Assembly (NCBI GenBank): GCA_025057905.1
Contig: JANWUX010000002.1
Span: forward strand, 62,001 to 126,000
Source of the DNA: Patescibacteria group bacterium
Lineage (GTDB): Bacteria > Patescibacteriota > Microgenomatia > UBA1406 > GWC2-37-13
Direction: 5' to 3'
DNA length: 64,000 bases
The notes under the pieces are model-generated. The model was not told the origin of the DNA. It made no database searches and worked only from the letters and a program-made list of their open reading frames with translations. This document shows positions 1 through 64,000 of this stretch, piece after piece. Positions within the stretch are counted from its first letter, which is position 1; each line of letters opens with the position of its first letter. Made by a program: the position numbers and the translations under genes.

Positions 1-684
1 GGTGGCTTCAATAAAGTTATCGACGTGATAACCACGATGAAAACCAATAAAATCGCTGCCTAAAAGACCATCAAGAAGCTGTTTCTTCCAGGGGCAGATT
101 CGGAAAATTTCGTAGGTTGGCCAAGGTATGTGCCAAAAGAAACCTATGATTAGATTTGGATTTTGATTTTTTAGAATGCGAGGCAGAAGGGCCAAATGAT
201 AATCATTAATCCAGATAAAAGCTTCTTGATCTCTTAATTCTTCCATGATGGCTTGTGAAAATTTTTCGTTGACACTAATGTAATCTTGCCACCAAATGGC
301 GTTAAAGATTGGTTTGACAAAAACTGCGTGGCAGAGTGGCCAGAGAGTTTGATTAGCAAAGCCATAGTACCAGCCATCGAGCTCTTTTTTTTTGAGAAAA
401 ATTCGTTTCAAGACATAAGACTCCTCTCCCGGGGGAACTAAAATTCTCCCTTTCTCATCACAAGTGAGCGAATCAGCACTGCCACTGCCAATAGCTACCA
501 TTAACCCTCCAATTTTTCTCAGAATCCCATCAAGGAGAATATGAGCTCCTCCTGCTGTTTTTTGAAGCTCAATTCCGCTCGGCGTTTTTATATGAATGTA
601 GGGTTCTCTTTGAATAGCAACGACAATTTTTTTGTTTTTTAGATTTTTTCGAACAAATCTGATTAGTTCCTCAGCACTGATCAT
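1..684 (-). CDS. otsA: Trehalose-6-phosphate synthase-like glycosyltransferase (GT20), N-terminal part, truncated by window edge
   Basis: Reverse-strand translation from ATG at 684: MISAEELIRFVRKNLKNKKIVVAIQREPYIHI...WINDYHLALLPRIL...IGFFWHIPWPTYEIFRICPW...LLGSDFIGFHRGYHVDNFIEA, matching GT20 motifs (NDYHL, FWHIPWP, IGFH). Absent from the ORF track because it runs off the window. Confidence 0.85.
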   Translation of the reverse strand, partial: MISAEELIRFVRKNLKNKKIVVAIQREPYIHIKTPSGIELQKTAGGAHILLDGILRKIGGLMVAIGSGSADSLTCDEKGRILVPPGEESYVLKRIFLKKKELDGWYYGFANQTLWPLCHAVFVKPIFNAIWWQDYISVNEKFSQAIMEELRDQEAFIWINDYHLALLPRILKNQNPNLIIGFFWHIPWPTYEIFRICPWKKQLLDGLLGSDFIGFHRGYHVDNFIEAT

Positions 685-686
685 TC

Positions 687-1757
687 TTATTTTTTTGATT
701 TGAGGATGTGATAAATTTTACAGTACTCGTCGACCATTCTGTCGGTGGTGAAGTGTTCTTCAATTCTTTTTCGACATTCTCGTCGATTTATATTCTGAAT
801 GAGAGTCATTTTTTCGATTATTTCTTCGATGGAGTTGACGAGAAAACCTGAGTTACCATCAACTATAATTTCGGTAGCGGCGCCGTTCTTAAAGGCAATC
901 ACTGGAGTGCCAGTTGCCATTGCTTCTGCCATGACAAGACCAAAGGGCTCATTCCACTTGATTGGGTTTAAAAACCCAAGAGCATTTCCATAGACCCTGT
1001 TTTTTTCTTCATCATTTAGTTCACCGATGTAGATGACTTGTTTATTATCTAAAAGAGGCTCGATTTCGTTTTTGTAATACTGAAAATTTTGATTATCAAG
1101 AGTGTCAATTGTGCCGGCAACAAGAAGTTTTACTCCAGCTCTCTTTGCCGCAATAATGGCTTCTTTTACTCCTTTATCAGGGTTAAACTTACCAAGCCAG
1201 AGGAAGTAATCACCGGTTGGATTGGGATTGAATTTATAGAGATTGATATCAACACCATTATAAACAGTCGCTAACCAATTTAGATTTTCTCCCCCTTTTC
1301 TTTGAGAGTTTGAAATAGAGACATAGTTTAAATCTTTATATTTCTGTAAGACTAAATGACGATCTTGGCGCCCATGTGAGAGAGGGTAAGGAAAATGAAG
1401 AGTAAAAACGACTTTCTCTTTGATAGGTCTTGCTAGAGGGAGAGAAATGTAATCACTTGATTTGTTAAGATGAACATGGATGATATCAAACTCTTCTTGG
1501 CGATCAAAGACACTCGTAATGTGCAAAAGAGGATACATTAAGTTGCTCCAGGGTATTTTGTCTTTGACTAAAGGCCGAGGATAAATTGAGACTAACTTTG
1601 CTGAGGTTTTTGAGGTCCCGGCAGAAAAAAGAGTTACCTCGTAGCCTCTCTTGACGAGGCCTTCTGTTAAATAATAAACCACTCTTTCTGTCCCACCATA
1701 TTTTTCTGGTGGGACATTCTCCCACAGTGGTGCTACTTGAGCAATTTTCAAACTCAT
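687..1757 (-). CDS. GT4-family glycosyltransferase
   Basis: N-terminal APLWENVPPEKYGGTERVVYYLTEGLVKRGYEVTLFSAG and C-terminal NPIKWNEPFGLVMAEAMATGTPVIAFKNGAATEII. Confidence 0.85.
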   Translation of the reverse strand: MSLKIAQVAPLWENVPPEKYGGTERVVYYLTEGLVKRGYEVTLFSAGTSKTSAKLVSIYPRPLVKDKIPWSNLMYPLLHITSVFDRQEEFDIIHVHLNKSSDYISLPLARPIKEKVVFTLHFPYPLSHGRQDRHLVLQKYKDLNYVSISNSQRKGGENLNWLATVYNGVDINLYKFNPNPTGDYFLWLGKFNPDKGVKEAIIAAKRAGVKLLVAGTIDTLDNQNFQYYKNEIEPLLDNKQVIYIGELNDEEKNRVYGNALGFLNPIKWNEPFGLVMAEAMATGTPVIAFKNGAATEIIVDGNSGFLVNSIEEIIEKMTLIQNINRRECRKRIEEHFTTDRMVDEYCKIYHILKSKK

Positions 1758-1874
1758 ATTTCTCTAGAGAAGGTTATATATTTTAACCAAAGTTATTTGG
1801 GGACTGCAAGGAATTTTGTCATCTCTATGATTGAAAATATGTGTCTAAAACTGAAATAATGCTTTCTAAATTTG

Positions 1875-2990
1875 TTATTCCGTGATAAGCCGGTTGCGAT
1901 GATGATTTTCTTTCACCAAACATTGGTATTTTAAATGTTCAATGTCCGGGTCTATTTTTCTCATGGATGAGTCTTCTTTTAGTGTGCTTAAGTCAGCGCT
2001 AGCAAACTGAATGACATTGTTTTCAACAAGGGCTTCAGTCAGTCTTGAACCGTCAGTGATAACAAAATTGCCTTAGTGTTGATTTCATCTATGAGTCCCA
2101 TTCCTAATTCTGGATAACTATCGCCTGGCAAGCAGAAGCTTCAGCGGTTTCGATTGATTTTGAGCCATTCGCAGGCCTGCTTGACGATTTCCTCAGCGGC
2201 ACGCGTTTTGTGGCCCGTAATTGGAGTAAGATCGGCACAAAATTTATCCTCAGCGGGCTTACTGTTATCAGTTATTCTTAAATTGAGAATCGTTTCTATC
2301 TGGTTTTCATCAAATCCCTGAGACAGAAGTTCTAGTTTTCTCATCACATTCTTAGTTGGTCAATCTTCTTAATGAATTTTTTCATAGAGTTCAGGTTGCG
2401 GATTTTAGTCTGAACTATAAAATTTGGCAGTAGACACTGGTTTGGCCATTTTTTAAGCTTTATTAATCTTCACAATGGGTTCCAAGTCACAGGATTTTTC
2501 CTCCTATATGATTGAATCGATTAATCTGATGACACCTCCTCTCCAAACTTTGGACTCAACTCTCATCTTTGTCTCAAAGCTTATATATAAACAGTAATCA
2601 CCATCACTTTGCTTCACCAGTATCCGTGAATCAGTTGATCCGGCATCAATATCAGGATCAAAAAGTCCTTCTGGCTCTAATTATTTGGATCAACAACTTT
2701 TCTTTTGCCTTGACTGTCAATGGCTAATTTAGCCATAGGTCTTTCTAAGAGTCGGAGAATTTTCTTGTTGTTGGCTGATTATCATCTCTTCGGTGCTAGA
2801 GGTTACAAAGACGACGACAAAGCCGTCCGCCTCTAACTTTTTTCTGATATGTCAACTTTTTCTTTGCCTCCAGTTATCATCAAGTCAATATCAAAAAAAG
2901 CAATTCTCAGCAGGGTCAACTTATCTTTTCTTTCCTCAAGCTTTCTGAGAAAAACACTGTTTTTATAGTGATCTCTGCTGGTTATCTTGT
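1875..2990 (-). pseudogene. Decayed HAD-superfamily phosphatase (sucrose-phosphatase-like)
   Basis: Ordered HAD motif remnants on the minus strand in several frames: LRIAFFDIDLMITGG (motif I), VVVFVTSSTEEM (motif II), TPITGHKTRAAEEIVKQACEWLKI (motif III Lys), then after an in-frame TGA (2141-2143) SFCLPGDSYPELGMGL (motif IV), then a frameshifted C-terminus to TAA at 1875-1877. The 5' limit is approximate. Confidence 0.5.
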
Positions 2991-3251
2991 TATTTCTTAG
3001 CCTTTCTGATTTTTTATGGGGTTGAGATTTGTTATTTCCCCATGCTCAATTGTTCTTAAGGTATCAAATGAGTTGGACGACAGCAAGGATCGATGATTAA
3101 AGAAAGAAAAAATCTTTGCCAGGAAGATTTATAAATCTACCTAGAACTTCTGCGCTGAAGTTATAAACATAAATTTAACTGCTTTTGGCAACGAAAAAAG
3201 CCTTTAGGTAAAATTGACTTTAAGTCATTTGTATTTGTTTGGAAAAAATAG

Positions 3252-4097
3252 ATGCCCAAATACATTCCCGATATCTCGACGCGAAGGTGGGTGATTGTTG
3301 CCAGTAACCGACTAAGTCGGCCTAGAGAGACGGCTGATGGTAGAAAAAAAAAGTTTACTTGTCCTTTCTGCGAGGGCAATGAAAAGATGACGCCACCAGA
3401 AATAACTCGGATAGGTTCAGGAAAGCCAAATCAACCCGGATGGCTGGTAAGAGTAATTCCCAATAAGTATCCCATCACTGAGTTTCATGAAGTTATCATT
3501 CATACGCCTCGGTGTCAGGAAGAACTAGAGGAGATGAAAAATGATCATCTTGAAAAAATTTTTCATGTCTACAAATCCCGCTACAATTTCTTCAGGGATC
3601 GGGGCCAGGTGATTATCTTCACTAACAGCCGGCGCCATGCCGGCGCCTCTCTTTCGCACTCTCATTCTCAATTGGTTGTTATTCCCTTTCAGATAAATCT
3701 TGACACCCTTGCTAGAGAACCGATCAGCAATCTGGTAATGGAGAATAAATACTTTGTCGTTTACTGTCCAGATTTTTCTCAGTGGCCTTTTGAGTATTGG
3801 ATTGCCCCAAAAACTGAGGGAAGTTACTTTGGCGATATGAAAGACGATGAAATTGATGAGTTAGTCTCGGTATTAAAGCGAATGCTTATTATTCTGAAAA
3901 AAATCTTTGTCTCCTTTGAGTTTTCAGAGATTCCTTTTGCCTACAACTTCTACATTTACCCAGGAAAAAACTGGTACATCCGCATTATCCCCCGTTTTGT
4001 TCATCGAGCCGGGTTTGAGTTGGCAACGGGAGTGTCAGTAAATATCATTGATCCAACCGAGGCGGCGAAGGAGTTTAAAAGACTGGTCAATTTGTGA
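3252..4097 (+). CDS. galT: Galactose-1-phosphate uridylyltransferase
   Basis: DISTRRWVIVASNRLSRP, CPFCEGNE, RVIPNKYP, HAGASLSHSHSQLVVIP (HxHxQ active site). Confidence 0.88.
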   Translation: MPKYIPDISTRRWVIVASNRLSRPRETADGRKKKFTCPFCEGNEKMTPPEITRIGSGKPNQPGWLVRVIPNKYPITEFHEVIIHTPRCQEELEEMKNDHLEKIFHVYKSRYNFFRDRGQVIIFTNSRRHAGASLSHSHSQLVVIPFQINLDTLAREPISNLVMENKYFVVYCPDFSQWPFEYWIAPKTEGSYFGDMKDDEIDELVSVLKRMLIILKKIFVSFEFSEIPFAYNFYIYPGKNWYIRIIPRFVHRAGFELATGVSVNIIDPTEAAKEFKRLVNL

Positions 4098-4189
4098 GTT
4101 TTTACGATGAGAATCATGGAGACTATTGATTTTTTTTCCGAAGTTCTCTAATTTTTTTTCTGCAGACTCAGATATTTGACCAGAAAAGA

Positions 4190-4525
4190 ATGGAAAATAC
4201 AAACTTTAATCAAATCGCTGAAGAACTAATTAATAACTTAACAGAAAGATTAATAGCTAGGTTAGTAGATGGGAGTGTTGAGAGAGAAGCCTCCAAGGAG
4301 ATTGCTCTTTTTATTCTTGAAGAGAAGGAAAAAATTGTCTCTTTGAGTGATCTGGAGAAATTTCTTGACAGTATTGAAAAAAAGTATTACTTTGTTTTCT
4401 TTGATTTAGTCGATCTGTATAGAAGAAAAATCAAAATACAAAAAGAAGAGGAAATGAATTTAAAAGAAGTAAAAGATAAATTATTAAATTTAGCTAGTCC
4501 AGAGAAAAATGTCAAACGATCCTAG
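4190..4525 (+). CDS. Hypothetical protein, charged/helical
   Basis: ORF with ATG; overlaps the next ORF by 17 nt; no recognised domain. Confidence 0.5.
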   Translation: MENTNFNQIAEELINNLTERLIARLVDGSVEREASKEIALFILEEKEKIVSLSDLEKFLDSIEKKYYFVFFDLVDLYRRKIKIQKEEEMNLKEVKDKLLNLASPEKNVKRS

Positions 4526-4880
4526 CGCTCCGGAAGGTCAAGGGGTTCAACTCACCCCGGAATCATTAAAAAGAATGACTGCTGGAATCTTAGCAGAAGG
4601 ATCTGGGTATGCAGTTCAATCAATTACTAGTATAGAGTTAGATGCGATTCAAAGAGAGTCATTCAGGGACAAAGACGAAGCTTTAAGAATGTTAGGCAAC
4701 CTTGCGCCGATTATTTCTAAAAAACAAGATGTTGCCAGGGCTGTTTCAATAGTTGTGCTAGGTAGAGAGGTAGAAAGTGAGACTGAATTAGTAAATGATT
4801 TGTCAAAACAAGGGTCAAATCAAGGTGAGATTATTAAAAATTTTTATCCTGAGATCATACATCAAATCAAGAATTCCTAA
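4509..4880 (+). CDS. Hypothetical protein, possibly 5' part of a disrupted larger gene
   Basis: ORF MSNDPSAPEGQGVQLTPESLKRMTAG...; same frame as 5331-6317 but separated by a stretch coding in another frame. Confidence 0.45.
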   Translation: MSNDPSAPEGQGVQLTPESLKRMTAGILAEGSGYAVQSITSIELDAIQRESFRDKDEALRMLGNLAPIISKKQDVARAVSIVVLGREVESETELVNDLSKQGSNQGEIIKNFYPEIIHQIKNS

Positions 4881-4902
4881 GCAGGGGCAAGAGGGGCAAC
4901 AA

Positions 4903-5346
4903 GTGAAAGCACCTGAAATCCCCTCCGAGTTGGTCACCGAGTTGGGAAATTACATTAGATTTAAATTGCCTTTTTTAGAAACTTTATTAACTCAACCCAG
5001 TAATCAATCTAAATCTACAGAAGATTTATTAAAAAATATAAGTAAGTCTTTACTTGAAGATCCTGCTTTCATGAAACGGATTATTGAGTTATGGAATAGT
5101 GGCTTAGGAGGAAGAGATATCCTAACGCAAGAACAAATTATAAATGATCTAAATGATCAACTTCAAGCAGTCACAAACATGATTAATAATTTGTTCCCAT
5201 ACGATGAGGTAAAAAGAATAGATGAAGAAATAAATAAAATAAAGAGAATACTGGACAAAAATCCAGAGCAACTGCCAGTTTATGAAGGAATGTTAGATAA
5301 ACTTCAGGCCAGAAAAAAGATCTTGCCCAAATGCGTCACGAAATAA
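4903..5346 (+). CDS. Hypothetical coiled-coil protein; candidate upstream partner of a -1 frameshift fusion with the next ORF
   Basis: ORF 4795-5346; plausible GTG start at 4903 after a GAGGGG purine tract; A_AAA_AAG heptamer at 5313-5319 in correct codon register. Confidence 0.45.
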   Translation: MKAPEIPSELVTELGNYIRFKLPFLETLLTQPSNQSKSTEDLLKNISKSLLEDPAFMKRIIELWNSGLGGRDILTQEQIINDLNDQLQAVTNMINNLFPYDEVKRIDEEINKIKRILDKNPEQLPVYEGMLDKLQARKKILPKCVTK

Positions 5347-6317
5347 ATCCTCAGTTAATTGAACTTCAGAAACAAAGAAGTGAAATATTAGGAAAATTAA
5401 AAAAAGCAGAAAGAGAACTAGAAAATATGAGAAGTAATTACCTAACTAATCTGGATAACTTATTGCAAAATGCCTTTGATCAATATCTGAATGATAGACT
5501 GTCAAGAGCAATAGACACTTTACCCGAAGCGACAGAGAGACAGGCTAAGGATGAGGAAGCTTTAAAAAGTTCTGCAATTGAGAAAATTAGCCGACGGATA
5601 GGAAAGCGAAGAATATCCATTGGTGGAGGGAGTACAAAACTGAGACACAGTAAATACTCGCTTGGGAGAGTTGTTGATCTTGTCATATCAGGCAATCTTG
5701 ATAATGCGATATTAAGTTTGTTCAGCGAGAATAAAACACAACGAATAAGCACTGAGCTTAAAACATTATTAAGTCATCTGATTTGCATCGATATTAATCA
5801 GCATAATAATCAGCTGAATGATAATTTACTCAAGGCAGAATTTGGCCTAACTGATTAAGAATTTGATTTAGTAAGACGTAAGCTGAAAACACCAAACTCA
5901 GAATTATTAAGAAAAATCACAGAAGAGGTCTCAAAAAGATCTCTGGCTGATTATTTAATACTCGGAGGTAGAATTTCAAGAGATGATTTACTTACTCTTC
6001 TTACTCAGACAAATGCTGGTCAAAAAATGCTTCAAGATGCACTGAACTTAGCCTCAACAAACAGACAACTTCTGGAGAATTATCTGGGACAGGGAGTGAT
6101 GAGGACTTTCGTTGAAATTAGAGTTAAGGGTGTTGGCAAAGTACTGCTCGAAAAGGCACCCGGCTTGATTCATTTAGCAGGAATACCTTTTATCGCAATT
6201 CTCATCCTAATTTTTGGTCCTGGTATTCTCAAAAGATTGAGAGAGAGTTTAGTTAAATATGAAAAAGCAAAATTAAAAAGCCTTAATAAAAAAATATATT
6301 TAAATAAAAAAACATAG
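5331..6317 (+). pseudogene. Coiled-coil protein with C-terminal membrane segment, interrupted by one in-frame TAA (5856-5858)
   Basis: ORFs 5331-5858 and 6027-6317 are in the same frame; between them only TAA at 5856-5858 interrupts a continuous charged reading frame (GLTD*EFDLVRRKLKTPNSELLRKITEEVSKRS...KMLQDALNLASTNRQ). C-terminus has a hydrophobic IHLAGIPFIAILILIFGPGIL segment. Confidence 0.55.
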
Positions 6318-6622
6318 ACAGAAGCTAATTCACAAACGAAGGATGGCGAAGTTCATTTTCTTCCTTTCTCAATTGATTCAAAGAAGTTGTCTTGATGAGT
6401 TTCTTCATCAGAAATTACTCAGGAAAAATTCAGAGAAAAAAAACTCACTAGGGAACTTATCAGGAAGTTGATTTAGCGACTCAGGAAACTCAAAATGAAT
6501 TATCTGAAAACTTATTTTACTAGATTTTCTAACTGTTATAAAAAAAGACCCCCTATGGTGAGACATTTAAGATACTGAGCTGGACTTTTAGCAAAAGAAA
6601 TCGACCTAATTTTTGGTGACAT

Positions 6623-6847
6623 TTACTCTTGATTTTTTTCTATTCCTAATAGCCTCAAAACTATCTCTTTTTTGTATCTTCGATCGCCACGGGAGTTTAT
6701 TCTAATTGCGGGTAACTTGCCAGATTTGCCCCAGCGCTTTATCGTCAGGGGAGAAACCCGAAGGATTGAGGCCACTTCCTTGACTGTCAGAAGATCAGGT
6801 AAGTCATCAAGTGATATCTTAGGATTATTTTTATCCGAGATTGACAT
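6623..6847 (-). CDS. Excisionase/MerR-type helix-turn-helix protein
   Basis: LLTVKEVASILRVSPLTIKRWGKSGKLPAIRINSRGDRRYKKE, typical winged-HTH (HTH_17). Confidence 0.75.
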   Translation of the reverse strand: MSISDKNNPKISLDDLPDLLTVKEVASILRVSPLTIKRWGKSGKLPAIRINSRGDRRYKKEIVLRLLGIEKNQE

Positions 6848-6981
6848 AAATAGTAAAAGTCAATTAAATAATAATAAATAAATTTTTGTTGTCAAGCGAT
6901 AATCTTTGATTTTAGTTTTGTTATTGACTTGGGAATTTTTTTTCTTAATAATTATATGAGAAACTTTATATAGAAGATTCT

Positions 6982-7278
6982 ATGTACATTGGTCCATTTT
7001 ACTTCGACACTAAAGAGATATTTCTTATTCTGGCGGTCATTCTTCTGATTCTTTCTTATTTTTTCGGCTGGAGTTTGTGGTGGTTTGACAAGAGAACCCT
7101 TTTGACGATCTTAATCATCATTGTTATTACAAAGGGACTTTTGCCTTCAATTCACAACGAAGCTTTTTTTATCTTGGGTATCGTTACGGTGTTCTTAAGT
7201 CTTTATCTTCCAATATTTCAGCTGATTCTTTTTTACTTTATTAGCTTTATTCTGTTCAGGCTTCTCAAGGTAATATAA
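6982..7278 (+). CDS. Small multi-TM membrane protein
   Basis: 98 aa, strongly hydrophobic. Confidence 0.5.
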   Translation: MYIGPFYFDTKEIFLILAVILLILSYFFGWSLWWFDKRTLLTILIIIVITKGLLPSIHNEAFFILGIVTVFLSLYLPIFQLILFYFISFILFRLLKVI

Positions 7279-7565
7279 CTGCGGTTAAAAAAGAGTTTGA
7301 TCTGGATTCAAAGTTTTTTTTGACTGAGTTTCTCACCTCTGAAATTAATCATTTTTTTTATCCTAATCTAATAATCTTTTTTTGCAAGGATGAAAGATTT
7401 TCTCCTGAGAGGTTTTTGTTTATAAAATTTAGGTGAGTGGGGGCAGGGGTTGCGAGTGGTTTAAATCTCAAGTTTTCTTGTCGGGTAATTTCGACTGGTT
7501 TTTTGAATGATTTTTTGCTAGTTTTTAATCTAGGAAGAATATTTTAATTTTTGTATCATTTTTCT

Positions 7566-8306
7566 ATGAAAAATAGTCGATTGGTGAGAAAGATGGCGGC
7601 AGTTTTTTTAGGGCTGATTATTCTTGGCGGCTTGATAATTTTGACCTTTAGGGTATTTGGAACACGAGCAGCGGATTTTGAACCCAGGGATGTTGTTGTT
7701 TCCAATATCGAAAAAAACTCCGCTCGAATTACCTGGTCAACCGGTGCTGAGACTCAAGGAATTATAGAGTATGGTACATCACCAACGGCTCTAAACTTCT
7801 TTGCCCCAGAGCCAACTAGAGAAAAAAATCACTCTGTTGATCTGACTCTTCTTTCGCCAGGGACGACTTATTACTTTATCATCAGAATAAACGAAAAACG
7901 CTATGATAATGGTGGTGTGCCCTGGAGTTTTACCACCAAAAGCGCTCAGGAATCAAATGTTGAGACCGGATCTTCTCTTGTTACTCCCAAAATTGATCCC
8001 CCAGGAGTTGATAGCAGAAACAACTCTTCAACTCCAACACCAATTCAAAGATTAAGAATTGACCAAAATAACTCTGAGAATAATAACTCCCAGACATCGC
8101 CAGGAAACAATAGTGCCGAAAATTCTCAGATCAGCCCAACAACTACGCCAACCATGGCATCCACTCAACAGGAAACTCAAGGATGTCCATATAAAAAATG
8201 CGAGGACATAAGAGCGAATCTGGGAAAAGGTTGTAGCACAAGAGACTATTGGCAATGTCTCTTAATACTGACTGCTACACCTACTCCAAACTCTGATCAA
8301 ATTTGA
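7566..8306 (+). CDS. Secreted/membrane-anchored protein with fibronectin-III-like domain and Ser/Thr/Asn-rich tail
   Basis: N-terminal TM VFLGLIILGGLIILTF; FN3-like ARITWSTGAETQGIIEYG...LSPGTTYYFIIR...PWSFTTKS; ORF opens at 7551 but the second ATG (7566) gives a better signal start. Confidence 0.65.
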   Translation: MKNSRLVRKMAAVFLGLIILGGLIILTFRVFGTRAADFEPRDVVVSNIEKNSARITWSTGAETQGIIEYGTSPTALNFFAPEPTREKNHSVDLTLLSPGTTYYFIIRINEKRYDNGGVPWSFTTKSAQESNVETGSSLVTPKIDPPGVDSRNNSSTPTPIQRLRIDQNNSENNNSQTSPGNNSAENSQISPTTTPTMASTQQETQGCPYKKCEDIRANLGKGCSTRDYWQCLLILTATPTPNSDQI

Positions 8307-8549
8307 TCAAAACAGTCTCTCACAAGATTCAATTTTTACAGCTAGGGAATTTTCGAAGGTTATTTTTCTGCCGTAAACCATTTTACTCAAGCTGTAAGTT
8401 GCTTCAGAAGAGCCTTTCAATCGACCAAATTTATTTTTTATTTTTTAGTGAATTGTGAATTGCAAGAAATCTGTTTATGATATTTTTTCTAAACCAGCAA
8501 CATAGATGTTGTGAAGAAAATCAAGAAATTTTTTTATAATTAACTCAAG

Positions 8550-9755
8550 ATGTCTTCTTTTACCCCTTCAGAAAGGGTCCTAAAAAACTACGCTCGTGTT
8601 ATGGTTGATTTTGCTCTTGGAAAGGGAAAAGGAGTAAAAAGAGGAGAGGTTGTTTTTATTCAGTATGATCTAGAAGCCAAACCTCTGGCTCTTGTGGTCT
8701 TTGAGCGTGTACTTGAGATTGGTGCTCAACCTATGACTCGCTGCTATGATGAAGATTTCGAAAAAAAGTTTCTTGAGATTGCCAGTGAGAATCAGTTGAG
8801 ATTTCTCCCAAAAAAGTACACTAAATCACTCGTCGAGACAATTGACCATCGAGTTTATCTCATGGCACCTAAAGATCCTTTTCTTTTGAAAGACATTGAT
8901 CCAAAAAGAATCATCTTGGCTAATCAAAGTAAGAACTACGTAAAAAAACTGATTTTTGAAAAAGAGGATATGGGGAAGCTTACTTGGTCGCTTTGTTTAT
9001 ATGGAACTGAAGGTATGGCTAAAGAGGCCGGTTTGTCACTTAAGGACTTTTGGCAAGAGATCATTAACGCCTGTTTTTTGGATTTTGAGGACCCGTTAAA
9101 GAGATGGCAAGAGGTTTTTTCTCAGATTGAAAAAATCCGCCAAAAACTAAATCAACTGCCAATTGACAAGATTCATCTGGTGGCCAAGCAGACTGATTTA
9201 TGGATCACTCTGGGTGAAAAAAGAATCTGGCAAGGAGGAAGAGGGGCCAATATTCCTTCATTTGAGATCTTTACTTCTCCTGACTGGCGCGGGACGAAAG
9301 GAACAATTTACTTCAACTTTCCTCTATATCGGTACGGTAACCTAATTAAGGACATCTATCTTGAGTTTCAGGAAGGAAGAGTTATCAAGGCCAAAGCTTC
9401 AAGAAATGAGAAGCTAATTCAGGAATTGATTGGTCAAAAAAACGCTGACAAAATCGGCGAGTTTTCTCTTACAGACAAGCGATTTTCCCGAATTAATAGA
9501 TTTATGGCCAATACTTTATACGATGAAAACTTCGGAGGCAAGTGGGGTAACAGTCACCTTGCTTTGGGATCTTCTTATCATGATTGTTTTTTGGGCGACA
9601 AGAAAAGAATGAGAAAGGAAGCCTGGGAAAAACTAGGTTTCAATAACTCAATTGAACATACTGACATTATCAACACCGAAAGAAAACAAGTTGAGGTGAT
9701 CTTGAGGAATGGCGTAAGTAAAGTTATTTACAAGGATGGCAAATTTTTGATATAA
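8550..9755 (+). CDS. M29-family aminopeptidase
   Basis: YARVMVDFALGKGKGVKRGEVVFIQ; C-terminal NTLYDENFGGKWGNSHLALGSSYHDCF...EHTDII metal-ligand region. Confidence 0.8.
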   Translation: MSSFTPSERVLKNYARVMVDFALGKGKGVKRGEVVFIQYDLEAKPLALVVFERVLEIGAQPMTRCYDEDFEKKFLEIASENQLRFLPKKYTKSLVETIDHRVYLMAPKDPFLLKDIDPKRIILANQSKNYVKKLIFEKEDMGKLTWSLCLYGTEGMAKEAGLSLKDFWQEIINACFLDFEDPLKRWQEVFSQIEKIRQKLNQLPIDKIHLVAKQTDLWITLGEKRIWQGGRGANIPSFEIFTSPDWRGTKGTIYFNFPLYRYGNLIKDIYLEFQEGRVIKAKASRNEKLIQELIGQKNADKIGEFSLTDKRFSRINRFMANTLYDENFGGKWGNSHLALGSSYHDCFLGDKKRMRKEAWEKLGFNNSIEHTDIINTERKQVEVILRNGVSKVIYKDGKFLI

Positions 9756-9781
9756 ATTATCACAAAGGGACAAGATTAGGA

Positions 9782-10651
9782 ATGAGACTCTTAAATCTTT
9801 TGAAAGAGAATAACATCATCAAAGCTTCATTAGATGACAGTCTTCACACCGTTTTGAAAAAATTGTCAACCTCTCACGATGCTGCCTTTGTCTTTGATGA
9901 TAAAGGAAAATTTGTTGGCCTAATTAATCCTTATCATCATCTTATAAAGAACTCATATCCGGCGAACACTCGGATAAAGAATTGTCTATTTCATCCACCA
10001 AAAATTCATCTCAATTATCCTCTAACCAAAGTCGTCGAGCTTTTTATTCAGTCAAAAGTTCATTATTTACCTGTTTTTGACAATCAAGAAAACTTCATCG
10101 GGATAATTTCTGCAAGAAGAATTCTTAACTACCTAAAGACTCTTCCAATTTTTGGGGTAAAAATCAGCGAGTTTATAAAAAATAAGCGTTTGCCAATTGT
10201 TGTCAATGTTTCAGATTCAATCTCAAAAGCTCTTGGAATATTCAAGAAGGAAAAGATTTCGAAGCTAATTGTTGTGTCGAAAGACAACAAAGTCAAGGGG
10301 ATTCTTAGCTTCTATGACCTGATCAATCTTCTAAGTTTTCCCAAAAGTCGTGAGTCAAGAGGCGAGCGAATTGGCTCAAAGACAAGCTATCTTAATAAGC
10401 CTGCCTCTGATTACTGCAAAACAGTATTCTTGACGGTAAAAAAAGATGATAATCTTAGCAAAGTGGCTCAGTTAATCATCAATAAGTCGATTGGCAGCGT
10501 TGTTATTGTTGATGAGGAAAACAGGCCTGTAAATATCATCACCACGCGAGATCTTTTATCTCATTATATCATTCGCTCTAAGGCAGGCTTTCTAAAAAAA
10601 GTAACCTCAAAAATAAAATCGGTTCTTCCTCTAAAAGAAAAGCCATCATGA
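9782..10651 (+). CDS. Multi-CBS-domain protein
   Basis: Repeated CBS-like units (DAAFVFDDKGKFVGLINPYHHL; HYLPVFDNQENFIGIISARRIL; KLIVVSKDNKVKGILSFYDLI; GSVVIVDEENRPVNIITTRDLL). Confidence 0.8.
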   Translation: MRLLNLLKENNIIKASLDDSLHTVLKKLSTSHDAAFVFDDKGKFVGLINPYHHLIKNSYPANTRIKNCLFHPPKIHLNYPLTKVVELFIQSKVHYLPVFDNQENFIGIISARRILNYLKTLPIFGVKISEFIKNKRLPIVVNVSDSISKALGIFKKEKISKLIVVSKDNKVKGILSFYDLINLLSFPKSRESRGERIGSKTSYLNKPASDYCKTVFLTVKKDDNLSKVAQLIINKSIGSVVIVDEENRPVNIITTRDLLSHYIIRSKAGFLKKVTSKIKSVLPLKEKPS

Positions 10652-12510
10652 AGATAAATATCGGCCTAATTTTAATCCTGATAATCGCCTTTCTTTTTAG
10701 ATTTAACAATCTAAACTGGGATCAATACCAGCATCTTCATCCTGACGAGAGATTTTTGACTTTAGTGGGAATAAAGATGATCTGGCCAGAGAGTCTGCTT
10801 GAGTATCTTGATCCACAACGATCGAAGCTTAATCCATTTAATCTTGGAGAAGGTTTTTTTGTCTATGGGAGCTTTCCTTTGACAATCGTTAAGTATTTGG
10901 CGCTTAATCTAAATTTAGATACCTACAATTATTTCAACATCGTTGGAAGATATGTGTCTGCTTTTCTTGATTTTCTAGTGGTGATCTTAGTTTACAAGGT
11001 TTCGAAGTTATTCATTACCCAAAAGATTATCAACTTTAGATCGTCATTCTTGAGAAATTATTCTCCTCTTCTAGCCAGCTTTTTTTATGGAGTTTCTGTT
11101 TATCCGATTCAGGCGGCTCATTTCTTTACCACGGATACTTTCTTAAATTTTTTTTTGTTTGGTAGTTTTTATTTTTGCCTTCGATTTTCACTCTCTTTTT
11201 CAAAAAGTGGTTTTTTCACCAAAATCAGATTGTCACGGCTTTTTTTTCTTTTTGTCTCGGCGATTTTTCTTGGTTTAGCTTTTGGGTCAAAAATTAGCGC
11301 CATAGTTATTCTTCCTCTAAATCTTGCAGCCATGGTAAGTCTTTGGTTTCTAAAAGTTAGAGATCTCGTTTTGACTAAGAAAAAAATATCACTGTTGAGG
11401 CATTTTTTGCCCCTGGTTTTTTTTGTTTTCCTTTATCTTTCAATGGCTTATCTAAGTTTGCGTCTTACCAATCCATTCTACTTCAACTCAGCAAATTTTT
11501 TTGATCTTCGGCTTAACAATCAGTTTATCTCAAGCCTTAAAACCTTGATCGCTCTTAGTCGGGAAGATGCCTGGTATCCGCCGGGGGTTCAATGGCTAAA
11601 CAAGCCTTGGTGGTATCTTTTGACAACAACTTTCTTTGCTGGTTTGGGTCCAGTGAATTTTATTGTTATGCTAGCCGGAGTTTCCTGGTATTTGAAGAGG
11701 ATTATAAATCATAAACCTAGAAAAGAGGAGTTAATTTTAATTCTTGTTCTTTTGTGGCTAGTTGGTCTTTTTTTTTATCAGTCAATTCAGTTTGTCAAAT
11801 CAATCAGGTACACCCTCTATCTTTATCCTTTCTTTGCTTTTTTTGGTGGTTTGGGAATTGGCGTTATTATTGAGTTACTAAAGTCTACTGACCTTTTTAA
11901 GACAAGGAAATTTTTTTTAAATATCTTCAAGATTATTGTCGCTTTTGCTCTTTTAGCTTGGCCAATTTTATTTTCAACCATTTACCTCAATAAACACACT
12001 CGAGTGGAAGCCTCGGAGTGGATTTATGAAAAAATTCCTGATAGAACGATAATTGCTGGCGAGTATTGGGATGATCCTCTTCCTCTTGCTGTTTCTAATC
12101 CTCAGGGAAAGACGATCAAGATCGAACTTTTGCCAATTTTTGATCCTGATACTCTTGACAAGTGGCGAAAGATGAAAGAAATCTTAACCAAAGCTCATTA
12201 TTACATATTATCCTCAAATCGAGGATGGGGGAGTATATCAACAGTTCCTGAGAGATACCCGATAATGACAAAGTTTTATGAGAGTTTATTAAAGCAAGAA
12301 TGTTTCAGCCTCCGGGAGTTTTGTAGTGATAAAGATTGTCAGCCTCAGATAATTATCGGTTCCTATTCTTCTGATAGATTTTGTTTTCGAAAAATTAAAG
12401 AGTTCTTACCATATTACTACCAATTTCTTCGATATCCGGAGAATCTTATTGAAGAAACTTTTACTGTCTATGATCATCCTACGGTCATGGTATTTAGAAA
12501 AGAAAATTAG
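10648..12510 (+). CDS. GT39/ArnT-like membrane glycosyltransferase
   Basis: LRFNNLNWDQYQHLHPDERFLTLV N-terminal motif; many TM segments. Confidence 0.7.
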   Translation: MKINIGLILILIIAFLFRFNNLNWDQYQHLHPDERFLTLVGIKMIWPESLLEYLDPQRSKLNPFNLGEGFFVYGSFPLTIVKYLALNLNLDTYNYFNIVGRYVSAFLDFLVVILVYKVSKLFITQKIINFRSSFLRNYSPLLASFFYGVSVYPIQAAHFFTTDTFLNFFLFGSFYFCLRFSLSFSKSGFFTKIRLSRLFFLFVSAIFLGLAFGSKISAIVILPLNLAAMVSLWFLKVRDLVLTKKKISLLRHFLPLVFFVFLYLSMAYLSLRLTNPFYFNSANFFDLRLNNQFISSLKTLIALSREDAWYPPGVQWLNKPWWYLLTTTFFAGLGPVNFIVMLAGVSWYLKRIINHKPRKEELILILVLLWLVGLFFYQSIQFVKSIRYTLYLYPFFAFFGGLGIGVIIELLKSTDLFKTRKFFLNIFKIIVAFALLAWPILFSTIYLNKHTRVEASEWIYEKIPDRTIIAGEYWDDPLPLAVSNPQGKTIKIELLPIFDPDTLDKWRKMKEILTKAHYYILSSNRGWGSISTVPERYPIMTKFYESLLKQECFSLREFCSDKDCQPQIIIGSYSSDRFCFRKIKEFLPYYYQFLRYPENLIEETFTVYDHPTVMVFRKEN

Positions 12511-13364
12511 AAATTCGAGTGTTGGATTTCTTTTTGTCTTTTATCGAGTTTTTTTAGTAAGACGATGATATTCGTAGATGTTCTTGATTGACAATTAAAG
12601 AGAGATTCCAAATGTGTTGGCAAGTGGAAAATGAATGATATCAGCTTTGCTAATCTTTTATTTTCATTAAAATTAAAACGATTCACACTTTGTAAATTAA
12701 AACTTTCAACAATATTCTTCCCTAGGCCATAAATCATAAAATGACTTAATGGCCAGCAGAATCTAATGAGATACTTTGTTTCTAGAATTTCAAGGCCAGC
12801 TTGAGTGACAACTTTTCTTAAATTATTGGAGGAGTAAAGTCTTTCATGATCGGCCCAAATACCAGCTAGCCACCAGGTGTTCTTATTTACGTGAATTTTA
12901 AAAAATTTCATTAAAATCCAATTAAGGGGATCCCAAAGAAAAGGAAATTCTTCATTTGGCACAGTGATGATTAGATAACCTTTGTCTTTTAAAACTCTTT
13001 TTAGTTCTCTTAAGGCCCCCACGTCATCTTTAAGATGCTCAATGACCTCTGAACAGATAATCAGATCAAAATAATTGTCTTGATAACTGGTCTTCTGGAT
13101 ACTTTGTTTCTTCACAAAAACCCGGGAATCATCGCTTGTTATTTGATTGGCAATCTTCAAGTAATGATCATTTATGTCAATACCGTGAATTTCTCTAATG
13201 AAGGGAAAATATGTCAAGGCCTTTAGGTAAAAACCTCGACCGCAGCCGGCATCGAGGACTTTTTTTGGTTTTAATGTTTCTACTTTTTCCAAGATATATC
13301 TTGCTCTTTCTAGAAAAGCCGGATCAATCTCACTCTGTAAAAAATTTCTTAATTTTTCTATCAT
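12507..13364 (-). CDS. Class I SAM-dependent methyltransferase
   Basis: KKVLDAGCGRGFYLKAL...DLIICSEVIEHLKDDVGALRELKRVLKDKGYLIITVPN. Confidence 0.85.
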   Translation of the reverse strand: MIEKLRNFLQSEIDPAFLERARYILEKVETLKPKKVLDAGCGRGFYLKALTYFPFIREIHGIDINDHYLKIANQITSDDSRVFVKKQSIQKTSYQDNYFDLIICSEVIEHLKDDVGALRELKRVLKDKGYLIITVPNEEFPFLWDPLNWILMKFFKIHVNKNTWWLAGIWADHERLYSSNNLRKVVTQAGLEILETKYLIRFCWPLSHFMIYGLGKNIVESFNLQSVNRFNFNENKRLAKLISFIFHLPTHLESLFNCQSRTSTNIIVLLKKLDKRQKEIQHSNF

Positions 13365-15036
13365 CAGTCTTTTTTTTGATAAATTTAAGAAACAGAAGAT
13401 AGTTTTTTACTATTTTTTCTTTTTGATTAAAAATTTTGTTTATTTTAATTGCTAAATCAAGATAATCTTCTTTATTAAAAAGTAAACCGAATTTGGTTTT
13501 TTTAACAAGATATCTCGCTCCAGGAATATCAGCGACCAGGCACGGTTTGCCATTGATCATCGCTTCCATTTGCATTAGATTAAAACAATCAGATCTTGAA
13601 GGAACAATAAAAAAATCAATCATTTGATAAAAGTCTACCAGTTCCTGATCGTTCAAATGACCTAAAAAGGTAAGCCATCTTTTTAATCTTGATATTTCTG
13701 GTTTTAATATTTCAAAAGTTTTTTCATAACCAATTTTTGTCTTTCCGCCAAAAACAAAATGAGCGTTTTTTAGATATTTATTAGCTTCGGGAATTGCTTT
13801 GAGAAGAATATCAAAACCCTTTTCCTCAACAAAGCGTCCGCCAAATCCAAAAAGGATTTTTCCACTGTCTTTAAGTGATTTTAGTTTTCTGTAAATGTCA
13901 CTATGTTGAGATTGACTTTTAACCATCGAAACTGGAGGGATCAACGGTTGGAATTTATTTAAGAAATATTTCATTACTCTAGAGTGCTGAGCATAGTCTT
14001 TGGTGTAAGTGCTTACTTTATCTGCAAAAAAAAAGCTCACCAGAGTTGAGATATCAAATATTTTTTCTATGACAATATTAAATAATCCCTTGGTCAGTTT
14101 TAAATCACCTTGATGAAAAATAATGAGTTTTTTTTTGAAAAATTTAGCTACTAACGAAAGAGGCAAAATATTTGATAGTGGAGAGTTTAGAAAGACGATA
14201 TCGCTTCTTTTTAAAATTGAGATAAATGTAAATATCAAGGAGATGGAATATTTTACTCTACTAAATGAAAAGAGATAATTTTTTCTTATTATCACTACTC
14301 CTTTTGGTCCTTCGTCAATCTTTTTTAAATTTTTTTTAAATCTGACCGTCAAAATTTTTATGTTGAAATCTTTTTTAATCACCTGAGACAGATTGTAAAT
14401 TGATTTTGAGATGCCAGTCCAATGAGGATAGTAATAATCAGAAACTATTAAAATTGTTTTCTTTCCAACAATATCATTGATATAGGAAACAACTTCCTTA
14501 AGAGAAGAAAATTTGTAGGTGTAGTTTATTCTGCAGTCTAAAAGATTTGTTATCCAGAAAACTTTCAATTTTGGATAGTTTTTTTTTAATTTTTTAACGA
14601 TGTCAAAATTATCCTCGACAAAAAAATCAAGGTTTAATCTTTTGATAACTTTACTTTTATAGATATCGGGTTGCTCATTTTTTTTGTTGAAAAAATAGCC
14701 AGAAAAGAGCCTTTCTTTGTCGATCTTTCTCACCCAGGACCAAAAGTCTCTCTCTAAAAAACGGTAACGTGAGGAGACAATGTAGGCTTTAATTTTTTTT
14801 TCCTTTGCTAAGGCTTTTATTTCCTCAATTCCAGCTTGGGGAAAGAGGCTTGTTTTGTGAAAAAATTGCCAAAAAAGCTTTTCTAGCTTTGTTTTTGGAA
14901 AATAAAATTTATCAACGTCGCTTTTGAGAAGGTATTTTTTGAAAAAAAAGATAATCGGCCTTAAAATTCTAGCTGGATTGTACAACAAGACTCCATCTAG
15001 ATCAAAACCAACTCTTAAAGGCCTTTTTTCTACCAT
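13330..15036 (-). CDS. Fusion of N-terminal HAD/nucleotidase-like domain and C-terminal GT4 glycosyltransferase
   Basis: N-terminal RVGFDLDGVLL...YIVSSRYRFLERDFWSWV...LDFFVEDNFDIVKKL; then TILIVSDYYYPHWTGISKSIYNLSQVI...GFGGRFVEEKGFDILLKA...FIVPSRSDCFNLMQMEAMINGKPCLVADIPG. Confidence 0.75.
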   Translation of the reverse strand: MVEKRPLRVGFDLDGVLLYNPARILRPIIFFFKKYLLKSDVDKFYFPKTKLEKLFWQFFHKTSLFPQAGIEEIKALAKEKKIKAYIVSSRYRFLERDFWSWVRKIDKERLFSGYFFNKKNEQPDIYKSKVIKRLNLDFFVEDNFDIVKKLKKNYPKLKVFWITNLLDCRINYTYKFSSLKEVVSYINDIVGKKTILIVSDYYYPHWTGISKSIYNLSQVIKKDFNIKILTVRFKKNLKKIDEGPKGVVIIRKNYLFSFSRVKYSISLIFTFISILKRSDIVFLNSPLSNILPLSLVAKFFKKKLIIFHQGDLKLTKGLFNIVIEKIFDISTLVSFFFADKVSTYTKDYAQHSRVMKYFLNKFQPLIPPVSMVKSQSQHSDIYRKLKSLKDSGKILFGFGGRFVEEKGFDILLKAIPEANKYLKNAHFVFGGKTKIGYEKTFEILKPEISRLKRWLTFLGHLNDQELVDFYQMIDFFIVPSRSDCFNLMQMEAMINGKPCLVADIPGARYLVKKTKFGLLFNKEDYLDLAIKINKIFNQKEKIVKNYLLFLKFIKKKTDDRKIKKFFTE

Positions 15037-15050
15037 TGAGCTATTTTGAA

Positions 15051-15713
15051 TTATCGAATTGGAGGAATAAGAAGCCTTATAATAAAATTAGCAGTTGGTC
15101 TAAGGAAGTTGTCCAGCATTGAAAACCCCCCGATAGGAATGATCATCAAAATTAAAAAAATCAGACCATATTTTTCTAGTCGGTACCACTCTTGAGCTCT
15201 CTCTCTTGAAAGAATACCCCCAACAATTTTGAAGCCGTCAAGAGGAGCAACCGGGATGAGATTAAAAAGTCCCAGAAAAATATTTATCTGAATAACGGGG
15301 ACAAGAAATAAAAAACCTATAGTTTTTAAAAAATAACTTTCAAAAAAAATAAACAATCTGAGCAAGGAAGAAGATAAAATAGCCAAGATAAAATTTGATA
15401 GCGGACCGGCAAAGGAGACTAACGCAGTGTCCTTTCGGGGATTTTTAAGATTGAAGGGGTCAATTTCCACCGGGCGGCCCCAGCCAAAGCCGAAAAAAAA
15501 TAGGAACAAAATGCCCAAGGGATCTAAATGTGATCTTGGATTGAGATTGAGTCTTCCTTGAAGCTTTGGAGTTGGGTCGCCCAGTTGATAGGCAGTCCAA
15601 GCGTGGGCGAACTCGTGGATGGTAATGGCAAGGACAAGAACGACTAGATAAACAAAAAAAAGAGCTGGATTTTCAGAGAGTAAGTTGATCACTAATTGGG
15701 CAAAAATAACCAA
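15051..15713 (-). CDS. Site-2 protease-type M50 metalloprotease
   Basis: TIHEFAHAWTAYQLGDPTPKLQGRLNLNPRSHLDPLG (HExxH); NLIPVAPLDGFKI. Confidence 0.88.
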   Translation of the reverse strand: MVIFAQLVINLLSENPALFFVYLVVLVLAITIHEFAHAWTAYQLGDPTPKLQGRLNLNPRSHLDPLGILFLFFFGFGWGRPVEIDPFNLKNPRKDTALVSFAGPLSNFILAILSSSLLRLFIFFESYFLKTIGFLFLVPVIQINIFLGLFNLIPVAPLDGFKIVGGILSRERAQEWYRLEKYGLIFLILMIIPIGGFSMLDNFLRPTANFIIRLLIPPIR

Positions 15714-15774
15714 AAAAAATATTAAAAAGCTTGGGTTGATAAATATTTTATCAAATGTTATTATATTTAGATCT

Positions 15775-16104
15775 ATGGCAAACGCCTGCTACCACTGCGG
15801 AAAAAAAGCAATTTTTGGCCGGTCTCATACTCACCATCGAGGTGTCGCCGGTGGTCGGTGGAAAAAGAGAGCTCAAAAAACCAGAAGAATCTTTAGGGTA
15901 AATCTTCTGAAGGTGACTATAGTCGAAAACAAGCAGGAAAAAAGAGTAAAGCTTTGTTCCAAGTGCTTGAAGCGAATCAAGAAAGATCTTCGCGAGGGTA
16001 AAAGACCATTTCTCACCGTCAAGCATTTTCAGTCTCAATTTTTGTTGACGGCAAAAAAGGAAACCAATCTTAAGCTTTCTTCTGCCTCGTTGCCAGCAAA
16101 TTAA
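15775..16104 (+). CDS. rpmB: 50S ribosomal protein L28
   Basis: MANACYHCGKKAIFGRSHTHHRGVAGGRWKKRAQKTRRIFRVNL with CxxC pairs; ORF track starts earlier (15685). Confidence 0.85.
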   Translation: MANACYHCGKKAIFGRSHTHHRGVAGGRWKKRAQKTRRIFRVNLLKVTIVENKQEKRVKLCSKCLKRIKKDLREGKRPFLTVKHFQSQFLLTAKKETNLKLSSASLPAN

Positions 16105-16631
16105 AGATTGATCTCCTCTAAATGATCATTTTTTTGCTGATAGATTTTTTGATTTTGTTCCAAAGCTCGCTGAGTAAAAAGAATCCCTTTTAGATGGTCA
16201 ATCTCATGTTGAATAATTTTTGCTTCAAAACCCGTAAACCACTTTTTTTTTCTAATTCCGCTCTCGTCTTGGTATTCGAGAAGAACTCGCCAGGCTCGGT
16301 CTACTGTTGCCCAGATTCCTGGAATCGACAGACAACCTTCGAGAGTTAATTTTTTTTTGGGGTAAGAAGCTTTTTTTTTCGAGAATTGGGCCTCGACTAT
16401 TCTCGGGTTGACAAAGATTTTTATCTTAGATTTTTTTTGGGGCTTGATGATAAACAGAGAAAGATCAAAACCAACTTGATTGGCAGCTAAACCAACTCCC
16501 GGAGGATTAGTTTGAGCCTTCAGTGTCTCAATCATTTCTTTTATGATTTTTTTTAAACTGCCATCAAAACGCTCAATAGTTTTAGTTGGTGAAGAGAGTC
16601 GAGGATCAGGAACAGTGAGAATTTTTCGCAT
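16101..16631 (-). CDS. def: Peptide deformylase
   Basis: GVGLAANQVG, EGCLSIPG, QHEIDHLKGILF. Confidence 0.92.
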   Translation of the reverse strand: MRKILTVPDPRLSSPTKTIERFDGSLKKIIKEMIETLKAQTNPPGVGLAANQVGFDLSLFIIKPQKKSKIKIFVNPRIVEAQFSKKKASYPKKKLTLEGCLSIPGIWATVDRAWRVLLEYQDESGIRKKKWFTGFEAKIIQHEIDHLKGILFTQRALEQNQKIYQQKNDHLEEINL

Positions 16632-16674
16632 ATACAGCTATAGGTATTTATTATAATACTCCTAAAAACCAGGT

Positions 16675-17463
16675 ATGATGAAAAAGCCAAAACTTTCACT
16701 CTGTCTGGCTGTTTTTAATGAGGAGAGAAACATTCACCTTCCGCTTCAATCAGCATCAGACCTCACTGATGAAATTGTAATTGTTGACGGCGGTTCAACT
16801 GACAAAACGCTTGATATTGCCCGAAGATTCGGTAAGAAGGTGAGAATTTTTTACCGCAAAAATCAGTCGATGTTTCACAGAAATAAGCAGCTTGCCATTG
16901 AAAAGGCCAGAGGAGAGTGGATTCTTCAGCTGGATGCTGATGAGGAGTTAACTGACGAGCTTAAAAAAGAAATTAAAAATATAATAAATAACCCACAGAA
17001 AAAAGAGATCGCCGGCTACTGGATTCCAAGAAAAAATTGGTTTCTAACTCGTTTTCTTTATAAAGGCGGTCAGTACCCTGACTACACCCTTCGACTTTAT
17101 CGGCGAGGTAAAGCTAATTTTCCTTGCCAGAGTGTTCACGAAAATGTCAAGATAGCCGGCCCGGTTGGTTACTTAAAAAATCCAATTCTTCACTATGCCG
17201 ATCCTGATTTTTCGAGGTATCTTTATCGATGGGATCGTTACACAACCTTTGAAGTTGAAGAGATTTTGTCTAAAAAAAATAAGACCAAGAAACCTTCATT
17301 TTTTGAATATTTTTTCATAAAGCCTGGAGTGACCTTTTTTTCTCTTTATTTTAGACACAAAGGTTTTCTAGATGGGTTTGCCGGATTTGTTTTTGCCCTG
17401 TTTTCCGCTATTAGATTTTGGGTGATATTTATCAAATGGAAGACATGCCAGGTAAACAAATGA
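16675..17463 (+). CDS. GT2-family glycosyltransferase
   Basis: LSLCLAVFNEERNIHLPLQS...IVIVDGGSTDKTLDIARRFG...WILQLDADEEL. Confidence 0.9.
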   Translation: MMKKPKLSLCLAVFNEERNIHLPLQSASDLTDEIVIVDGGSTDKTLDIARRFGKKVRIFYRKNQSMFHRNKQLAIEKARGEWILQLDADEELTDELKKEIKNIINNPQKKEIAGYWIPRKNWFLTRFLYKGGQYPDYTLRLYRRGKANFPCQSVHENVKIAGPVGYLKNPILHYADPDFSRYLYRWDRYTTFEVEEILSKKNKTKKPSFFEYFFIKPGVTFFSLYFRHKGFLDGFAGFVFALFSAIRFWVIFIKWKTCQVNK

Positions 17464-17471
17464 AGAGACTT

Positions 17472-19115
17472 TCATAAACTATTTCTAGAAAAAGAGCCTA
17501 GAATTTCAAGCCATTTTCTCCAGTAATCCTCCAGCTCAATTTTTGGAAAATTCTCGAGAGGAACAACTTCATTATGCTCCTGCTGATTTTTTTGTTCATT
17601 CCCTTGAATTGATTTTTCATCAATTTGAGACTCTAGAATTTGGTTCTTGGGCTCTTGTTTTAAAACTTTTGCCAAGATATTGGCGGTTGCGATATTAGCG
17701 TCGGGAATATTGAGCACTGATATTATCTTTGAGAACGGCTCTCCTAGTATTGATCTTAAAATTAAGCGCCAACCCTTAAATTTTTCGGCTGAGAGACCGC
17801 CATAAATTAAAACTCTCATTTGGCTAGGTTCTTTTGAATTGGCTTCTAAAACTCTTAGTATTTTTTCTCTTATTCCAAAAACCATTCCGATGGCAATAGC
17901 AAAGAAAGCTTGTTGTTTGTCCTCTTCATTTAGAGATTCAAATTTGCTTTCGTCAATCAAGGCCACTTTAGGTGCGCTCTCAGAATCAATTTTTTTCAGC
18001 AGCCACCCTCTACTGTCTTTATCCGGCAGGTAGAAATAATTAGATTCAAACTCTTGATTTTGAAATTTTTTGGCAAAGTCTTCGAGAGTCTTGTCGATCT
18101 CAAGATACTTGATGTTGCCATCATTGTCAACAAAACCCAGCCTTGTGAACCACTCGCTAATTACATTAGCAGTCATTCTCTGGGTGAGGTAGCGAAAAGG
18201 TACATCTGCTTTGAAAAGAGAGGTTTGATCGACAACACTTTTATGGAATACAATCTTGCCGACTGAGTCAAGGCCGATAATAATATCCCAGGCGCTTATC
18301 TTGGTTTGATTAAGTAGTTCAGTCATGTACCTTAACTCAGCCTCGAAATCATTTATCGCAAATATCATTCCTTCAAGACTATCTTCAAATGGGGAGGAGC
18401 TGATTTTAAATTGATCTTCTTTTAAACCGAGTTTTTTGAAGATATATTCAAGTTCACCCGGAGAAAGATCTTTTCGTCCAAAGCCACCAATATCGGCGTA
18501 AGGGATTTTTAATCTTCGCGGATTTTTTTTATTCAAGTACCATTCAATCATTCCCATCATCGTTGAAAATTTCACTACTTCGAAAGAACAATCTTCACCA
18601 AAAATTAATTTCAAAACTTCAGGATTGTTCTCAAGGGCAATTAGCTTTCGCACACTGGTAGTTTTTTTCTCAGGATCGATATTAAGCTCTGTCAAAACAG
18701 CTTTTTGTTCTACGGTGAGTTCAGTTGCTAACGAGGGGTCATCGAGAAGAACAGCATAATCTTCTTCTCCATTGGCTTTTTTGTAATAAACTCCTAAGCT
18801 GTTGGTAAATCCAGTAAGAGTGATGATCTTGATTGTTCGGTCAGAGTCGGTTTCTTCTTTAAATATCTGAATTGACTCTTCTATCTTTCTAAATAACTCT
18901 TCCAAAGCTTTTTTTCCTATGATCCGAAAGCTTATTCCTTGAAACTCGACCAGTCCTGTTTTTGGCTTAAAGTCAATTTTTTCCGTGACTCCTCGATTGG
19001 GCGGCTCAGGTCTTATTTTCGTCTGAGTTGATCCTAAGTCAATTGAGATCAGAGAGAGGGGCACTTCACTCATCTTTTTTTGGTCTTCATTTTCAGATAT
19101 TAACTTTGAACTCAA
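17472..19115 (-). CDS. FGGY carbohydrate-kinase-like / actin-fold ATPase
   Basis: SIDLGSTQTKIRPE N-terminal phosphate loop; C-terminal YGGLSAEKFKGWRLILRSILGEPF similar to FGGY GGG...W motif; divergent. Confidence 0.45.
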   Translation of the reverse strand: MSSKLISENEDQKKMSEVPLSLISIDLGSTQTKIRPEPPNRGVTEKIDFKPKTGLVEFQGISFRIIGKKALEELFRKIEESIQIFKEETDSDRTIKIITLTGFTNSLGVYYKKANGEEDYAVLLDDPSLATELTVEQKAVLTELNIDPEKKTTSVRKLIALENNPEVLKLIFGEDCSFEVVKFSTMMGMIEWYLNKKNPRRLKIPYADIGGFGRKDLSPGELEYIFKKLGLKEDQFKISSSPFEDSLEGMIFAINDFEAELRYMTELLNQTKISAWDIIIGLDSVGKIVFHKSVVDQTSLFKADVPFRYLTQRMTANVISEWFTRLGFVDNDGNIKYLEIDKTLEDFAKKFQNQEFESNYFYLPDKDSRGWLLKKIDSESAPKVALIDESKFESLNEEDKQQAFFAIAIGMVFGIREKILRVLEANSKEPSQMRVLIYGGLSAEKFKGWRLILRSILGEPFSKIISVLNIPDANIATANILAKVLKQEPKNQILESQIDEKSIQGNEQKNQQEHNEVVPLENFPKIELEDYWRKWLEILGSFSRNSL

Positions 19116-20196
19116 CGACTTCTCCTTCTCTTATTTGATAATCTTTTCCAACAACTTGAACAAGGCCCATCTCTCTTGCTTTTGTCCACCCACCGGCCTC
19201 GACAAATTTTTCGAAGGCGATCACTTCGGCTTTGACAAAGTATTTCTCAAAGTCGCCATGAATCAAACCGGCAGCTTGAGGCGCAAATGTTCCTTTTCTA
19301 ATTGTCCAGGCTCGGACTTCCTTTCGGCCACAGGTAAAGAATGATATCAAATCAAGATTCTGATACGATTTCTTGATAAGCTTATCAAGTCCAGACTCTT
19401 GAAGAGAGTAGACCTTGAGATAGTTTTTTTGTTCTTGGCTTGGCAGAGAAGCAATTTCAGATTCAAGCTTGGCACAAAGAAAAATATAGTTAACTTTAGC
19501 GAGGTCTTTGAGTCGAAGAGTTTTTATAATCTCCTTAATTCTCTCCTCTGTTGTTTCTAAATTCTTTAGCTGATTTTCTGAGATATTGAAGGCAAAAATC
19601 ACAGGTTTTGCTGTTAAAAAGTTAAATCTTTTTATCGCTTCTTTTTCTTGATTATTTAAAGATATGCTTATTACAGGAACTCCCTCGTTCAGAAATTTTT
19701 TAATTTTTTTGAGGGTCATAAAGGTAAGAAAATCCTCTTTTGATGAATTGAGCATTGGAGGTTTTTGTTTCTCGATCGTCTGCAAATCAGCCAAGATAAG
19801 TTCAGTGTCAATCGTTTTGATGTCGTCGGCTGGGTCAATTTTTGACGATACATGAACAACATTTTTGTCTTCAAACAATCTAACAACATGAACAATAGCC
19901 GCGACTTCCCTTATGTAAGATAAAAATTTATTTCCGAGTCCTTGGCCAGTTGAGGCACCTTTTACTAGGCCAGCGATGTCATAAAACTTAACAAAAGCTG
20001 GGATTATTTTCTCAGTCTCAACAATCTTCGCTAAAGTTTTCAACCTTTCATTGGGAACCTCGACGATCCCAACATTAGGTTCGATAGTGCAAAAAGGATA
20101 ATTGGCAACGTCGGCTACCTGTTTTTTTAGGAGAGCATTGAAAAGAGTTGATTTGCCAACATTAGGCAAGCCGACGATGCCGACGGAAAGATTCAT
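19093..20196 (-). CDS. ychF: YchF/Obg-related ATPase
   Basis: VGIVGLPNVGKSTLFNALLKKQVADVANYPFCTIEPNVGIVEVPNERL; C-terminal TGS-like GLIHGDFEKYFVKAEVI. Confidence 0.94.
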   Translation of the reverse strand: MNLSVGIVGLPNVGKSTLFNALLKKQVADVANYPFCTIEPNVGIVEVPNERLKTLAKIVETEKIIPAFVKFYDIAGLVKGASTGQGLGNKFLSYIREVAAIVHVVRLFEDKNVVHVSSKIDPADDIKTIDTELILADLQTIEKQKPPMLNSSKEDFLTFMTLKKIKKFLNEGVPVISISLNNQEKEAIKRFNFLTAKPVIFAFNISENQLKNLETTEERIKEIIKTLRLKDLAKVNYIFLCAKLESEIASLPSQEQKNYLKVYSLQESGLDKLIKKSYQNLDLISFFTCGRKEVRAWTIRKGTFAPQAAGLIHGDFEKYFVKAEVIAFEKFVEAGGWTKAREMGLVQVVGKDYQIREGEVVEFKVNI

Positions 20197-20364
20197 GGCC
20201 TTGGTATTTTATCAAATTTTGTGAATCAAAACTTAATTTCTCGACGGCTCCATTGGTCCTAAATCAAATTTTTGCCTGAATTGGAGCTCTGAAAATAAAT
20301 TTTTGTTGGTTATAACCTACTGAATTAGCCCTTCCTCTTCATTAACATTCTTTCTGATTTTTAG

Positions 20365-20583
20365 ATGAAGGGTAATTCTTACTACAAGCGACTGGGGAAC
20401 AACATCTTAAAATGGCGAAAAATTAGAAACCTTTCTCAACAGGAACTAGCTCTTCTTTCCGACACGGACAGAAGCTATCTAGCTGAGGTCGAGGAAGGCA
20501 AAGCTAATCCTTCAATCAAGTTTCTTAACAAAATTACCCGAGCTCTAAAGGTAAATATAAAAGAATTAATCAAAGATCTTTAA
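20365..20583 (+). CDS. XRE-family helix-turn-helix regulator
   Basis: LGNNILKWRKIRNLSQQELALLSDTDRSYLAEVEEGKANPSIKFLNKITRALKV. Confidence 0.85.
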   Translation: MKGNSYYKRLGNNILKWRKIRNLSQQELALLSDTDRSYLAEVEEGKANPSIKFLNKITRALKVNIKELIKDL

Positions 20584-23500
20584 TCTTCGCAATTATTACT
20601 AAGCCAAAAAACATTATTCCAAAGCCAAGAAACTGGAGGTACTGAGGCAGGAAGACAATAGCAATAGTGACTTCCGAAGCTTGATTCTTAGTTTTTTCGA
20701 AGAGAGATCGTTCAATTCTCCAACCATTGGCCCAGTTATTGACAATTAAATGCGATTGTATCTCCCTTCCAAATAAAAAGGGGAAGAGTTTTTTTGCGAA
20801 ACAAGTCTTTTTTTGGTTCGAACAGGCAAGAAGGTAAGCTTTCCAATTTTTTTCAAAGGCCTGATCCAGAAATATGATTGGTTCTTGATTCTTGATGGCA
20901 TCAAATTTTAGCTCATAGAGAAAAGGAAATATTTTTTTGCTTTGATACTTTGACGCAGGAGAGGTTTCAGTAAAGTCATTGGATTTTCTTGCCGGATTCT
21001 CCCATCTAATTGATTGTAAAAAATTATAAGGGAAGGGAATAAAGCGAATAGTTCTGATTTGATTTTGAGTGGGGAGATTGCTGGGGGAATAGTTGTTGAT
21101 AATGAGATCATAACCACCAGATTGGTAAAAGGGAGGTAGCAGGAAGAAATCAAAGGAAAAATCTTTGTTTTTTGAGAGTCTTTCTTCTATATTACAAATT
21201 CCAGAGACTTTGTCTTCCAGGCAGATTTTTAAGGGCAAGCCCGAAACATTTCTTGACTCTATCGCCAATAGATAACCTATGTTTTGAGAAATTTCTGAGA
21301 GGTCAATTCGATCACAAATTGCGCCATCAACGGCCTGGTATTCTAAAATACTCTGGTACTGGAGAGGGATTATGTTCTTTTTTATACTCTTTGCTTTTCC
21401 AAGGGTACAATCGTTAATCTGATCTCCGATTTTTCCCCAGGTGATTGGAATCGAAGTTTGAGGAAATTTACCTTCCAAAATGATTTCATCGGTAGTTTGA
21501 TTAAACTTGGGGATCACTGGAGTAAACCTTTCTTCTTGTACCCTCTCATAGAGTTTGAAGGTTAAATTTTTTATCAAAAGTTCTTTAATCTCCTTGGCTT
21601 TTCGAGTATCGTAGGAAAATCGGAGTTGGTATTGTGAAAATTTCTCATCAGAAAAAGGGAAGAGTATTTTAACCTCAGAGGAGAGAGAGGGATTGGGTTT
21701 TTTTCTAACAAGACATCTCCCTTTTTTTTCTCTATCAACTAAGCAGACTTCGTTTTCTCCTTTATTTTCGCTTTCATAATTAAAAGAGATTTCTAACAGT
21801 CCTTCTTCTTTTGTGTCAATGATCATTTCAAGAGGTATTTCAAGACAAACTTGAGCTTGTTGACCGAAAAGTTTAAAGGATGACTCATTCTTTTCGAAGC
21901 CAAATATCTGGCTTTTGGCTGGTGGTGAACAAAGAAATGGAGAGATTGAAGAAGAGAATTCTTTTTGCTTGACAGGTTTTTCTCTACCAGAAAAAAAACT
22001 GGCTAGATTATTTTTACTGGGAAAAACCACTCCTTCTCCCAAGAGTGTCATTCTTTCTGATAGATTCTTTGGAATTGAGAAAGTTTTTTCATTAAGAGAG
22101 AAGTAATGAGTGTTTTCACTCTTCGTAATGAATCTCCTTGAGTAGAAACGATCGGTTTTTATGTAAGGCAGAAGATATTTAAGCTCAATGATAACCTCAT
22201 TACCGGCCCTTCCTGCGTAAACTTCAGTGTAAATCTCTTTTTCAGTGCTATTTAAGGGGGGAATTTTAATATCACCATTTCTTGGGAAGAGTTCCGTTGG
22301 AATTCGAATAAAATAACGATCCTTATCTACAGAGACTATTTTTTGATTAATTTTTTCTTCATTATTAAGAAGATCTCTTCCAAGAAAAATCACATCGGGG
22401 CCGTCAAAAAGATTTTTTGAGGTCTTTTCTTTACTTACGTAGTTGCCATAGTCTAAGTAAGCCTGATCGAGATAGTTCCATCGATAAGTTGGTTCAATAA
22501 TCTTGTACCTATGGATCAGTTCTAGGGGCTTTTTTTGTTGATTGGGCAGATATTCATAAACCGAAATCTTTTCTCCAAAATTCTTAACTAGTTTTATTGT
22601 CTCTAACTGAGAAAGAAGTTGTTTTATTTCTCGATAGAAGAGTTTTTTTGACTGATGACCTTCACCGGGGACGATAACGTGTTCATCAAGAAGAATATAG
22701 CCAATGTTATATTTTTGGAGAAGTTTTTCAAAAAGAGGTTTATTTTGAGAGTAGATAGCATAAAAAAATTCCCTAAACGACTGCTCGTTGTATGGATACC
22801 AACGATTAAACTCTGGATTTATAAGAGACTGCTTTATACCAAACCAAATAAACCCCGCTCCTTGGTAAACTTGTTGATAATTTTTGAGATCCCAACGATA
22901 AATGCTCCAACCGTGTCGATCATTGATCGGTAAACCAAGAATCCTTTTTTCTTTTTGATTTTCTAACCATTTAAAAAGCAAAAAATAATCATCAGGGATT
23001 CTCACGCGCATCATAGGGCTTATAAAATTTCCAATAAAAGCTGGAGAAATTAAGATAAAAATTAAGGTAGTGAGTAAAAAAAAGTAATTGCCGACTAAAA
23101 ACTTTTTTTGTTCTTCTTCTTTGATTAGCTTTAATTTCCCAAATTGACTAAATAAAAAATAGTTAAAAAAACCGAAGAAAAGGGAAAAATAAAAAATAAC
23201 TGAAAGAGAAAATTTTGTGAAGGGAAAACGAAAAACTTCTCTAAAAAGTGGAAATTTATCCCTTAAATAATCAGTCAACTCAGAAATGAATTTAATATCT
23301 GAAAGAAGAAAAAAACTAGAAAGAGCTATTCCGGGCAAAAAACTTACAAAAGCATTATTCTTCTTTATGATTGAAAAAATTATCCCTAGAAGACTGAAAA
23401 AGGATAAAGAATAACCAATAATAACAATGTTTCTGTTTTCGAGGTGATTCTTCCAATTTTCAAGAAGAAGTTTAATTTTTTCTTCATTTGTTGTCACGTA

Positions 23501-24382
23501 CCAATTAAAGAGGAAATTTTTAAAAACCAAAAAATTACCTAAGTTACCATATTTTTTGTTGTGATAGAAAAACTCCTCGCTTCCTAATCGATGAGTTTTT
23601 GATGTGATTAAGTCTTGGTGATAATTTGAAGCGTAGTAGAAATTTGGAATCAACCAATAAAGATTTATAAGTAAAGTAAGAAAAATAATAATAATGCTTC
23701 TCTTTAGATATTCAAGGCTTCCACTCAGTAAAGAGTATCCAATTAAAAAAAACAAAAAACTTATGAAAAAAACATACCAAAGTGTTGCTGTGTGTGCGGA
23801 AGCAGAATTCAAAAAAATAAACAGGGAAAAAAAGAATAAACTTTTGTGATCTTTTTCGTTTAAGAATTTGAGAGAGAGAAAATAAAGAAATCCCAAGAGA
23901 CCAAATTTTGTCGCAAACATTTCCAGGGGAACAATAAAGTTTTGAACTGTACCGAGGTTTAAAAGGTAAAACAGACTACCCAGAAATGCCGAGATTTTTT
24001 TTATTAAAGTACTAGAATCAGAATTCTTTTGTTTGAAAAGGTAAATTAAAAGTAGATAAATCCCAATTGGTCCTATGATTATCATTAAAAAAAAGTAAAA
24101 ATAGCGAATTAAATTAATTGGTAAAAATAAAGAGATTAACCAGAGTAAGATAACTCTTGGTATCTCTCCGGCATGACTTTGGGATGGGGGAGCTCCTAGT
24201 CCTTGATGTTCTTGCCAAAAAAGAGTAATTCGTTGAAGATACAATGAGAAATTGAACTCTGGATGAAGAGTATCCCATCCTGAAAGAAAGGTATTAGAGG
24301 CGTAGTTTTGTGAGCATAAAAAAATTCCAACAGCGATGAGTGAAATTAAGAAAGGATCGAGTCTTTTTTTTAGTGAGTTCAT
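20570..24382 (-). CDS. Very large (1270 aa) polytopic membrane protein, GT-C/YfhO-like
   Basis: N-terminal half many TM segments, C-terminal large extracytoplasmic region plus terminal TM. Confidence 0.55.
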   Translation of the reverse strand: MNSLKKRLDPFLISLIAVGIFLCSQNYASNTFLSGWDTLHPEFNFSLYLQRITLFWQEHQGLGAPPSQSHAGEIPRVILLWLISLFLPINLIRYFYFFLMIIIGPIGIYLLLIYLFKQKNSDSSTLIKKISAFLGSLFYLLNLGTVQNFIVPLEMFATKFGLLGFLYFLSLKFLNEKDHKSLFFFSLFIFLNSASAHTATLWYVFFISFLFFLIGYSLLSGSLEYLKRSIIIIFLTLLINLYWLIPNFYYASNYHQDLITSKTHRLGSEEFFYHNKKYGNLGNFLVFKNFLFNWYVTTNEEKIKLLLENWKNHLENRNIVIIGYSLSFFSLLGIIFSIIKKNNAFVSFLPGIALSSFFLLSDIKFISELTDYLRDKFPLFREVFRFPFTKFSLSVIFYFSLFFGFFNYFLFSQFGKLKLIKEEEQKKFLVGNYFFLLTTLIFILISPAFIGNFISPMMRVRIPDDYFLLFKWLENQKEKRILGLPINDRHGWSIYRWDLKNYQQVYQGAGFIWFGIKQSLINPEFNRWYPYNEQSFREFFYAIYSQNKPLFEKLLQKYNIGYILLDEHVIVPGEGHQSKKLFYREIKQLLSQLETIKLVKNFGEKISVYEYLPNQQKKPLELIHRYKIIEPTYRWNYLDQAYLDYGNYVSKEKTSKNLFDGPDVIFLGRDLLNNEEKINQKIVSVDKDRYFIRIPTELFPRNGDIKIPPLNSTEKEIYTEVYAGRAGNEVIIELKYLLPYIKTDRFYSRRFITKSENTHYFSLNEKTFSIPKNLSERMTLLGEGVVFPSKNNLASFFSGREKPVKQKEFSSSISPFLCSPPAKSQIFGFEKNESSFKLFGQQAQVCLEIPLEMIIDTKEEGLLEISFNYESENKGENEVCLVDREKKGRCLVRKKPNPSLSSEVKILFPFSDEKFSQYQLRFSYDTRKAKEIKELLIKNLTFKLYERVQEERFTPVIPKFNQTTDEIILEGKFPQTSIPITWGKIGDQINDCTLGKAKSIKKNIIPLQYQSILEYQAVDGAICDRIDLSEISQNIGYLLAIESRNVSGLPLKICLEDKVSGICNIEERLSKNKDFSFDFFLLPPFYQSGGYDLIINNYSPSNLPTQNQIRTIRFIPFPYNFLQSIRWENPARKSNDFTETSPASKYQSKKIFPFLYELKFDAIKNQEPIIFLDQAFEKNWKAYLLACSNQKKTCFAKKLFPFLFGREIQSHLIVNNWANGWRIERSLFEKTKNQASEVTIAIVFLPQYLQFLGFGIMFFGLVIIAKIKDL

Positions 24383-24400
24383 TAATTAGAATTATAGTGA

Positions 24401-26128
24401 ATGAAATTGTTGAGAAAACAAGATGGCATAAATCCATATTTATTTTTACTTTTTTTTCTCGCTTTATTTCACTTTTTCGGCAATCTTACTTGGATTTTTT
24501 TAAATGAAAATCCTCTAGATTTTGATCCCCTTGGTCACACTTTACTTGTTCTTAATATGTTTGAATATCTAAAAGATAATTTTTACGATTTTAATCTTGG
24601 CGAATTTATGAGAATTTCTCCTGCTTATCCAAATTTTTCTCATTTGTCGACTCTCCCATTAGTTTTCTTTTTTGGTAATCATTGGAAGATAGTTCAATTC
24701 TCAGGAACAATCTTTTTTATTCTTTCAATTTTGGCCATATTTTTCTATGTTCGGGAAATCTCGGAAAGTAATAAATTATCCTTCTTTACAGTCTTTTTTT
24801 ACAGTTTTTTTATCTCTATTCTTCGATATTCTAGATTATTTACCCTCGATATTCCGTTGATCACACTGATTTTTCTTACGCTTTTTTTTTGGGAGAGATT
24901 TAAAAAGAAGGGGAATTTGGCACTTTTATACCTCGGTTTTTTTTCTGCCGGTTTAGCTCAACTCACTAAGTGGCACGCTGTGATATTCTTGTTTATTCCT
25001 TTCGTTTTTATTGTGATTTTTTTTATAAGGAATAACCCAAGATTAAATTTAAAGATCTCGTTGAGCAAACTTCTTCTAGGAGGAATGATCTTTTTTATTT
25101 TGGCTTTTCCCTGGTATTTTTATAATTTTTCTAGTTTTATAAGATTAGGAACGATAAATTATGCTGGAGAACCAGATGATCCTCAAAGACTTTTGAGTTT
25201 TGAGAATTTATTTTTTTACTTGAGATTAATCGCTTTGTATCAAACCCATTTTCTCGTTTTTATTTTTTTTGTAATCTCTTTGTTTATTATTCCTTACAAA
25301 AAAAAGGACTATCTAAAGATTCCCATTTTGAGTTTTCTTTTTTGTTATTTTTTCTTCACTTTTTTCGTTGTTAACAAAAATATTCGGGTGATCTTCCCTA
25401 TGATGCCCCTCATTGCTTTGATTCTTGCTGAGGGATTTTGTATTCTCTTAAAGAAAAATGCTTTTATTGCTTCTGTAATTAGTTTTTTTATTGTTTTTGC
25501 CTATTTTATTCTTTCTTTTGGCTTTCCGATTGAACCTAATTTTAAGTATGTCCTCAGGCTGCCTTTTGGTTCTTCCAAGGAAGATTTTGAACATAACATC
25601 GGGCAATTGGAGTTAATCTATCTTCACACTTATCCGATTAATTTGCTCTACGATCGTAATAAAATCGATTACAGGGAGATAAATGACAAACTATTTTCTC
25701 TGAAAAAAACGATTGATTCTCCCCTTCGAGTGCTTGTTGGCCTTCATCTTTTGAATTTTTACAAAGATCATTTAATAATAGATCTTTACATGAAATATTC
25801 TTCCGATATTTCCTTTGCAAATAGAATACTCTATGATGAAAGATACAGAAAAATAGAACTTCTTGGAATTGATTATCTTAGGGGAGAGAGCGAAAAGGCT
25901 TATTTCGAGAAACTGAAGGATGTTGATGTCATAATTACTGCTCAGAATAATCCAATCCAGAAAGAGAGAACAATAGACGTTCTTTATGGACCAGTTAAAA
26001 TTCTGCAAAGATATCTCAAAGAGAATCAAGACCCTCGATTTATTTTATTTGATTCTGTTTCCCTAGGTGGCCATGATTCTATTTTGTTTTTTGGAAATAA
26101 ATCCTCTCTTTATATTGAGACAAAGTAG
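24401..26128 (+). CDS. GT39/RgtA-like membrane glycosyltransferase
   Basis: LDFDPLGHTLLVLNMFEYLKD and polytopic architecture. Confidence 0.65.
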   Translation: MKLLRKQDGINPYLFLLFFLALFHFFGNLTWIFLNENPLDFDPLGHTLLVLNMFEYLKDNFYDFNLGEFMRISPAYPNFSHLSTLPLVFFFGNHWKIVQFSGTIFFILSILAIFFYVREISESNKLSFFTVFFYSFFISILRYSRLFTLDIPLITLIFLTLFFWERFKKKGNLALLYLGFFSAGLAQLTKWHAVIFLFIPFVFIVIFFIRNNPRLNLKISLSKLLLGGMIFFILAFPWYFYNFSSFIRLGTINYAGEPDDPQRLLSFENLFFYLRLIALYQTHFLVFIFFVISLFIIPYKKKDYLKIPILSFLFCYFFFTFFVVNKNIRVIFPMMPLIALILAEGFCILLKKNAFIASVISFFIVFAYFILSFGFPIEPNFKYVLRLPFGSSKEDFEHNIGQLELIYLHTYPINLLYDRNKIDYREINDKLFSLKKTIDSPLRVLVGLHLLNFYKDHLIIDLYMKYSSDISFANRILYDERYRKIELLGIDYLRGESEKAYFEKLKDVDVIITAQNNPIQKERTIDVLYGPVKILQRYLKENQDPRFILFDSVSLGGHDSILFFGNKSSLYIETK

Positions 26129-26184
26129 ATGGTTCATTTTTTTATTCTTGGTTTTGGGCTTTTGAAATCCTTTCCTATAAGGAT

Positions 26185-27963
26185 TCAGCGTTGGTTTTTT
26201 ATAACTTCTACAAATTTTTCTCCGTCCCAGTACCTTGCTTTTACTCTTAGATCAGGTTGCTCTTTTGCTCTTTCTTCTGCAATATATTTGGGTGCATTTT
26301 TATCAACACAAGCATCAAGGAAAACTGAGAAAAGAGTTGCTTGTTCAATTACGGGCTGACCTAGAACAACATGACCATGCCCCCAAGTGTACCATGAGTT
26401 GTTTTCATAGTCTTTACTCATCGTTCCGACGCGGACAAATAAAACGGCTGGTATGTCCAAAGGAGCATACATCCTTGGGGCCATGTTTTGAGGAGGTAAA
26501 CTAAAGTCAAATATTGAATTTCCACTCTGAGCATTGACTTTATCTGGACCAAAAAGGATGACTTTTTTGCCGTCAATAAATGTGAAGTGGATTCCGTTTG
26601 ATTCATCAAAGAAGATTCCTTTTTTTAGTGGCCAAGCCTCAAAGAACCACTCTAGAGCTAGTTGGCCTCCGAGGGTTTTAGGAGAGATAACCCACTGATA
26701 TGGCTCACCGCCATACTTTTGTGCCATCTCATGGGGAGAAAGAGGGTAACCGGGAGGCAGACTATCAATTAGTCTTACAAGTTCTTCATAAGTGATATTT
26801 TGCTTTAATCGATCTATAATATCTAAATCTAAACTTTTATCTTTAGCGAATTTTGCCAGTTCAGCGATGGTTCTTCCCATTAATTTTTTCCACTCACTCA
26901 CACTGGGGTCAAACCAATAAACATTGATATATTGTTGAACGCCATCCTGTTTCCAACCATCTCTAACATGTGGGTTGTCTATAAATTCCTTAACTGCTTG
27001 TCGCCAGGCAATGATGTTCGGTTCAAAATCAACGCAAGGAGTTTTTTCAGGGACGGGAATTATTGTTATTTGTTCGATTGACTCGACTCCTGTTCCTTTT
27101 TCGCCAGTGAAGTAATGAGAATGAGAAGGAAGCCCATCTACTGTCTTTCCTCCTCTTCTGGCAAAGAGAGCTGCAAAATCAAGATTGAGCCTGACATCTG
27201 TGAGTCTGGGTCCCTTATCTGTGTCGAAAACTTTATTAATTTCGTACGCTAATTGTCGTTTGCCATCTTCATCTGGTTCAATTATCTCGTGGTAATTAAG
27301 TTCTTCATTATATCGTACTTTATCAGAGAGAGGAAATGATTCTCCTATCCACCAACCTCTCCAAATTCTCTTTTCAAATTCTCCATCTTTTACTACTTCG
27401 ATTACTCTGATTAAATTTTCGGCAGTTAAATTATTTTTACCTTTACCATCGGGCTTAATAGCTTCTAGAGCTTCTTCATGGGTCACGGGCCAGTTGGGGT
27501 GAAGATGGTCTATCTCAACTATGATTCCCGCCTTTTCTAGGTTTTCTATAACTCTTTTTCTAATTTCTTGTCGTTCTGAAAAAATATTTTTTGAGGAATC
27601 TGATTTATCTGGAGTAGAAACTTGTTTTGGTGTAGGTTCTTGTGTTGGTGTCGGTTTTGGTTCTTGTGTTAGTGTCGGTGTTGGTTCTTGTGTTAGTGTC
27701 GGTCTTGGTTCAGCTTCTTGATATGAAGGGTAGAAAATTTCAATTTTGCCATCATCTCTTTCACAAATAAGAACTTCCCTACCAGAGCCACTTATCTGAG
27801 CTATTTGGCATGAAAATGTTTTTTCTCCCCCTTTTTGTTCTGGGACTTGTGTTTGATTCGAACTCTTATCAGCACCACACCCAGTCAAAGAAATGGATAA
27901 AAGTCCTGTAGCAGCTAATCTTGGAAGAATTTTTAAAAGATCTTTAAAGGCTTCTTTTCTCAT
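26185..27963 (-). CDS. Large lipoprotein with Pro/Thr-rich linker
   Basis: Signal peptide with lipobox SISLTGC; TQEPTPT repeats; otherwise unrecognised domain. Confidence 0.6.
   Translation of the reverse strand: MRKEAFKDLLKILPRLAATGLLSISLTGCGADKSSNQTQVPEQKGGEKTFSCQIAQISGSGREVLICERDDGKIEIFYPSYQEAEPRPTLTQEPTPTLTQEPKPTPTQEPTPKQVSTPDKSDSSKNIFSERQEIRKRVIENLEKAGIIVEIDHLHPNWPVTHEEALEAIKPDGKGKNNLTAENLIRVIEVVKDGEFEKRIWRGWWIGESFPLSDKVRYNEELNYHEIIEPDEDGKRQLAYEINKVFDTDKGPRLTDVRLNLDFAALFARRGGKTVDGLPSHSHYFTGEKGTGVESIEQITIIPVPEKTPCVDFEPNIIAWRQAVKEFIDNPHVRDGWKQDGVQQYINVYWFDPSVSEWKKLMGRTIAELAKFAKDKSLDLDIIDRLKQNITYEELVRLIDSLPPGYPLSPHEMAQKYGGEPYQWVISPKTLGGQLALEWFFEAWPLKKGIFFDESNGIHFTFIDGKKVILFGPDKVNAQSGNSIFDFSLPPQNMAPRMYAPLDIPAVLFVRVGTMSKDYENNSWYTWGHGHVVLGQPVIEQATLFSVFLDACVDKNAPKYIAEERAKEQPDLRVKARYWDGEKFVEVIKNQR
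27629..27716 (-). repeat. Tandem ~24-bp repeat encoding (T/K)PTxTQEP units in the lipoprotein linker
   Basis: Plus strand reads ggttcttgtgttggtgtcggttttggttcttgtgttagtgtcggtgttggttcttgtgttagtgtcggtcttggttc. Confidence 0.8.
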
Positions 27964-28031
27964 AAATTTTATATGGTTTAAATTTATGAAAATTAAAAAA
28001 AACTTATAATAATAACTATAATATCATATTT

Positions 28032-28712
28032 TTAACAATTGTCAATAATTTTTTTTCTTAAATAATATCCAAAAGTCCCGGTCAAGATACTAGAAAGTAG
28101 TATACCTATAGTCATAGCTGGCCCGGCATCAGGAATTTTGGTGACTGGCGCTGTTACCAGTTTTTCAAGGCACAGATGAGAAGTATCATCATCATAGGCG
28201 TTAGCTGAAGTAGCCTTGACAAAGTTAGTGACACATAAAACTCCTTTATCAACTGGAAGAGATAATTGAGGGACAATTTTTGTTTTAAGATAGAAAATTT
28301 TTTCTTCATTTACATTAAAATCACCGGCGTTCCAGACGATTTCGCGTGTCTTTTGGTTATAACTCCCGGGAAAAGTTAAAGGCTCAAGGAAAGGGGGTAA
28401 GGTATCGCGAACTTCCATCCCGACTAATCGGGTAGAGGAAACGTTTTTAATTTTTATTCTAAAGAAAACAACTTGATCTGGTTTAAATCGAGGATCGGAA
28501 ACGGTTAGATTGTCAACATATTTATAGCTTCTGGGATCGTCTGAGGTTCCAGGCCAGCCGACGGTCTTGTCAACAATAATTGCATAAGCAGGTCCAGGCT
28601 GACCATATTGACCATAGGAGGCATTTAATCTTCTGGGAAGAACTAAAATTCCAAAGAACAGAATCAAGATGGCGACGGAAAATAATTTTTTTTTCATATA
28701 TTCATTTATCAA
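28032..28712 (-). CDS. Surface protein with DUF11-like domain and C-terminal TM anchor
   Basis: N-terminal signal; VVFFRIKIKNVSSTRLVGMEVRDTLPPFLEPL; C-terminal KIPDAGPAMTIGILLSSILTGTFGYYLRKK. Confidence 0.6.
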   Translation of the reverse strand: MINEYMKKKLFSVAILILFFGILVLPRRLNASYGQYGQPGPAYAIIVDKTVGWPGTSDDPRSYKYVDNLTVSDPRFKPDQVVFFRIKIKNVSSTRLVGMEVRDTLPPFLEPLTFPGSYNQKTREIVWNAGDFNVNEEKIFYLKTKIVPQLSLPVDKGVLCVTNFVKATSANAYDDDTSHLCLEKLVTAPVTKIPDAGPAMTIGILLSSILTGTFGYYLRKKIIDNC

Positions 28713-28820
28713 CTTTGCGTAGTATTATACTATAAGAAATTAGAAAAGTCAACTATAGGATTAGGAAACTCAATTGTTCGTCATTGTTTACTGACTTTTT
28801 GATAAAATCTTCTTGTTCTG

Positions 28821-29381
28821 ATGAAACTCGATGCCCGTCAGCTTCGCCGATTAGAAGAAGAGCGAGCGAGGGGGGTAATGAGAGAAATAACCCGCCTGCC
28901 AATCTTTTTTATTCTCGAAGACATCTTCGATACCTATAATATTGGTGGCCTGTTTCGTCTTGCGGATGCTTTGGCAGTGTCAAAGATATACTTAGTGGGG
29001 GAAACGGAAACACCGCCAAACTCCCGGATTAAAAAAGCTTCTGTCGGAACATATAAAGTGGTCCCATGGGAGTATCAGGAAACAACCGAAAAAGCGATAA
29101 GAACGATAAGAGACAATTTTCAGTTTTCTTCTTCTAGTCTTCAACTTGTTGCTGTCGAGCAACATCCCAAGGCAGTAGTTTACACCAAAGCTAACTATTC
29201 CCTCCCAATTATCTTGATTTTTGGTAATGAAAGTTTTGGAATTAAACCAGAAACTCTTAAAATGGTCGATATGATTGTCGAGATCCCGATGTTGGGGATT
29301 AATAAATCTCTTAATGTGATTGTGGCCGCCTCGATTGTTTGTTATCATTTAATCAATGAAAAGAATATCTTAAAAGTTTAA
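28821..29381 (+). CDS. SpoU/TrmH-family RNA methyltransferase
   Basis: ILEDIFDTYNIGGLFRLADALAV, ILIFGNESFGIKPETL, VEIPMLGINKSLNVIVAASIVCYHL. Confidence 0.9.
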   Translation: MKLDARQLRRLEEERARGVMREITRLPIFFILEDIFDTYNIGGLFRLADALAVSKIYLVGETETPPNSRIKKASVGTYKVVPWEYQETTEKAIRTIRDNFQFSSSSLQLVAVEQHPKAVVYTKANYSLPIILIFGNESFGIKPETLKMVDMIVEIPMLGINKSLNVIVAASIVCYHLINEKNILKV

Positions 29382-29398
29382 GTTGGCTCCATAAGAGA

Positions 29399-29788
29399 AT
29401 GAAAAAAGAGTTAATTTTAGGATTAGTCTTGGTGGTTATTGTCGGAGCCGTAATTTTCTTTCGCCTAAGTAATAACCAAGAGATAACCCCACAATCAGCC
29501 ACCGTTCAGAAAGAGAAGAAATCATCAGACTATCAAGGACAACCAAAAAAATTTAGCCGGGATGAAGTTGCCAGACACGCCACTAAAGATGACTGTTACC
29601 TGATTATTGAGGGCAAGGTTTATGATGTTACTGCTTACATTGATCGCCATCCGGGTGGGCTGGTGATTGCTAGATACTGCGGAAAAGACGCAACCGAGGC
29701 TTTCAATGCCCGAGGTCTTGAAAGAGAGCCTCACTCACCCCGAGCCAGAAAAATCTTGAAAGATTTCTATCTTGGCGATCTGGAGTAA
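29399..29788 (+). CDS. Membrane-anchored cytochrome b5-like heme-binding protein
   Basis: N-terminal TM then FSRDEVARHATKDDCYLIIEGKVYDVTAYIDRHPGGLVIARYCGKDATEAF (HPGG heme motif). Confidence 0.88.
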   Translation: MKKELILGLVLVVIVGAVIFFRLSNNQEITPQSATVQKEKKSSDYQGQPKKFSRDEVARHATKDDCYLIIEGKVYDVTAYIDRHPGGLVIARYCGKDATEAFNARGLEREPHSPRARKILKDFYLGDLE

Positions 29789-29796
29789 TTTTTTTT

Positions 29797-30051
29797 ATGC
29801 TTGATATGGTCTATCAATGGGCAAGAAAAATTCACCGATGGTTTATGTTCGTGACTATATTTTTAGGCGCGATAATGTCGATTACCGGCCAAGTGATGGA
29901 GGGAAATCTAAAGATATTCACTGACGCTTAGGCAAGAGTTCTTCATCGAAACACCGGGACTCTCTTCAGTTTATCTCTTTTAGTGATGACGATTACTGGC
30001 CTGATAATGTATTTCTATCCACTTTGGGTAAAGATGAGAGCTAAAAAATAA
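29797..30051 (+). pseudogene. Small membrane protein (cytochrome-b-like?) interrupted by one in-frame TAG
   Basis: MLDMVYQWARKIHRWFMFVTIFLGAIMSITGQVMEGNLKIFTDA*ARVLHRNTGTLFSLSLLVMTITGLIMYFYPLWVKMRAKK; TAG at 29929-29931. Confidence 0.55.
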
Positions 30052-30187
30052 TTTCTGTTGAAATTAGTTAGTCAATTTCTTTTCTATCCTACAGGATTTT
30101 TTTCAATTTTTGTTAAAAAATTCTTTTTTTTATTTTAGTTGTATAAAAAGGCCTAAATTAAATTAATGATCTTATTAAAAATACCTC

Positions 30188-30216
30188 TTGACAAAATTTA
30201 TAGGATATGTTATGGT
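30188..30216 (+). promoter_or_regulatory. Strong sigma70-type promoter with extended -10
   Basis: TTGACA (30188-30193), 17-nt spacer, TGn-TATGGT (30208-30216). Confidence 0.75.
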
Positions 30217-30222
30217 GAAGTT

Positions 30223-30407
30223 AATGGCCAGATTATCAGTTGTCACCAAGAAATGGAAATGAAGAGAGAAAAAGAGGCGGTATTTCTTAAACAAGAAAAC
30301 CTGCCCAAGAATCTATGGACCGGATAGTGAAGAAGTGACAGGAATAAACTAACCCAAAGCGCTACCGAGTCGGCGACGTGAGGTCAAAGGCCCGGTGCGC
30401 TTTTTTT
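30223..30407 (+). ncRNA. Candidate structured ncRNA, ~185 nt, unassigned family
   Basis: Starts after the strong promoter and ends in a GC-rich stem (GCGC-T-ACCG ... CGGTGCGC) plus T7 run. Internal hairpins: GGCGG-tat-TTTCTT-aaac-AAGAAA-a-CCTGCC, and long-range TTGTCAC/GTGACAG. Confidence 0.6.
30355..30407 (+). terminator. Rho-independent terminator
   Basis: aaagcgctaccg ... cccggtgcgcttttttt. Confidence 0.7.
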
Positions 30408-30408
30408 A

Positions 30409-30493
30409 TGGTGGGCGAGGGGAGACTTGAACTCCCACGGGTTCCCCCACAGCCCCCTCAAGACTGCGCGTCTGCCAATTCCGCCACTCGCCC
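30409..30493 (-). tRNA. tRNA-Leu (anticodon GAG), CCA encoded
   Basis: Reverse strand GGGCGAG...GCAGTCTTGAGGGGGCTGT...GTTCAAGTCTCCCCTCGCCCACCA; 7-bp acceptor, long variable arm, GAG in loop TTGAGGG. Confidence 0.93.
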
Positions 30494-30593
30494 TTATCAA
30501 TCTCTAAATTATATACAAAAAATCCTTCTTCACTCAGGAATTAATCACCTTCAAAAGCAGTTCTTTCGATATAATAGATTACTACTCATATCC

Positions 30594-30665
30594 GCCTGGA
30601 TAGTTTAGTGGCAAAACAAACCCTTGGTAAGGGTTAGAGCGCGGGTTCGATTCCCGCTCCAGGCT
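30594..30665 (+). tRNA. tRNA-Thr (anticodon GGT)
   Basis: GCCTGGA...AACCCTTGGTAAGGGTT...GCGGGTTCGATTCCCGCTCCAGGCT; 7-bp acceptor and 5-bp T and anticodon stems. Confidence 0.92.
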
Positions 30666-30702
30666 CAGATATTGACTGTTTTAAATTACTCTTTGACTTT
30701 GA

Positions 30703-31095
30703 GTGATAAAATCACTTGAAACCAAAAGAAGAAACTTTTTATGGTTCAAGTTTTTTATTATCCTCATTTTTACAGTTGGCGGTTTGTTTTTGGGAAAGAT
30801 TCTCACAAAAAGCCCAAAGACAAATGAAAATCGAGTTCTTGGAGAAAAACATCAACTTAACCAGGAAAGAAACGATTTTTTGAAAGAAAACTCAAGTCTG
30901 ATTCAAAGAGAAATAATGATTCTTAAGGAAAAAATTCTTGCTGATTCAAATAGGCTTCTTGAGATGACTCAGCAGAAACTGGCGACCTCAGTTGGCGAGT
31001 TTTTCTATCAGAAATCAGTTTATCCACTTATCAATCAGATAGAAAAACTACCTCAGGTTCATCAACAAAAAATAAAAGAATATCTTTGTCGGTGA
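30703..31095 (+). CDS. Small membrane-anchored coiled-coil protein
   Basis: N-terminal TM FFIILIFTVGGLFLGKIL followed by charged helix. Confidence 0.45.
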   Translation: MIKSLETKRRNFLWFKFFIILIFTVGGLFLGKILTKSPKTNENRVLGEKHQLNQERNDFLKENSSLIQREIMILKEKILADSNRLLEMTQQKLATSVGEFFYQKSVYPLINQIEKLPQVHQQKIKEYLCR

Positions 31096-31178
31096 TCTCG
31101 TAATTTACTCGGCCTTTAGATTGATTAAGCTTGTTCTGATTGAAAAAATGGCGTCTCTTTGATATTCTATTTCTGTTT

Positions 31179-31847
31179 ATGGAAGTTAGATATCTTGGCC
31201 ACTCCTCTTTTCTTATTAAAACAAAAAATACCAAGATTGTTACCGATCCTTATGATTCGGAAATGGTTGGTTTGAGATTCCCAAAGGTAGAAGCCGATAT
31301 CATTACTATTTCTCATTCCCACCCAGATCATAGTCGGGCTGATTTAGTCGGCTCAACCAGTAATGAACCGCCGCTGGTGATTGATCTTCCAGGCGAGTTT
31401 GAGAAGAAAGATGTTCGAATCACTGGTCTTAAAACTTTTCATGATGATCAAGACGGTGCTCAAAGAGGAGAGAACATTGTCTACAAGATTGAAGCTGAGG
31501 ATGTTTCTGTAGTTCACTTAGGTGATATCGGTCTTATTCCTTCCGAAGATTTTCTTGACTTGCTAGGCGAGGTTGACATCCTGATAATTCCCACTGGTGG
31601 TTTTTATACCATCGGGCCAGATGAAGCTGAAAAATTGGTAAGAAAAATTGAGCCTTCGGTTGTCATCCCTATGCATTACTATCTTGCTCAGCTTAATCAA
31701 AGGAACTTTGATAAGTTAAGACCAGTGGCCGAGTTCTTAAAGAAATTCGGCTTAGAGAAAATCGATCCTTTGCCTAAACTTGTTTACAAAAAAAAGGAGC
31801 AAGAAAAAGAGATGGAGGTTATTGTCCTGGAGGTCCAAAACCCGTAA
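31179..31847 (+). CDS. MBL-fold metal-dependent hydrolase (COG2220-like)
   Basis: MEVRYLGHSSFLIKTKNTKIVTDPYD...ITISHSHPDH...VVHLGDIG...VVIPMHY; ORF track start 31140. Confidence 0.85.
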   Translation: MEVRYLGHSSFLIKTKNTKIVTDPYDSEMVGLRFPKVEADIITISHSHPDHSRADLVGSTSNEPPLVIDLPGEFEKKDVRITGLKTFHDDQDGAQRGENIVYKIEAEDVSVVHLGDIGLIPSEDFLDLLGEVDILIIPTGGFYTIGPDEAEKLVRKIEPSVVIPMHYYLAQLNQRNFDKLRPVAEFLKKFGLEKIDPLPKLVYKKKEQEKEMEVIVLEVQNP

Positions 31848-31861
31848 AATCTCTAGATTCC

Positions 31862-33214
31862 GTGCAGGTGTCTATGACAACTTCTTCTTCTGATTCTCTG
31901 AAAGTGCCTCCTCATGATCTTGAGGCCGAGAAATCGGTTCTGGGAGCGATTCTGATAGACTCAGAGGCAATGAGCTTGGTTGCCGAGTTTCTTCGCCCCG
32001 ATCATTTTTACTCTCCGGAAAACCGAATAATTTTCTCCTGCATGATAAGCCTACATGAGAAGCAGAAACCAATTGACATCGTTACCCTTCAAGACGAGCT
32101 GAAAAAAAGAGACTCGATTAACAAAATTGGTGGAAAAAATTACTTAGTGGAACTAATCAACACCGTACCAACCTCAGCTAATATCGAGCAGTACGGACTT
32201 ATCGTCAAAAATCACTTCATCAGGAGAAGCTTGATTGATCTCTCTTCGAGAATTGTTGAAAAGGCCTTTGATAGTAAAATCGATGTTAGAAAACTTCTTG
32301 ATGAATCGGAGTCAGCGCTTTTTTCTCTCTCCCAAACTCATCTCCATCGTGACTTTGTTGAGCTGAAGGAAATTCTGTCGGAAAGCTTTGAGCGGCTCGA
32401 GGAGTTTATGAAGAAGGGGACTCATCTTCGGGGTGTCCCAACAGGCTTTGTCGACCTGGATCACAAACTGGCGGGCATGCAGGAGTCAAATTTGTTGATC
32501 TTAGCAGCCAGACCAGGTATCGGAAAAACAACCTTTGCTCTTAACATCGCCTTTAACGTTGCTGTTAAAGAAAAACTGCCAGTTGGCTTTTTTTCCTTGG
32601 AAATGAGCAAGGAAGAGCTGGTTGATAGGTTGCTGATAAGTGCTGCCGATATCGACGGCTGGCGACTAAAGACCGGTCGTCTTTCTGATGACGATTACAA
32701 AAAACTTGTCGAAGCAATGGGAGAACTTTCTGATGGCCTAATATTTGTTGATGACACACCCGGCCTTTCGGTTATTGAGATTAGGACCAGAGCCAGAAAA
32801 TTAAAGATAGAAAAAGACGTAAAACTTCTCATTGTTGACTATCTTCAATTAGCCAACGCCGGTCGCTACTATGAATCCCGAGTTAATGAGGTTTCGGCAG
32901 TGTCTCAAGGATTAAAAAATCTTGCTCGGGAGCTGAGAATCCCGATACTGGCGATTTCTCAACTGTCTCGAGCGGTTGAAACTCGAAGTCAAAAAAAACC
33001 ACAACTCTCCGATCTCCGGGAGTCAGGGAGTATTGAGCAGGATGCTGATGTGGTAATGTTTTTGTATCAAGAGGACGAAACTGAAGAGCTTCTGGTTGAG
33101 CAAAATAAACGCCTAATAAAACTTTTCGTGGCTAAGCACCGAAATGGCCCCACGGGCGAGCTTGATTTAATGTTTCGAGGTGATCGAGTTAGATTTTACA
33201 GTGTCGAAAAATAA
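31862..33214 (+). CDS. dnaB: Replicative DNA helicase DnaB
   Basis: PPHDLEAEKSVLGAIL, LAARPGIGKTTFALNIA, FFSLEMSKEEL, LLIVDYLQLA, LSDLRESGSIEQDADVVMFLYQ. Confidence 0.96.
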   Translation: MQVSMTTSSSDSLKVPPHDLEAEKSVLGAILIDSEAMSLVAEFLRPDHFYSPENRIIFSCMISLHEKQKPIDIVTLQDELKKRDSINKIGGKNYLVELINTVPTSANIEQYGLIVKNHFIRRSLIDLSSRIVEKAFDSKIDVRKLLDESESALFSLSQTHLHRDFVELKEILSESFERLEEFMKKGTHLRGVPTGFVDLDHKLAGMQESNLLILAARPGIGKTTFALNIAFNVAVKEKLPVGFFSLEMSKEELVDRLLISAADIDGWRLKTGRLSDDDYKKLVEAMGELSDGLIFVDDTPGLSVIEIRTRARKLKIEKDVKLLIVDYLQLANAGRYYESRVNEVSAVSQGLKNLARELRIPILAISQLSRAVETRSQKKPQLSDLRESGSIEQDADVVMFLYQEDETEELLVEQNKRLIKLFVAKHRNGPTGELDLMFRGDRVRFYSVEK

Positions 33215-33224
33215 GATTAAAGTT

Positions 33225-33818
33225 TTAGCCGTGGACAAATAATTTTTTGATAAAGAAAGAGATTGCTAAACCGTAAACGGCACCAGCGACAACATCGAGA
33301 ACATAATGAACTCCAAGATATACACGGGAGTAGCCAATTCCCAAGGCCAAGAGAAAATAGAGAGTTTTTCTTTTTTTATCAAAAAAAGAGAGAATTGAGG
33401 CCAAGGAAAAAGCGATCGTGGCGTGGCTAGAGGGAAAGGAATAGTCGTTAAAGAAAATCTTAGGCAATTTTGTTTTTTCCATCAAGAAAATAAAATTTTG
33501 ATTGGTTTTTCTTGGTTTTGGTCTTGGCCGTTTGAATATGTTCTTCATCACCACCTCGCAGAGAAAAAAACTTGACAAAAGAGTGATAAAAAAAACTAGG
33601 AGAAATTGCCTGTCTTTCTTAGATATGCCCGGAGATTTTTTTTCTTCGAGGAAAACAATCAAACATACAATAATCAACCAAACAAGAACACTGCTTCCTT
33701 GAAGAGAAAAAAAAGAAAAGAAAAAATCAAAAAGAGGATTACTTGGGAAGAGATTTTGAGCCATGGAGGTAATCTCGACATCAAAAACAAGGATTCTTCC
33801 TAGAGTATAATTTTCCAT
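33225..33818 (-). CDS. PAP2-family membrane phosphatase
   Basis: KRPRPKPR, SFPSSHATIAFSLA, GYSRVYLGVHYVLDVVAG. Confidence 0.92.
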   Translation of the reverse strand: MENYTLGRILVFDVEITSMAQNLFPSNPLFDFFFSFFSLQGSSVLVWLIIVCLIVFLEEKKSPGISKKDRQFLLVFFITLLSSFFLCEVVMKNIFKRPRPKPRKTNQNFIFLMEKTKLPKIFFNDYSFPSSHATIAFSLASILSFFDKKRKTLYFLLALGIGYSRVYLGVHYVLDVVAGAVYGLAISFFIKKLFVHG

Positions 33819-33866
33819 CTGAGTTTTGGTTTTATATAAATTAACCCAAACCCCCCATTAAATTCA

Positions 33867-34547
33867 ATGAGAAAAAAACTAAAGGCAGTTATCTTTGATT
33901 TCGACGGGACAATCGCAAATACTTTACCTTTTTCTCTTAAAAAAATTGGCGCTCTCGCCAAGAAGTATCGATTAGATGAAAAAAAACTCATCGAGAAAAT
34001 TCGCACCCGATCCCCTTGGCAACTGATTAAGGAATTAAACCTTAGTTTAGTAAAACTTTTTTTAATACTCTTTGAGGTTAGAAAAGCTCAACAGGAGCTT
34101 TATTCTCAGATCAAGACAATTAAAATTTTTCCGGGAATAAAAAATCTTCTTAAAAGCCTAAAAAATAAAGAAATCACTCTCTATATTTATTCTTCTAATC
34201 TAAAAAAAAATATTGATTTTTTTCTCAAAAAAGAAAAGATTGATTGTTTTTTCAAGAAGGTCTATACCGGCAAAAGTTTGCTTTCAAAAGAGAGCGATCT
34301 AACTCGAATTTTGACTGAGGAAAACCTGGATAGAGAAAAGGTTGTTTATGTTGCTGATGAGGTTCGTGATGTTGTTGCTTGCCGAAAAGCTGGGATAAGG
34401 ATGATTGGTGTCGGTTGGGGTTTGGCAGGAAAAGAGGGATTCGAAAATCACCCCCCAGACTTTTTCGCAGAAAAGCCAAAAAAAATCTTATCCTTGATTA
34501 AGTCATTCTTGTTAATATTTATTCTTTTATCCTGTATACATATATAG
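33867..34547 (+). CDS. HAD-superfamily hydrolase
   Basis: AVIFDFDGTIANTLP...VVYVADEVRDVVACRKAGIRMIGVGWGL. Confidence 0.88.
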   Translation: MRKKLKAVIFDFDGTIANTLPFSLKKIGALAKKYRLDEKKLIEKIRTRSPWQLIKELNLSLVKLFLILFEVRKAQQELYSQIKTIKIFPGIKNLLKSLKNKEITLYIYSSNLKKNIDFFLKKEKIDCFFKKVYTGKSLLSKESDLTRILTEENLDREKVVYVADEVRDVVACRKAGIRMIGVGWGLAGKEGFENHPPDFFAEKPKKILSLIKSFLLIFILLSCIHI

Positions 34548-35094
34548 TATTGACCTTGCCACGAAAAATCTTTGATGGTTTTATCTTAGGTAACGGATAG
34601 AAATAAGAGACAATTTTTAGCTCTTTCAAGAGAAGTTGATTTTCAATCGAGATTTTTTTTATTTTTCTAAGAACTTTTTCAAGATACCAAGGCGAAAGAT
34701 AAAGATAAAAGGTAAGAGAGATAGGGGAGCAAAGGTTAATTTTTTTTATTTGGAAATCAAAAAGATCGTCCAGGAAAATCTTAATATTTTTTTTGTTTGA
34801 ATGAACTAAGCGTCTAAGAAAAATGATTAAGACAAGTATTGGGTTAATCTCGAAGGCAAAAAACTTGGTTGTCAGCTTTTTTTGATATGCAGCTTGGGCG
34901 GCTTTCAAAATTACCGAGCCATCACCGGCACCAAGATCAACAACTGCCTGATTATTCCTCAGGTTAAAAGCCTTAATGATTAAAGGCAGATCTTTAGGAT
35001 GAGAAGGAAAGTAAGGAACAGGCGAGATAAATTTCAGGAAAAAAAAGGTAATTACCAGAAAAAAAATCAAGACAATGATCAAAAAAACAGGCAT
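34519..35094 (-). CDS. SAM-dependent methyltransferase-like membrane protein
   Basis: N-terminal TM; AVVDLGAGDGSVILKAAQAAYQKKLTTKFFAFEINP. Confidence 0.7.
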   Translation of the reverse strand: MPVFLIIVLIFFLVITFFFLKFISPVPYFPSHPKDLPLIIKAFNLRNNQAVVDLGAGDGSVILKAAQAAYQKKLTTKFFAFEINPILVLIIFLRRLVHSNKKNIKIFLDDLFDFQIKKINLCSPISLTFYLYLSPWYLEKVLRKIKKISIENQLLLKELKIVSYFYPLPKIKPSKIFRGKVNTIYVYRIKE

Positions 35095-35176
35095 GGATTT
35101 TATTTGAGGTGACTGAATGATTTTTTTGGCATTTTCTTCTTTAAGAGGGGATTTTGTTATACTTTAGAAAAAGTTC

Positions 35177-35989
35177 ATGGTGCCAGTCCTTTTTTCACTA
35201 GGACCAATTAAATTATATACCTTCGGTGTTTTTCTCTCACTTGGCCTTCTTTTTGGAGCTTTTGTTCTTTGGAAAATTATTAGGCTGACGGTTTATAAGG
35301 AAGAGCAAGTTTTTGATTTGGTACTTATTTCATCTGCTTTCGGTTTGTTCTTCAGTCGCGTGGTATATGTGGTTTTAAATTTTGATCGTTTTGGTTTTGA
35401 TCTTTTAAAATTTATCTTGATCAATGGTTATCCAGGACTATCAATTTACGGCTTCCTCTTTGGATTTTTGATCTCTGCTTGGGTGCTCTCAAAGATGAAA
35501 AAAATTAAGTTTCTTGAGATGGTTGATCAGTTGTGTCCCCCATTCTTTTTGGTTATTTTTTTTGGCAAGCTTGGTGCCTTTTTTTCCGGCTCCGAACCGG
35601 GGACACCAACAAATTTTTTCATTAAGACAAGATATCTCGGCCTAGAGGGTTATCGGCATTTAACCGCCTTCTATGAAGCTATTTTTTTTCTTGGGGGAGT
35701 CTTTTTGTCTTATCAAATTTTGCAGGAGATAAGGAAAGAAAGATTTTTTAGGGGCTTTTTGTTCTTTTTTTCTTTGTGGTTTTTTTCTTTGATTACTTTT
35801 CTCTTTGATCCCTTAAAACAAAACAAGCTCTTTATTTCCAAAATCAGTTTTAATTTTTTTCTTTCTTTCGGTTTGTTGTTGACAATATCAATGTTCTTCT
35901 TTTATTATTTTAGGGAGTTGATTTTTATCACGATAAAACAATATGGAAAAAAAATTATCGAAAAAATTTATTCAAAAACAAAGAGATAG
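35177..35989 (+). CDS. lgt: Prolipoprotein diacylglyceryl transferase
   Basis: LGPIKLYTFGVFLSLGLLFGA; GYPGLSIYGFLFG; FFGKLGAFFSGSEPGTPT; YEAIFF. Confidence 0.8.
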   Translation: MVPVLFSLGPIKLYTFGVFLSLGLLFGAFVLWKIIRLTVYKEEQVFDLVLISSAFGLFFSRVVYVVLNFDRFGFDLLKFILINGYPGLSIYGFLFGFLISAWVLSKMKKIKFLEMVDQLCPPFFLVIFFGKLGAFFSGSEPGTPTNFFIKTRYLGLEGYRHLTAFYEAIFFLGGVFLSYQILQEIRKERFFRGFLFFFSLWFFSLITFLFDPLKQNKLFISKISFNFFLSFGLLLTISMFFFYYFRELIFITIKQYGKKIIEKIYSKTKR

Positions 35990-36311
35990 ATTAATCAAGG
36001 AAAGAGAGAAGCTAATTAGCCAAATAGCGACTCTAAAAAAAGATGATCCCTTTGCCGATCCAGATCACGCTTCTGATAATGCGGCAGTTGACACCGATGT
36101 AAGAGAGCAAATTGGCCATGAAACTATTCAAGCGGAAATTGACGATTTAGAAAAAAGAATTCGAGAAATTGACAAAGCTTTGATGAAAATCAACAAAAGT
36201 GGAAGTTACGGTATTTGTGAGCTTTGTCGAGAACCAATCCCTATTGCTCGCCTAGAGATTCTTCCTGAAGCGGCCTACTGCGTTGACTGTGAAAAGAAAC
36301 TAAGAAAATAG
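35943..36311 (+). CDS. DksA/TraR-type zinc-finger protein
   Basis: GSYGICELCREPIPIARLEILPEAAYCVDCEKK. Confidence 0.9.
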   Translation: MEKKLSKKFIQKQRDRLIKEREKLISQIATLKKDDPFADPDHASDNAAVDTDVREQIGHETIQAEIDDLEKRIREIDKALMKINKSGSYGICELCREPIPIARLEILPEAAYCVDCEKKLRK

Positions 36312-36391
36312 AATAATTAGTCCTCTCTTACTTTCAGCTGAACTTATCCGCAAGTTATTTCGTATACTTAAATTAACATTCACTCTGACTT

Positions 36392-38122
36392 ATGTCAGAA
36401 ATAAACATTTCGTTGGTTTTTGATTTTTTTCTTTTTTTGGTGATTCCCTTCATCTTTGGGATGATAGTAAAGAGAATTGGCCTTCCCCCAGTCATTGGCT
36501 ACATTACTGGTGGAATCTTCTACGGCTCTTTTTTTAGTAGTCAGACGTCTCAAGAAACAATTAAGAACTTTGCCTATTTTGGGATTCTTCTCCTTCTTTT
36601 TACAGTCGGCCTGGAAACAAATTTTTCACGTCTGTTTTCTTTCAAAAAAATCATTCTGGTTGCCGGAACTCTTCAGGTTGTTCTGTCAATAATTATTGTC
36701 GGCCTGATCTCTATAATCTTTAGTTTTCCACCTATAGTTTCGTTCTTGATTGGAATTGCTCTCTCCTCTTCTAGTACGGGCTTGGTGGCAAAAATTATTC
36801 AAGATAGGGGGGAGGAATCGTCTTTTTTGGGGGAGGTGGCGATGGGAATTCTCCTTTTCCAAGATCTTGCCTTCATTCCGTTTATGATAATTTTTTCTTC
36901 CTTTACCAATGGTCAGACACTTACTTTTTTTAATTTTATCGCCAATCTGACAACAAGTCTTGTCAAGTCAACTTTGATTATTATTTGTCTTTTCTACCTT
37001 GGTCAAAGATTTGTTCCTTTATTGTTTGAAAAGATCGCTCTTATATCTCGCGAGTTATTTAATCTCTTTATTATTGTTTTTATTTTTTTGGTTACTCTTA
37101 TCTCATTGTCTTTAAACATTCCTACTTTAGTCGGAGTTTTCATTGCTGGCATATTTCTTTCTTCAAGTCTCCAGCATCATCATATCTTTGCTCAAATCAG
37201 GCCTTTTCGAGATCTTCTGGCGGTGATTTTTTTTGTTTATATCGGAACAAACATAAGAATCTTTTCGGAGATAAATTTTCTTCCTCAAATCTTTTTATTT
37301 ACTTTTTTGGTGGTCCTAGCAAAAGCAATTCTTATTCTGATTATCTTTCTTTCTTTGAGATTCCACACTCGGATGAGTTTTGCCCTGGCTGCCTACCTGT
37401 TTCAAATTGATGAAGATGCTTTCATTTTGATGTCGACTGCCTTGATGAATAATCTAATTTCAAAGAATGATTATCTTTTTATAATCACAAGCGTTCTTCT
37501 TACCTTGATCATCACTCCGATTTTAATAAATCAAAAAGACGATATTTACCGGAGGCTAAGATATTTTATTAAAACCTATCTCCCTTTTGTAGAAAACTTC
37601 ATTATTTACCGGTTAGACACGGATAAATCACCAATAGATCAGCTAAATCTAAAGAATCATATTGTTATCTGTGGTTATGGAAGAGTGGGCAGTTACATTG
37701 GCCGCTCGCTGATGACGGCTGGCATTCCTTACTTAGCGATTGATTACAACTATCACATTGTTGAAAAAGCCCGAAAACAAGGGGTTAGCATAATTTATGG
37801 CGACCCAACAGATATTGATATCCTTGACTATGCTCAGGTTGATGAAGCAGTGGTTTTGGTGCTCTCCCTTCCTGATCGAAGTTCTCAAGAAAAGATAATT
37901 CTTAACGCCAGAAAGCTTAATCCTCGGATTTTTATCATCAGTCGAGTTCACAAGAAAATCGATCACTTGAAGATGAGAGACTTAGGGGCAAATGTGGTTG
38001 TCCAACCAGAATTTGAAGCTTCGATTTCGATAATTAAGAAAATTTTCCTTCTTTATCACGTAGATAAGCAAGAGATAGTTAACAAAATTAAGAGACTAAA
38101 GATCGAGCATGGCTTAAGTTAA
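36392..38122 (+). CDS. CPA2-type cation/H+ antiporter with RCK/TrkA-N domain (KefB-like)
   Basis: GLPPVIGYITGGIFYG, FTVGLETNFSRL; HIVICGYGRVGSYIGRSLMTAGIPYLAIDYN. Confidence 0.92.
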   Translation: MSEINISLVFDFFLFLVIPFIFGMIVKRIGLPPVIGYITGGIFYGSFFSSQTSQETIKNFAYFGILLLLFTVGLETNFSRLFSFKKIILVAGTLQVVLSIIIVGLISIIFSFPPIVSFLIGIALSSSSTGLVAKIIQDRGEESSFLGEVAMGILLFQDLAFIPFMIIFSSFTNGQTLTFFNFIANLTTSLVKSTLIIICLFYLGQRFVPLLFEKIALISRELFNLFIIVFIFLVTLISLSLNIPTLVGVFIAGIFLSSSLQHHHIFAQIRPFRDLLAVIFFVYIGTNIRIFSEINFLPQIFLFTFLVVLAKAILILIIFLSLRFHTRMSFALAAYLFQIDEDAFILMSTALMNNLISKNDYLFIITSVLLTLIITPILINQKDDIYRRLRYFIKTYLPFVENFIIYRLDTDKSPIDQLNLKNHIVICGYGRVGSYIGRSLMTAGIPYLAIDYNYHIVEKARKQGVSIIYGDPTDIDILDYAQVDEAVVLVLSLPDRSSQEKIILNARKLNPRIFIISRVHKKIDHLKMRDLGANVVVQPEFEASISIIKKIFLLYHVDKQEIVNKIKRLKIEHGLS

Positions 38123-38123
38123 G

Positions 38124-38990
38124 ATGCACCTTCGAAATCAATCTTCCTGGAAGACAAAAAAAATTTCTTTGGTTTTTTTTCTCTTTTTATTATCAATTCT
38201 CATTTCCAGCGAGTTTAGGAATTCTGTTTTTTTAAAAGGAAAAGAGAGAATAAATGTCGTTCTTTACGATGAAACTCCTAAGTATCTCTCATTTTCCTCT
38301 TCAGGAATTAATTATCTGGTAGAAGTTTCACCAAACTCAAAGGTGCTTGTGCCGGGAGGTTATGGCCTTTATCGAGTTGGAGGACTAGGAAAATTGGCAA
38401 GTTTAGAGAAAGATCCATTTCTAATTAAAAAAACTTTTTCTGGAGCCTCGGCTTCTTTTGTAGACCTGTATTTTTACTCACCGGGGGAGATTTACTACTT
38501 TGATAAAGACAAATCATCAAAAATCGATATTCTAAAATTGGTGGCTTTTTCCCCATCAAATGCCAATCTGATTGACAGAATGGCGCTTTTTTTTAGTCTT
38601 CTTGGCAAGGATTATTCTGATTTTAAAGTGATTAAGATTAAGTGGGAGATTTTTGTTCAAGAGAAATTTAATAAGAAATATCAAGGAGTCTTTTATAAAA
38701 AAAGCTACCGAGAGAGACTGCCATCCGTTCAGATTATCTATCACCAGAGCTTCTCAACTGCTAATTTATTGGGCCAAATTCTCGTCGGGGAGGGGATAAG
38801 GGTTGTTGATCTAACAAAAGACAAACAAGAACTGATCTCAAGCCGGTGTCGGGTGATCGCCAAAAAAAATGATTTTATAGCCAAAGACATTGCTGAGTAT
38901 TTTAACTGTCGACTCGAGAAGGGAAGTCCGCCAATTTCTGATATAATTTTTCAACTCGGTTCGTTAGAAACTCAGTGGGCGGTCAGATAA
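38124..38990 (+). CDS. Membrane-anchored protein with LytR_C-like C-terminus
   Basis: N-terminal TM; VQIIYHQSFSTANLLGQILVGEGIRVVDL...YFNCRLEKGSPPISDIIFQLG. Confidence 0.5.
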   Translation: MHLRNQSSWKTKKISLVFFLFLLSILISSEFRNSVFLKGKERINVVLYDETPKYLSFSSSGINYLVEVSPNSKVLVPGGYGLYRVGGLGKLASLEKDPFLIKKTFSGASASFVDLYFYSPGEIYYFDKDKSSKIDILKLVAFSPSNANLIDRMALFFSLLGKDYSDFKVIKIKWEIFVQEKFNKKYQGVFYKKSYRERLPSVQIIYHQSFSTANLLGQILVGEGIRVVDLTKDKQELISSRCRVIAKKNDFIAKDIAEYFNCRLEKGSPPISDIIFQLGSLETQWAVR

Positions 38991-38991
38991 A

Positions 38992-39150
38992 ATGTTTTTT
39001 TGGTTTTTAGTTATCCTGTTAATATCTTTCATCTTGGCACTAAGATCAATGAGAGACTTTGAAGTTCCAAGGGAAGTCAGGCGACTTCTAAAATCGAGGA
39101 TGATTCGAGGAACAATTGTTTTCTTCAAGAATAAAATAAAGCATTACTGA
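38992..39150 (+). CDS. Small (52 aa) single-TM protein
   Basis: MFFWFLVILLISFILALRSMRDFEVPREVRRLLKSRMIRGTIVFFKNKIKHY*; below the ORF-track size cut-off; starts 2 nt after the upstream stop. Confidence 0.5.
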   Translation: MFFWFLVILLISFILALRSMRDFEVPREVRRLLKSRMIRGTIVFFKNKIKHY

Positions 39151-39159
39151 GCGCTTTAT

Positions 39160-39963
39160 TTAGCTTTCTTCTTCTTGAGTTTCTTCTTGATAGCCAAGGT
39201 CAAGATAATCTTCTTTTTCCTCAGTTGCTAAAGACTCCGCGAGTTTTTCAAGATCGCTATCGGAGAGATATTCCTCACCTTCGTCTTCCGTTTCATGTTC
39301 CTGATCTTCTTGGTTTTGGTTTAGGCTGGCTGACGGAGAAGTGACGGCAAAGGGAATATAACGGGCAATTTTTTTACCTCTTTTTTCTTCTTTTAAGAAA
39401 ACGACGACTTTTTTTAAATTGGCCTCTTTGACATAGCATTTAAAAATACTGCCGTTTTTGATGAAGATTGATAATCTCTTGGAAAGATCATCTGGCAAGC
39501 AGCCAACATAATCTTTGTTTTTAGTTCGAATTTCTATTTTTCTTTTCTTAAGATTCATTTGTAGTTCCTGGCCGATTGACAGACTAGCAAGGATGTCCTT
39601 TTGACCACAGTTGACAAGGGCAACTGATTTAGTTCTTCCTGGAATATCAAGAAAGGCATTTGGGTCAAGTGTTGAGCTGGAGTAGGGCCTATTATTCTTT
39701 TCTTCAAGAATTTTTATTTTTTTCAAATTTTCCTCGACAAGATAGTTTTCTGGTTGAATTTTTTTTGCCATTAAGTAGGCTTTTTTTGATCTTTGTAGAT
39801 TGCCTTTTTGAAGATAAGCAAAGCCAAGCCTTAGATAAGCGTCGAGATTTTTTTTGTCTTTTTCAATTATTTTTTCATTCAGGGCAATCGCCTCATCCCA
39901 CCGATTATTAATTGCAGCGTCTATTGATCTCTCCTCGAGCTCAGAGAGGTTTTCTTCTGACAT
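39160..39963 (-). CDS. TPR-repeat protein with acidic tail
   Basis: NNRWDEAIALNEKIIEKDKKNLDAYLRLGFAYLQKGNLQRSKKAYLMAKKIQPENYLVEENLKK; Asp/Glu-rich C-terminus. Confidence 0.75.
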   Translation of the reverse strand: MSEENLSELEERSIDAAINNRWDEAIALNEKIIEKDKKNLDAYLRLGFAYLQKGNLQRSKKAYLMAKKIQPENYLVEENLKKIKILEEKNNRPYSSSTLDPNAFLDIPGRTKSVALVNCGQKDILASLSIGQELQMNLKKRKIEIRTKNKDYVGCLPDDLSKRLSIFIKNGSIFKCYVKEANLKKVVVFLKEEKRGKKIARYIPFAVTSPSASLNQNQEDQEHETEDEGEEYLSDSDLEKLAESLATEEKEDYLDLGYQEETQEEES

Positions 39964-40050
39964 GGTTTAAAAAGTATATTTTAAAAAGAATAAAAGTCAA
40001 GACAAGGAGAAGAAACAAAAAACGATTAAATCAAGTAAAATATTAATCGT

Positions 40051-40764
40051 ATGTCAGGTCACTCTAAGTGGGCTAATATCAAAAGAAAAAAAGAAGCAAA
40101 CGACAAACTCAAGGGAAATCTGTTTAGCAAACTCAGTCGTATGATCACTGTTGCTGTCATTGAGGGTGGCGGGATCACTGATCCATCACTCAACTCAAAA
40201 CTTCGGTTAGCAATGGAGAAGGCTCAATCTCTCAACATGCCTAAAGAGAATATGAAGAGAGCTATCGAGAGAGGTGTTGGTCAGAGGAAAGATCAGCTTC
40301 AGGAGATTATTTACGAGGGATTTGCTCCTCACGGTGTTTCCTTGCTCATTTTGGCAACAACTGATAACCCGAATCGTACTTTTGCCGAGGTAAAAACTAC
40401 TCTAGAAAAGGCTGGTGGGAAGATAGCTCAAACAGGATCAGTTTCCTATCAGTTTGAAAAGTGTGGCCTGATTGTTTTTGATAAAAACAAAGTGACCGAA
40501 GAAAAAATCTTGGAAATTTCTGAAAAACTAAGGGCATCTGATGTTGAGGAGGATGAAGAAGGTTTTTCTCTTTATTTTCCTTATGAATTGATTGGTAAGA
40601 TCAGTCATCTCATTCCTGGGGTCGCTTACAAGAGATTGGAGATAGATTTTAAGCCAAAAATAAAAACGATGATTGTTGATGAAAAAATTGAAGAGATAGC
40701 CCGGGTAGTCGATCTTCTTGAATCTCTCGATGATGTTCAAAAAGTATTTACTAATCTTCAATAA
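40051..40764 (+). CDS. YebC/PmpR-family protein
   Basis: MSGHSKWANIKRKKEANDKLKGNLFSKLSRMITVAV...KENMKRAIERGVG. Confidence 0.95.
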   Translation: MSGHSKWANIKRKKEANDKLKGNLFSKLSRMITVAVIEGGGITDPSLNSKLRLAMEKAQSLNMPKENMKRAIERGVGQRKDQLQEIIYEGFAPHGVSLLILATTDNPNRTFAEVKTTLEKAGGKIAQTGSVSYQFEKCGLIVFDKNKVTEEKILEISEKLRASDVEEDEEGFSLYFPYELIGKISHLIPGVAYKRLEIDFKPKIKTMIVDEKIEEIARVVDLLESLDDVQKVFTNLQ

Positions 40765-41551
40765 GTTGATAAAGAGAAGAGCAGTTAAGATTGAGAAACG
40801 AGTCAGACTGGCTGGCTCAGCAGTAATTCTAAGTTCATTCATGCTTTTTTCGACATTTTTTGATTTCGGCACGGCACCTATTTTCATTGTAGCTTTTGTG
40901 GTAGTTACTTACTTTTTCACTTACATCTCTTTAATTGAGAAGATCAGCAAAATTGGTTGGCTAACTTTGTTTTTGATGCCTGTTCTCCTAACTTTAGCTT
41001 TCTATTTTTTTTATTTTTTGTTTCCTTCTCGCTGGCTCACCCGGTTGCCATTTACTCTCTTTTATGGGATTTCTATTTATGCTCTTTTGCTTTGTTCAAA
41101 TATTTTTAGTATCGGCATTGAAAGAAACATTCAGCTTTATCGGGCGGCATTCTCAATTAATTTTTTATATCAAATTGTTATTTCTTTCATCTTTTTTAAC
41201 GTTATTTTTTCCTTTAGAGAGAATTTCTTTTTTAATTTTCTGGCGGTTGGCCTGATTACTTTTATTCTAGCACTTCAGCTCTACTGGACAGTAAGGTTAG
41301 AGAAATTTTTTGATCGACCAGTTTTTCTTCTGGCTTTTCTTTCTTCGGTGTTCTTGGGACAACTGTCGACGTTTTTGAGTTTTCTTCCTTTAAGACCAAT
41401 AAGCTCAGCTCTTTTTCTCGCTGGCAGTTTCTACAGTTTGGCCGGCTTGCTTTATCATCATCTAGATAAGAGACTCTTCAAAGAAACGATTCGTGAATAT
41501 CTGATTGTCTGGGGTTTTATTCTGATCATTACTCTCTTTTCTTTTTCTTAG
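40718..41551 (+). CDS. Polytopic membrane protein
   Basis: Multiple hydrophobic segments; N-terminus overlaps the preceding gene. Confidence 0.5.
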   Translation: MNLSMMFKKYLLIFNKLIKRRAVKIEKRVRLAGSAVILSSFMLFSTFFDFGTAPIFIVAFVVVTYFFTYISLIEKISKIGWLTLFLMPVLLTLAFYFFYFLFPSRWLTRLPFTLFYGISIYALLLCSNIFSIGIERNIQLYRAAFSINFLYQIVISFIFFNVIFSFRENFFFNFLAVGLITFILALQLYWTVRLEKFFDRPVFLLAFLSSVFLGQLSTFLSFLPLRPISSALFLAGSFYSLAGLLYHHLDKRLFKETIREYLIVWGFILIITLFSFS

Positions 41552-42177
41552 TTTCTTAAAATTTTAGGTTTTGTCAAGAAACTGGCAGTTTTAGATGCCT
41601 AAATCAAGTAGAGAAGAGGGGAGATAAAGAACTAATATGAGTAATATCCCATAGTATTTAAATTTTAAATTCACGAACGTGATTTTATAAAAAAAACTAT
41701 AGGAACATTGGCATTTTAATCCTATAGAAAATTTACCTCATTTTCAAGTTTTTGGTCCAAAAAAAAACTGATAGATCGCAATCTAATCTAATAGTTTAAA
41801 TCTAATCCATAGATTAAATCTAATCCTCGGTATTTACAAAGTAGCTAGTCAAGACTTATTCCCTCTTGAGTGGCAACAAAGAATAGTCAATGTGGATAAG
41901 CAGGCCCAACGAGCTTCTTTGAGTTAAATAGATTGTTAAATCAATCTAAACTTAAAATCAAAAGATCCTTTTGTCAGGCTTGGTTTTAGTTTGATAAAGA
42001 TTTAATGGTTTTCTTTTTGGAATAAAGATGAGTTTAGGTGTAGTCAAATTTAAAAGTTAAACCAAAAAGAAAAGTTTTCATAGAGGAATCAGAGTGTTTA
42101 AATTTAGGAGGAGGTTGAATTTTTAATTATGAGGTTTTTAGAGAGTATCTAAAAAATTTTTAAAATTTCGATAAAAA

Positions 42178-42206
42178 GAAGAAAAGGCCAAGGTCCTCTT
42201 TTCTTC
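42178..42206. repeat. Inverted repeat (9-bp arms)
   Basis: GAAGAAAAG-gccaaggtcct-CTTTTCTTC. Confidence 0.75.
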
Positions 42207-42281
42207 TTTGGGAGACAGTGACTAAAGACAAAAGATAGGAGCTTTTTTAGGCAGATTTCTCCAGAAGGGAGTGATTAACAA

Positions 42282-42311
42282 AACGTCGTAAATTGTATCT
42301 TTTACGACGTT
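42282..42311. repeat. Perfect inverted repeat (11-bp arms, 8-nt loop)
   Basis: AACGTCGTAAA-ttgtatct-TTTACGACGTT. Confidence 0.9.
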
Positions 42312-42564
42312 ATCACTGATTCACGAAAGGGAAGTCTTCGGTTAGCTGCTTTGTTTTTGGTGATATTTTTATTAAAAATTTGATTAATTTTGCTTTTCCT
42401 TTTTTGAATTGATCTCTGCTTGACATCCCCAACCGACGTTCCTTGCGTCCTTTTTTACTATAGGATTTTTAAAAAGAGCCAGAAAAATCCTCCATTCTGT
42501 TGATCAAAGTCAATTCTCTTCTCTGCTTTTTTATCTTGATAGAGAAGAAGTCCAAGGAGAGTTT

Positions 42565-43611
42565 CTATATCCCTCTTTTTTTGGCTAGAAGTTTCTCCCA
42601 GAGATAAGTTAGGTAATATCTAGGTGACAGAACAAAATCTTGAGTAGGAAGATAGCGGATTAATTTACCACCAAAGCCTGTCTTGAAAAAGGTCAGTCCT
42701 TGCCAGGACTTTGGGTTTCGCTTAGATTGATTGTCAAAAACTCCCCAGAAATTGTAAAAGTGACAGTGGCGAGTTTTCGCTTCTTTGATTGCTTCCCACT
42801 GAAGAAGATAGGTTGCCGGTAACTTACTGTGAACCGAGGCACCTTGATGATAGAAACCTGATTTTTTGGTAAAGAGGATTAACGCCCCGGCAAGCAGGTG
42901 ACCGCCAGTCTTCACTAATAAAATCAAGGAGTTATTGGTTTTTCTAAAGGCCAGAAACTCCTTTTTAAGATAATCTTTACTGAAGGGTATGAACTTTTCT
43001 CGGCTGGCAGTCTCAAGGTAGATTTGGTTAAACTCATCGACGGCTTCTGAGTCTTTTCTTTTTTCAAGAGTCAGGCCAAGCATCTGAGCTTTTCTAATCA
43101 GGTATCTAGTGGTTTTTCTCATCTGCGAAAGAAGCTCAGTTTCCTCAAGAAAGATAGTTTCTTGGTTGTTTGACTTAAATAAAGGAAGAACCCAGAAACT
43201 TTCGGCATGGAGATAAATTGGTGCCTCTTTGAAGCCCAAATTCTTAAAAAGGAGATAATTCTCTGGCGCATTTTCTAGGAAGGGAGCAATTCTTATGAAG
43301 TCAAATTTTTCTTTTTGAGCAACTTTCTTTAAAAAACCAAGAATTGAAATGAGAATCGTTTGAATCTTTTCTTTTTTTCGGAAAACTGGGCCGTGGGGCA
43401 TGAATAAAAAATGGCCCCTCTTGCTTCTCATCTTAATTACCAAAAAAATTGCCTCAAGACAATCACCATCAAAAACTCCCCCTCTCAAGATTGGATTCCC
43501 CAGGCTTTTCTGAAACTCTCCCCATTCCCAACTTGGAAGAAATGACGTTGCTCCAAACTCGTCAAAAAAAGCTTGCCAGAGTGGAAACGAGTCTATTGAT
43601 TTTATGGTCAT
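42565..43611 (-). CDS. FemAB/FemX-family peptidyltransferase
   Basis: FLPSWEWGEFQKSLGN; MRKTTRYLIRKAQMLGLTLE; ATYLLQWEAIKEAKTRHCHFYNFWGV. Confidence 0.88.
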   Translation of the reverse strand: MTIKSIDSFPLWQAFFDEFGATSFLPSWEWGEFQKSLGNPILRGGVFDGDCLEAIFLVIKMRSKRGHFLFMPHGPVFRKKEKIQTILISILGFLKKVAQKEKFDFIRIAPFLENAPENYLLFKNLGFKEAPIYLHAESFWVLPLFKSNNQETIFLEETELLSQMRKTTRYLIRKAQMLGLTLEKRKDSEAVDEFNQIYLETASREKFIPFSKDYLKKEFLAFRKTNNSLILLVKTGGHLLAGALILFTKKSGFYHQGASVHSKLPATYLLQWEAIKEAKTRHCHFYNFWGVFDNQSKRNPKSWQGLTFFKTGFGGKLIRYLPTQDFVLSPRYYLTYLWEKLLAKKRGI

Positions 43612-43651
43612 TTCTTAATTTCTAAAGAATTGATCGGTTGATATATTTTAG

Positions 43652-44914
43652 TCAGTCGCCGATGGCTTTTTTTAACTCGTTGAGAATTATTTTTGCTTGG
43701 TCGATCTCAATGAGAGTTGGCAAGTTGATGATTTTTTTGGTTAATCGAAAGGCGACAGTACAGGTATTAAGGCTTCTTCTTGACTCGCCAGGAAGAGTTT
43801 TAAGGGGAAAAGTTTTTGGGGCGATAATGGAATCGTACCAGGTATCAAGAAAGATTTTTTTTTGTTCGAGGTGGGATATTACTCTGTCTCGTTGGTCGAG
43901 AAGTAGAGGGAAACGTACCAGTGGTTGATTTTGGTACCTATGAAGCGTTCGGGTATTGATTATCTTTCTTAATGAACTTAGGTTATTGACGTAGAAGTTG
44001 ACAACCTGAGCCCGCTGATAATTGTTCTTCTCTAGTTTTTTTAGCTGGTTTAGAAGAAGTTTAGCAAGGGCATTAGGATATTTCTTGTTGAGTAACTGAT
44101 CAAAATTTCCTTCTTTCTCTTCTGGGGTCAACTCCGCGGCCAGCAGGCCTAAACCTTGAGCTAATTTATGAATTAACTTCCCGATAAAGATTCGATAAGT
44201 CGTTTTTACTGTTACTACTATAGGTTTATAAAGAAGACATTTCATGATAAAACTATAGGATGGATACTCAAGGCCTCCGTGATCAAGCAATTTGATTATT
44301 TTTCTGTTTTGACTAACGACCCCGCCACCGAAAACCGAGCTGAGACTTTTTGATCGGCCAAAAGACAGTAGAAAAAAATGATTCAAAAATTTTTCCTTTG
44401 TTGCAAGACTCGTTGACATTAATCCATGTGCTAGATCTTCAATGAGAATCAGCTGATTTTTCATTGCTAGCTCAACCACTTTATCGCGGTTTTCTGGTTT
44501 TATGCCAAAAGTGTGCTGAAGGATAATCACCCGAGTGTTGTCGGCTAGTTTTTCTTTAAGATTTTCAATGTCCAAAGAAAAATCTTTTTCACTGATGTCA
44601 ACGAAGATCGGTTTCATTCCCAGGGCGACGATTGGCTCAATAACAGATTGACAGGTGAAGGCTTGAACGATCACTCGATCATTTCTTTTGAGATCAAGAG
44701 ACTTAAGAAGATTAAAAAGAGCTGACCGCCCGGTGAGAAAAAGGGCCATTTTGTAACTATTTTTACCGGCAAGCGCCAAAATCGTTTTTTTTACTTGTGA
44801 TATTTCTTTCCCTTTTTTCCATGACCATGGCTCAATTGTGGTCTTAAGTGAGATTAAAAGATCATCAGTCGTCTCGTTTGGACCAAGTCTGGCGAAGATC
44901 ATCTTTAAAGACAA
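43652..44914 (-). CDS. DegT/DnrJ-like PLP-dependent aminotransferase
   Basis: RNDRVIVQAFTCQSVIEPIVALGMKPIFVDISEKDFSLD...IILQHTFGIKPENRDKVVELA...LIEDLAHGL...FGRSKSLSSVFGGGVV. Confidence 0.82.
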   Translation of the reverse strand: MSLKMIFARLGPNETTDDLLISLKTTIEPWSWKKGKEISQVKKTILALAGKNSYKMALFLTGRSALFNLLKSLDLKRNDRVIVQAFTCQSVIEPIVALGMKPIFVDISEKDFSLDIENLKEKLADNTRVIILQHTFGIKPENRDKVVELAMKNQLILIEDLAHGLMSTSLATKEKFLNHFFLLSFGRSKSLSSVFGGGVVSQNRKIIKLLDHGGLEYPSYSFIMKCLLYKPIVVTVKTTYRIFIGKLIHKLAQGLGLLAAELTPEEKEGNFDQLLNKKYPNALAKLLLNQLKKLEKNNYQRAQVVNFYVNNLSSLRKIINTRTLHRYQNQPLVRFPLLLDQRDRVISHLEQKKIFLDTWYDSIIAPKTFPLKTLPGESRRSLNTCTVAFRLTKKIINLPTLIEIDQAKIILNELKKAIGD

Positions 44915-45744
44915 ATGGGTTTTTGAATTATCTCAAAGTTTATCCTTTTATTGTTAAATTTTATCGTTAGATCACAGCCAAAAGAGAAGACTAATCGGTC
45001 AGCCGGAACTGATCCAAAACCGCCTTGGCGTTTTGACTGGTCTTTCAGTCTTCGCCACTCAATGGCCGGATCAAGAGGAAACCACTCGACATTAGGAAGC
45101 TTTACCTCAAGCCAAGCGTGAATAATTAAGTGATTAAAACCGAGGGAAATTTGACCAAAAGAAAGCAGTCGAGTGAAGATGTTTTTTTTAACAAGAAAAC
45201 CAACAACTAACCGAGTTGGGATTCCAAGCGCCTGAATTAGTGAACCAAGAAAAGTAGCAAAACCGCCACAGTCAGTTCGCCGCTGGCGTAGAGCTTGGTC
45301 AAAGGGATAGAGACCGTCTATTGGGTGGCCATAGTCAAGGTAGTCGAGAGTGAAAAAATACATCTTTTTAATAATTTCGCTTAATCGTTTTTCTCCTTTT
45401 ATCAGCTGACGGGCAATTTTTTTAATCTCTGGATTATCGCCGTTGATAAACCGATTGTTAATCGGCGTTAATTTTTTTCCTTGATAGTCGCTGAGGAGAA
45501 AAGTTTTGGAAATTTTTTTGAAAATTGGTTTTAGAATCCCTTTAAACTTAATACCCAAAGGACAATTCGGTCGATTAGAATAAAAAACAACAATCTGATT
45601 GCCCCAAATCTTTTCTTCAATGATTTTATTGGGACTACCGATAACTTGCAGGTTTTCTATCTTCTGATACTCGTTTGAACAAGGTAGAGAAAAAATCACC
45701 TTTTTTCCTAATTGTGGTGTGTTTTTTTTCAGAAAAAAATTCAT
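44905..45744 (-). CDS. Transglutaminase-like protein
   Basis: RRTDCGGFATFLGSLIQALGIPTRLVVGFL...FNHLIIHAWLEVKLPNVEWFPLDPA (Cys-His-Asp triad). Confidence 0.85.
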   Translation of the reverse strand: MNFFLKKNTPQLGKKVIFSLPCSNEYQKIENLQVIGSPNKIIEEKIWGNQIVVFYSNRPNCPLGIKFKGILKPIFKKISKTFLLSDYQGKKLTPINNRFINGDNPEIKKIARQLIKGEKRLSEIIKKMYFFTLDYLDYGHPIDGLYPFDQALRQRRTDCGGFATFLGSLIQALGIPTRLVVGFLVKKNIFTRLLSFGQISLGFNHLIIHAWLEVKLPNVEWFPLDPAIEWRRLKDQSKRQGGFGSVPADRLVFSFGCDLTIKFNNKRINFEIIQKPICL

Positions 45745-45853
45745 CTCTAAAGAATTTTTTTTAACTTATGGCAGAAAAATACTTTTTTGTTATTTTCTTT
45801 TTAATTGATTTTTTTTGAACCTTAGTTTACAATAGTTTTTTACTCTAAAGATA

Positions 45854-46330
45854 ATGAGTTTAAGTGTTGATCTTAAAATAAAAGATCTCGTTGAGACCGA
45901 CATCCCCAGCGGTTCTGCTGAAGTAAAGGTAAGCGACGCTCTTAATTTGATGATTCAAAAAAGAGTTAATATTTTCGTAGTTGTCAATAAAGATAAAAAA
46001 ATCAAAGGCGTCTTTACCCTCTATGATATTCTTGATAGATTAATCCCTTTTTTTATTAAGATCGATACTTCTTTAGGTTTTATCTCGACAAATGAATTGA
46101 TCACTGAAGAAAGAATTAGAAGCTTGTCTAATCTTCGAGCTAAGGATCTAATGGTAAAAAAAGTTTATTGTTTAAAGGAGGAAGAAGAGATGATCAAGGC
46201 AATTATTATGATGTATGTCAAAAATTTTGATTACATCCCCGTTATCAACAAGGAGCATCAACTAGTTGGGGTGGTTAATCGAACTAATGTCGAAAAGAAG
46301 ATCATCGAGATAATTAATTCTTTTTCCTAG
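45854..46330 (+). CDS. CBS-domain pair protein
   Basis: INIFVVVNKDKKIKGVFTLYDIL; FDYIPVINKEHQLVGVVNRTNV. Confidence 0.82.
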   Translation: MSLSVDLKIKDLVETDIPSGSAEVKVSDALNLMIQKRVNIFVVVNKDKKIKGVFTLYDILDRLIPFFIKIDTSLGFISTNELITEERIRSLSNLRAKDLMVKKVYCLKEEEEMIKAIIMMYVKNFDYIPVINKEHQLVGVVNRTNVEKKIIEIINSFS

Positions 46331-46358
46331 GCTAACTTTTAATTTTTCCTCTTGATTT

Positions 46359-47663
46359 ATGGAATCAGTTTCGGGAATTATTCCGCCGCTTCTTTTTCTC
46401 TTTCTTCTCTTTCTTTTAGTTACTGACCGGTTTAATCGATCAATAATCACTGCCTTGTTTGCAATTTTCTTTGTCATTTTTAACTTTATTAACTTTGAGA
46501 AAGCGGTTGAGAGTATTGATTTCAACACCATTGGGCTTCTTGTCGGAATGATGATCATTGTCTCGGTGATTGCCAAGACTGGTATTTTTCAGTTTTTGGC
46601 GATTAAGATGCTCAAGCTTGCTAAGGGCCGGCCGGTGAGACTAATGATCTATCTCTCTTTGCTCACCGCCTTTCTCTCGGCTTTCCTTGATAATGTGACC
46701 ACCATCTTATTGGTTACACCAGTGACTCTTTATATCACAAAAATTTTGGGTGTCTCACCTTTTCCGATTGTTATCTCTTTGATTTACTTTTCCAATATCG
46801 GCGGAACGGCCACTCTTATCGGCGATCCACCAAACATTATCATCGGCAGTGAAGCAAATCTAACCTTTAATGATTTCCTTAAGTACAATACGCCAGTGAC
46901 GGTGATCAACACCTTTATCATTCTTAGCTTGCTCTTCTTGATTTTTAAGAATCAACTTAGAAAGAAAAAAGTACCTCTTGAGTTAATCAAAAAAATAAAG
47001 GAAGAAAGGCTGATTAAAGACAAAGTTTTTACTCTCAAGGCAATTCTTATCTTGGTTCTAGTCTTAATTGGTTTTGTTACTCACAGTCTGACTCACATTG
47101 AAAACTCAATTATTGCTCTGAGCGGAGCTTTCTTGATCTTGCTTTTATCAGTAAGAGAGCCAGACGAGATTTACAAAGAGATTGAGTGGTCATCAATCTT
47201 TTTTTTAATTTCTCTATTTGTGATTATGGCCGCGGTTGAGCAAACAGGTTTTCTTGAGTTGATTTCTAATGGTCTCTTTTCTCTGACGAAAGGAAACGTC
47301 GAACTTAACACGTACCTAATTTTACTTACCAGTGGCCTCTCTTCGTCAATAACTGGTAACCTTCCCAATACACTTCTTTTTATCAAGATTATCGAGGGAA
47401 TTGCTAAGATGGGTGTGGATGTGTTTCCGATGTGGTGGGCCTTATCGTTGGGAGCTTGTTTTGGCGGTAATGCTAGTTTAATTGCCTCAGCTGTCAATAT
47501 TGTCGGCGCTGACATTTATAACAAGAATATTCTGGAAAATGGCCAAAAAAATAGTCCCTCTCAAAAGATTAACTTTATTAATTTCTCTATGTATGGTTCT
47601 CTGGTGACCCTTGTCTCTCTTCTTGTCAGCTTTTTCTATCTCAAAGTTAGTTTTTTTAATTAA
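46359..47663 (+). CDS. ArsB/NhaD-type (IT superfamily) permease
   Basis: FNTIGLLVGMMIIVSVIAKTGIFQFLAIK...SAFLDNVTTILLVTPV...GGTATLIGDPPNIIIGS. Confidence 0.9.
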   Translation: MESVSGIIPPLLFLFLLFLLVTDRFNRSIITALFAIFFVIFNFINFEKAVESIDFNTIGLLVGMMIIVSVIAKTGIFQFLAIKMLKLAKGRPVRLMIYLSLLTAFLSAFLDNVTTILLVTPVTLYITKILGVSPFPIVISLIYFSNIGGTATLIGDPPNIIIGSEANLTFNDFLKYNTPVTVINTFIILSLLFLIFKNQLRKKKVPLELIKKIKEERLIKDKVFTLKAILILVLVLIGFVTHSLTHIENSIIALSGAFLILLLSVREPDEIYKEIEWSSIFFLISLFVIMAAVEQTGFLELISNGLFSLTKGNVELNTYLILLTSGLSSSITGNLPNTLLFIKIIEGIAKMGVDVFPMWWALSLGACFGGNASLIASAVNIVGADIYNKNILENGQKNSPSQKINFINFSMYGSLVTLVSLLVSFFYLKVSFFN

Positions 47664-47682
47664 CTTAGAAGAAGGGCAGTTC

Positions 47683-48936
47683 TTAGTTAAACTGACATTT
47701 TTGGTAGACACACAGATCATTCGTGCAGCAGATTGGTTCTTTTTTTAAGATTTTGACAATGCGCCACAAGTTTCTCAGAAGTGAGCCTTTGATATAAAGA
47801 AAATCGCCTGGTTTTATCATTTTATCGAGAATCTTAGCCGCTTCAACAACATTTTTGGCAAAAAACACTTTCTCTTTGAAAGAAGCTACCTTCTTGAGTT
47901 CATTGATTGTGTATTTTCGATAGTGACCAACGCCAATGATAATGTCTGGAGGGTATTTAATAATAGTTTCGGCAGTTTTTCTATGATCTTTGATCGGATG
48001 ACAAAGCTCCCCCATCACGCCAATAATGGCGATCTTTCTTCCTTGGTAAGGAAAAGAGTAAAAGGTCTTCAATCCTTCATCAGTAGAGGTTGGATTGGCT
48101 CGAAGGGAGTCATTAAGAATAAGAGTTTTTCTTGGACCCAATTCCAGACTCATTCTTCCTTTTAGAGGTCTTATTTCTTTAAGAGAATTGACTATTAACT
48201 GGTAAGCTTTTTTTGGATTTCTAAAGATTGAAACTAAAACGGCAAAAATAGCGGCAAAGTTTCTCTGATGATGAAGACCAAGGAGTTTTGTTTGAAAGAA
48301 ATATTTCTTACCATAATAGGTAATTGAAAACGAGGTTCCCTCGAGAGTGATTTTAGCCGTTTTGGGATCAATTAAAAACTGACACATTTCTCGACTCTCT
48401 CCATAAAAGATCACCTTAGCTTGGGTGAAGAGTGCCATTTCTCGGACATTTTGGTCATCCCAGTTGAGAATAGCCACGCCACCAGTCTCTTTGGAGGGTA
48501 AAGATTCGATGAGCTTTCGTTTTTCTCTGATTACATTTTTGACAGAGCCAAGATGCTCGCGATCGGTGTGAACTGTTGAGATACCACTGACGATACCGAT
48601 GGTTGGTTTGGCAATATCAAGATGATTATCCATCTCGCCTATGTGATCAACGCCAAGCTCCCAAACGACATACTTTGTCCATGGTCGAACTTTAAGAGCT
48701 GTGATCGGAACATTGAAATTAGTGTCTAAGTTGACATCTGTGACCACTGTTGACCCAGCATCTTTGAGGATCTTGGCTAAGGTTTGGGTGATGCTCGTCT
48801 TTCCTTGGGAGCCAGTGATGCCAATCTGAAGAGGTCTGAAAAACGACAACCATTTCTTGGCGATGATTCTTCTTGTTTGATGATAGAGCTTCTTGATACC
48901 TTTTGGTTGATAATCAGCCATCTCTTTTTTACTCAA
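47683..48936 (-). CDS. Mur ligase-family protein (MurF-like)
   Basis: IGITGSQGKTSITQTLAKIL; WELGVDHIGEMDNHLDIAKPTIGIVSGISTVHTDREHLGS; LNDSLRANPTST. Confidence 0.88.
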   Translation of the reverse strand: MSKKEMADYQPKGIKKLYHQTRRIIAKKWLSFFRPLQIGITGSQGKTSITQTLAKILKDAGSTVVTDVNLDTNFNVPITALKVRPWTKYVVWELGVDHIGEMDNHLDIAKPTIGIVSGISTVHTDREHLGSVKNVIREKRKLIESLPSKETGGVAILNWDDQNVREMALFTQAKVIFYGESREMCQFLIDPKTAKITLEGTSFSITYYGKKYFFQTKLLGLHHQRNFAAIFAVLVSIFRNPKKAYQLIVNSLKEIRPLKGRMSLELGPRKTLILNDSLRANPTSTDEGLKTFYSFPYQGRKIAIIGVMGELCHPIKDHRKTAETIIKYPPDIIIGVGHYRKYTINELKKVASFKEKVFFAKNVVEAAKILDKMIKPGDFLYIKGSLLRNLWRIVKILKKEPICCTNDLCVYQKCQFN

Positions 48937-49681
48937 GGAAAGTTAACAAAAACATAACCATCACTCCAAGTCCAAATGCCCCAACTTGAATCAAACCTTT
49001 GGAGATTTTGGTTTCTCGATGAAGCTCAGGAATAAGATCCGAGCCAGCAATGTAGACAAAATTTCCAGCAACAAAAGCAGCTAGATAGAAGAAAAAGTGG
49101 TCAGCTCTTTGCCCGAAAAAATAAGCTAAAAAAACACCAAGGATCGCTGATAGGGCAGTCAGAAAATTTAAGATCGTGGCTTTTTTTGCCTTTAAACCGC
49201 CATAAACAAGAACAGCAAAGTCTCCAATTTCTTGGGGAATCTCGTGAAAGACAACCGCTAGCGTGGTTGCTAAGCCAGTGGCAAAGTTAAGACTGTAAGC
49301 TGAAATAATCGCCATTCCATCGAGAAGATTGTGAAAAAAATCACTCCAGAGGTTCATTAGGGCAACCGGTCTGGCGGAAATCTTTTTTTCTTCAGGCAGA
49401 AGATGAATATGGCGCCAGCGAATGATCTTTTCCAGAATCAAAGTGAAAATGATTCCGCCAATTAAGAAAAAACCGAGATTTAGGTTAAAACCTGTCTCTT
49501 CAGATATTTCCGGAATTAAGTGAAAAAAAACATTTCCAAAAAGAGCCCCGGCAGAAAAAGAGATGAGATAGATTAAAAGTTGATTGAGATGATCTTTTTT
49601 AATAATGAAGATAATTAGACCAACCACGGCAAGAAGGCTGATGATTAAAGTTGACAGAAGGGCAAAAAAGAGAGTTTCCAT
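48929..49681 (-). CDS. ZIP-family metal transporter
   Basis: SFSAGALFGNVFFHLIPE; FFHNLLDGMAIISAYSLNFATGLATTLAVVFHEIPQEIGDFAVLVYGG. Confidence 0.93.
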   Translation of the reverse strand: METLFFALLSTLIISLLAVVGLIIFIIKKDHLNQLLIYLISFSAGALFGNVFFHLIPEISEETGFNLNLGFFLIGGIIFTLILEKIIRWRHIHLLPEEKKISARPVALMNLWSDFFHNLLDGMAIISAYSLNFATGLATTLAVVFHEIPQEIGDFAVLVYGGLKAKKATILNFLTALSAILGVFLAYFFGQRADHFFFYLAAFVAGNFVYIAGSDLIPELHRETKISKGLIQVGAFGLGVMVMFLLTFLE

Positions 49682-49722
49682 CAGGAAAAAGCTAAGGATT
49701 AGGTAAAATTATACCAAAAAAG

Positions 49723-51102
49723 ATGGTACTTCAGAGAGTTTTTCTTACCAATGACCGACAAATTGATTCAAAAAAAGAATTTGTTCTTTACTGGGTTCAA
49801 ACAGGCTTAAGAATTAAAGACAACTACTCTCTGAAATTTGCCATTGAGACAGCTAATAAACTCAATAAACCACTTTTAGTTGTCTTTGTTCTTAAAGTTT
49901 TCCCTAATGGAAATCTTCGGCAGTATCTATTCTTAAAACAAGGATTGCTTGAGTTTAAAGAGAATCTTAAGATGCTTGGAATAAGTTTTGTGGTAAAAAA
50001 GGTAGAAAACTTCAAAGAGGTGATAAGACTATTTAATAGGGCTTGTTTAGTGGTCACTGATTTTGGCTATCTTCGGCGTCAGCGATTCTGGCGCCAATAT
50101 TTTTCATCAAAAATTGAAACAACCTTCGTTGAGGTTGAGAACAATAGTGTTTTCAATGTTAAGATCATTTTTCCGAAAAAGGCCGAGTTTGCTTTTCAAC
50201 TGAGAAAAAAAATCTTTGAGCGACTCGCTTTTCTTGAAAAAGATTTTTCTTTGCCTGAGGTGAGAATTAAAGAAAGACTTTTTTTCCAAGCCTGCGACGA
50301 GGTTAAAAAGATCTTTGATGGTCTTCAATTCAAAGAGGACGTCACCCCAGCTTTCTTTATAGGCGGAGAGGCGGAGGCAGGCCGGCGACTTAACTTATTT
50401 ATCGAAAAAAAACTCCCCTACTATCGAAGATACCGAAGTGATCCCTCAAAAAACTTTCAATCAGACCTGTCTCCTTATCTTCATTTTGGATTTATTTCCC
50501 CGGTCACAATCGTCAGGAAAATCCTAAAAAGCCACTCAGTTAAAGATGAAAATGTCTTCTCTTTTCTCAATGAACTTTTGGTTTGGCGAGAACTTGCCAG
50601 AAATTTTGTTTACTTTGAACCAAACTACGACAACTGGCAAAATCTCCCCCCCTGGGCAATCAAAACTCTCGACCGCCATCAGTCAGACAGGCGCAGTCAT
50701 GACTACTCTCTTGAGGCTTTGGAAAAAGCCAAAACCCATGATCCCTACTGGAATGCTTGTCAAAAAGAGATGGTTATCACCGGTAAAATGCACAACTACA
50801 TGAGAATGTACTGGGCCAAAAAAGTCATTGAATGGACAAAGGATTGGCGCCAGGCCTACCAGTGGTTAGTTTACCTAAATGATAAGTATGAGCTTGACGG
50901 CCGGGATCCCAACGGCTATGCCGGCATTGCCTGGAGTTTTGGCCAGTTTGATCATCCCTGGGCTGAGCGACCAATTTTTGGCCTGGTTAGATACATGAGT
51001 GCCAGCGGTCTAGAAAGAAAGTTTAACATTGGTGCCTATTTGTCAAAGATTAACTCCCTCGAAAAAGCTCATAAAGAATCACCGCCAGAAAGAGGAAGTT
51101 GA
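49723..51102 (+). CDS. phr: Class II CPD photolyase
   Basis: YWVQTGLRIKDNYSLKFAIETANKLNKPLLVVFVL; KMHNYMRMYWAKKVIEWTKDW; LDGRDPNGYAGIAWSFGQFDHPWAERPIFGLVRYMS. Confidence 0.92.
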   Translation: MVLQRVFLTNDRQIDSKKEFVLYWVQTGLRIKDNYSLKFAIETANKLNKPLLVVFVLKVFPNGNLRQYLFLKQGLLEFKENLKMLGISFVVKKVENFKEVIRLFNRACLVVTDFGYLRRQRFWRQYFSSKIETTFVEVENNSVFNVKIIFPKKAEFAFQLRKKIFERLAFLEKDFSLPEVRIKERLFFQACDEVKKIFDGLQFKEDVTPAFFIGGEAEAGRRLNLFIEKKLPYYRRYRSDPSKNFQSDLSPYLHFGFISPVTIVRKILKSHSVKDENVFSFLNELLVWRELARNFVYFEPNYDNWQNLPPWAIKTLDRHQSDRRSHDYSLEALEKAKTHDPYWNACQKEMVITGKMHNYMRMYWAKKVIEWTKDWRQAYQWLVYLNDKYELDGRDPNGYAGIAWSFGQFDHPWAERPIFGLVRYMSASGLERKFNIGAYLSKINSLEKAHKESPPERGS

Positions 51103-51721
51103 ATCCGTAAAGAAAGTCTTCAATTGGAATTGATAACACTCGCTTCTGAACAAGAATTTTTTCTTCATAGATGACAATTGGTCTCTTGGTTAGATAGAGA
51201 TTAAAAATAAAAGTTAAGCCAAAAATAAGTATGGAAAAAACCAAGAAGCGAAGACTAAGGAGATGAGGCTTCTCGAAAAAAAGTCGGTCAGCGAGAATCA
51301 GGCTTAAATTGGCGAAAACGACAAAAGCCAGATAAGGTTTTCTTTTCCAAAAAAACAAAATAAGGTAAAAAGCAATGATAAACCCAAAAATTAAAAAATT
51401 CAGCCAGGAGAAACTGATTTCTTGAGGAATGATTTTCCTAAGGTTAAGCCAGATAACCAAAGAAGAAAAAATTACTACTGGAAAAAATAAGACCTCCTCG
51501 ACCGGCAGTTTGAGAATCTTTAGCCCGATGAGATGTTTTTCGTTAAACGACCACCAATGGTTGGTCACCTGGTGGTCATGGAGAATAAATAAAGCTGAGG
51601 TAACAAAAACTGAAAGAAAGAGTTCCCTGCTTACTCCTAAGAGCGTTTCTCGGTAGAAAAGATGAGCCATAAACGGCAAACCCAAGATGATGGTGTTAAA
51701 GAGCAGATACTCTAACTTCAT
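51050..51721 (-). CDS. Lycopene cyclase-domain membrane protein
   Basis: HDHQVTNHWWSFNEKHLIGLKILKLPVEEVLFFPVVIFSSLVIW (PxE[E]xLFF motif); overlaps photolyase 3' end by 53 bp. Confidence 0.85.
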   Translation of the reverse strand: MKLEYLLFNTIILGLPFMAHLFYRETLLGVSRELFLSVFVTSALFILHDHQVTNHWWSFNEKHLIGLKILKLPVEEVLFFPVVIFSSLVIWLNLRKIIPQEISFSWLNFLIFGFIIAFYLILFFWKRKPYLAFVVFANLSLILADRLFFEKPHLLSLRFLVFSILIFGLTFIFNLYLTKRPIVIYEEKILVQKRVLSIPIEDFLYGFNFLFLAVILYELFRGS

Positions 51722-51733
51722 TCTTGATTACTT

Positions 51734-52813
51734 TTACTTTTCTCGAGAAATAAGGTAATCAGTGAGTTCGTCAAGATCAGCTTTTGCTCCACGAGGGAAG
51801 TTTCTTTGAGCAAGTATGTTTTTAATTTTCATCTTGAGATTTTTGATGAGGGTTTCAATCTTTTTTTTGGCCGCGGATCTTAAATAAAACTCTCGAAGGC
51901 GACTAATCTCCGATTTAGATAGGTTTCCTCGCCCAAAAAGGTTGACAAATGATGACTGGCAAATTTCCGGGTACAGGTAATGATAGACGATTGTCTTTTT
52001 ATTCTCCTTAATATCAGAACCTAGAGTTTTGCCGGTTTTGTCAGAAAGAAAGCCGATCAAGTCGTCGGTAATCTGAAAGAGTATCCCGATCCCCTCTAGA
52101 ACTTTTATAAGTAGCGGATTTTTTGCCTGCTGGTTACCAGTCAAGATGAGGGTAGCGATGACTGGAACAACAAAAGTATACCTGGCTGTTTTGTAGAGAT
52201 ATATCCTTTTGATCTGTGCTAAAGTTGGTTTATAGTCAGTCAGACTATAAGTTATGTCGTCCATTTGAGCTAGGGCTACCTTAAGATATTCACTCACAAG
52301 AAACTCAGAAAGTTGAGTGCGAGTTGGCTGGTTTGTGATGATTTTTTCAAGAAAATGAGACCCAAGAAAGAAACCAAGATCGCCAAGGTTGACAGCTAGA
52401 CTGCTGCCTAAAAACTCCGGCCAATTAGAGAGTCCTTGGTACTTTTCCTGGAAGTAAAAATTAACGGTCTTCTCGCCTCTTCGGTAAGTGTCTCGATCCA
52501 TGACATCATCGTGAATTAAAAGAGTTGAGTGAATAATCTCGAGAAAACTTGCCAGAAAAAAAAGATTTTTATTATCGAAGTTTCTTTTTTGATTAAACCA
52601 TTCATCGGTCAAGAAAACGAGACTACTCCTTATTCCCTTCCCTCGGCTGACGAAGTTTTGGTAAAGAGAGAAGATCTCTTCTTTGGTTTTTGAATATGTT
52701 AAAAAATGAGGTTTGACTTTCATTAACTGGTCGTCAAGAAACCTGAAGATTTTTTTTCGATATTGATTAAGTTTTTCGGTTAAGGACATAGACAGAGAAA
52801 AACACCTCAACAA
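51734..52813 (-). CDS. Polyprenyl (geranylgeranyl) diphosphate synthase
   Basis: FLEIIHSTLLIHDDVMDRDTYRRGEKTVN; LFQITDDLIGFLSDKTGKTLGSDIKENKKT. Confidence 0.92.
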   Translation of the reverse strand: MLRCFSLSMSLTEKLNQYRKKIFRFLDDQLMKVKPHFLTYSKTKEEIFSLYQNFVSRGKGIRSSLVFLTDEWFNQKRNFDNKNLFFLASFLEIIHSTLLIHDDVMDRDTYRRGEKTVNFYFQEKYQGLSNWPEFLGSSLAVNLGDLGFFLGSHFLEKIITNQPTRTQLSEFLVSEYLKVALAQMDDITYSLTDYKPTLAQIKRIYLYKTARYTFVVPVIATLILTGNQQAKNPLLIKVLEGIGILFQITDDLIGFLSDKTGKTLGSDIKENKKTIVYHYLYPEICQSSFVNLFGRGNLSKSEISRLREFYLRSAAKKKIETLIKNLKMKIKNILAQRNFPRGAKADLDELTDYLISREK

Positions 52814-53615
52814 TTGTTTTTGCTATTTGAAAAAAAGTCGGCTTAAACTGATTCTTTTTGAAGATGAGATTGGGATTGGTGGCAATTTTTTTTCCGATCT
52901 GTTGGTAGAGAGAGACAGCAACTTTTATCGGAAAGAGAATGTTTTTCTCAAGGACTAAGTATCCTTTTCTTGCTTCTCTTTCCAGTCTAAATGATTTCTC
53001 GAGCAAGGCAGTGACTAACTTTTTGAGACAATTTCTTTTTTCTTCTTTCAGAAAATTCTTTTGAGTGAGATGGTGTTTTTTTAGGAGATCAGCCGGCAGA
53101 TAAATCTTTTGACGGCGGTAGTCTTCATAAAGGTCTCTAATATTGTTGATGATCTGAAGAGAAATACCAAGATTTTTAGCCTCAGGATAAACAGTTTTTG
53201 GCAGGCCAAACAGCTTCGCCATCATCACTCCAATGGTGCCGGCAACCCCATTAGTGAACTGGCTGAACTCTCTGAAGGTTAAGTATCTCTTTTTAGTCAG
53301 TTCCTTTTCTTGGGTTTTTAAGTAGAGGCGCATCTCGTGTTCAAGATTCTTTTCCTTGATAAGGTGGCCGATGTCGTTTACAATCCTTATTGATGATTTT
53401 CTTTCTTCTTTAAGGAAGGCTTCGAGATTCTTTTTCAGAAGGAAAAATTTTTTTTTGTTAGGCTTTTTCATGTCAACAAGATTGTCAATAATGCGAACAA
53501 AGGCATATAGTAAAAAGACCTGGTCTCGGATTTTCTTTGGGAAAAAGAGAGTTGAGTAATAAAAAGTTCGGGTGAATTTTTTAGTGAGTTTCTGATAGAC
53601 GCTGACCATATTCAT
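52767..53615 (-). CDS. crtB: Phytoene synthase
   Basis: TFYYSTLFFPKKIRDQVFLLYAFVRIIDNLVD; GISLQIINNIRDLYEDYRRQKIYLPADLLKKH. Confidence 0.9.
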   Translation of the reverse strand: MNMVSVYQKLTKKFTRTFYYSTLFFPKKIRDQVFLLYAFVRIIDNLVDMKKPNKKKFFLLKKNLEAFLKEERKSSIRIVNDIGHLIKEKNLEHEMRLYLKTQEKELTKKRYLTFREFSQFTNGVAGTIGVMMAKLFGLPKTVYPEAKNLGISLQIINNIRDLYEDYRRQKIYLPADLLKKHHLTQKNFLKEEKRNCLKKLVTALLEKSFRLEREARKGYLVLEKNILFPIKVAVSLYQQIGKKIATNPNLIFKKNQFKPTFFQIAKTIVEVFFSVYVLNRKT

Positions 53616-55086
53616 TCACTAGCTTAGCAACAATCTGGGCAGAGATTAAGACCGGCGGCATACCGACACCTGGGTTGGTGTGCTGACCGACATAAAAGAG
53701 ATTTTTAATCTTGGATGAGAAGTTTTTTGGCCGAAAGAGAGCTGTCTGAAAAAAAGTGTGGGCCAGGCCAAATGCCGCTCCAAGCGTTGCTCGGTAATCA
53801 TTGAGAAAATCTGTCCCCTGGAAAATTTTCTTGACAACAATTTTCTTTTCTATGTCTTGAACTTGATTAAGATGGGCAAACTGACGGAGAATTTTGATGG
53901 AAAAAGCCTGGCTTTGGTCTTCGTTAAGAAAAACACCGGGTGGCATGGGAACCAGAATCATGACGCTGTGGTGATTTTTTGGCGCAAGCGATAGATCGGT
54001 TTTCGTTGGAACATGCCAGTAAAACGATGGATTTGTGGGAATGGCTCTTTTCTGGTAAACCTCTCTAAAGTGATTTTCCCAGTCGTCAGTGAAAAAAAGG
54101 TTGTGATGGTCGCTTTTCTCTAGAGGATGGCGAATGCCAAGATAAATCAAGAAGGCTGAGGGTGAAAAAACTTTTTTTCGCCAGTAACTCTCTGGATAGG
54201 TTTGATAATTTGGCGGAAGGATCTTTGTCTCAAAAAAAGGGTAGTCAGCATTGACAACAACAATATCGGCCGGGTAGGGGGTTTTGTCAGTAACGACAGC
54301 GATTATTCTCCTATGAGATATCGTCACCTGTTTTACCTCTTCTTTTGTTTTGATAATCACCCCATTTTTTTCGGCTAGATCTTTTAAGGCTTTAACCACC
54401 TGATAGATACCTCCCTTTGGGTAGTAAATTCCAAGATTAAAGTCGGCATGAGTAACCAGCTTATAGAAAGCTGGCGTGTTAAATGGCGAGCCACCCAAGA
54501 AAACGGTAGTGTACTCAAGGACCTTCTGTAGTTTTTTAGATCTAAAAACAGCCTTCACATAGTCGTGAAGAGAGCGAAATAGGTCGAAGCGAAAAAGGAT
54601 ATCAAATAGAAGTTTTGGTCGAAGAAGGGTCTTCAGGTCACGGTAGTCTTGAAAGACAAGCTCTTTCATAGCTTGATTGTAGATAAACGCCGATTTTTTT
54701 AACACCAATTCCAGCTTTTTGTTACCGTCTTTTTCAAGTTTTTTAAATGTTTGTTTGTTTTTTTCAAGATCACTGGTGATGTCAAGGGTTGTTTTGTTCT
54801 CAAAAAAAATCCGATAGTGAGTTTTCAGGCGAATCAGTTTGTAGTAGTCAGTGGTTTTTTTACCAAAAATTTGGAAATAATTCTCAAACACCTCCGGCAT
54901 CATATACCAAGAGGGACCCATGTCAAAAAAAAAGTTCTTGAGTTTTAAATAACGAGCTCGTCCTCCAACCAGTCGATTTTTCTCAATGATAGTCACTTGA
55001 TAGCCAGCGTGACCAAGAAGAGCGCTTGTCGCCAGTCCGCCAATGCCGCCGCCGACGACAACAACGCGCCTTCCTGATAAATTCAT
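53581..55086 (-). CDS. crtI: Phytoene desaturase (CrtI-type)
   Basis: RRVVVVGGGIGGLATSALLGHAGYQVTIIEKNRLVGGRARYLKLKNFFFDMGPSWYMMPEVFENYF; YVGQHTNPGVGMPPVLISAQIVAKLV. Confidence 0.94.
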   Translation of the reverse strand: MNLSGRRVVVVGGGIGGLATSALLGHAGYQVTIIEKNRLVGGRARYLKLKNFFFDMGPSWYMMPEVFENYFQIFGKKTTDYYKLIRLKTHYRIFFENKTTLDITSDLEKNKQTFKKLEKDGNKKLELVLKKSAFIYNQAMKELVFQDYRDLKTLLRPKLLFDILFRFDLFRSLHDYVKAVFRSKKLQKVLEYTTVFLGGSPFNTPAFYKLVTHADFNLGIYYPKGGIYQVVKALKDLAEKNGVIIKTKEEVKQVTISHRRIIAVVTDKTPYPADIVVVNADYPFFETKILPPNYQTYPESYWRKKVFSPSAFLIYLGIRHPLEKSDHHNLFFTDDWENHFREVYQKRAIPTNPSFYWHVPTKTDLSLAPKNHHSVMILVPMPPGVFLNEDQSQAFSIKILRQFAHLNQVQDIEKKIVVKKIFQGTDFLNDYRATLGAAFGLAHTFFQTALFRPKNFSSKIKNLFYVGQHTNPGVGMPPVLISAQIVAKLVNEYGQRLSETH

Positions 55087-55634
55087 GAGAGATAGCGCTT
55101 AATTTTCGTAAGGGAGAGTTTCTTTACCCAGGGGGCAAAGTTAAAGTTCTTGAACTTCTTAAGGATGTTTTCTAAGCTGATGTAATCCATTCCATAGCTA
55201 AACTCCTCAACATTTTCTATCTTACCCTCAATCTCCATCAGATAAAGATAATTTATCTCATGCTCAGTGTAATCTGAATGAGGATCTTTTTCTTTGTAGT
55301 AATACTTTTCAAGAAATCTAAGACTCGTTATCTTTCCCTTTAGCCTCCACTCACGCTTAAAGTTTTCTTTGATTGCCTCTTCAACTGATTGGACATGGTC
55401 TTTTTTCAAGTAGCGAGGATGGGAAGAGAAAGATAAATCAAAAACATTGTTGAAAACTTTGTGCTTTCTTTTTTGAATAACAAATAAGCCATTGTTTTTT
55501 ATGATACAAGTGAAGCCTCGGTGAAGAACGCCTTTGAGATGAGCTTTCCAGCGATCGACCGGCCCAAGTTCTTTATCTTTTCTGTCAACCTGAATCAGGT
55601 CTATTTTTTGCGAAAAATACTCCTCTCGGTTCAT
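55083..55634 (-). CDS. idi: Isopentenyl-diphosphate delta-isomerase, type I (Nudix)
   Basis: GVLHRGFTCIIKNNGLFVIQKRKHKVFNNVFDLSFSSHPRY...EAIKENFKREW...EHEINYLYLME. Confidence 0.82.
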   Translation of the reverse strand: MNREEYFSQKIDLIQVDRKDKELGPVDRWKAHLKGVLHRGFTCIIKNNGLFVIQKRKHKVFNNVFDLSFSSHPRYLKKDHVQSVEEAIKENFKREWRLKGKITSLRFLEKYYYKEKDPHSDYTEHEINYLYLMEIEGKIENVEEFSYGMDYISLENILKKFKNFNFAPWVKKLSLTKIKRYLS

Positions 55635-57060
55635 AAAAAAGCCCTAGATGGCTTATTAATCAAATTATACCACAATCTTGAAGTAATGTTAACCAAAGAA
55701 AGGAGTGGCAAAAGCTCGAGAGATTTCCTCTGACTGGGTTTTCCTTTTTGATTTGCCAGAGCTGGTCTTTTGAAAGATTGATGTTTTATGTCAGTCAACA
55801 ACTCCCAAGGTATTTTTTTCTTTCTATGACCAAGCCAGAGACTGATAAATCTTCGCTGTTGATCATTGTCCTTTTCTTGTTTTAAAGGATTGTAAATTCT
55901 GATCGTGTTAATCCCAGTTATTCCAGCCTGCATCTGAAACTGAGGGAAATGAATGCCTGTTTCAAAATCAAGAAAGTAGCGAGAAAGAATCTTCGCAGCC
56001 TCCGGCCAGGGCTGGCGAAGCCCATGGCAAAAAAAAGAGACGACCATAGCTCTCATTCGAAAGTTAATCCAGCCCGTCTTCTTAAGGCTCTTCATCACTG
56101 CATCGACCAAGTCAACACCCGTTTCCCCCTCGGACCATCGCTCAATCAGCTCGTCGTTTTTCTGGTCGTAAATGACCTCATTTCAAAATGCAGGATTAAT
56201 GTTGGTAATCTCATACTTTGGCATGGATTCAAGTTTTTGAATAAAATTAGACCGCAAGTAAATTCTTGAGAGAAAGGCGTCGATGTTGATTTTTGTTTTC
56301 TGATTGTTTGGGTGAGTCTTAGCTGCCTGATAGACATATCTGGAGGAAAGATTGCCCCAGCTCAGGTAAGGTGACAGCCTGGAGCAAAAAAAAAGTCGCT
56401 TCATATGGTTTTGAGATCGATTTAAGATAATAAAAGACTCTATTATCCAGAAAATCTCTCAAGATTTTGATTGCCTCTTTTTCCCCTGGCTTTTGAAACC
56501 AGACGGGATAGTTGTCAAGCTTTCTTGAAAGGGTGTCTGGCAGACGAAACTTCTCTAGATTAAGTGTCGGTTGGTGGCCAGGAGATATCTTGGGGGGTAG
56601 CAGATTGGTGATTCAAGCCAAGAAAAAAGATGCTCACGCCAGTTTTTTCTCTCTTTTAAGCCTCTTAAGATCCCATCCTTTTCAATCTCAATCCAGTGAA
56701 TGTTTTTTTTCCTAAAAAAAACGTCTCAGTTTCTTGTCTCGGTCAAATGTCAAAAGCGTGCCAACTTCCTGATAGGAAAAAACTTTATGAATCTTTTTTG
56801 TTTATCAATTCCTCAAGGATTGCCGTTGCCTCACCAAAAAAAAACTCAACCTGGCGATGGTATCGGGCAAGCGATCTGTTTAAACTTTTGATTGACTAAT
56901 AGACGAACTGTAGATGACGAATATCTGAGTGATCGCTTTCCAGCAGAAAATGATCAAAAATGTAGATAATTCGGTAATCAAGGTTCTTCTGCTCTACCAG
57001 CGAAAAAAGCTGATTATCAACAAATCGAAGATCTCGTTTCAGGTAGACGATGTTAATCAT
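55631..57060 (-). pseudogene. Decayed photolyase/cryptochrome-family gene
   Basis: Start MINIVYLKRDLRFVDNQLFSLVEQKNLDYRIIYIFDHFLL...HLQFVY*(TAG 56896-56898)SIKSL; later frames give NIHWIEIEKDGILRGLK, LSPYLSWGNLSSRYVYQAAK, then intact tail VDAVMKSLKKTGWINFRMRAMVVSFFCHGLRQPWPEAAKILSRYFLDFETGIHFPQFQMQAGITGINTIRIYNPLKQ. Multiple frameshifts. Confidence 0.88.
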
Positions 57061-57146
57061 CGCTGCCTTTTTGAAACTACCCGAGAGAAAAATCCTTCGC
57101 TAATTTTTTTGATAAAATAACGAAGAAATCAAATTATAACTCAAAA

Positions 57147-57560
57147 ATGACCTCAAAGAAAAATAGGTCCCGACATCAACAGGAGATCAAGTCGATTATT
57201 GAAGAAATGTCTCACCTGTTCTCTTTTACTGATCTGATTGACATTTTCAAAAAAAAGAAAATTTCAATTCACCGTACAACCATCTATCGAAACCTAAAAA
57301 AGTTAATTACTGAAGGGAAGATTATTTTTGTCTCCCAGGAAGGAAAGAAAACTTTTTTTGAAAAAGCCAGCGACAAGGATAATCATCATCATCTAATTTG
57401 CCAGAAATGTCTGAAGATTTTTTCTTTCAAAGAAGATGAGCTTGATCGGGCGGTTGCCAGTGCCAAAGAAAAGATTGAGGAGCAAACCAGCTTTAGGATC
57501 AAGACCTTCAGATTTGACCTCTTTGGTCAGTGTTATTCTTGCTCGAAGAAAAGTGAATGA
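57147..57560 (+). CDS. Fur-family metalloregulator
   Basis: RHQQEIKSIIEEMSHLFSFTDLIDIFKKKKISIHRTTIYRNLKKLITEGKI; HHHLICQKCLKIFSF...GQCYSC. Confidence 0.9.
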   Translation: MTSKKNRSRHQQEIKSIIEEMSHLFSFTDLIDIFKKKKISIHRTTIYRNLKKLITEGKIIFVSQEGKKTFFEKASDKDNHHHLICQKCLKIFSFKEDELDRAVASAKEKIEEQTSFRIKTFRFDLFGQCYSCSKKSE

Positions 57561-58435
57561 TTAATTTTGGCTTTGGTTTTTTCTGCTCAACCGCTGACAA
57601 CAGTCTCTCAACTAACCACCGAATCTCCCTGAAAAATCTTAGCGAAAAGAACCTGCTCTCAACCTTCGAAAAAAACTGTCAGGATCTGCTGGCGCTTTTG
57701 AAATTATCCCACCAGCTAGGTTGTTCAATATTCCGGCTGGGTAGCCAGTTTGTCCCTTTCCTCACTCACCCTGACTTTAAGCCGGCCTGGTGGCAGACAA
57801 TTAAAAAACGCCTGATGGCTCTCTCTCCTGAAGTCAAGAAATTTGGTCTACGGCTAACTATGCATCCGTCCCAGTTTGTCGTTCTAAATTCAGATAGCCG
57901 TGAGGTTATCGACCGCTCTCTGGCAGAGATAGACTATCACTTCTTTGTTCTTGATCATCTTGGAGTTGATGAAAATGGCGTGGTTATCATTCACATCGGC
58001 AAGGGTAAAGAAGACAAGAAGACCTATCTAAAAAAGTTTATTAAAAAAGTAAAAGAAGAAAAATGGTTGAGGCGGCGGTTAGTGATCGAAAATGACGACA
58101 GTCTATACACAGTGGCCGACGCTCTTTTTGTGTTCGAGGAGACAGGCTTGCCGGTGGTTTTTGATTACTTTCACCATAAACTCAATCCCTCAGCAATCGA
58201 CCTAAAGAAAGTAATTATTAGCTGGCAAGGGCGAACTCCTGAGTTTCATCTTTCCTCTCAGAATCCCCAAGGAAAAAGGGGGGAACACAGTGATTTTGTC
58301 GTCACCGAGGACATCGATGGTTTTCTTCAGATGACCGGCTCGCTCCCCTATTTTGATTTGATTATCGAAGCAAAAAAAAAGGAATTGGCGATTATTGACT
58401 TTAAAAAGAGATTCAGTCAGAGCTTCAAGAACTAA
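57557..58435 (+). CDS. uvsE: UV DNA damage endonuclease (UVDE/UvsE)
   Basis: LLALLKLSHQLGCSIFRLGSQFVPFLTHP; GLRLTMHPSQFVVLNSDSREVIDRSLAEIDYHFFVLDHLG; VIHIGKGKEDKKTYLKKF; RLVIENDDSLYTVADAL. Confidence 0.93.
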   Translation: MINFGFGFFCSTADNSLSTNHRISLKNLSEKNLLSTFEKNCQDLLALLKLSHQLGCSIFRLGSQFVPFLTHPDFKPAWWQTIKKRLMALSPEVKKFGLRLTMHPSQFVVLNSDSREVIDRSLAEIDYHFFVLDHLGVDENGVVIIHIGKGKEDKKTYLKKFIKKVKEEKWLRRRLVIENDDSLYTVADALFVFEETGLPVVFDYFHHKLNPSAIDLKKVIISWQGRTPEFHLSSQNPQGKRGEHSDFVVTEDIDGFLQMTGSLPYFDLIIEAKKKELAIIDFKKRFSQSFKN

Positions 58436-58485
58436 GGACTTGGGCTTTTATTTCTTACCAGTTTTTAGATGCTTCTTTGAATCTC

Positions 58486-58515
58486 TTGACAGAGACGATT
58501 GTTATGAAGTAAAAT
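58486..58515 (+). promoter_or_regulatory. Sigma70-type promoter
   Basis: TTGACA (58486-58491), 18-nt spacer, TAAAAT (58510-58515). Confidence 0.75.
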
Positions 58516-58517
58516 CT

Positions 58518-58532
58518 TGCAACTAAGTTGCA
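58518..58532. promoter_or_regulatory. Perfect 7-1-7 palindromic operator candidate
   Basis: TGCAACT-A-AGTTGCA immediately downstream of the -10, 17 nt before ATG 58550. Confidence 0.75.
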
Positions 58533-58549
58533 TTTAAAAAATTTAAAAA

Positions 58550-59461
58550 ATGAGAGTTGCCTTCCTGGGCAAGGGTGGGGTTGGCAAAACAACTCTGGCA
58601 GCAGCAATGGCCAAGTATCTGGCCAAGAAGATGCCTTTGGTTTTGGCTATTGACGCTGATGTCAACGAGCACCTAAATCAAGCTTTGGCCATTGACAAAC
58701 CCTTGGTCTTTTTGGGCGATCACTTTGACTGGTTGTTTGATTTTCTCTTTAAAAAGCGCCTTTTTAAGATCAGTGGCCTTCCTCGTGTTGGTTTCCTTCC
58801 CCCTTCGACTGAGTCCCGATTTATCGTCTTTGGCAAGGAGGATCCAGTGATTGCGAAGTTTTTTTGTTTTAAAGATAACTTCGGAGTGGCAATGGTTGGC
58901 AGCTACTCAAAAACTGAGATTGGTGCCTGGTGTTATCACGGTCGGCTTAACACCCTTGAGCTCTTTTTGCACTACCTCGTTGATAAAAAAGACCAAGTCT
59001 TGATCTTAGACATGAATCCTGGGGTTGATATTGTCGCCACCTCTCTTTACTTCGCTTGCGATGTTTACCTTTTTGTCGTCGAGCCGACAATAAAAAGCCT
59101 TCAAGTGTTTCTTGACTTTAAAAAACTTGTTGGTGACCGACTCAAGAAATATAAAATCCAAGTTGGTGTCATCATTAACAAAATCTATGACGAGGGGGAC
59201 CTTGAATTTATCTCCAAGTACAAGCTGAAGGACCCGATCCTGGCAAAGATCCCCTATTTTCTAACGGTTGTGGAACCCCAATCATTGGTTGACCAGCTCG
59301 TCAAAGATTACTCGTCCCTTTTTGACATGATCATCAGCCAGTTGGTTTCCCTTCGAACCAAAGAGGATTACTATCGCCAGCTGACTGAGTATTTCCTTTC
59401 AAGGTTCAAAGAGGAGTCAGTAACTAAGTTTATCGATCCAAACTTTTCCTTTACTAGTTAA
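58550..59461 (+). CDS. CooC/ParA/MinD-like P-loop ATPase, paralog 1
   Basis: MRVAFLGKGGVGKTTLAAAMAKYLAKK...IDADVNEHL; WCYHGRLNTLELFLHYLV; C-terminal FIDPNFSF. Confidence 0.85.
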   Translation: MRVAFLGKGGVGKTTLAAAMAKYLAKKMPLVLAIDADVNEHLNQALAIDKPLVFLGDHFDWLFDFLFKKRLFKISGLPRVGFLPPSTESRFIVFGKEDPVIAKFFCFKDNFGVAMVGSYSKTEIGAWCYHGRLNTLELFLHYLVDKKDQVLILDMNPGVDIVATSLYFACDVYLFVVEPTIKSLQVFLDFKKLVGDRLKKYKIQVGVIINKIYDEGDLEFISKYKLKDPILAKIPYFLTVVEPQSLVDQLVKDYSSLFDMIISQLVSLRTKEDYYRQLTEYFLSRFKEESVTKFIDPNFSFTS

Positions 59462-59473
59462 CCAAAGATTCTC

Positions 59474-60430
59474 ATGAAGGTTACTTTTATTGGCAAGGGT
59501 GGCAGCGGAAAGACAACACTAGCCTGCCTTTTTGTTCATTATTTGCTAAAAAAAAACAAAAAAATCCTTGCCGTTGATGCTGATCTAAATGATCACTTTG
59601 GTTACTACTTAGGTTTTCGGGAAAAACCACCCGCCTTCGGCGAGGCTTTTTTTGAGCTAGCCGACTATATTTTTGGCAGTTATAAACCAGCCACTTTTCC
59701 AAAGATTGGCACTATCCCCCCTCGACGAGGTTATCACAACTTTCAAATCGATGACAGTGACTGGGTGATCAAAAAATATACCCTTAAAAAAGGTTATCTC
59801 TACTATCTTAATGTTGGCACCTACAAAGAAGAAAACGTTGGCAATGTTTGCTTTCATGGTAAACTGAACAGCTTAGAGCTCTACCTCAACTATTTGCTTG
59901 AAAAAGAAACTGAATTTGTTGTCATTGATGCCATGGCTGGCACTGATTATCTTGCTACTTCTCTTTACTATTCTTCTGACATCTATTTTTTTGTCATTGA
60001 GCCAACTCTTTCTAGTCTTGAGGTTTTCTTTCAGTATCTGTCTAAGATTGAGGGAGAAATTGACAGATTCAAGATCGCAATCTATCCAATTGCCAACAAA
60101 ATCGTTGATGATCGACAGCTTGATTTTCTCAAACCGCGCTTGAGAGCCTATGCTGACAATCTGATTGTCTTTCCTTTTGATCGAAATTATCGCCGGCTAG
60201 AGCAAACCTACGATCTGAGTCTTTACTCACAGCTGATAAAAAACAATCTATTCTCTCTCGAGGAAGTTTTTTCTCGAGCTTCAATAAAGCGCCGGTCGCC
60301 AGAAGAGTTCTACAAAGGTCTGCGAGAGCTATTTGTCCGTGAGTGCTTGAAATGGGTCAATGAGACTTACAAACAAGACTTCCGTTTTTTAATCGATCCA
60401 GATTTTCGGTCGTTTGCGCTTGAAAACTAA
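59474..60430 (+). CDS. CooC/ParA/MinD-like P-loop ATPase, paralog 2
   Basis: MKVTFIGKGGSGKTTLACLFVHYLLKK...VDADLNDHF; VCFHGKLNSLELYLNYLL; C-terminal LIDPDFRSF. Confidence 0.87.
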   Translation: MKVTFIGKGGSGKTTLACLFVHYLLKKNKKILAVDADLNDHFGYYLGFREKPPAFGEAFFELADYIFGSYKPATFPKIGTIPPRRGYHNFQIDDSDWVIKKYTLKKGYLYYLNVGTYKEENVGNVCFHGKLNSLELYLNYLLEKETEFVVIDAMAGTDYLATSLYYSSDIYFFVIEPTLSSLEVFFQYLSKIEGEIDRFKIAIYPIANKIVDDRQLDFLKPRLRAYADNLIVFPFDRNYRRLEQTYDLSLYSQLIKNNLFSLEEVFSRASIKRRSPEEFYKGLRELFVRECLKWVNETYKQDFRFLIDPDFRSFALEN

Positions 60431-61824
60431 TGTATCAACGTCAACCACTGATTGACGAGCGCTGGCAAAAATTCCTTGATCAAGTTGAAGTCATTGAGCT
60501 GGTCGACAGATACGGCTCACCTTTGAATGTGATTTTGCCGACTCGTCTGAAAGAAAATATCGAGTCATTTAAACAGATCTTTCGAAAGTTTGGTCTGCCC
60601 CCAAAAATTTTCTTTGCTCATAAAGTGACCAAATCTTTAGCCCTAGTAAAGCAGGCAAAGGCTGCTCAGGTTGGTATCGATGTTTCTTCTGTTGGTGAGC
60701 TTGAGCAGGCTCATCAGGCTGGTTTTTCCAAAGATGAGATTGTTGCCAACGGTCCAAAGAGCGATCCTTTTCTTGAGGCCTGTCTCAAGGCCAAGGTGAT
60801 TATCATCGTTGATTCTCTTTTGGAACTGAAGCGGATTTTAGACAGAAACACATCATCTGGAAAACTAAAAGTTCTCCTTAGAGTCTCTGATTTTAATTCG
60901 GCTCACGTGAAGATAAACCCCCAGCTGGATCGGTTTGGGATTGAGTTTCAAAAGATTGATCAAGCTCTGGCACTAATTGCCTCTTGTCCAGGTCAGATTG
61001 ATCTTTTAGGTTTTTCATTTCATTTCAATGATGACAGTTTTGAAAAACGAGTAGTGGCTCTGGAGATGCTTCTGGAAAAAGTTTTTTTGCTTCGAAAACA
61101 AGGTTGGAAACTGAAAGTGATCGACATTGGCGGTGGTTTCCGGTCAAACTATTTAAAAGAAAAAAAACACTGGGTGGAATTTGTTGAAAAATTTAAGCAG
61201 ATGATCGTCTCTGGCCATCATAGAGTTAGCTATGACGGCAAAACTTACGGTTTTCAGATAGTCGACGGGACGATTAAAGGCAGTCCGACATTCCCAGCTT
61301 ACTATACCGAGAGACCAGGAGCAAAGCTTTTCGAGGAAGTTCTCAGTTTTCGATCACCAACTTTCGGCGAGACTTCTTTGGGGAGACTGGCTTTGGATCT
61401 TGGTCTTGAGATCTGGGTCGAGCCTGGGCAGGCGCTTGTCGATCAAGTTGGTCTGACAGTGATGAGAGTGATTGATGTCAAGGTAAAACTCGGTGAGCGA
61501 GTCATCATCGTTGAAGGTAACTACACAAACTTGTTCGCTGACCATCTGGAAATGTTTGTCGATCCGCTGGTGATAAAGAGGACAAGCCCTTCTTCCCCTT
61601 TCAAACATAGCTATTTTGTTGCCGGTAACTTATGCCTGGGGATGGATCTTATCGTCAATCACAAAGTTTTTTTGCCGGAGGTTTCAGCCGGCGATCTTTT
61701 AGTTTTTCCAAACACAGCTGCTTATCGAATGGATTTTGTTGATGCCTCGCCTCTTCTTCAGCCTCGACCAAGAAGGGTTATCTGGTCACCGGATGAGTTA
61801 GCTGTTTACCCGGAAAGTAACTAA
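60430..61824 (+). CDS. PLP-dependent fold-III decarboxylase (LysA/SbnH/Y4yA-like)
   Basis: YGSPLNVILPTRLKENIESFKQIF...KIFFAHKVTKSLALVKQAKAAQVGIDVSSVGELEQAHQAG; LKVIDIGGGF; VAGNLCLGMDLI; start overlaps preceding stop (TAATG). Confidence 0.85.
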   Translation: MYQRQPLIDERWQKFLDQVEVIELVDRYGSPLNVILPTRLKENIESFKQIFRKFGLPPKIFFAHKVTKSLALVKQAKAAQVGIDVSSVGELEQAHQAGFSKDEIVANGPKSDPFLEACLKAKVIIIVDSLLELKRILDRNTSSGKLKVLLRVSDFNSAHVKINPQLDRFGIEFQKIDQALALIASCPGQIDLLGFSFHFNDDSFEKRVVALEMLLEKVFLLRKQGWKLKVIDIGGGFRSNYLKEKKHWVEFVEKFKQMIVSGHHRVSYDGKTYGFQIVDGTIKGSPTFPAYYTERPGAKLFEEVLSFRSPTFGETSLGRLALDLGLEIWVEPGQALVDQVGLTVMRVIDVKVKLGERVIIVEGNYTNLFADHLEMFVDPLVIKRTSPSSPFKHSYFVAGNLCLGMDLIVNHKVFLPEVSAGDLLVFPNTAAYRMDFVDASPLLQPRPRRVIWSPDELAVYPESN

Positions 61825-63128
61825 TGGCTATTTATCGATCAATTACTGAGGTCATTGGCAACACTCCTTTGCTTCTTCTTGATCCTAAAAAAACAGGAAT
61901 AAAAAACATCGAAATTTATGCCAAACTTGAATATCTTAACCCATTTGGCTCAATCAAGGATCGAACTGCTTTTGGGATGATCAAAGAGGAGCTCCCTAGA
62001 CTGAAAAAGGAGTCGCGAAAGATCATCGAAGCCTCAAGTGGCAACACCATAAAAGCTCTGGCTGGCTTGGCTAACCTCTGCGGCCTGTCATCGGTTAGCG
62101 TCACCAATCGAATCCGGGTCCCCGAGATTAAAGAGATTTTGTTGCTAATGGGCGTTGAGATAATCGAAACACCGGGCCGAAGCGCTTGTCTTGATCCAAA
62201 CAACCCTGATGACCCTCTTTATGTTATCAATAAAATGATACTCGCTGAGCCGGACAAATACTTTTATCCAAATCAATATCACAACGAAAATAATCCAGCC
62301 ATCCATGAGCAGACGACCGCTCAAGAGATCCTCAGAGACTTGGGGTCGATTGATTATCTGTTTGCCTCTTTGGGGACGACGGGATCGTCTTTGGGCCTAT
62401 TTCGGGCCTTAAAAAAAGAGAATCCCCGACTAAAGATTTTTGGTATCGCTGCCTCAGCCGAGGACTTTATTCCAGGAATTCGAAGCCAAGGCGAACTTTT
62501 AGAAGTGGGCCTGTTTGAACCAGAAATCTATGAGGAGATCATCTATGTCTCCAGTTTGAAGGCTCTTGAAGCAATGAGAGAGTTAATCATTAATTTTGGC
62601 ATTTTAGCTGGCCCAAGCAGTGGGTCAGTTTACTTTGCCGCCAAGAATAAACTTTCTTACCTTAACTCGGAGACATCAGGCAAGAAAGCAGTCATTATAA
62701 CCTGCGATCGGTTTGAATGGTATCTTTCCTATATCAAAAAAAGAAAGCCAGAATGGTTTGGCTTGAAAAAAAAAGCCCACAGTCCCTATGAGTTTGAGTT
62801 TGACGAGAATTTTCCCTATGAAATTGAGTCAGAAAACTTACTTGAATTTATTCAAAAAAATGAGCCACTTGTGATTGATCTTCGATCACCTTTTGCCTTC
62901 CAGCTTGGCCACTTGCCCGAGTCAATTAATATTGAAGCTTCTTTTTTTGCGGAGTTGGTTGATGATCGAAGGCCATTTTCTATAAAAAAACCGTTGCTTT
63001 TGGTTTGTGCCATTGGTGTTGTTTCGAAGCGTCTAGCTGCTTACCTGCGAACTCTTGGATATGAAAGCTATTCTCTCAAGTATGGTCTCAATAGTTTTGA
63101 GGGTGATCTGGAAAGCTCTGATCAATGA
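61824..63128 (+). CDS. Cysteine synthase-like PLP enzyme fused to C-terminal rhodanese domain
   Basis: ITEVIGNTPLLLLDPKK...LEYLNPFGSIKDRTAFGMI...IEASSGNTIKALAGLA...LFASLGTTGSSLGLFRAL; C-terminal EPLVIDLRSPFAFQLGHLPESINIEASFF...LLLVCAIGVVSKRLAAYLRTLGYESYSLKYGLNSF. Confidence 0.9.
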   Translation: MAIYRSITEVIGNTPLLLLDPKKTGIKNIEIYAKLEYLNPFGSIKDRTAFGMIKEELPRLKKESRKIIEASSGNTIKALAGLANLCGLSSVSVTNRIRVPEIKEILLLMGVEIIETPGRSACLDPNNPDDPLYVINKMILAEPDKYFYPNQYHNENNPAIHEQTTAQEILRDLGSIDYLFASLGTTGSSLGLFRALKKENPRLKIFGIAASAEDFIPGIRSQGELLEVGLFEPEIYEEIIYVSSLKALEAMRELIINFGILAGPSSGSVYFAAKNKLSYLNSETSGKKAVIITCDRFEWYLSYIKKRKPEWFGLKKKAHSPYEFEFDENFPYEIESENLLEFIQKNEPLVIDLRSPFAFQLGHLPESINIEASFFAELVDDRRPFSIKKPLLLVCAIGVVSKRLAAYLRTLGYESYSLKYGLNSFEGDLESSDQ

Positions 63129-64000
63129 GTCAAGAGAATAAATATCGTCGTCATTTTCCTCTTTTTGATCATCAGCCAGCGCTTGTCTATCTTAATTCAT
63201 CAGCGGTCAATCCTCTTCCTCGCTTTTCAATTGAGAAATTGACACAGCTTCTTGGCCAGACTGTTCTTCTTGAAAATCGAGATAACGCATTTTTAAGCCA
63301 AAAAATAAATCAAATGATCGAGATAACAAGAAGAAAAATCCTCAACTTTTTTTCTGCCAATGAAAAACTCTGGTTCGTTTTCTTCACCGCCGGCACAACC
63401 GATTGGGTCAATCGACTGGCCCTGTTGATGTTGACAGATTTTTTTAAAGAGGAAGACAAGGTTCTTGTTGGTCAAAATGATCATCAATCAGTTGTTTATC
63501 CTTTTGTTTGGCTTTCGCAATTAGCAAAAGCGAGCAAACCCAAAATGCGAGTTTGGGTTAGATTTTACCTCAATGCTGAAAATGGTTTGATTGACTCTAG
63601 AAATTTTCTCTCTCTTGTTGACAGTCGAACAAGATTGGTCATTCTCAGTCTTGTCAACAACAGCTTTGGTGTCATAAATGATCTTAAATGGTTGATAAAT
63701 CAGACTAAGATAAAAATAAATAACAGCCAAGAGAAGTTACCTCTTTTTTGTATCGATATCAACCAGGCTGTTTTGAGAACAAAGATTGATCTAGAGTCAA
63801 TTGGGGGCGACTGTTATTTTTTTTCGGGGGAAAAGCTCTTGGGACTTGGCGGGGTCGGGGTGGTGATTGTAAGAAAAGATCGACTGAAGACTTTGCCGGT
63901 GATTTTTTCCGGCAGTGGCGGCGGTTTTGAGTTTTCTAACAATGAGCTCTCGATAAAAAACCTCTGGCAGGCTCAGGAGGTAGGAACAAAAAATGTCTTG
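63125..64000 (+). CDS. Class V aminotransferase / cysteine desulfurase-like, truncated by window edge
   Basis: Translation from ATG 63125 (ATGA overlap with upstream stop): MSQENKYRRHFPLFDHQPALVYLNSSAVNPLPRFSIEKL...VFFTAGTTDWVNRLALL...DKVLVGQNDHQSVVYPFVW...FCIDINQAVLRTKIDLESIGGDCYFFSGEKLLGLGGVGVVIVRKDRL. Confidence 0.82.
   Translation, partial: MSQENKYRRHFPLFDHQPALVYLNSSAVNPLPRFSIEKLTQLLGQTVLLENRDNAFLSQKINQMIEITRRKILNFFSANEKLWFVFFTAGTTDWVNRLALLMLTDFFKEEDKVLVGQNDHQSVVYPFVWLSQLAKASKPKMRVWVRFYLNAENGLIDSRNFLSLVDSRTRLVILSLVNNSFGVINDLKWLINQTKIKINNSQEKLPLFCIDINQAVLRTKIDLESIGGDCYFFSGEKLLGLGGVGVVIVRKDRLKTLPVIFSGSGGGFEFSNNELSIKNLWQAQEVGTKNVL

Follow-up and report, generated by a model that had tools for sequence, protein, structure and literature searches.

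The perfect palindrome TGCAACT-A-AGTTGCA (TGCAACTAAGTTGCA), which precedes an operon for two CooC-like ATPases and several pyridoxal-phosphate (PLP) enzymes, can be read with good confidence from sequence comparison as the operator of a zinc-responsive (Zur-type) repressor of the Fur family that controls this operon. Zinc is likely to be the signal, with nickel, as sensed by Nur, a serious alternative. The operator belongs to a known kind; what is new is the ATPase/PLP operon: no counterpart of what the operator controls is described in the literature searched (most subscription journals lay outside the search), and no paper on Zur in Patescibacteria was found there. The features that are relevant here, all located in the window (the whole stretch of 64,000 nucleotides that was analysed), are the following:

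57147..57560, + strand: Fur-family regulator gene, likely Zur (PF01475, E 1.3e-15; no second Fur-family gene found in the assembly)
58486..58515, + strand: predicted sigma-70 promoter TTGACA-N18-TAAAAT (from the sequence; 11/12 in a consensus scan)
58518..58532, no strand: putative operator, a Zur-type box (exact match; kept in relatives, where Fur, ZIP and ZnuA genes follow it)
58550..59461, + strand: CooC-like P-loop ATPase 1, with C128-x-H130 at the position of the CooC metal site (3kje, invariant C/H, model, Foldseek)
59474..60430, + strand: CooC-like P-loop ATPase 2, a paralogue of ATPase 1 (34% identical to it; same C-x-H)
60430..61824, + strand: PLP decarboxylase of the LysA/BtrK fold (PF02784, PF00278; best PDB matches BtrK, diaminopimelate decarboxylase)
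61824..63128, + strand: cysteine-synthase-like PLP enzyme fused to a rhodanese domain (PF00291, PF00581; 8h4q/8h4h, cysteine synthases)
63125..64000 and past the window end, + strand: SufS-like class V aminotransferase (PF00266; 419 aa in all, full gene in L014)

The promoter, spacer and palindrome described in an earlier, sequence-only reading of this DNA are present exactly as given there and at the same coordinates. The -35 element TTGACA (58486-58491) and the -10 element TAAAAT (58510-58515) are separated by an 18-bp spacer, and the palindrome starts 2 bp further on, where transcription is expected to begin, and lies 17 bp ahead of the ATG of ATPase 1 at 58550. The Fur-family gene that the same reading had placed upstream is also borne out by its Pfam domain. 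Its use of the 7-1-7 geometry as a hallmark of Fur-type operators did not hold up: the window contains 10 perfect 7-1-7 dyads, against a mean of 9.05 expected from 20 dinucleotide shuffles, and this kind of palindromy alone is no evidence for an operator. As such dyads are unremarkable, the case must rest on the particular sequence. This is an exact match to the inverted repeat TGCAAC-N3-GTTGCA of the Zur operator type, and the loose form TGCAA-N5-TTGCA has a single occurrence in the whole 783-kb genome.

Searches of whole genomes for the motif TGCAACTNAGTTGCA, with the reversed sequence as control, gave 11 exact sites in 9 genomes among 147 relatives (control 0) and 30 sites in 28 genomes among 382 genomes of the class (control 1). 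The phylogenetic footprint that had been suggested as a check therefore reveals conservation of the exact motif in relatives, although the exact box was not found in the same-genus genomes among the relatives sampled. Open reading frames were called around every site and compared with Fur, ZIP, ZnuA and the operon proteins, and representative neighbours were confirmed with Pfam. By our own reading of these calls, 3 of the 34 distinct exact sites fall within unrelated coding genes, while 26 of the other 31 lie ahead of Fur, ZIP or ZnuA genes, one lies ahead of a Fur gene with an HlyD-type gene, and four precede the ATPase operon, two of these with the Fur gene first. The usual orders behind the box are Fur then ZIP, Fur then ZnuA, or else ZIP or ZnuA where Fur is either divergent or missing. 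A Fur gene is present in 27 of the 28 motif genomes compared to 117 of 382 overall (Fisher p 2.8e-14, a nominal value as the genomes are related); the sole motif genome without one, G228, has its match inside a coding region. In relatives such sites precede metal-uptake genes (ZIP, ZnuA), but in the genome under study no exact site was found before genes of this kind. At locus L046 (G247), the box is followed by a Fur-family gene and then a gene for an HlyD-type membrane-fusion protein, a possible efflux branch.

The location of the box relative to the promoter is variable. In most relatives it fills the promoter spacer, in the arrangement TTGACAAA-TGCAACTNAGTTGCA-TATAAT, and in the window, L009 and L012 it is placed after the -10, at the expected transcription start. 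Either position would let a bound repressor block initiation.

The ATPase is rare in the class (3/147 relatives; 7/382 genomes), and all class loci for which upstream sequence is available have the box, the locus in G277 being cut by a contig end. The box is exact in G000, G033, G381 and G419, and occurs as the variants TGCAACATTGTTGCA in G036 and TGCAACTCATTTGCA in G201. G381 and G419 have a COG0523 gene, followed by the box and then by the Fur, ATPase and PALP-rhodanese genes; COG0523 genes are often under the control of Zur (PMC2770081). The PLP gene content differs from locus to locus, and the G033 locus has an extra methyltransferase gene and a neighbouring gene for an MFS transporter. 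Searching the whole phylum with the ATPase profile, out of sample, yielded 11 further genomes, one of them (G422) with a broken copy. In all 10 intact further loci a Fur gene directly adjoins the ATPase gene, divergently or in the same operon, and L083 has ZIP as well as Fur. When the sequence preceding either the ATPase gene or, where it opens the operon, the Fur gene was scored, the best 15-mer agreed with the motif at at least 11 of 14 positions in 8 of the 9 further loci tested; about 2% is expected for each, with an approximate p-value, as the null consists of random 220-bp stretches and not of intergenic ones. L082, outside this count, has the related site CGCAACCTGGTTGCA near the start of its Fur gene. 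The operator evolves yet keeps its class, as some loci (L079, L080) have drifted to TGCAAATNATTTGCA-like forms. At L086 (G422) the ATPase, decarboxylase and PALP genes are all broken, and the cassette is either being lost or affected by faulty assembly.

The profile of the ATPase family finds its best solved match in CooC (3kje; E 6.5e-30), with the C-Y-H of the ATPase aligned to the C-Y-C of CooC; the Cys and His of the C-x-H are invariant in 16 homologues. CooC1 is also the top structural match (Foldseek) of the AlphaFold model of ATPase 1 (mean pLDDT 89.7), with a moderate TM-score of 0.58-0.68, and no NCBIfam model reaches its cut-off on this protein. A function in CO dehydrogenase maturation was considered and rejected, as the genome is without PF03063. 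For the PALP-rhodanese protein (61824-63128), the nearest solved relatives, 8h4q and 8h4h, are named just 'Rhodanese domain-containing protein', and the literature searched yielded no paper on either.

Zinc is favoured as the signal because ZnuA, ZIP and COG0523 genes are the neighbours of the box in relatives. In two Desulfovibrio species, ATGCAACnnnGTTGCAT has been predicted computationally as a ZUR site before znuABC-zur (PMC545781); its inner 15 bp fit the window site exactly, and the outer bases in the window are T and T. Alternatively, the operator could be a nickel-responsive site of the Nur type, with the CooC-like ATPases handling nickel, which we consider unlikely but deserving of attention. 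The Nur consensus of Streptomyces coelicolor, tTGCaa-N5-ttGCAA (PMC3919588), is a very similar inverted repeat recognized by a Fur-family regulator, to which the window site conforms at 11 of 12 positions, and among solved structures the ATPases come closest to CooC, an ATPase for nickel insertion (PMC6006190). However, Nur is nickel-specific, whereas the gene context here points to zinc, with ZnuA, ZIP and a COG0523 gene found behind this box in relatives. Moreover, A...T flanks, like those of the Desulfovibrio ZUR site, are preferred to T...A, although the promoter hexamers bias this preference, the genome has no CO dehydrogenase-family gene (PF03063), and CooC-1 binds zinc too at its CxC site (PMC6006190).

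A box for iron (Fur) or peroxide (PerR) is a still less probable reading of the operator. A Fur-family gene is nearby, and its product is matched slightly better by the Bacillus models for Fur and PerR than by the one for enterobacterial Zur, with every score far below cut-off. The consensus sequences GATAATGATNATCATTATC / TTATAATNATTATAA for Fur/PerR (quoted in PMC545781) are nevertheless unlike the window site, and among the copies read in relatives none lies ahead of iron-uptake or peroxide genes. From the original suggestion of metal- or peroxide-responsive repression, the footprint in relatives retains the metal part, and the iron or peroxide part is left without such genes behind the box. 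That the palindrome is a chance dyad, or only an RNA hairpin in the leader, is barely credible: perfect 7-1-7 dyads are as frequent in shuffles and the transcript is able to form a 6-bp hairpin, but the sequence is kept across families with matching gene context, palindromic variants exist (e.g. TGCAACATTGTTGCA, TGCAAATCATTTGCA, TGCAAGTCACTTGCA), and the position of the box within the promoter spacer keeps it out of the transcript in most relatives.

The protein encoded at 57147-57560 is probably the one that binds the palindrome, as no other Fur-family gene was found in the assembly. Among PDB sequences it is closest to 3mwm, a metal uptake regulator from Streptomyces, which we take to be S. 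coelicolor Zur. The Fur domain is present with the HHH motif and with its two pairs of structural cysteines (85, 88, 129 and 132) intact; N79 and F121 stand at two positions where nearly all box-associated Fur relatives have a histidine, so that the metal site may be altered, a caveat on the metal response. Between the Fur gene and the ATPase operon stands a UvsE gene (57557-58435), and no such box was found in the Fur gene's own upstream region in this genome. Unlike its counterparts in relatives, the only ZIP gene found in the genome (window 48929-49681, - strand) is without the box, and a search of the genome for a hidden ZnuA target found none. The evidence from zinc-gene context therefore comes from relatives, since the genome's own ZIP gene has no exact site. 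A box with one mismatch, TGCAACTAAGTTGTA, is located at L016:6107-6121 (C3:224106-224120 of the same genome), just ahead of a frame-broken remnant of an FAD/NAD oxidoreductase gene. It is perhaps a decayed second target, and says little on the regulon as only this remnant lies behind it. Upstream of the operon (window 49723-58435) we also noted, by eye except for UvsE, a photolyase-like gene, a run of carotenoid-type genes and the UvsE endonuclease gene, a cluster that suggests a light- or UV-exposed life style.

For the zinc-responsive operator, we propose that a metal-loaded dimer of a Fur-family protein, probably the product of 57147-57560, would occupy both half-sites where transcription starts, thereby blocking initiation. 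Upon zinc shortage the repressor would lose its metal and leave the DNA, and the ATPase/PLP operon would be expressed. The ATPases might then bind zinc between two subunits via the C-x-H, with ATP governing its release, in the way proposed for nickel in CooC, and the PLP and sulfur-transfer enzymes might make a sulfur- or amine-containing zinc ligand. The regulatory part of this proposal is well supported, and the biochemical part we infer. The proposed role of the operon is ATP-driven zinc handling, or the synthesis of a zinc ligand, under zinc limitation. A wider reading is tentative and in our estimate falls somewhat short of probable: the Zur-linked C-x-H CooC-like ATPases, which occur in several classes of one phylum of small-genome bacteria, would constitute a zinc metallochaperone paralleling the COG0523 GTPases, and the PLP cassette (decarboxylase, cysteine-synthase-rhodanese and desulfurase-like genes, only where these accompany the ATPase) would lead to a new zinc ligand.

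If confirmed for zinc, this would place a second NTPase family beside COG0523 in zinc allocation, and possibly show that very small genomes have a metallophore route of a new kind. The operator ties an unnamed family of CooC-like ATPases and a PLP-enzyme cassette to the metal-starvation response, and a single 15-bp operator provides a testable regulatory code for metal starvation in bacteria with little experimental work on regulation.

Each part of the system can be compared with known ones. The Desulfovibrio ZUR operator and the window operator have the half-site TGCAAC and its spacing in common, and the relatives also share the context of Fur-family and zinc-uptake genes; the window operator would serve an ATPase/PLP operon and the Desulfovibrio one a transporter, the published site being itself a computational prediction. 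Like CooC (3kje; PMC6006190), the ATPases have a SIMIBI fold, a deviant Walker A motif and a cysteine at the position equivalent to the metal site. CooC-1 binds Zn or Ni through Cys112 and Cys114 at the dimer interface (PMC6006190), and in contrast to this CxC site the ATPases carry a C-x-H; they further differ in a C-terminal extension, in their linkage to Fur genes and in that PF03063 has no match in the genome, whereas CooC co-occurs with CO dehydrogenase. COG0523 GTPases (YciC/ZNG1 type, in Zur regulons; PMC2770081), found beside the ATPase in G381 and G419, likewise hydrolyse NTP and respond to zinc limitation, but they are G3E NTPases, whereas the ATPases of the operon are of the MinD/CooC-like family. 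Finally, the EDDS genes of Amycolatopsis japonicum (cited in PMC6103462 and PMC9252823) are biosynthetic and repressed by zinc through Zur, and it is purely by analogy with these genes that the operon may be read as producing a zinc ligand.
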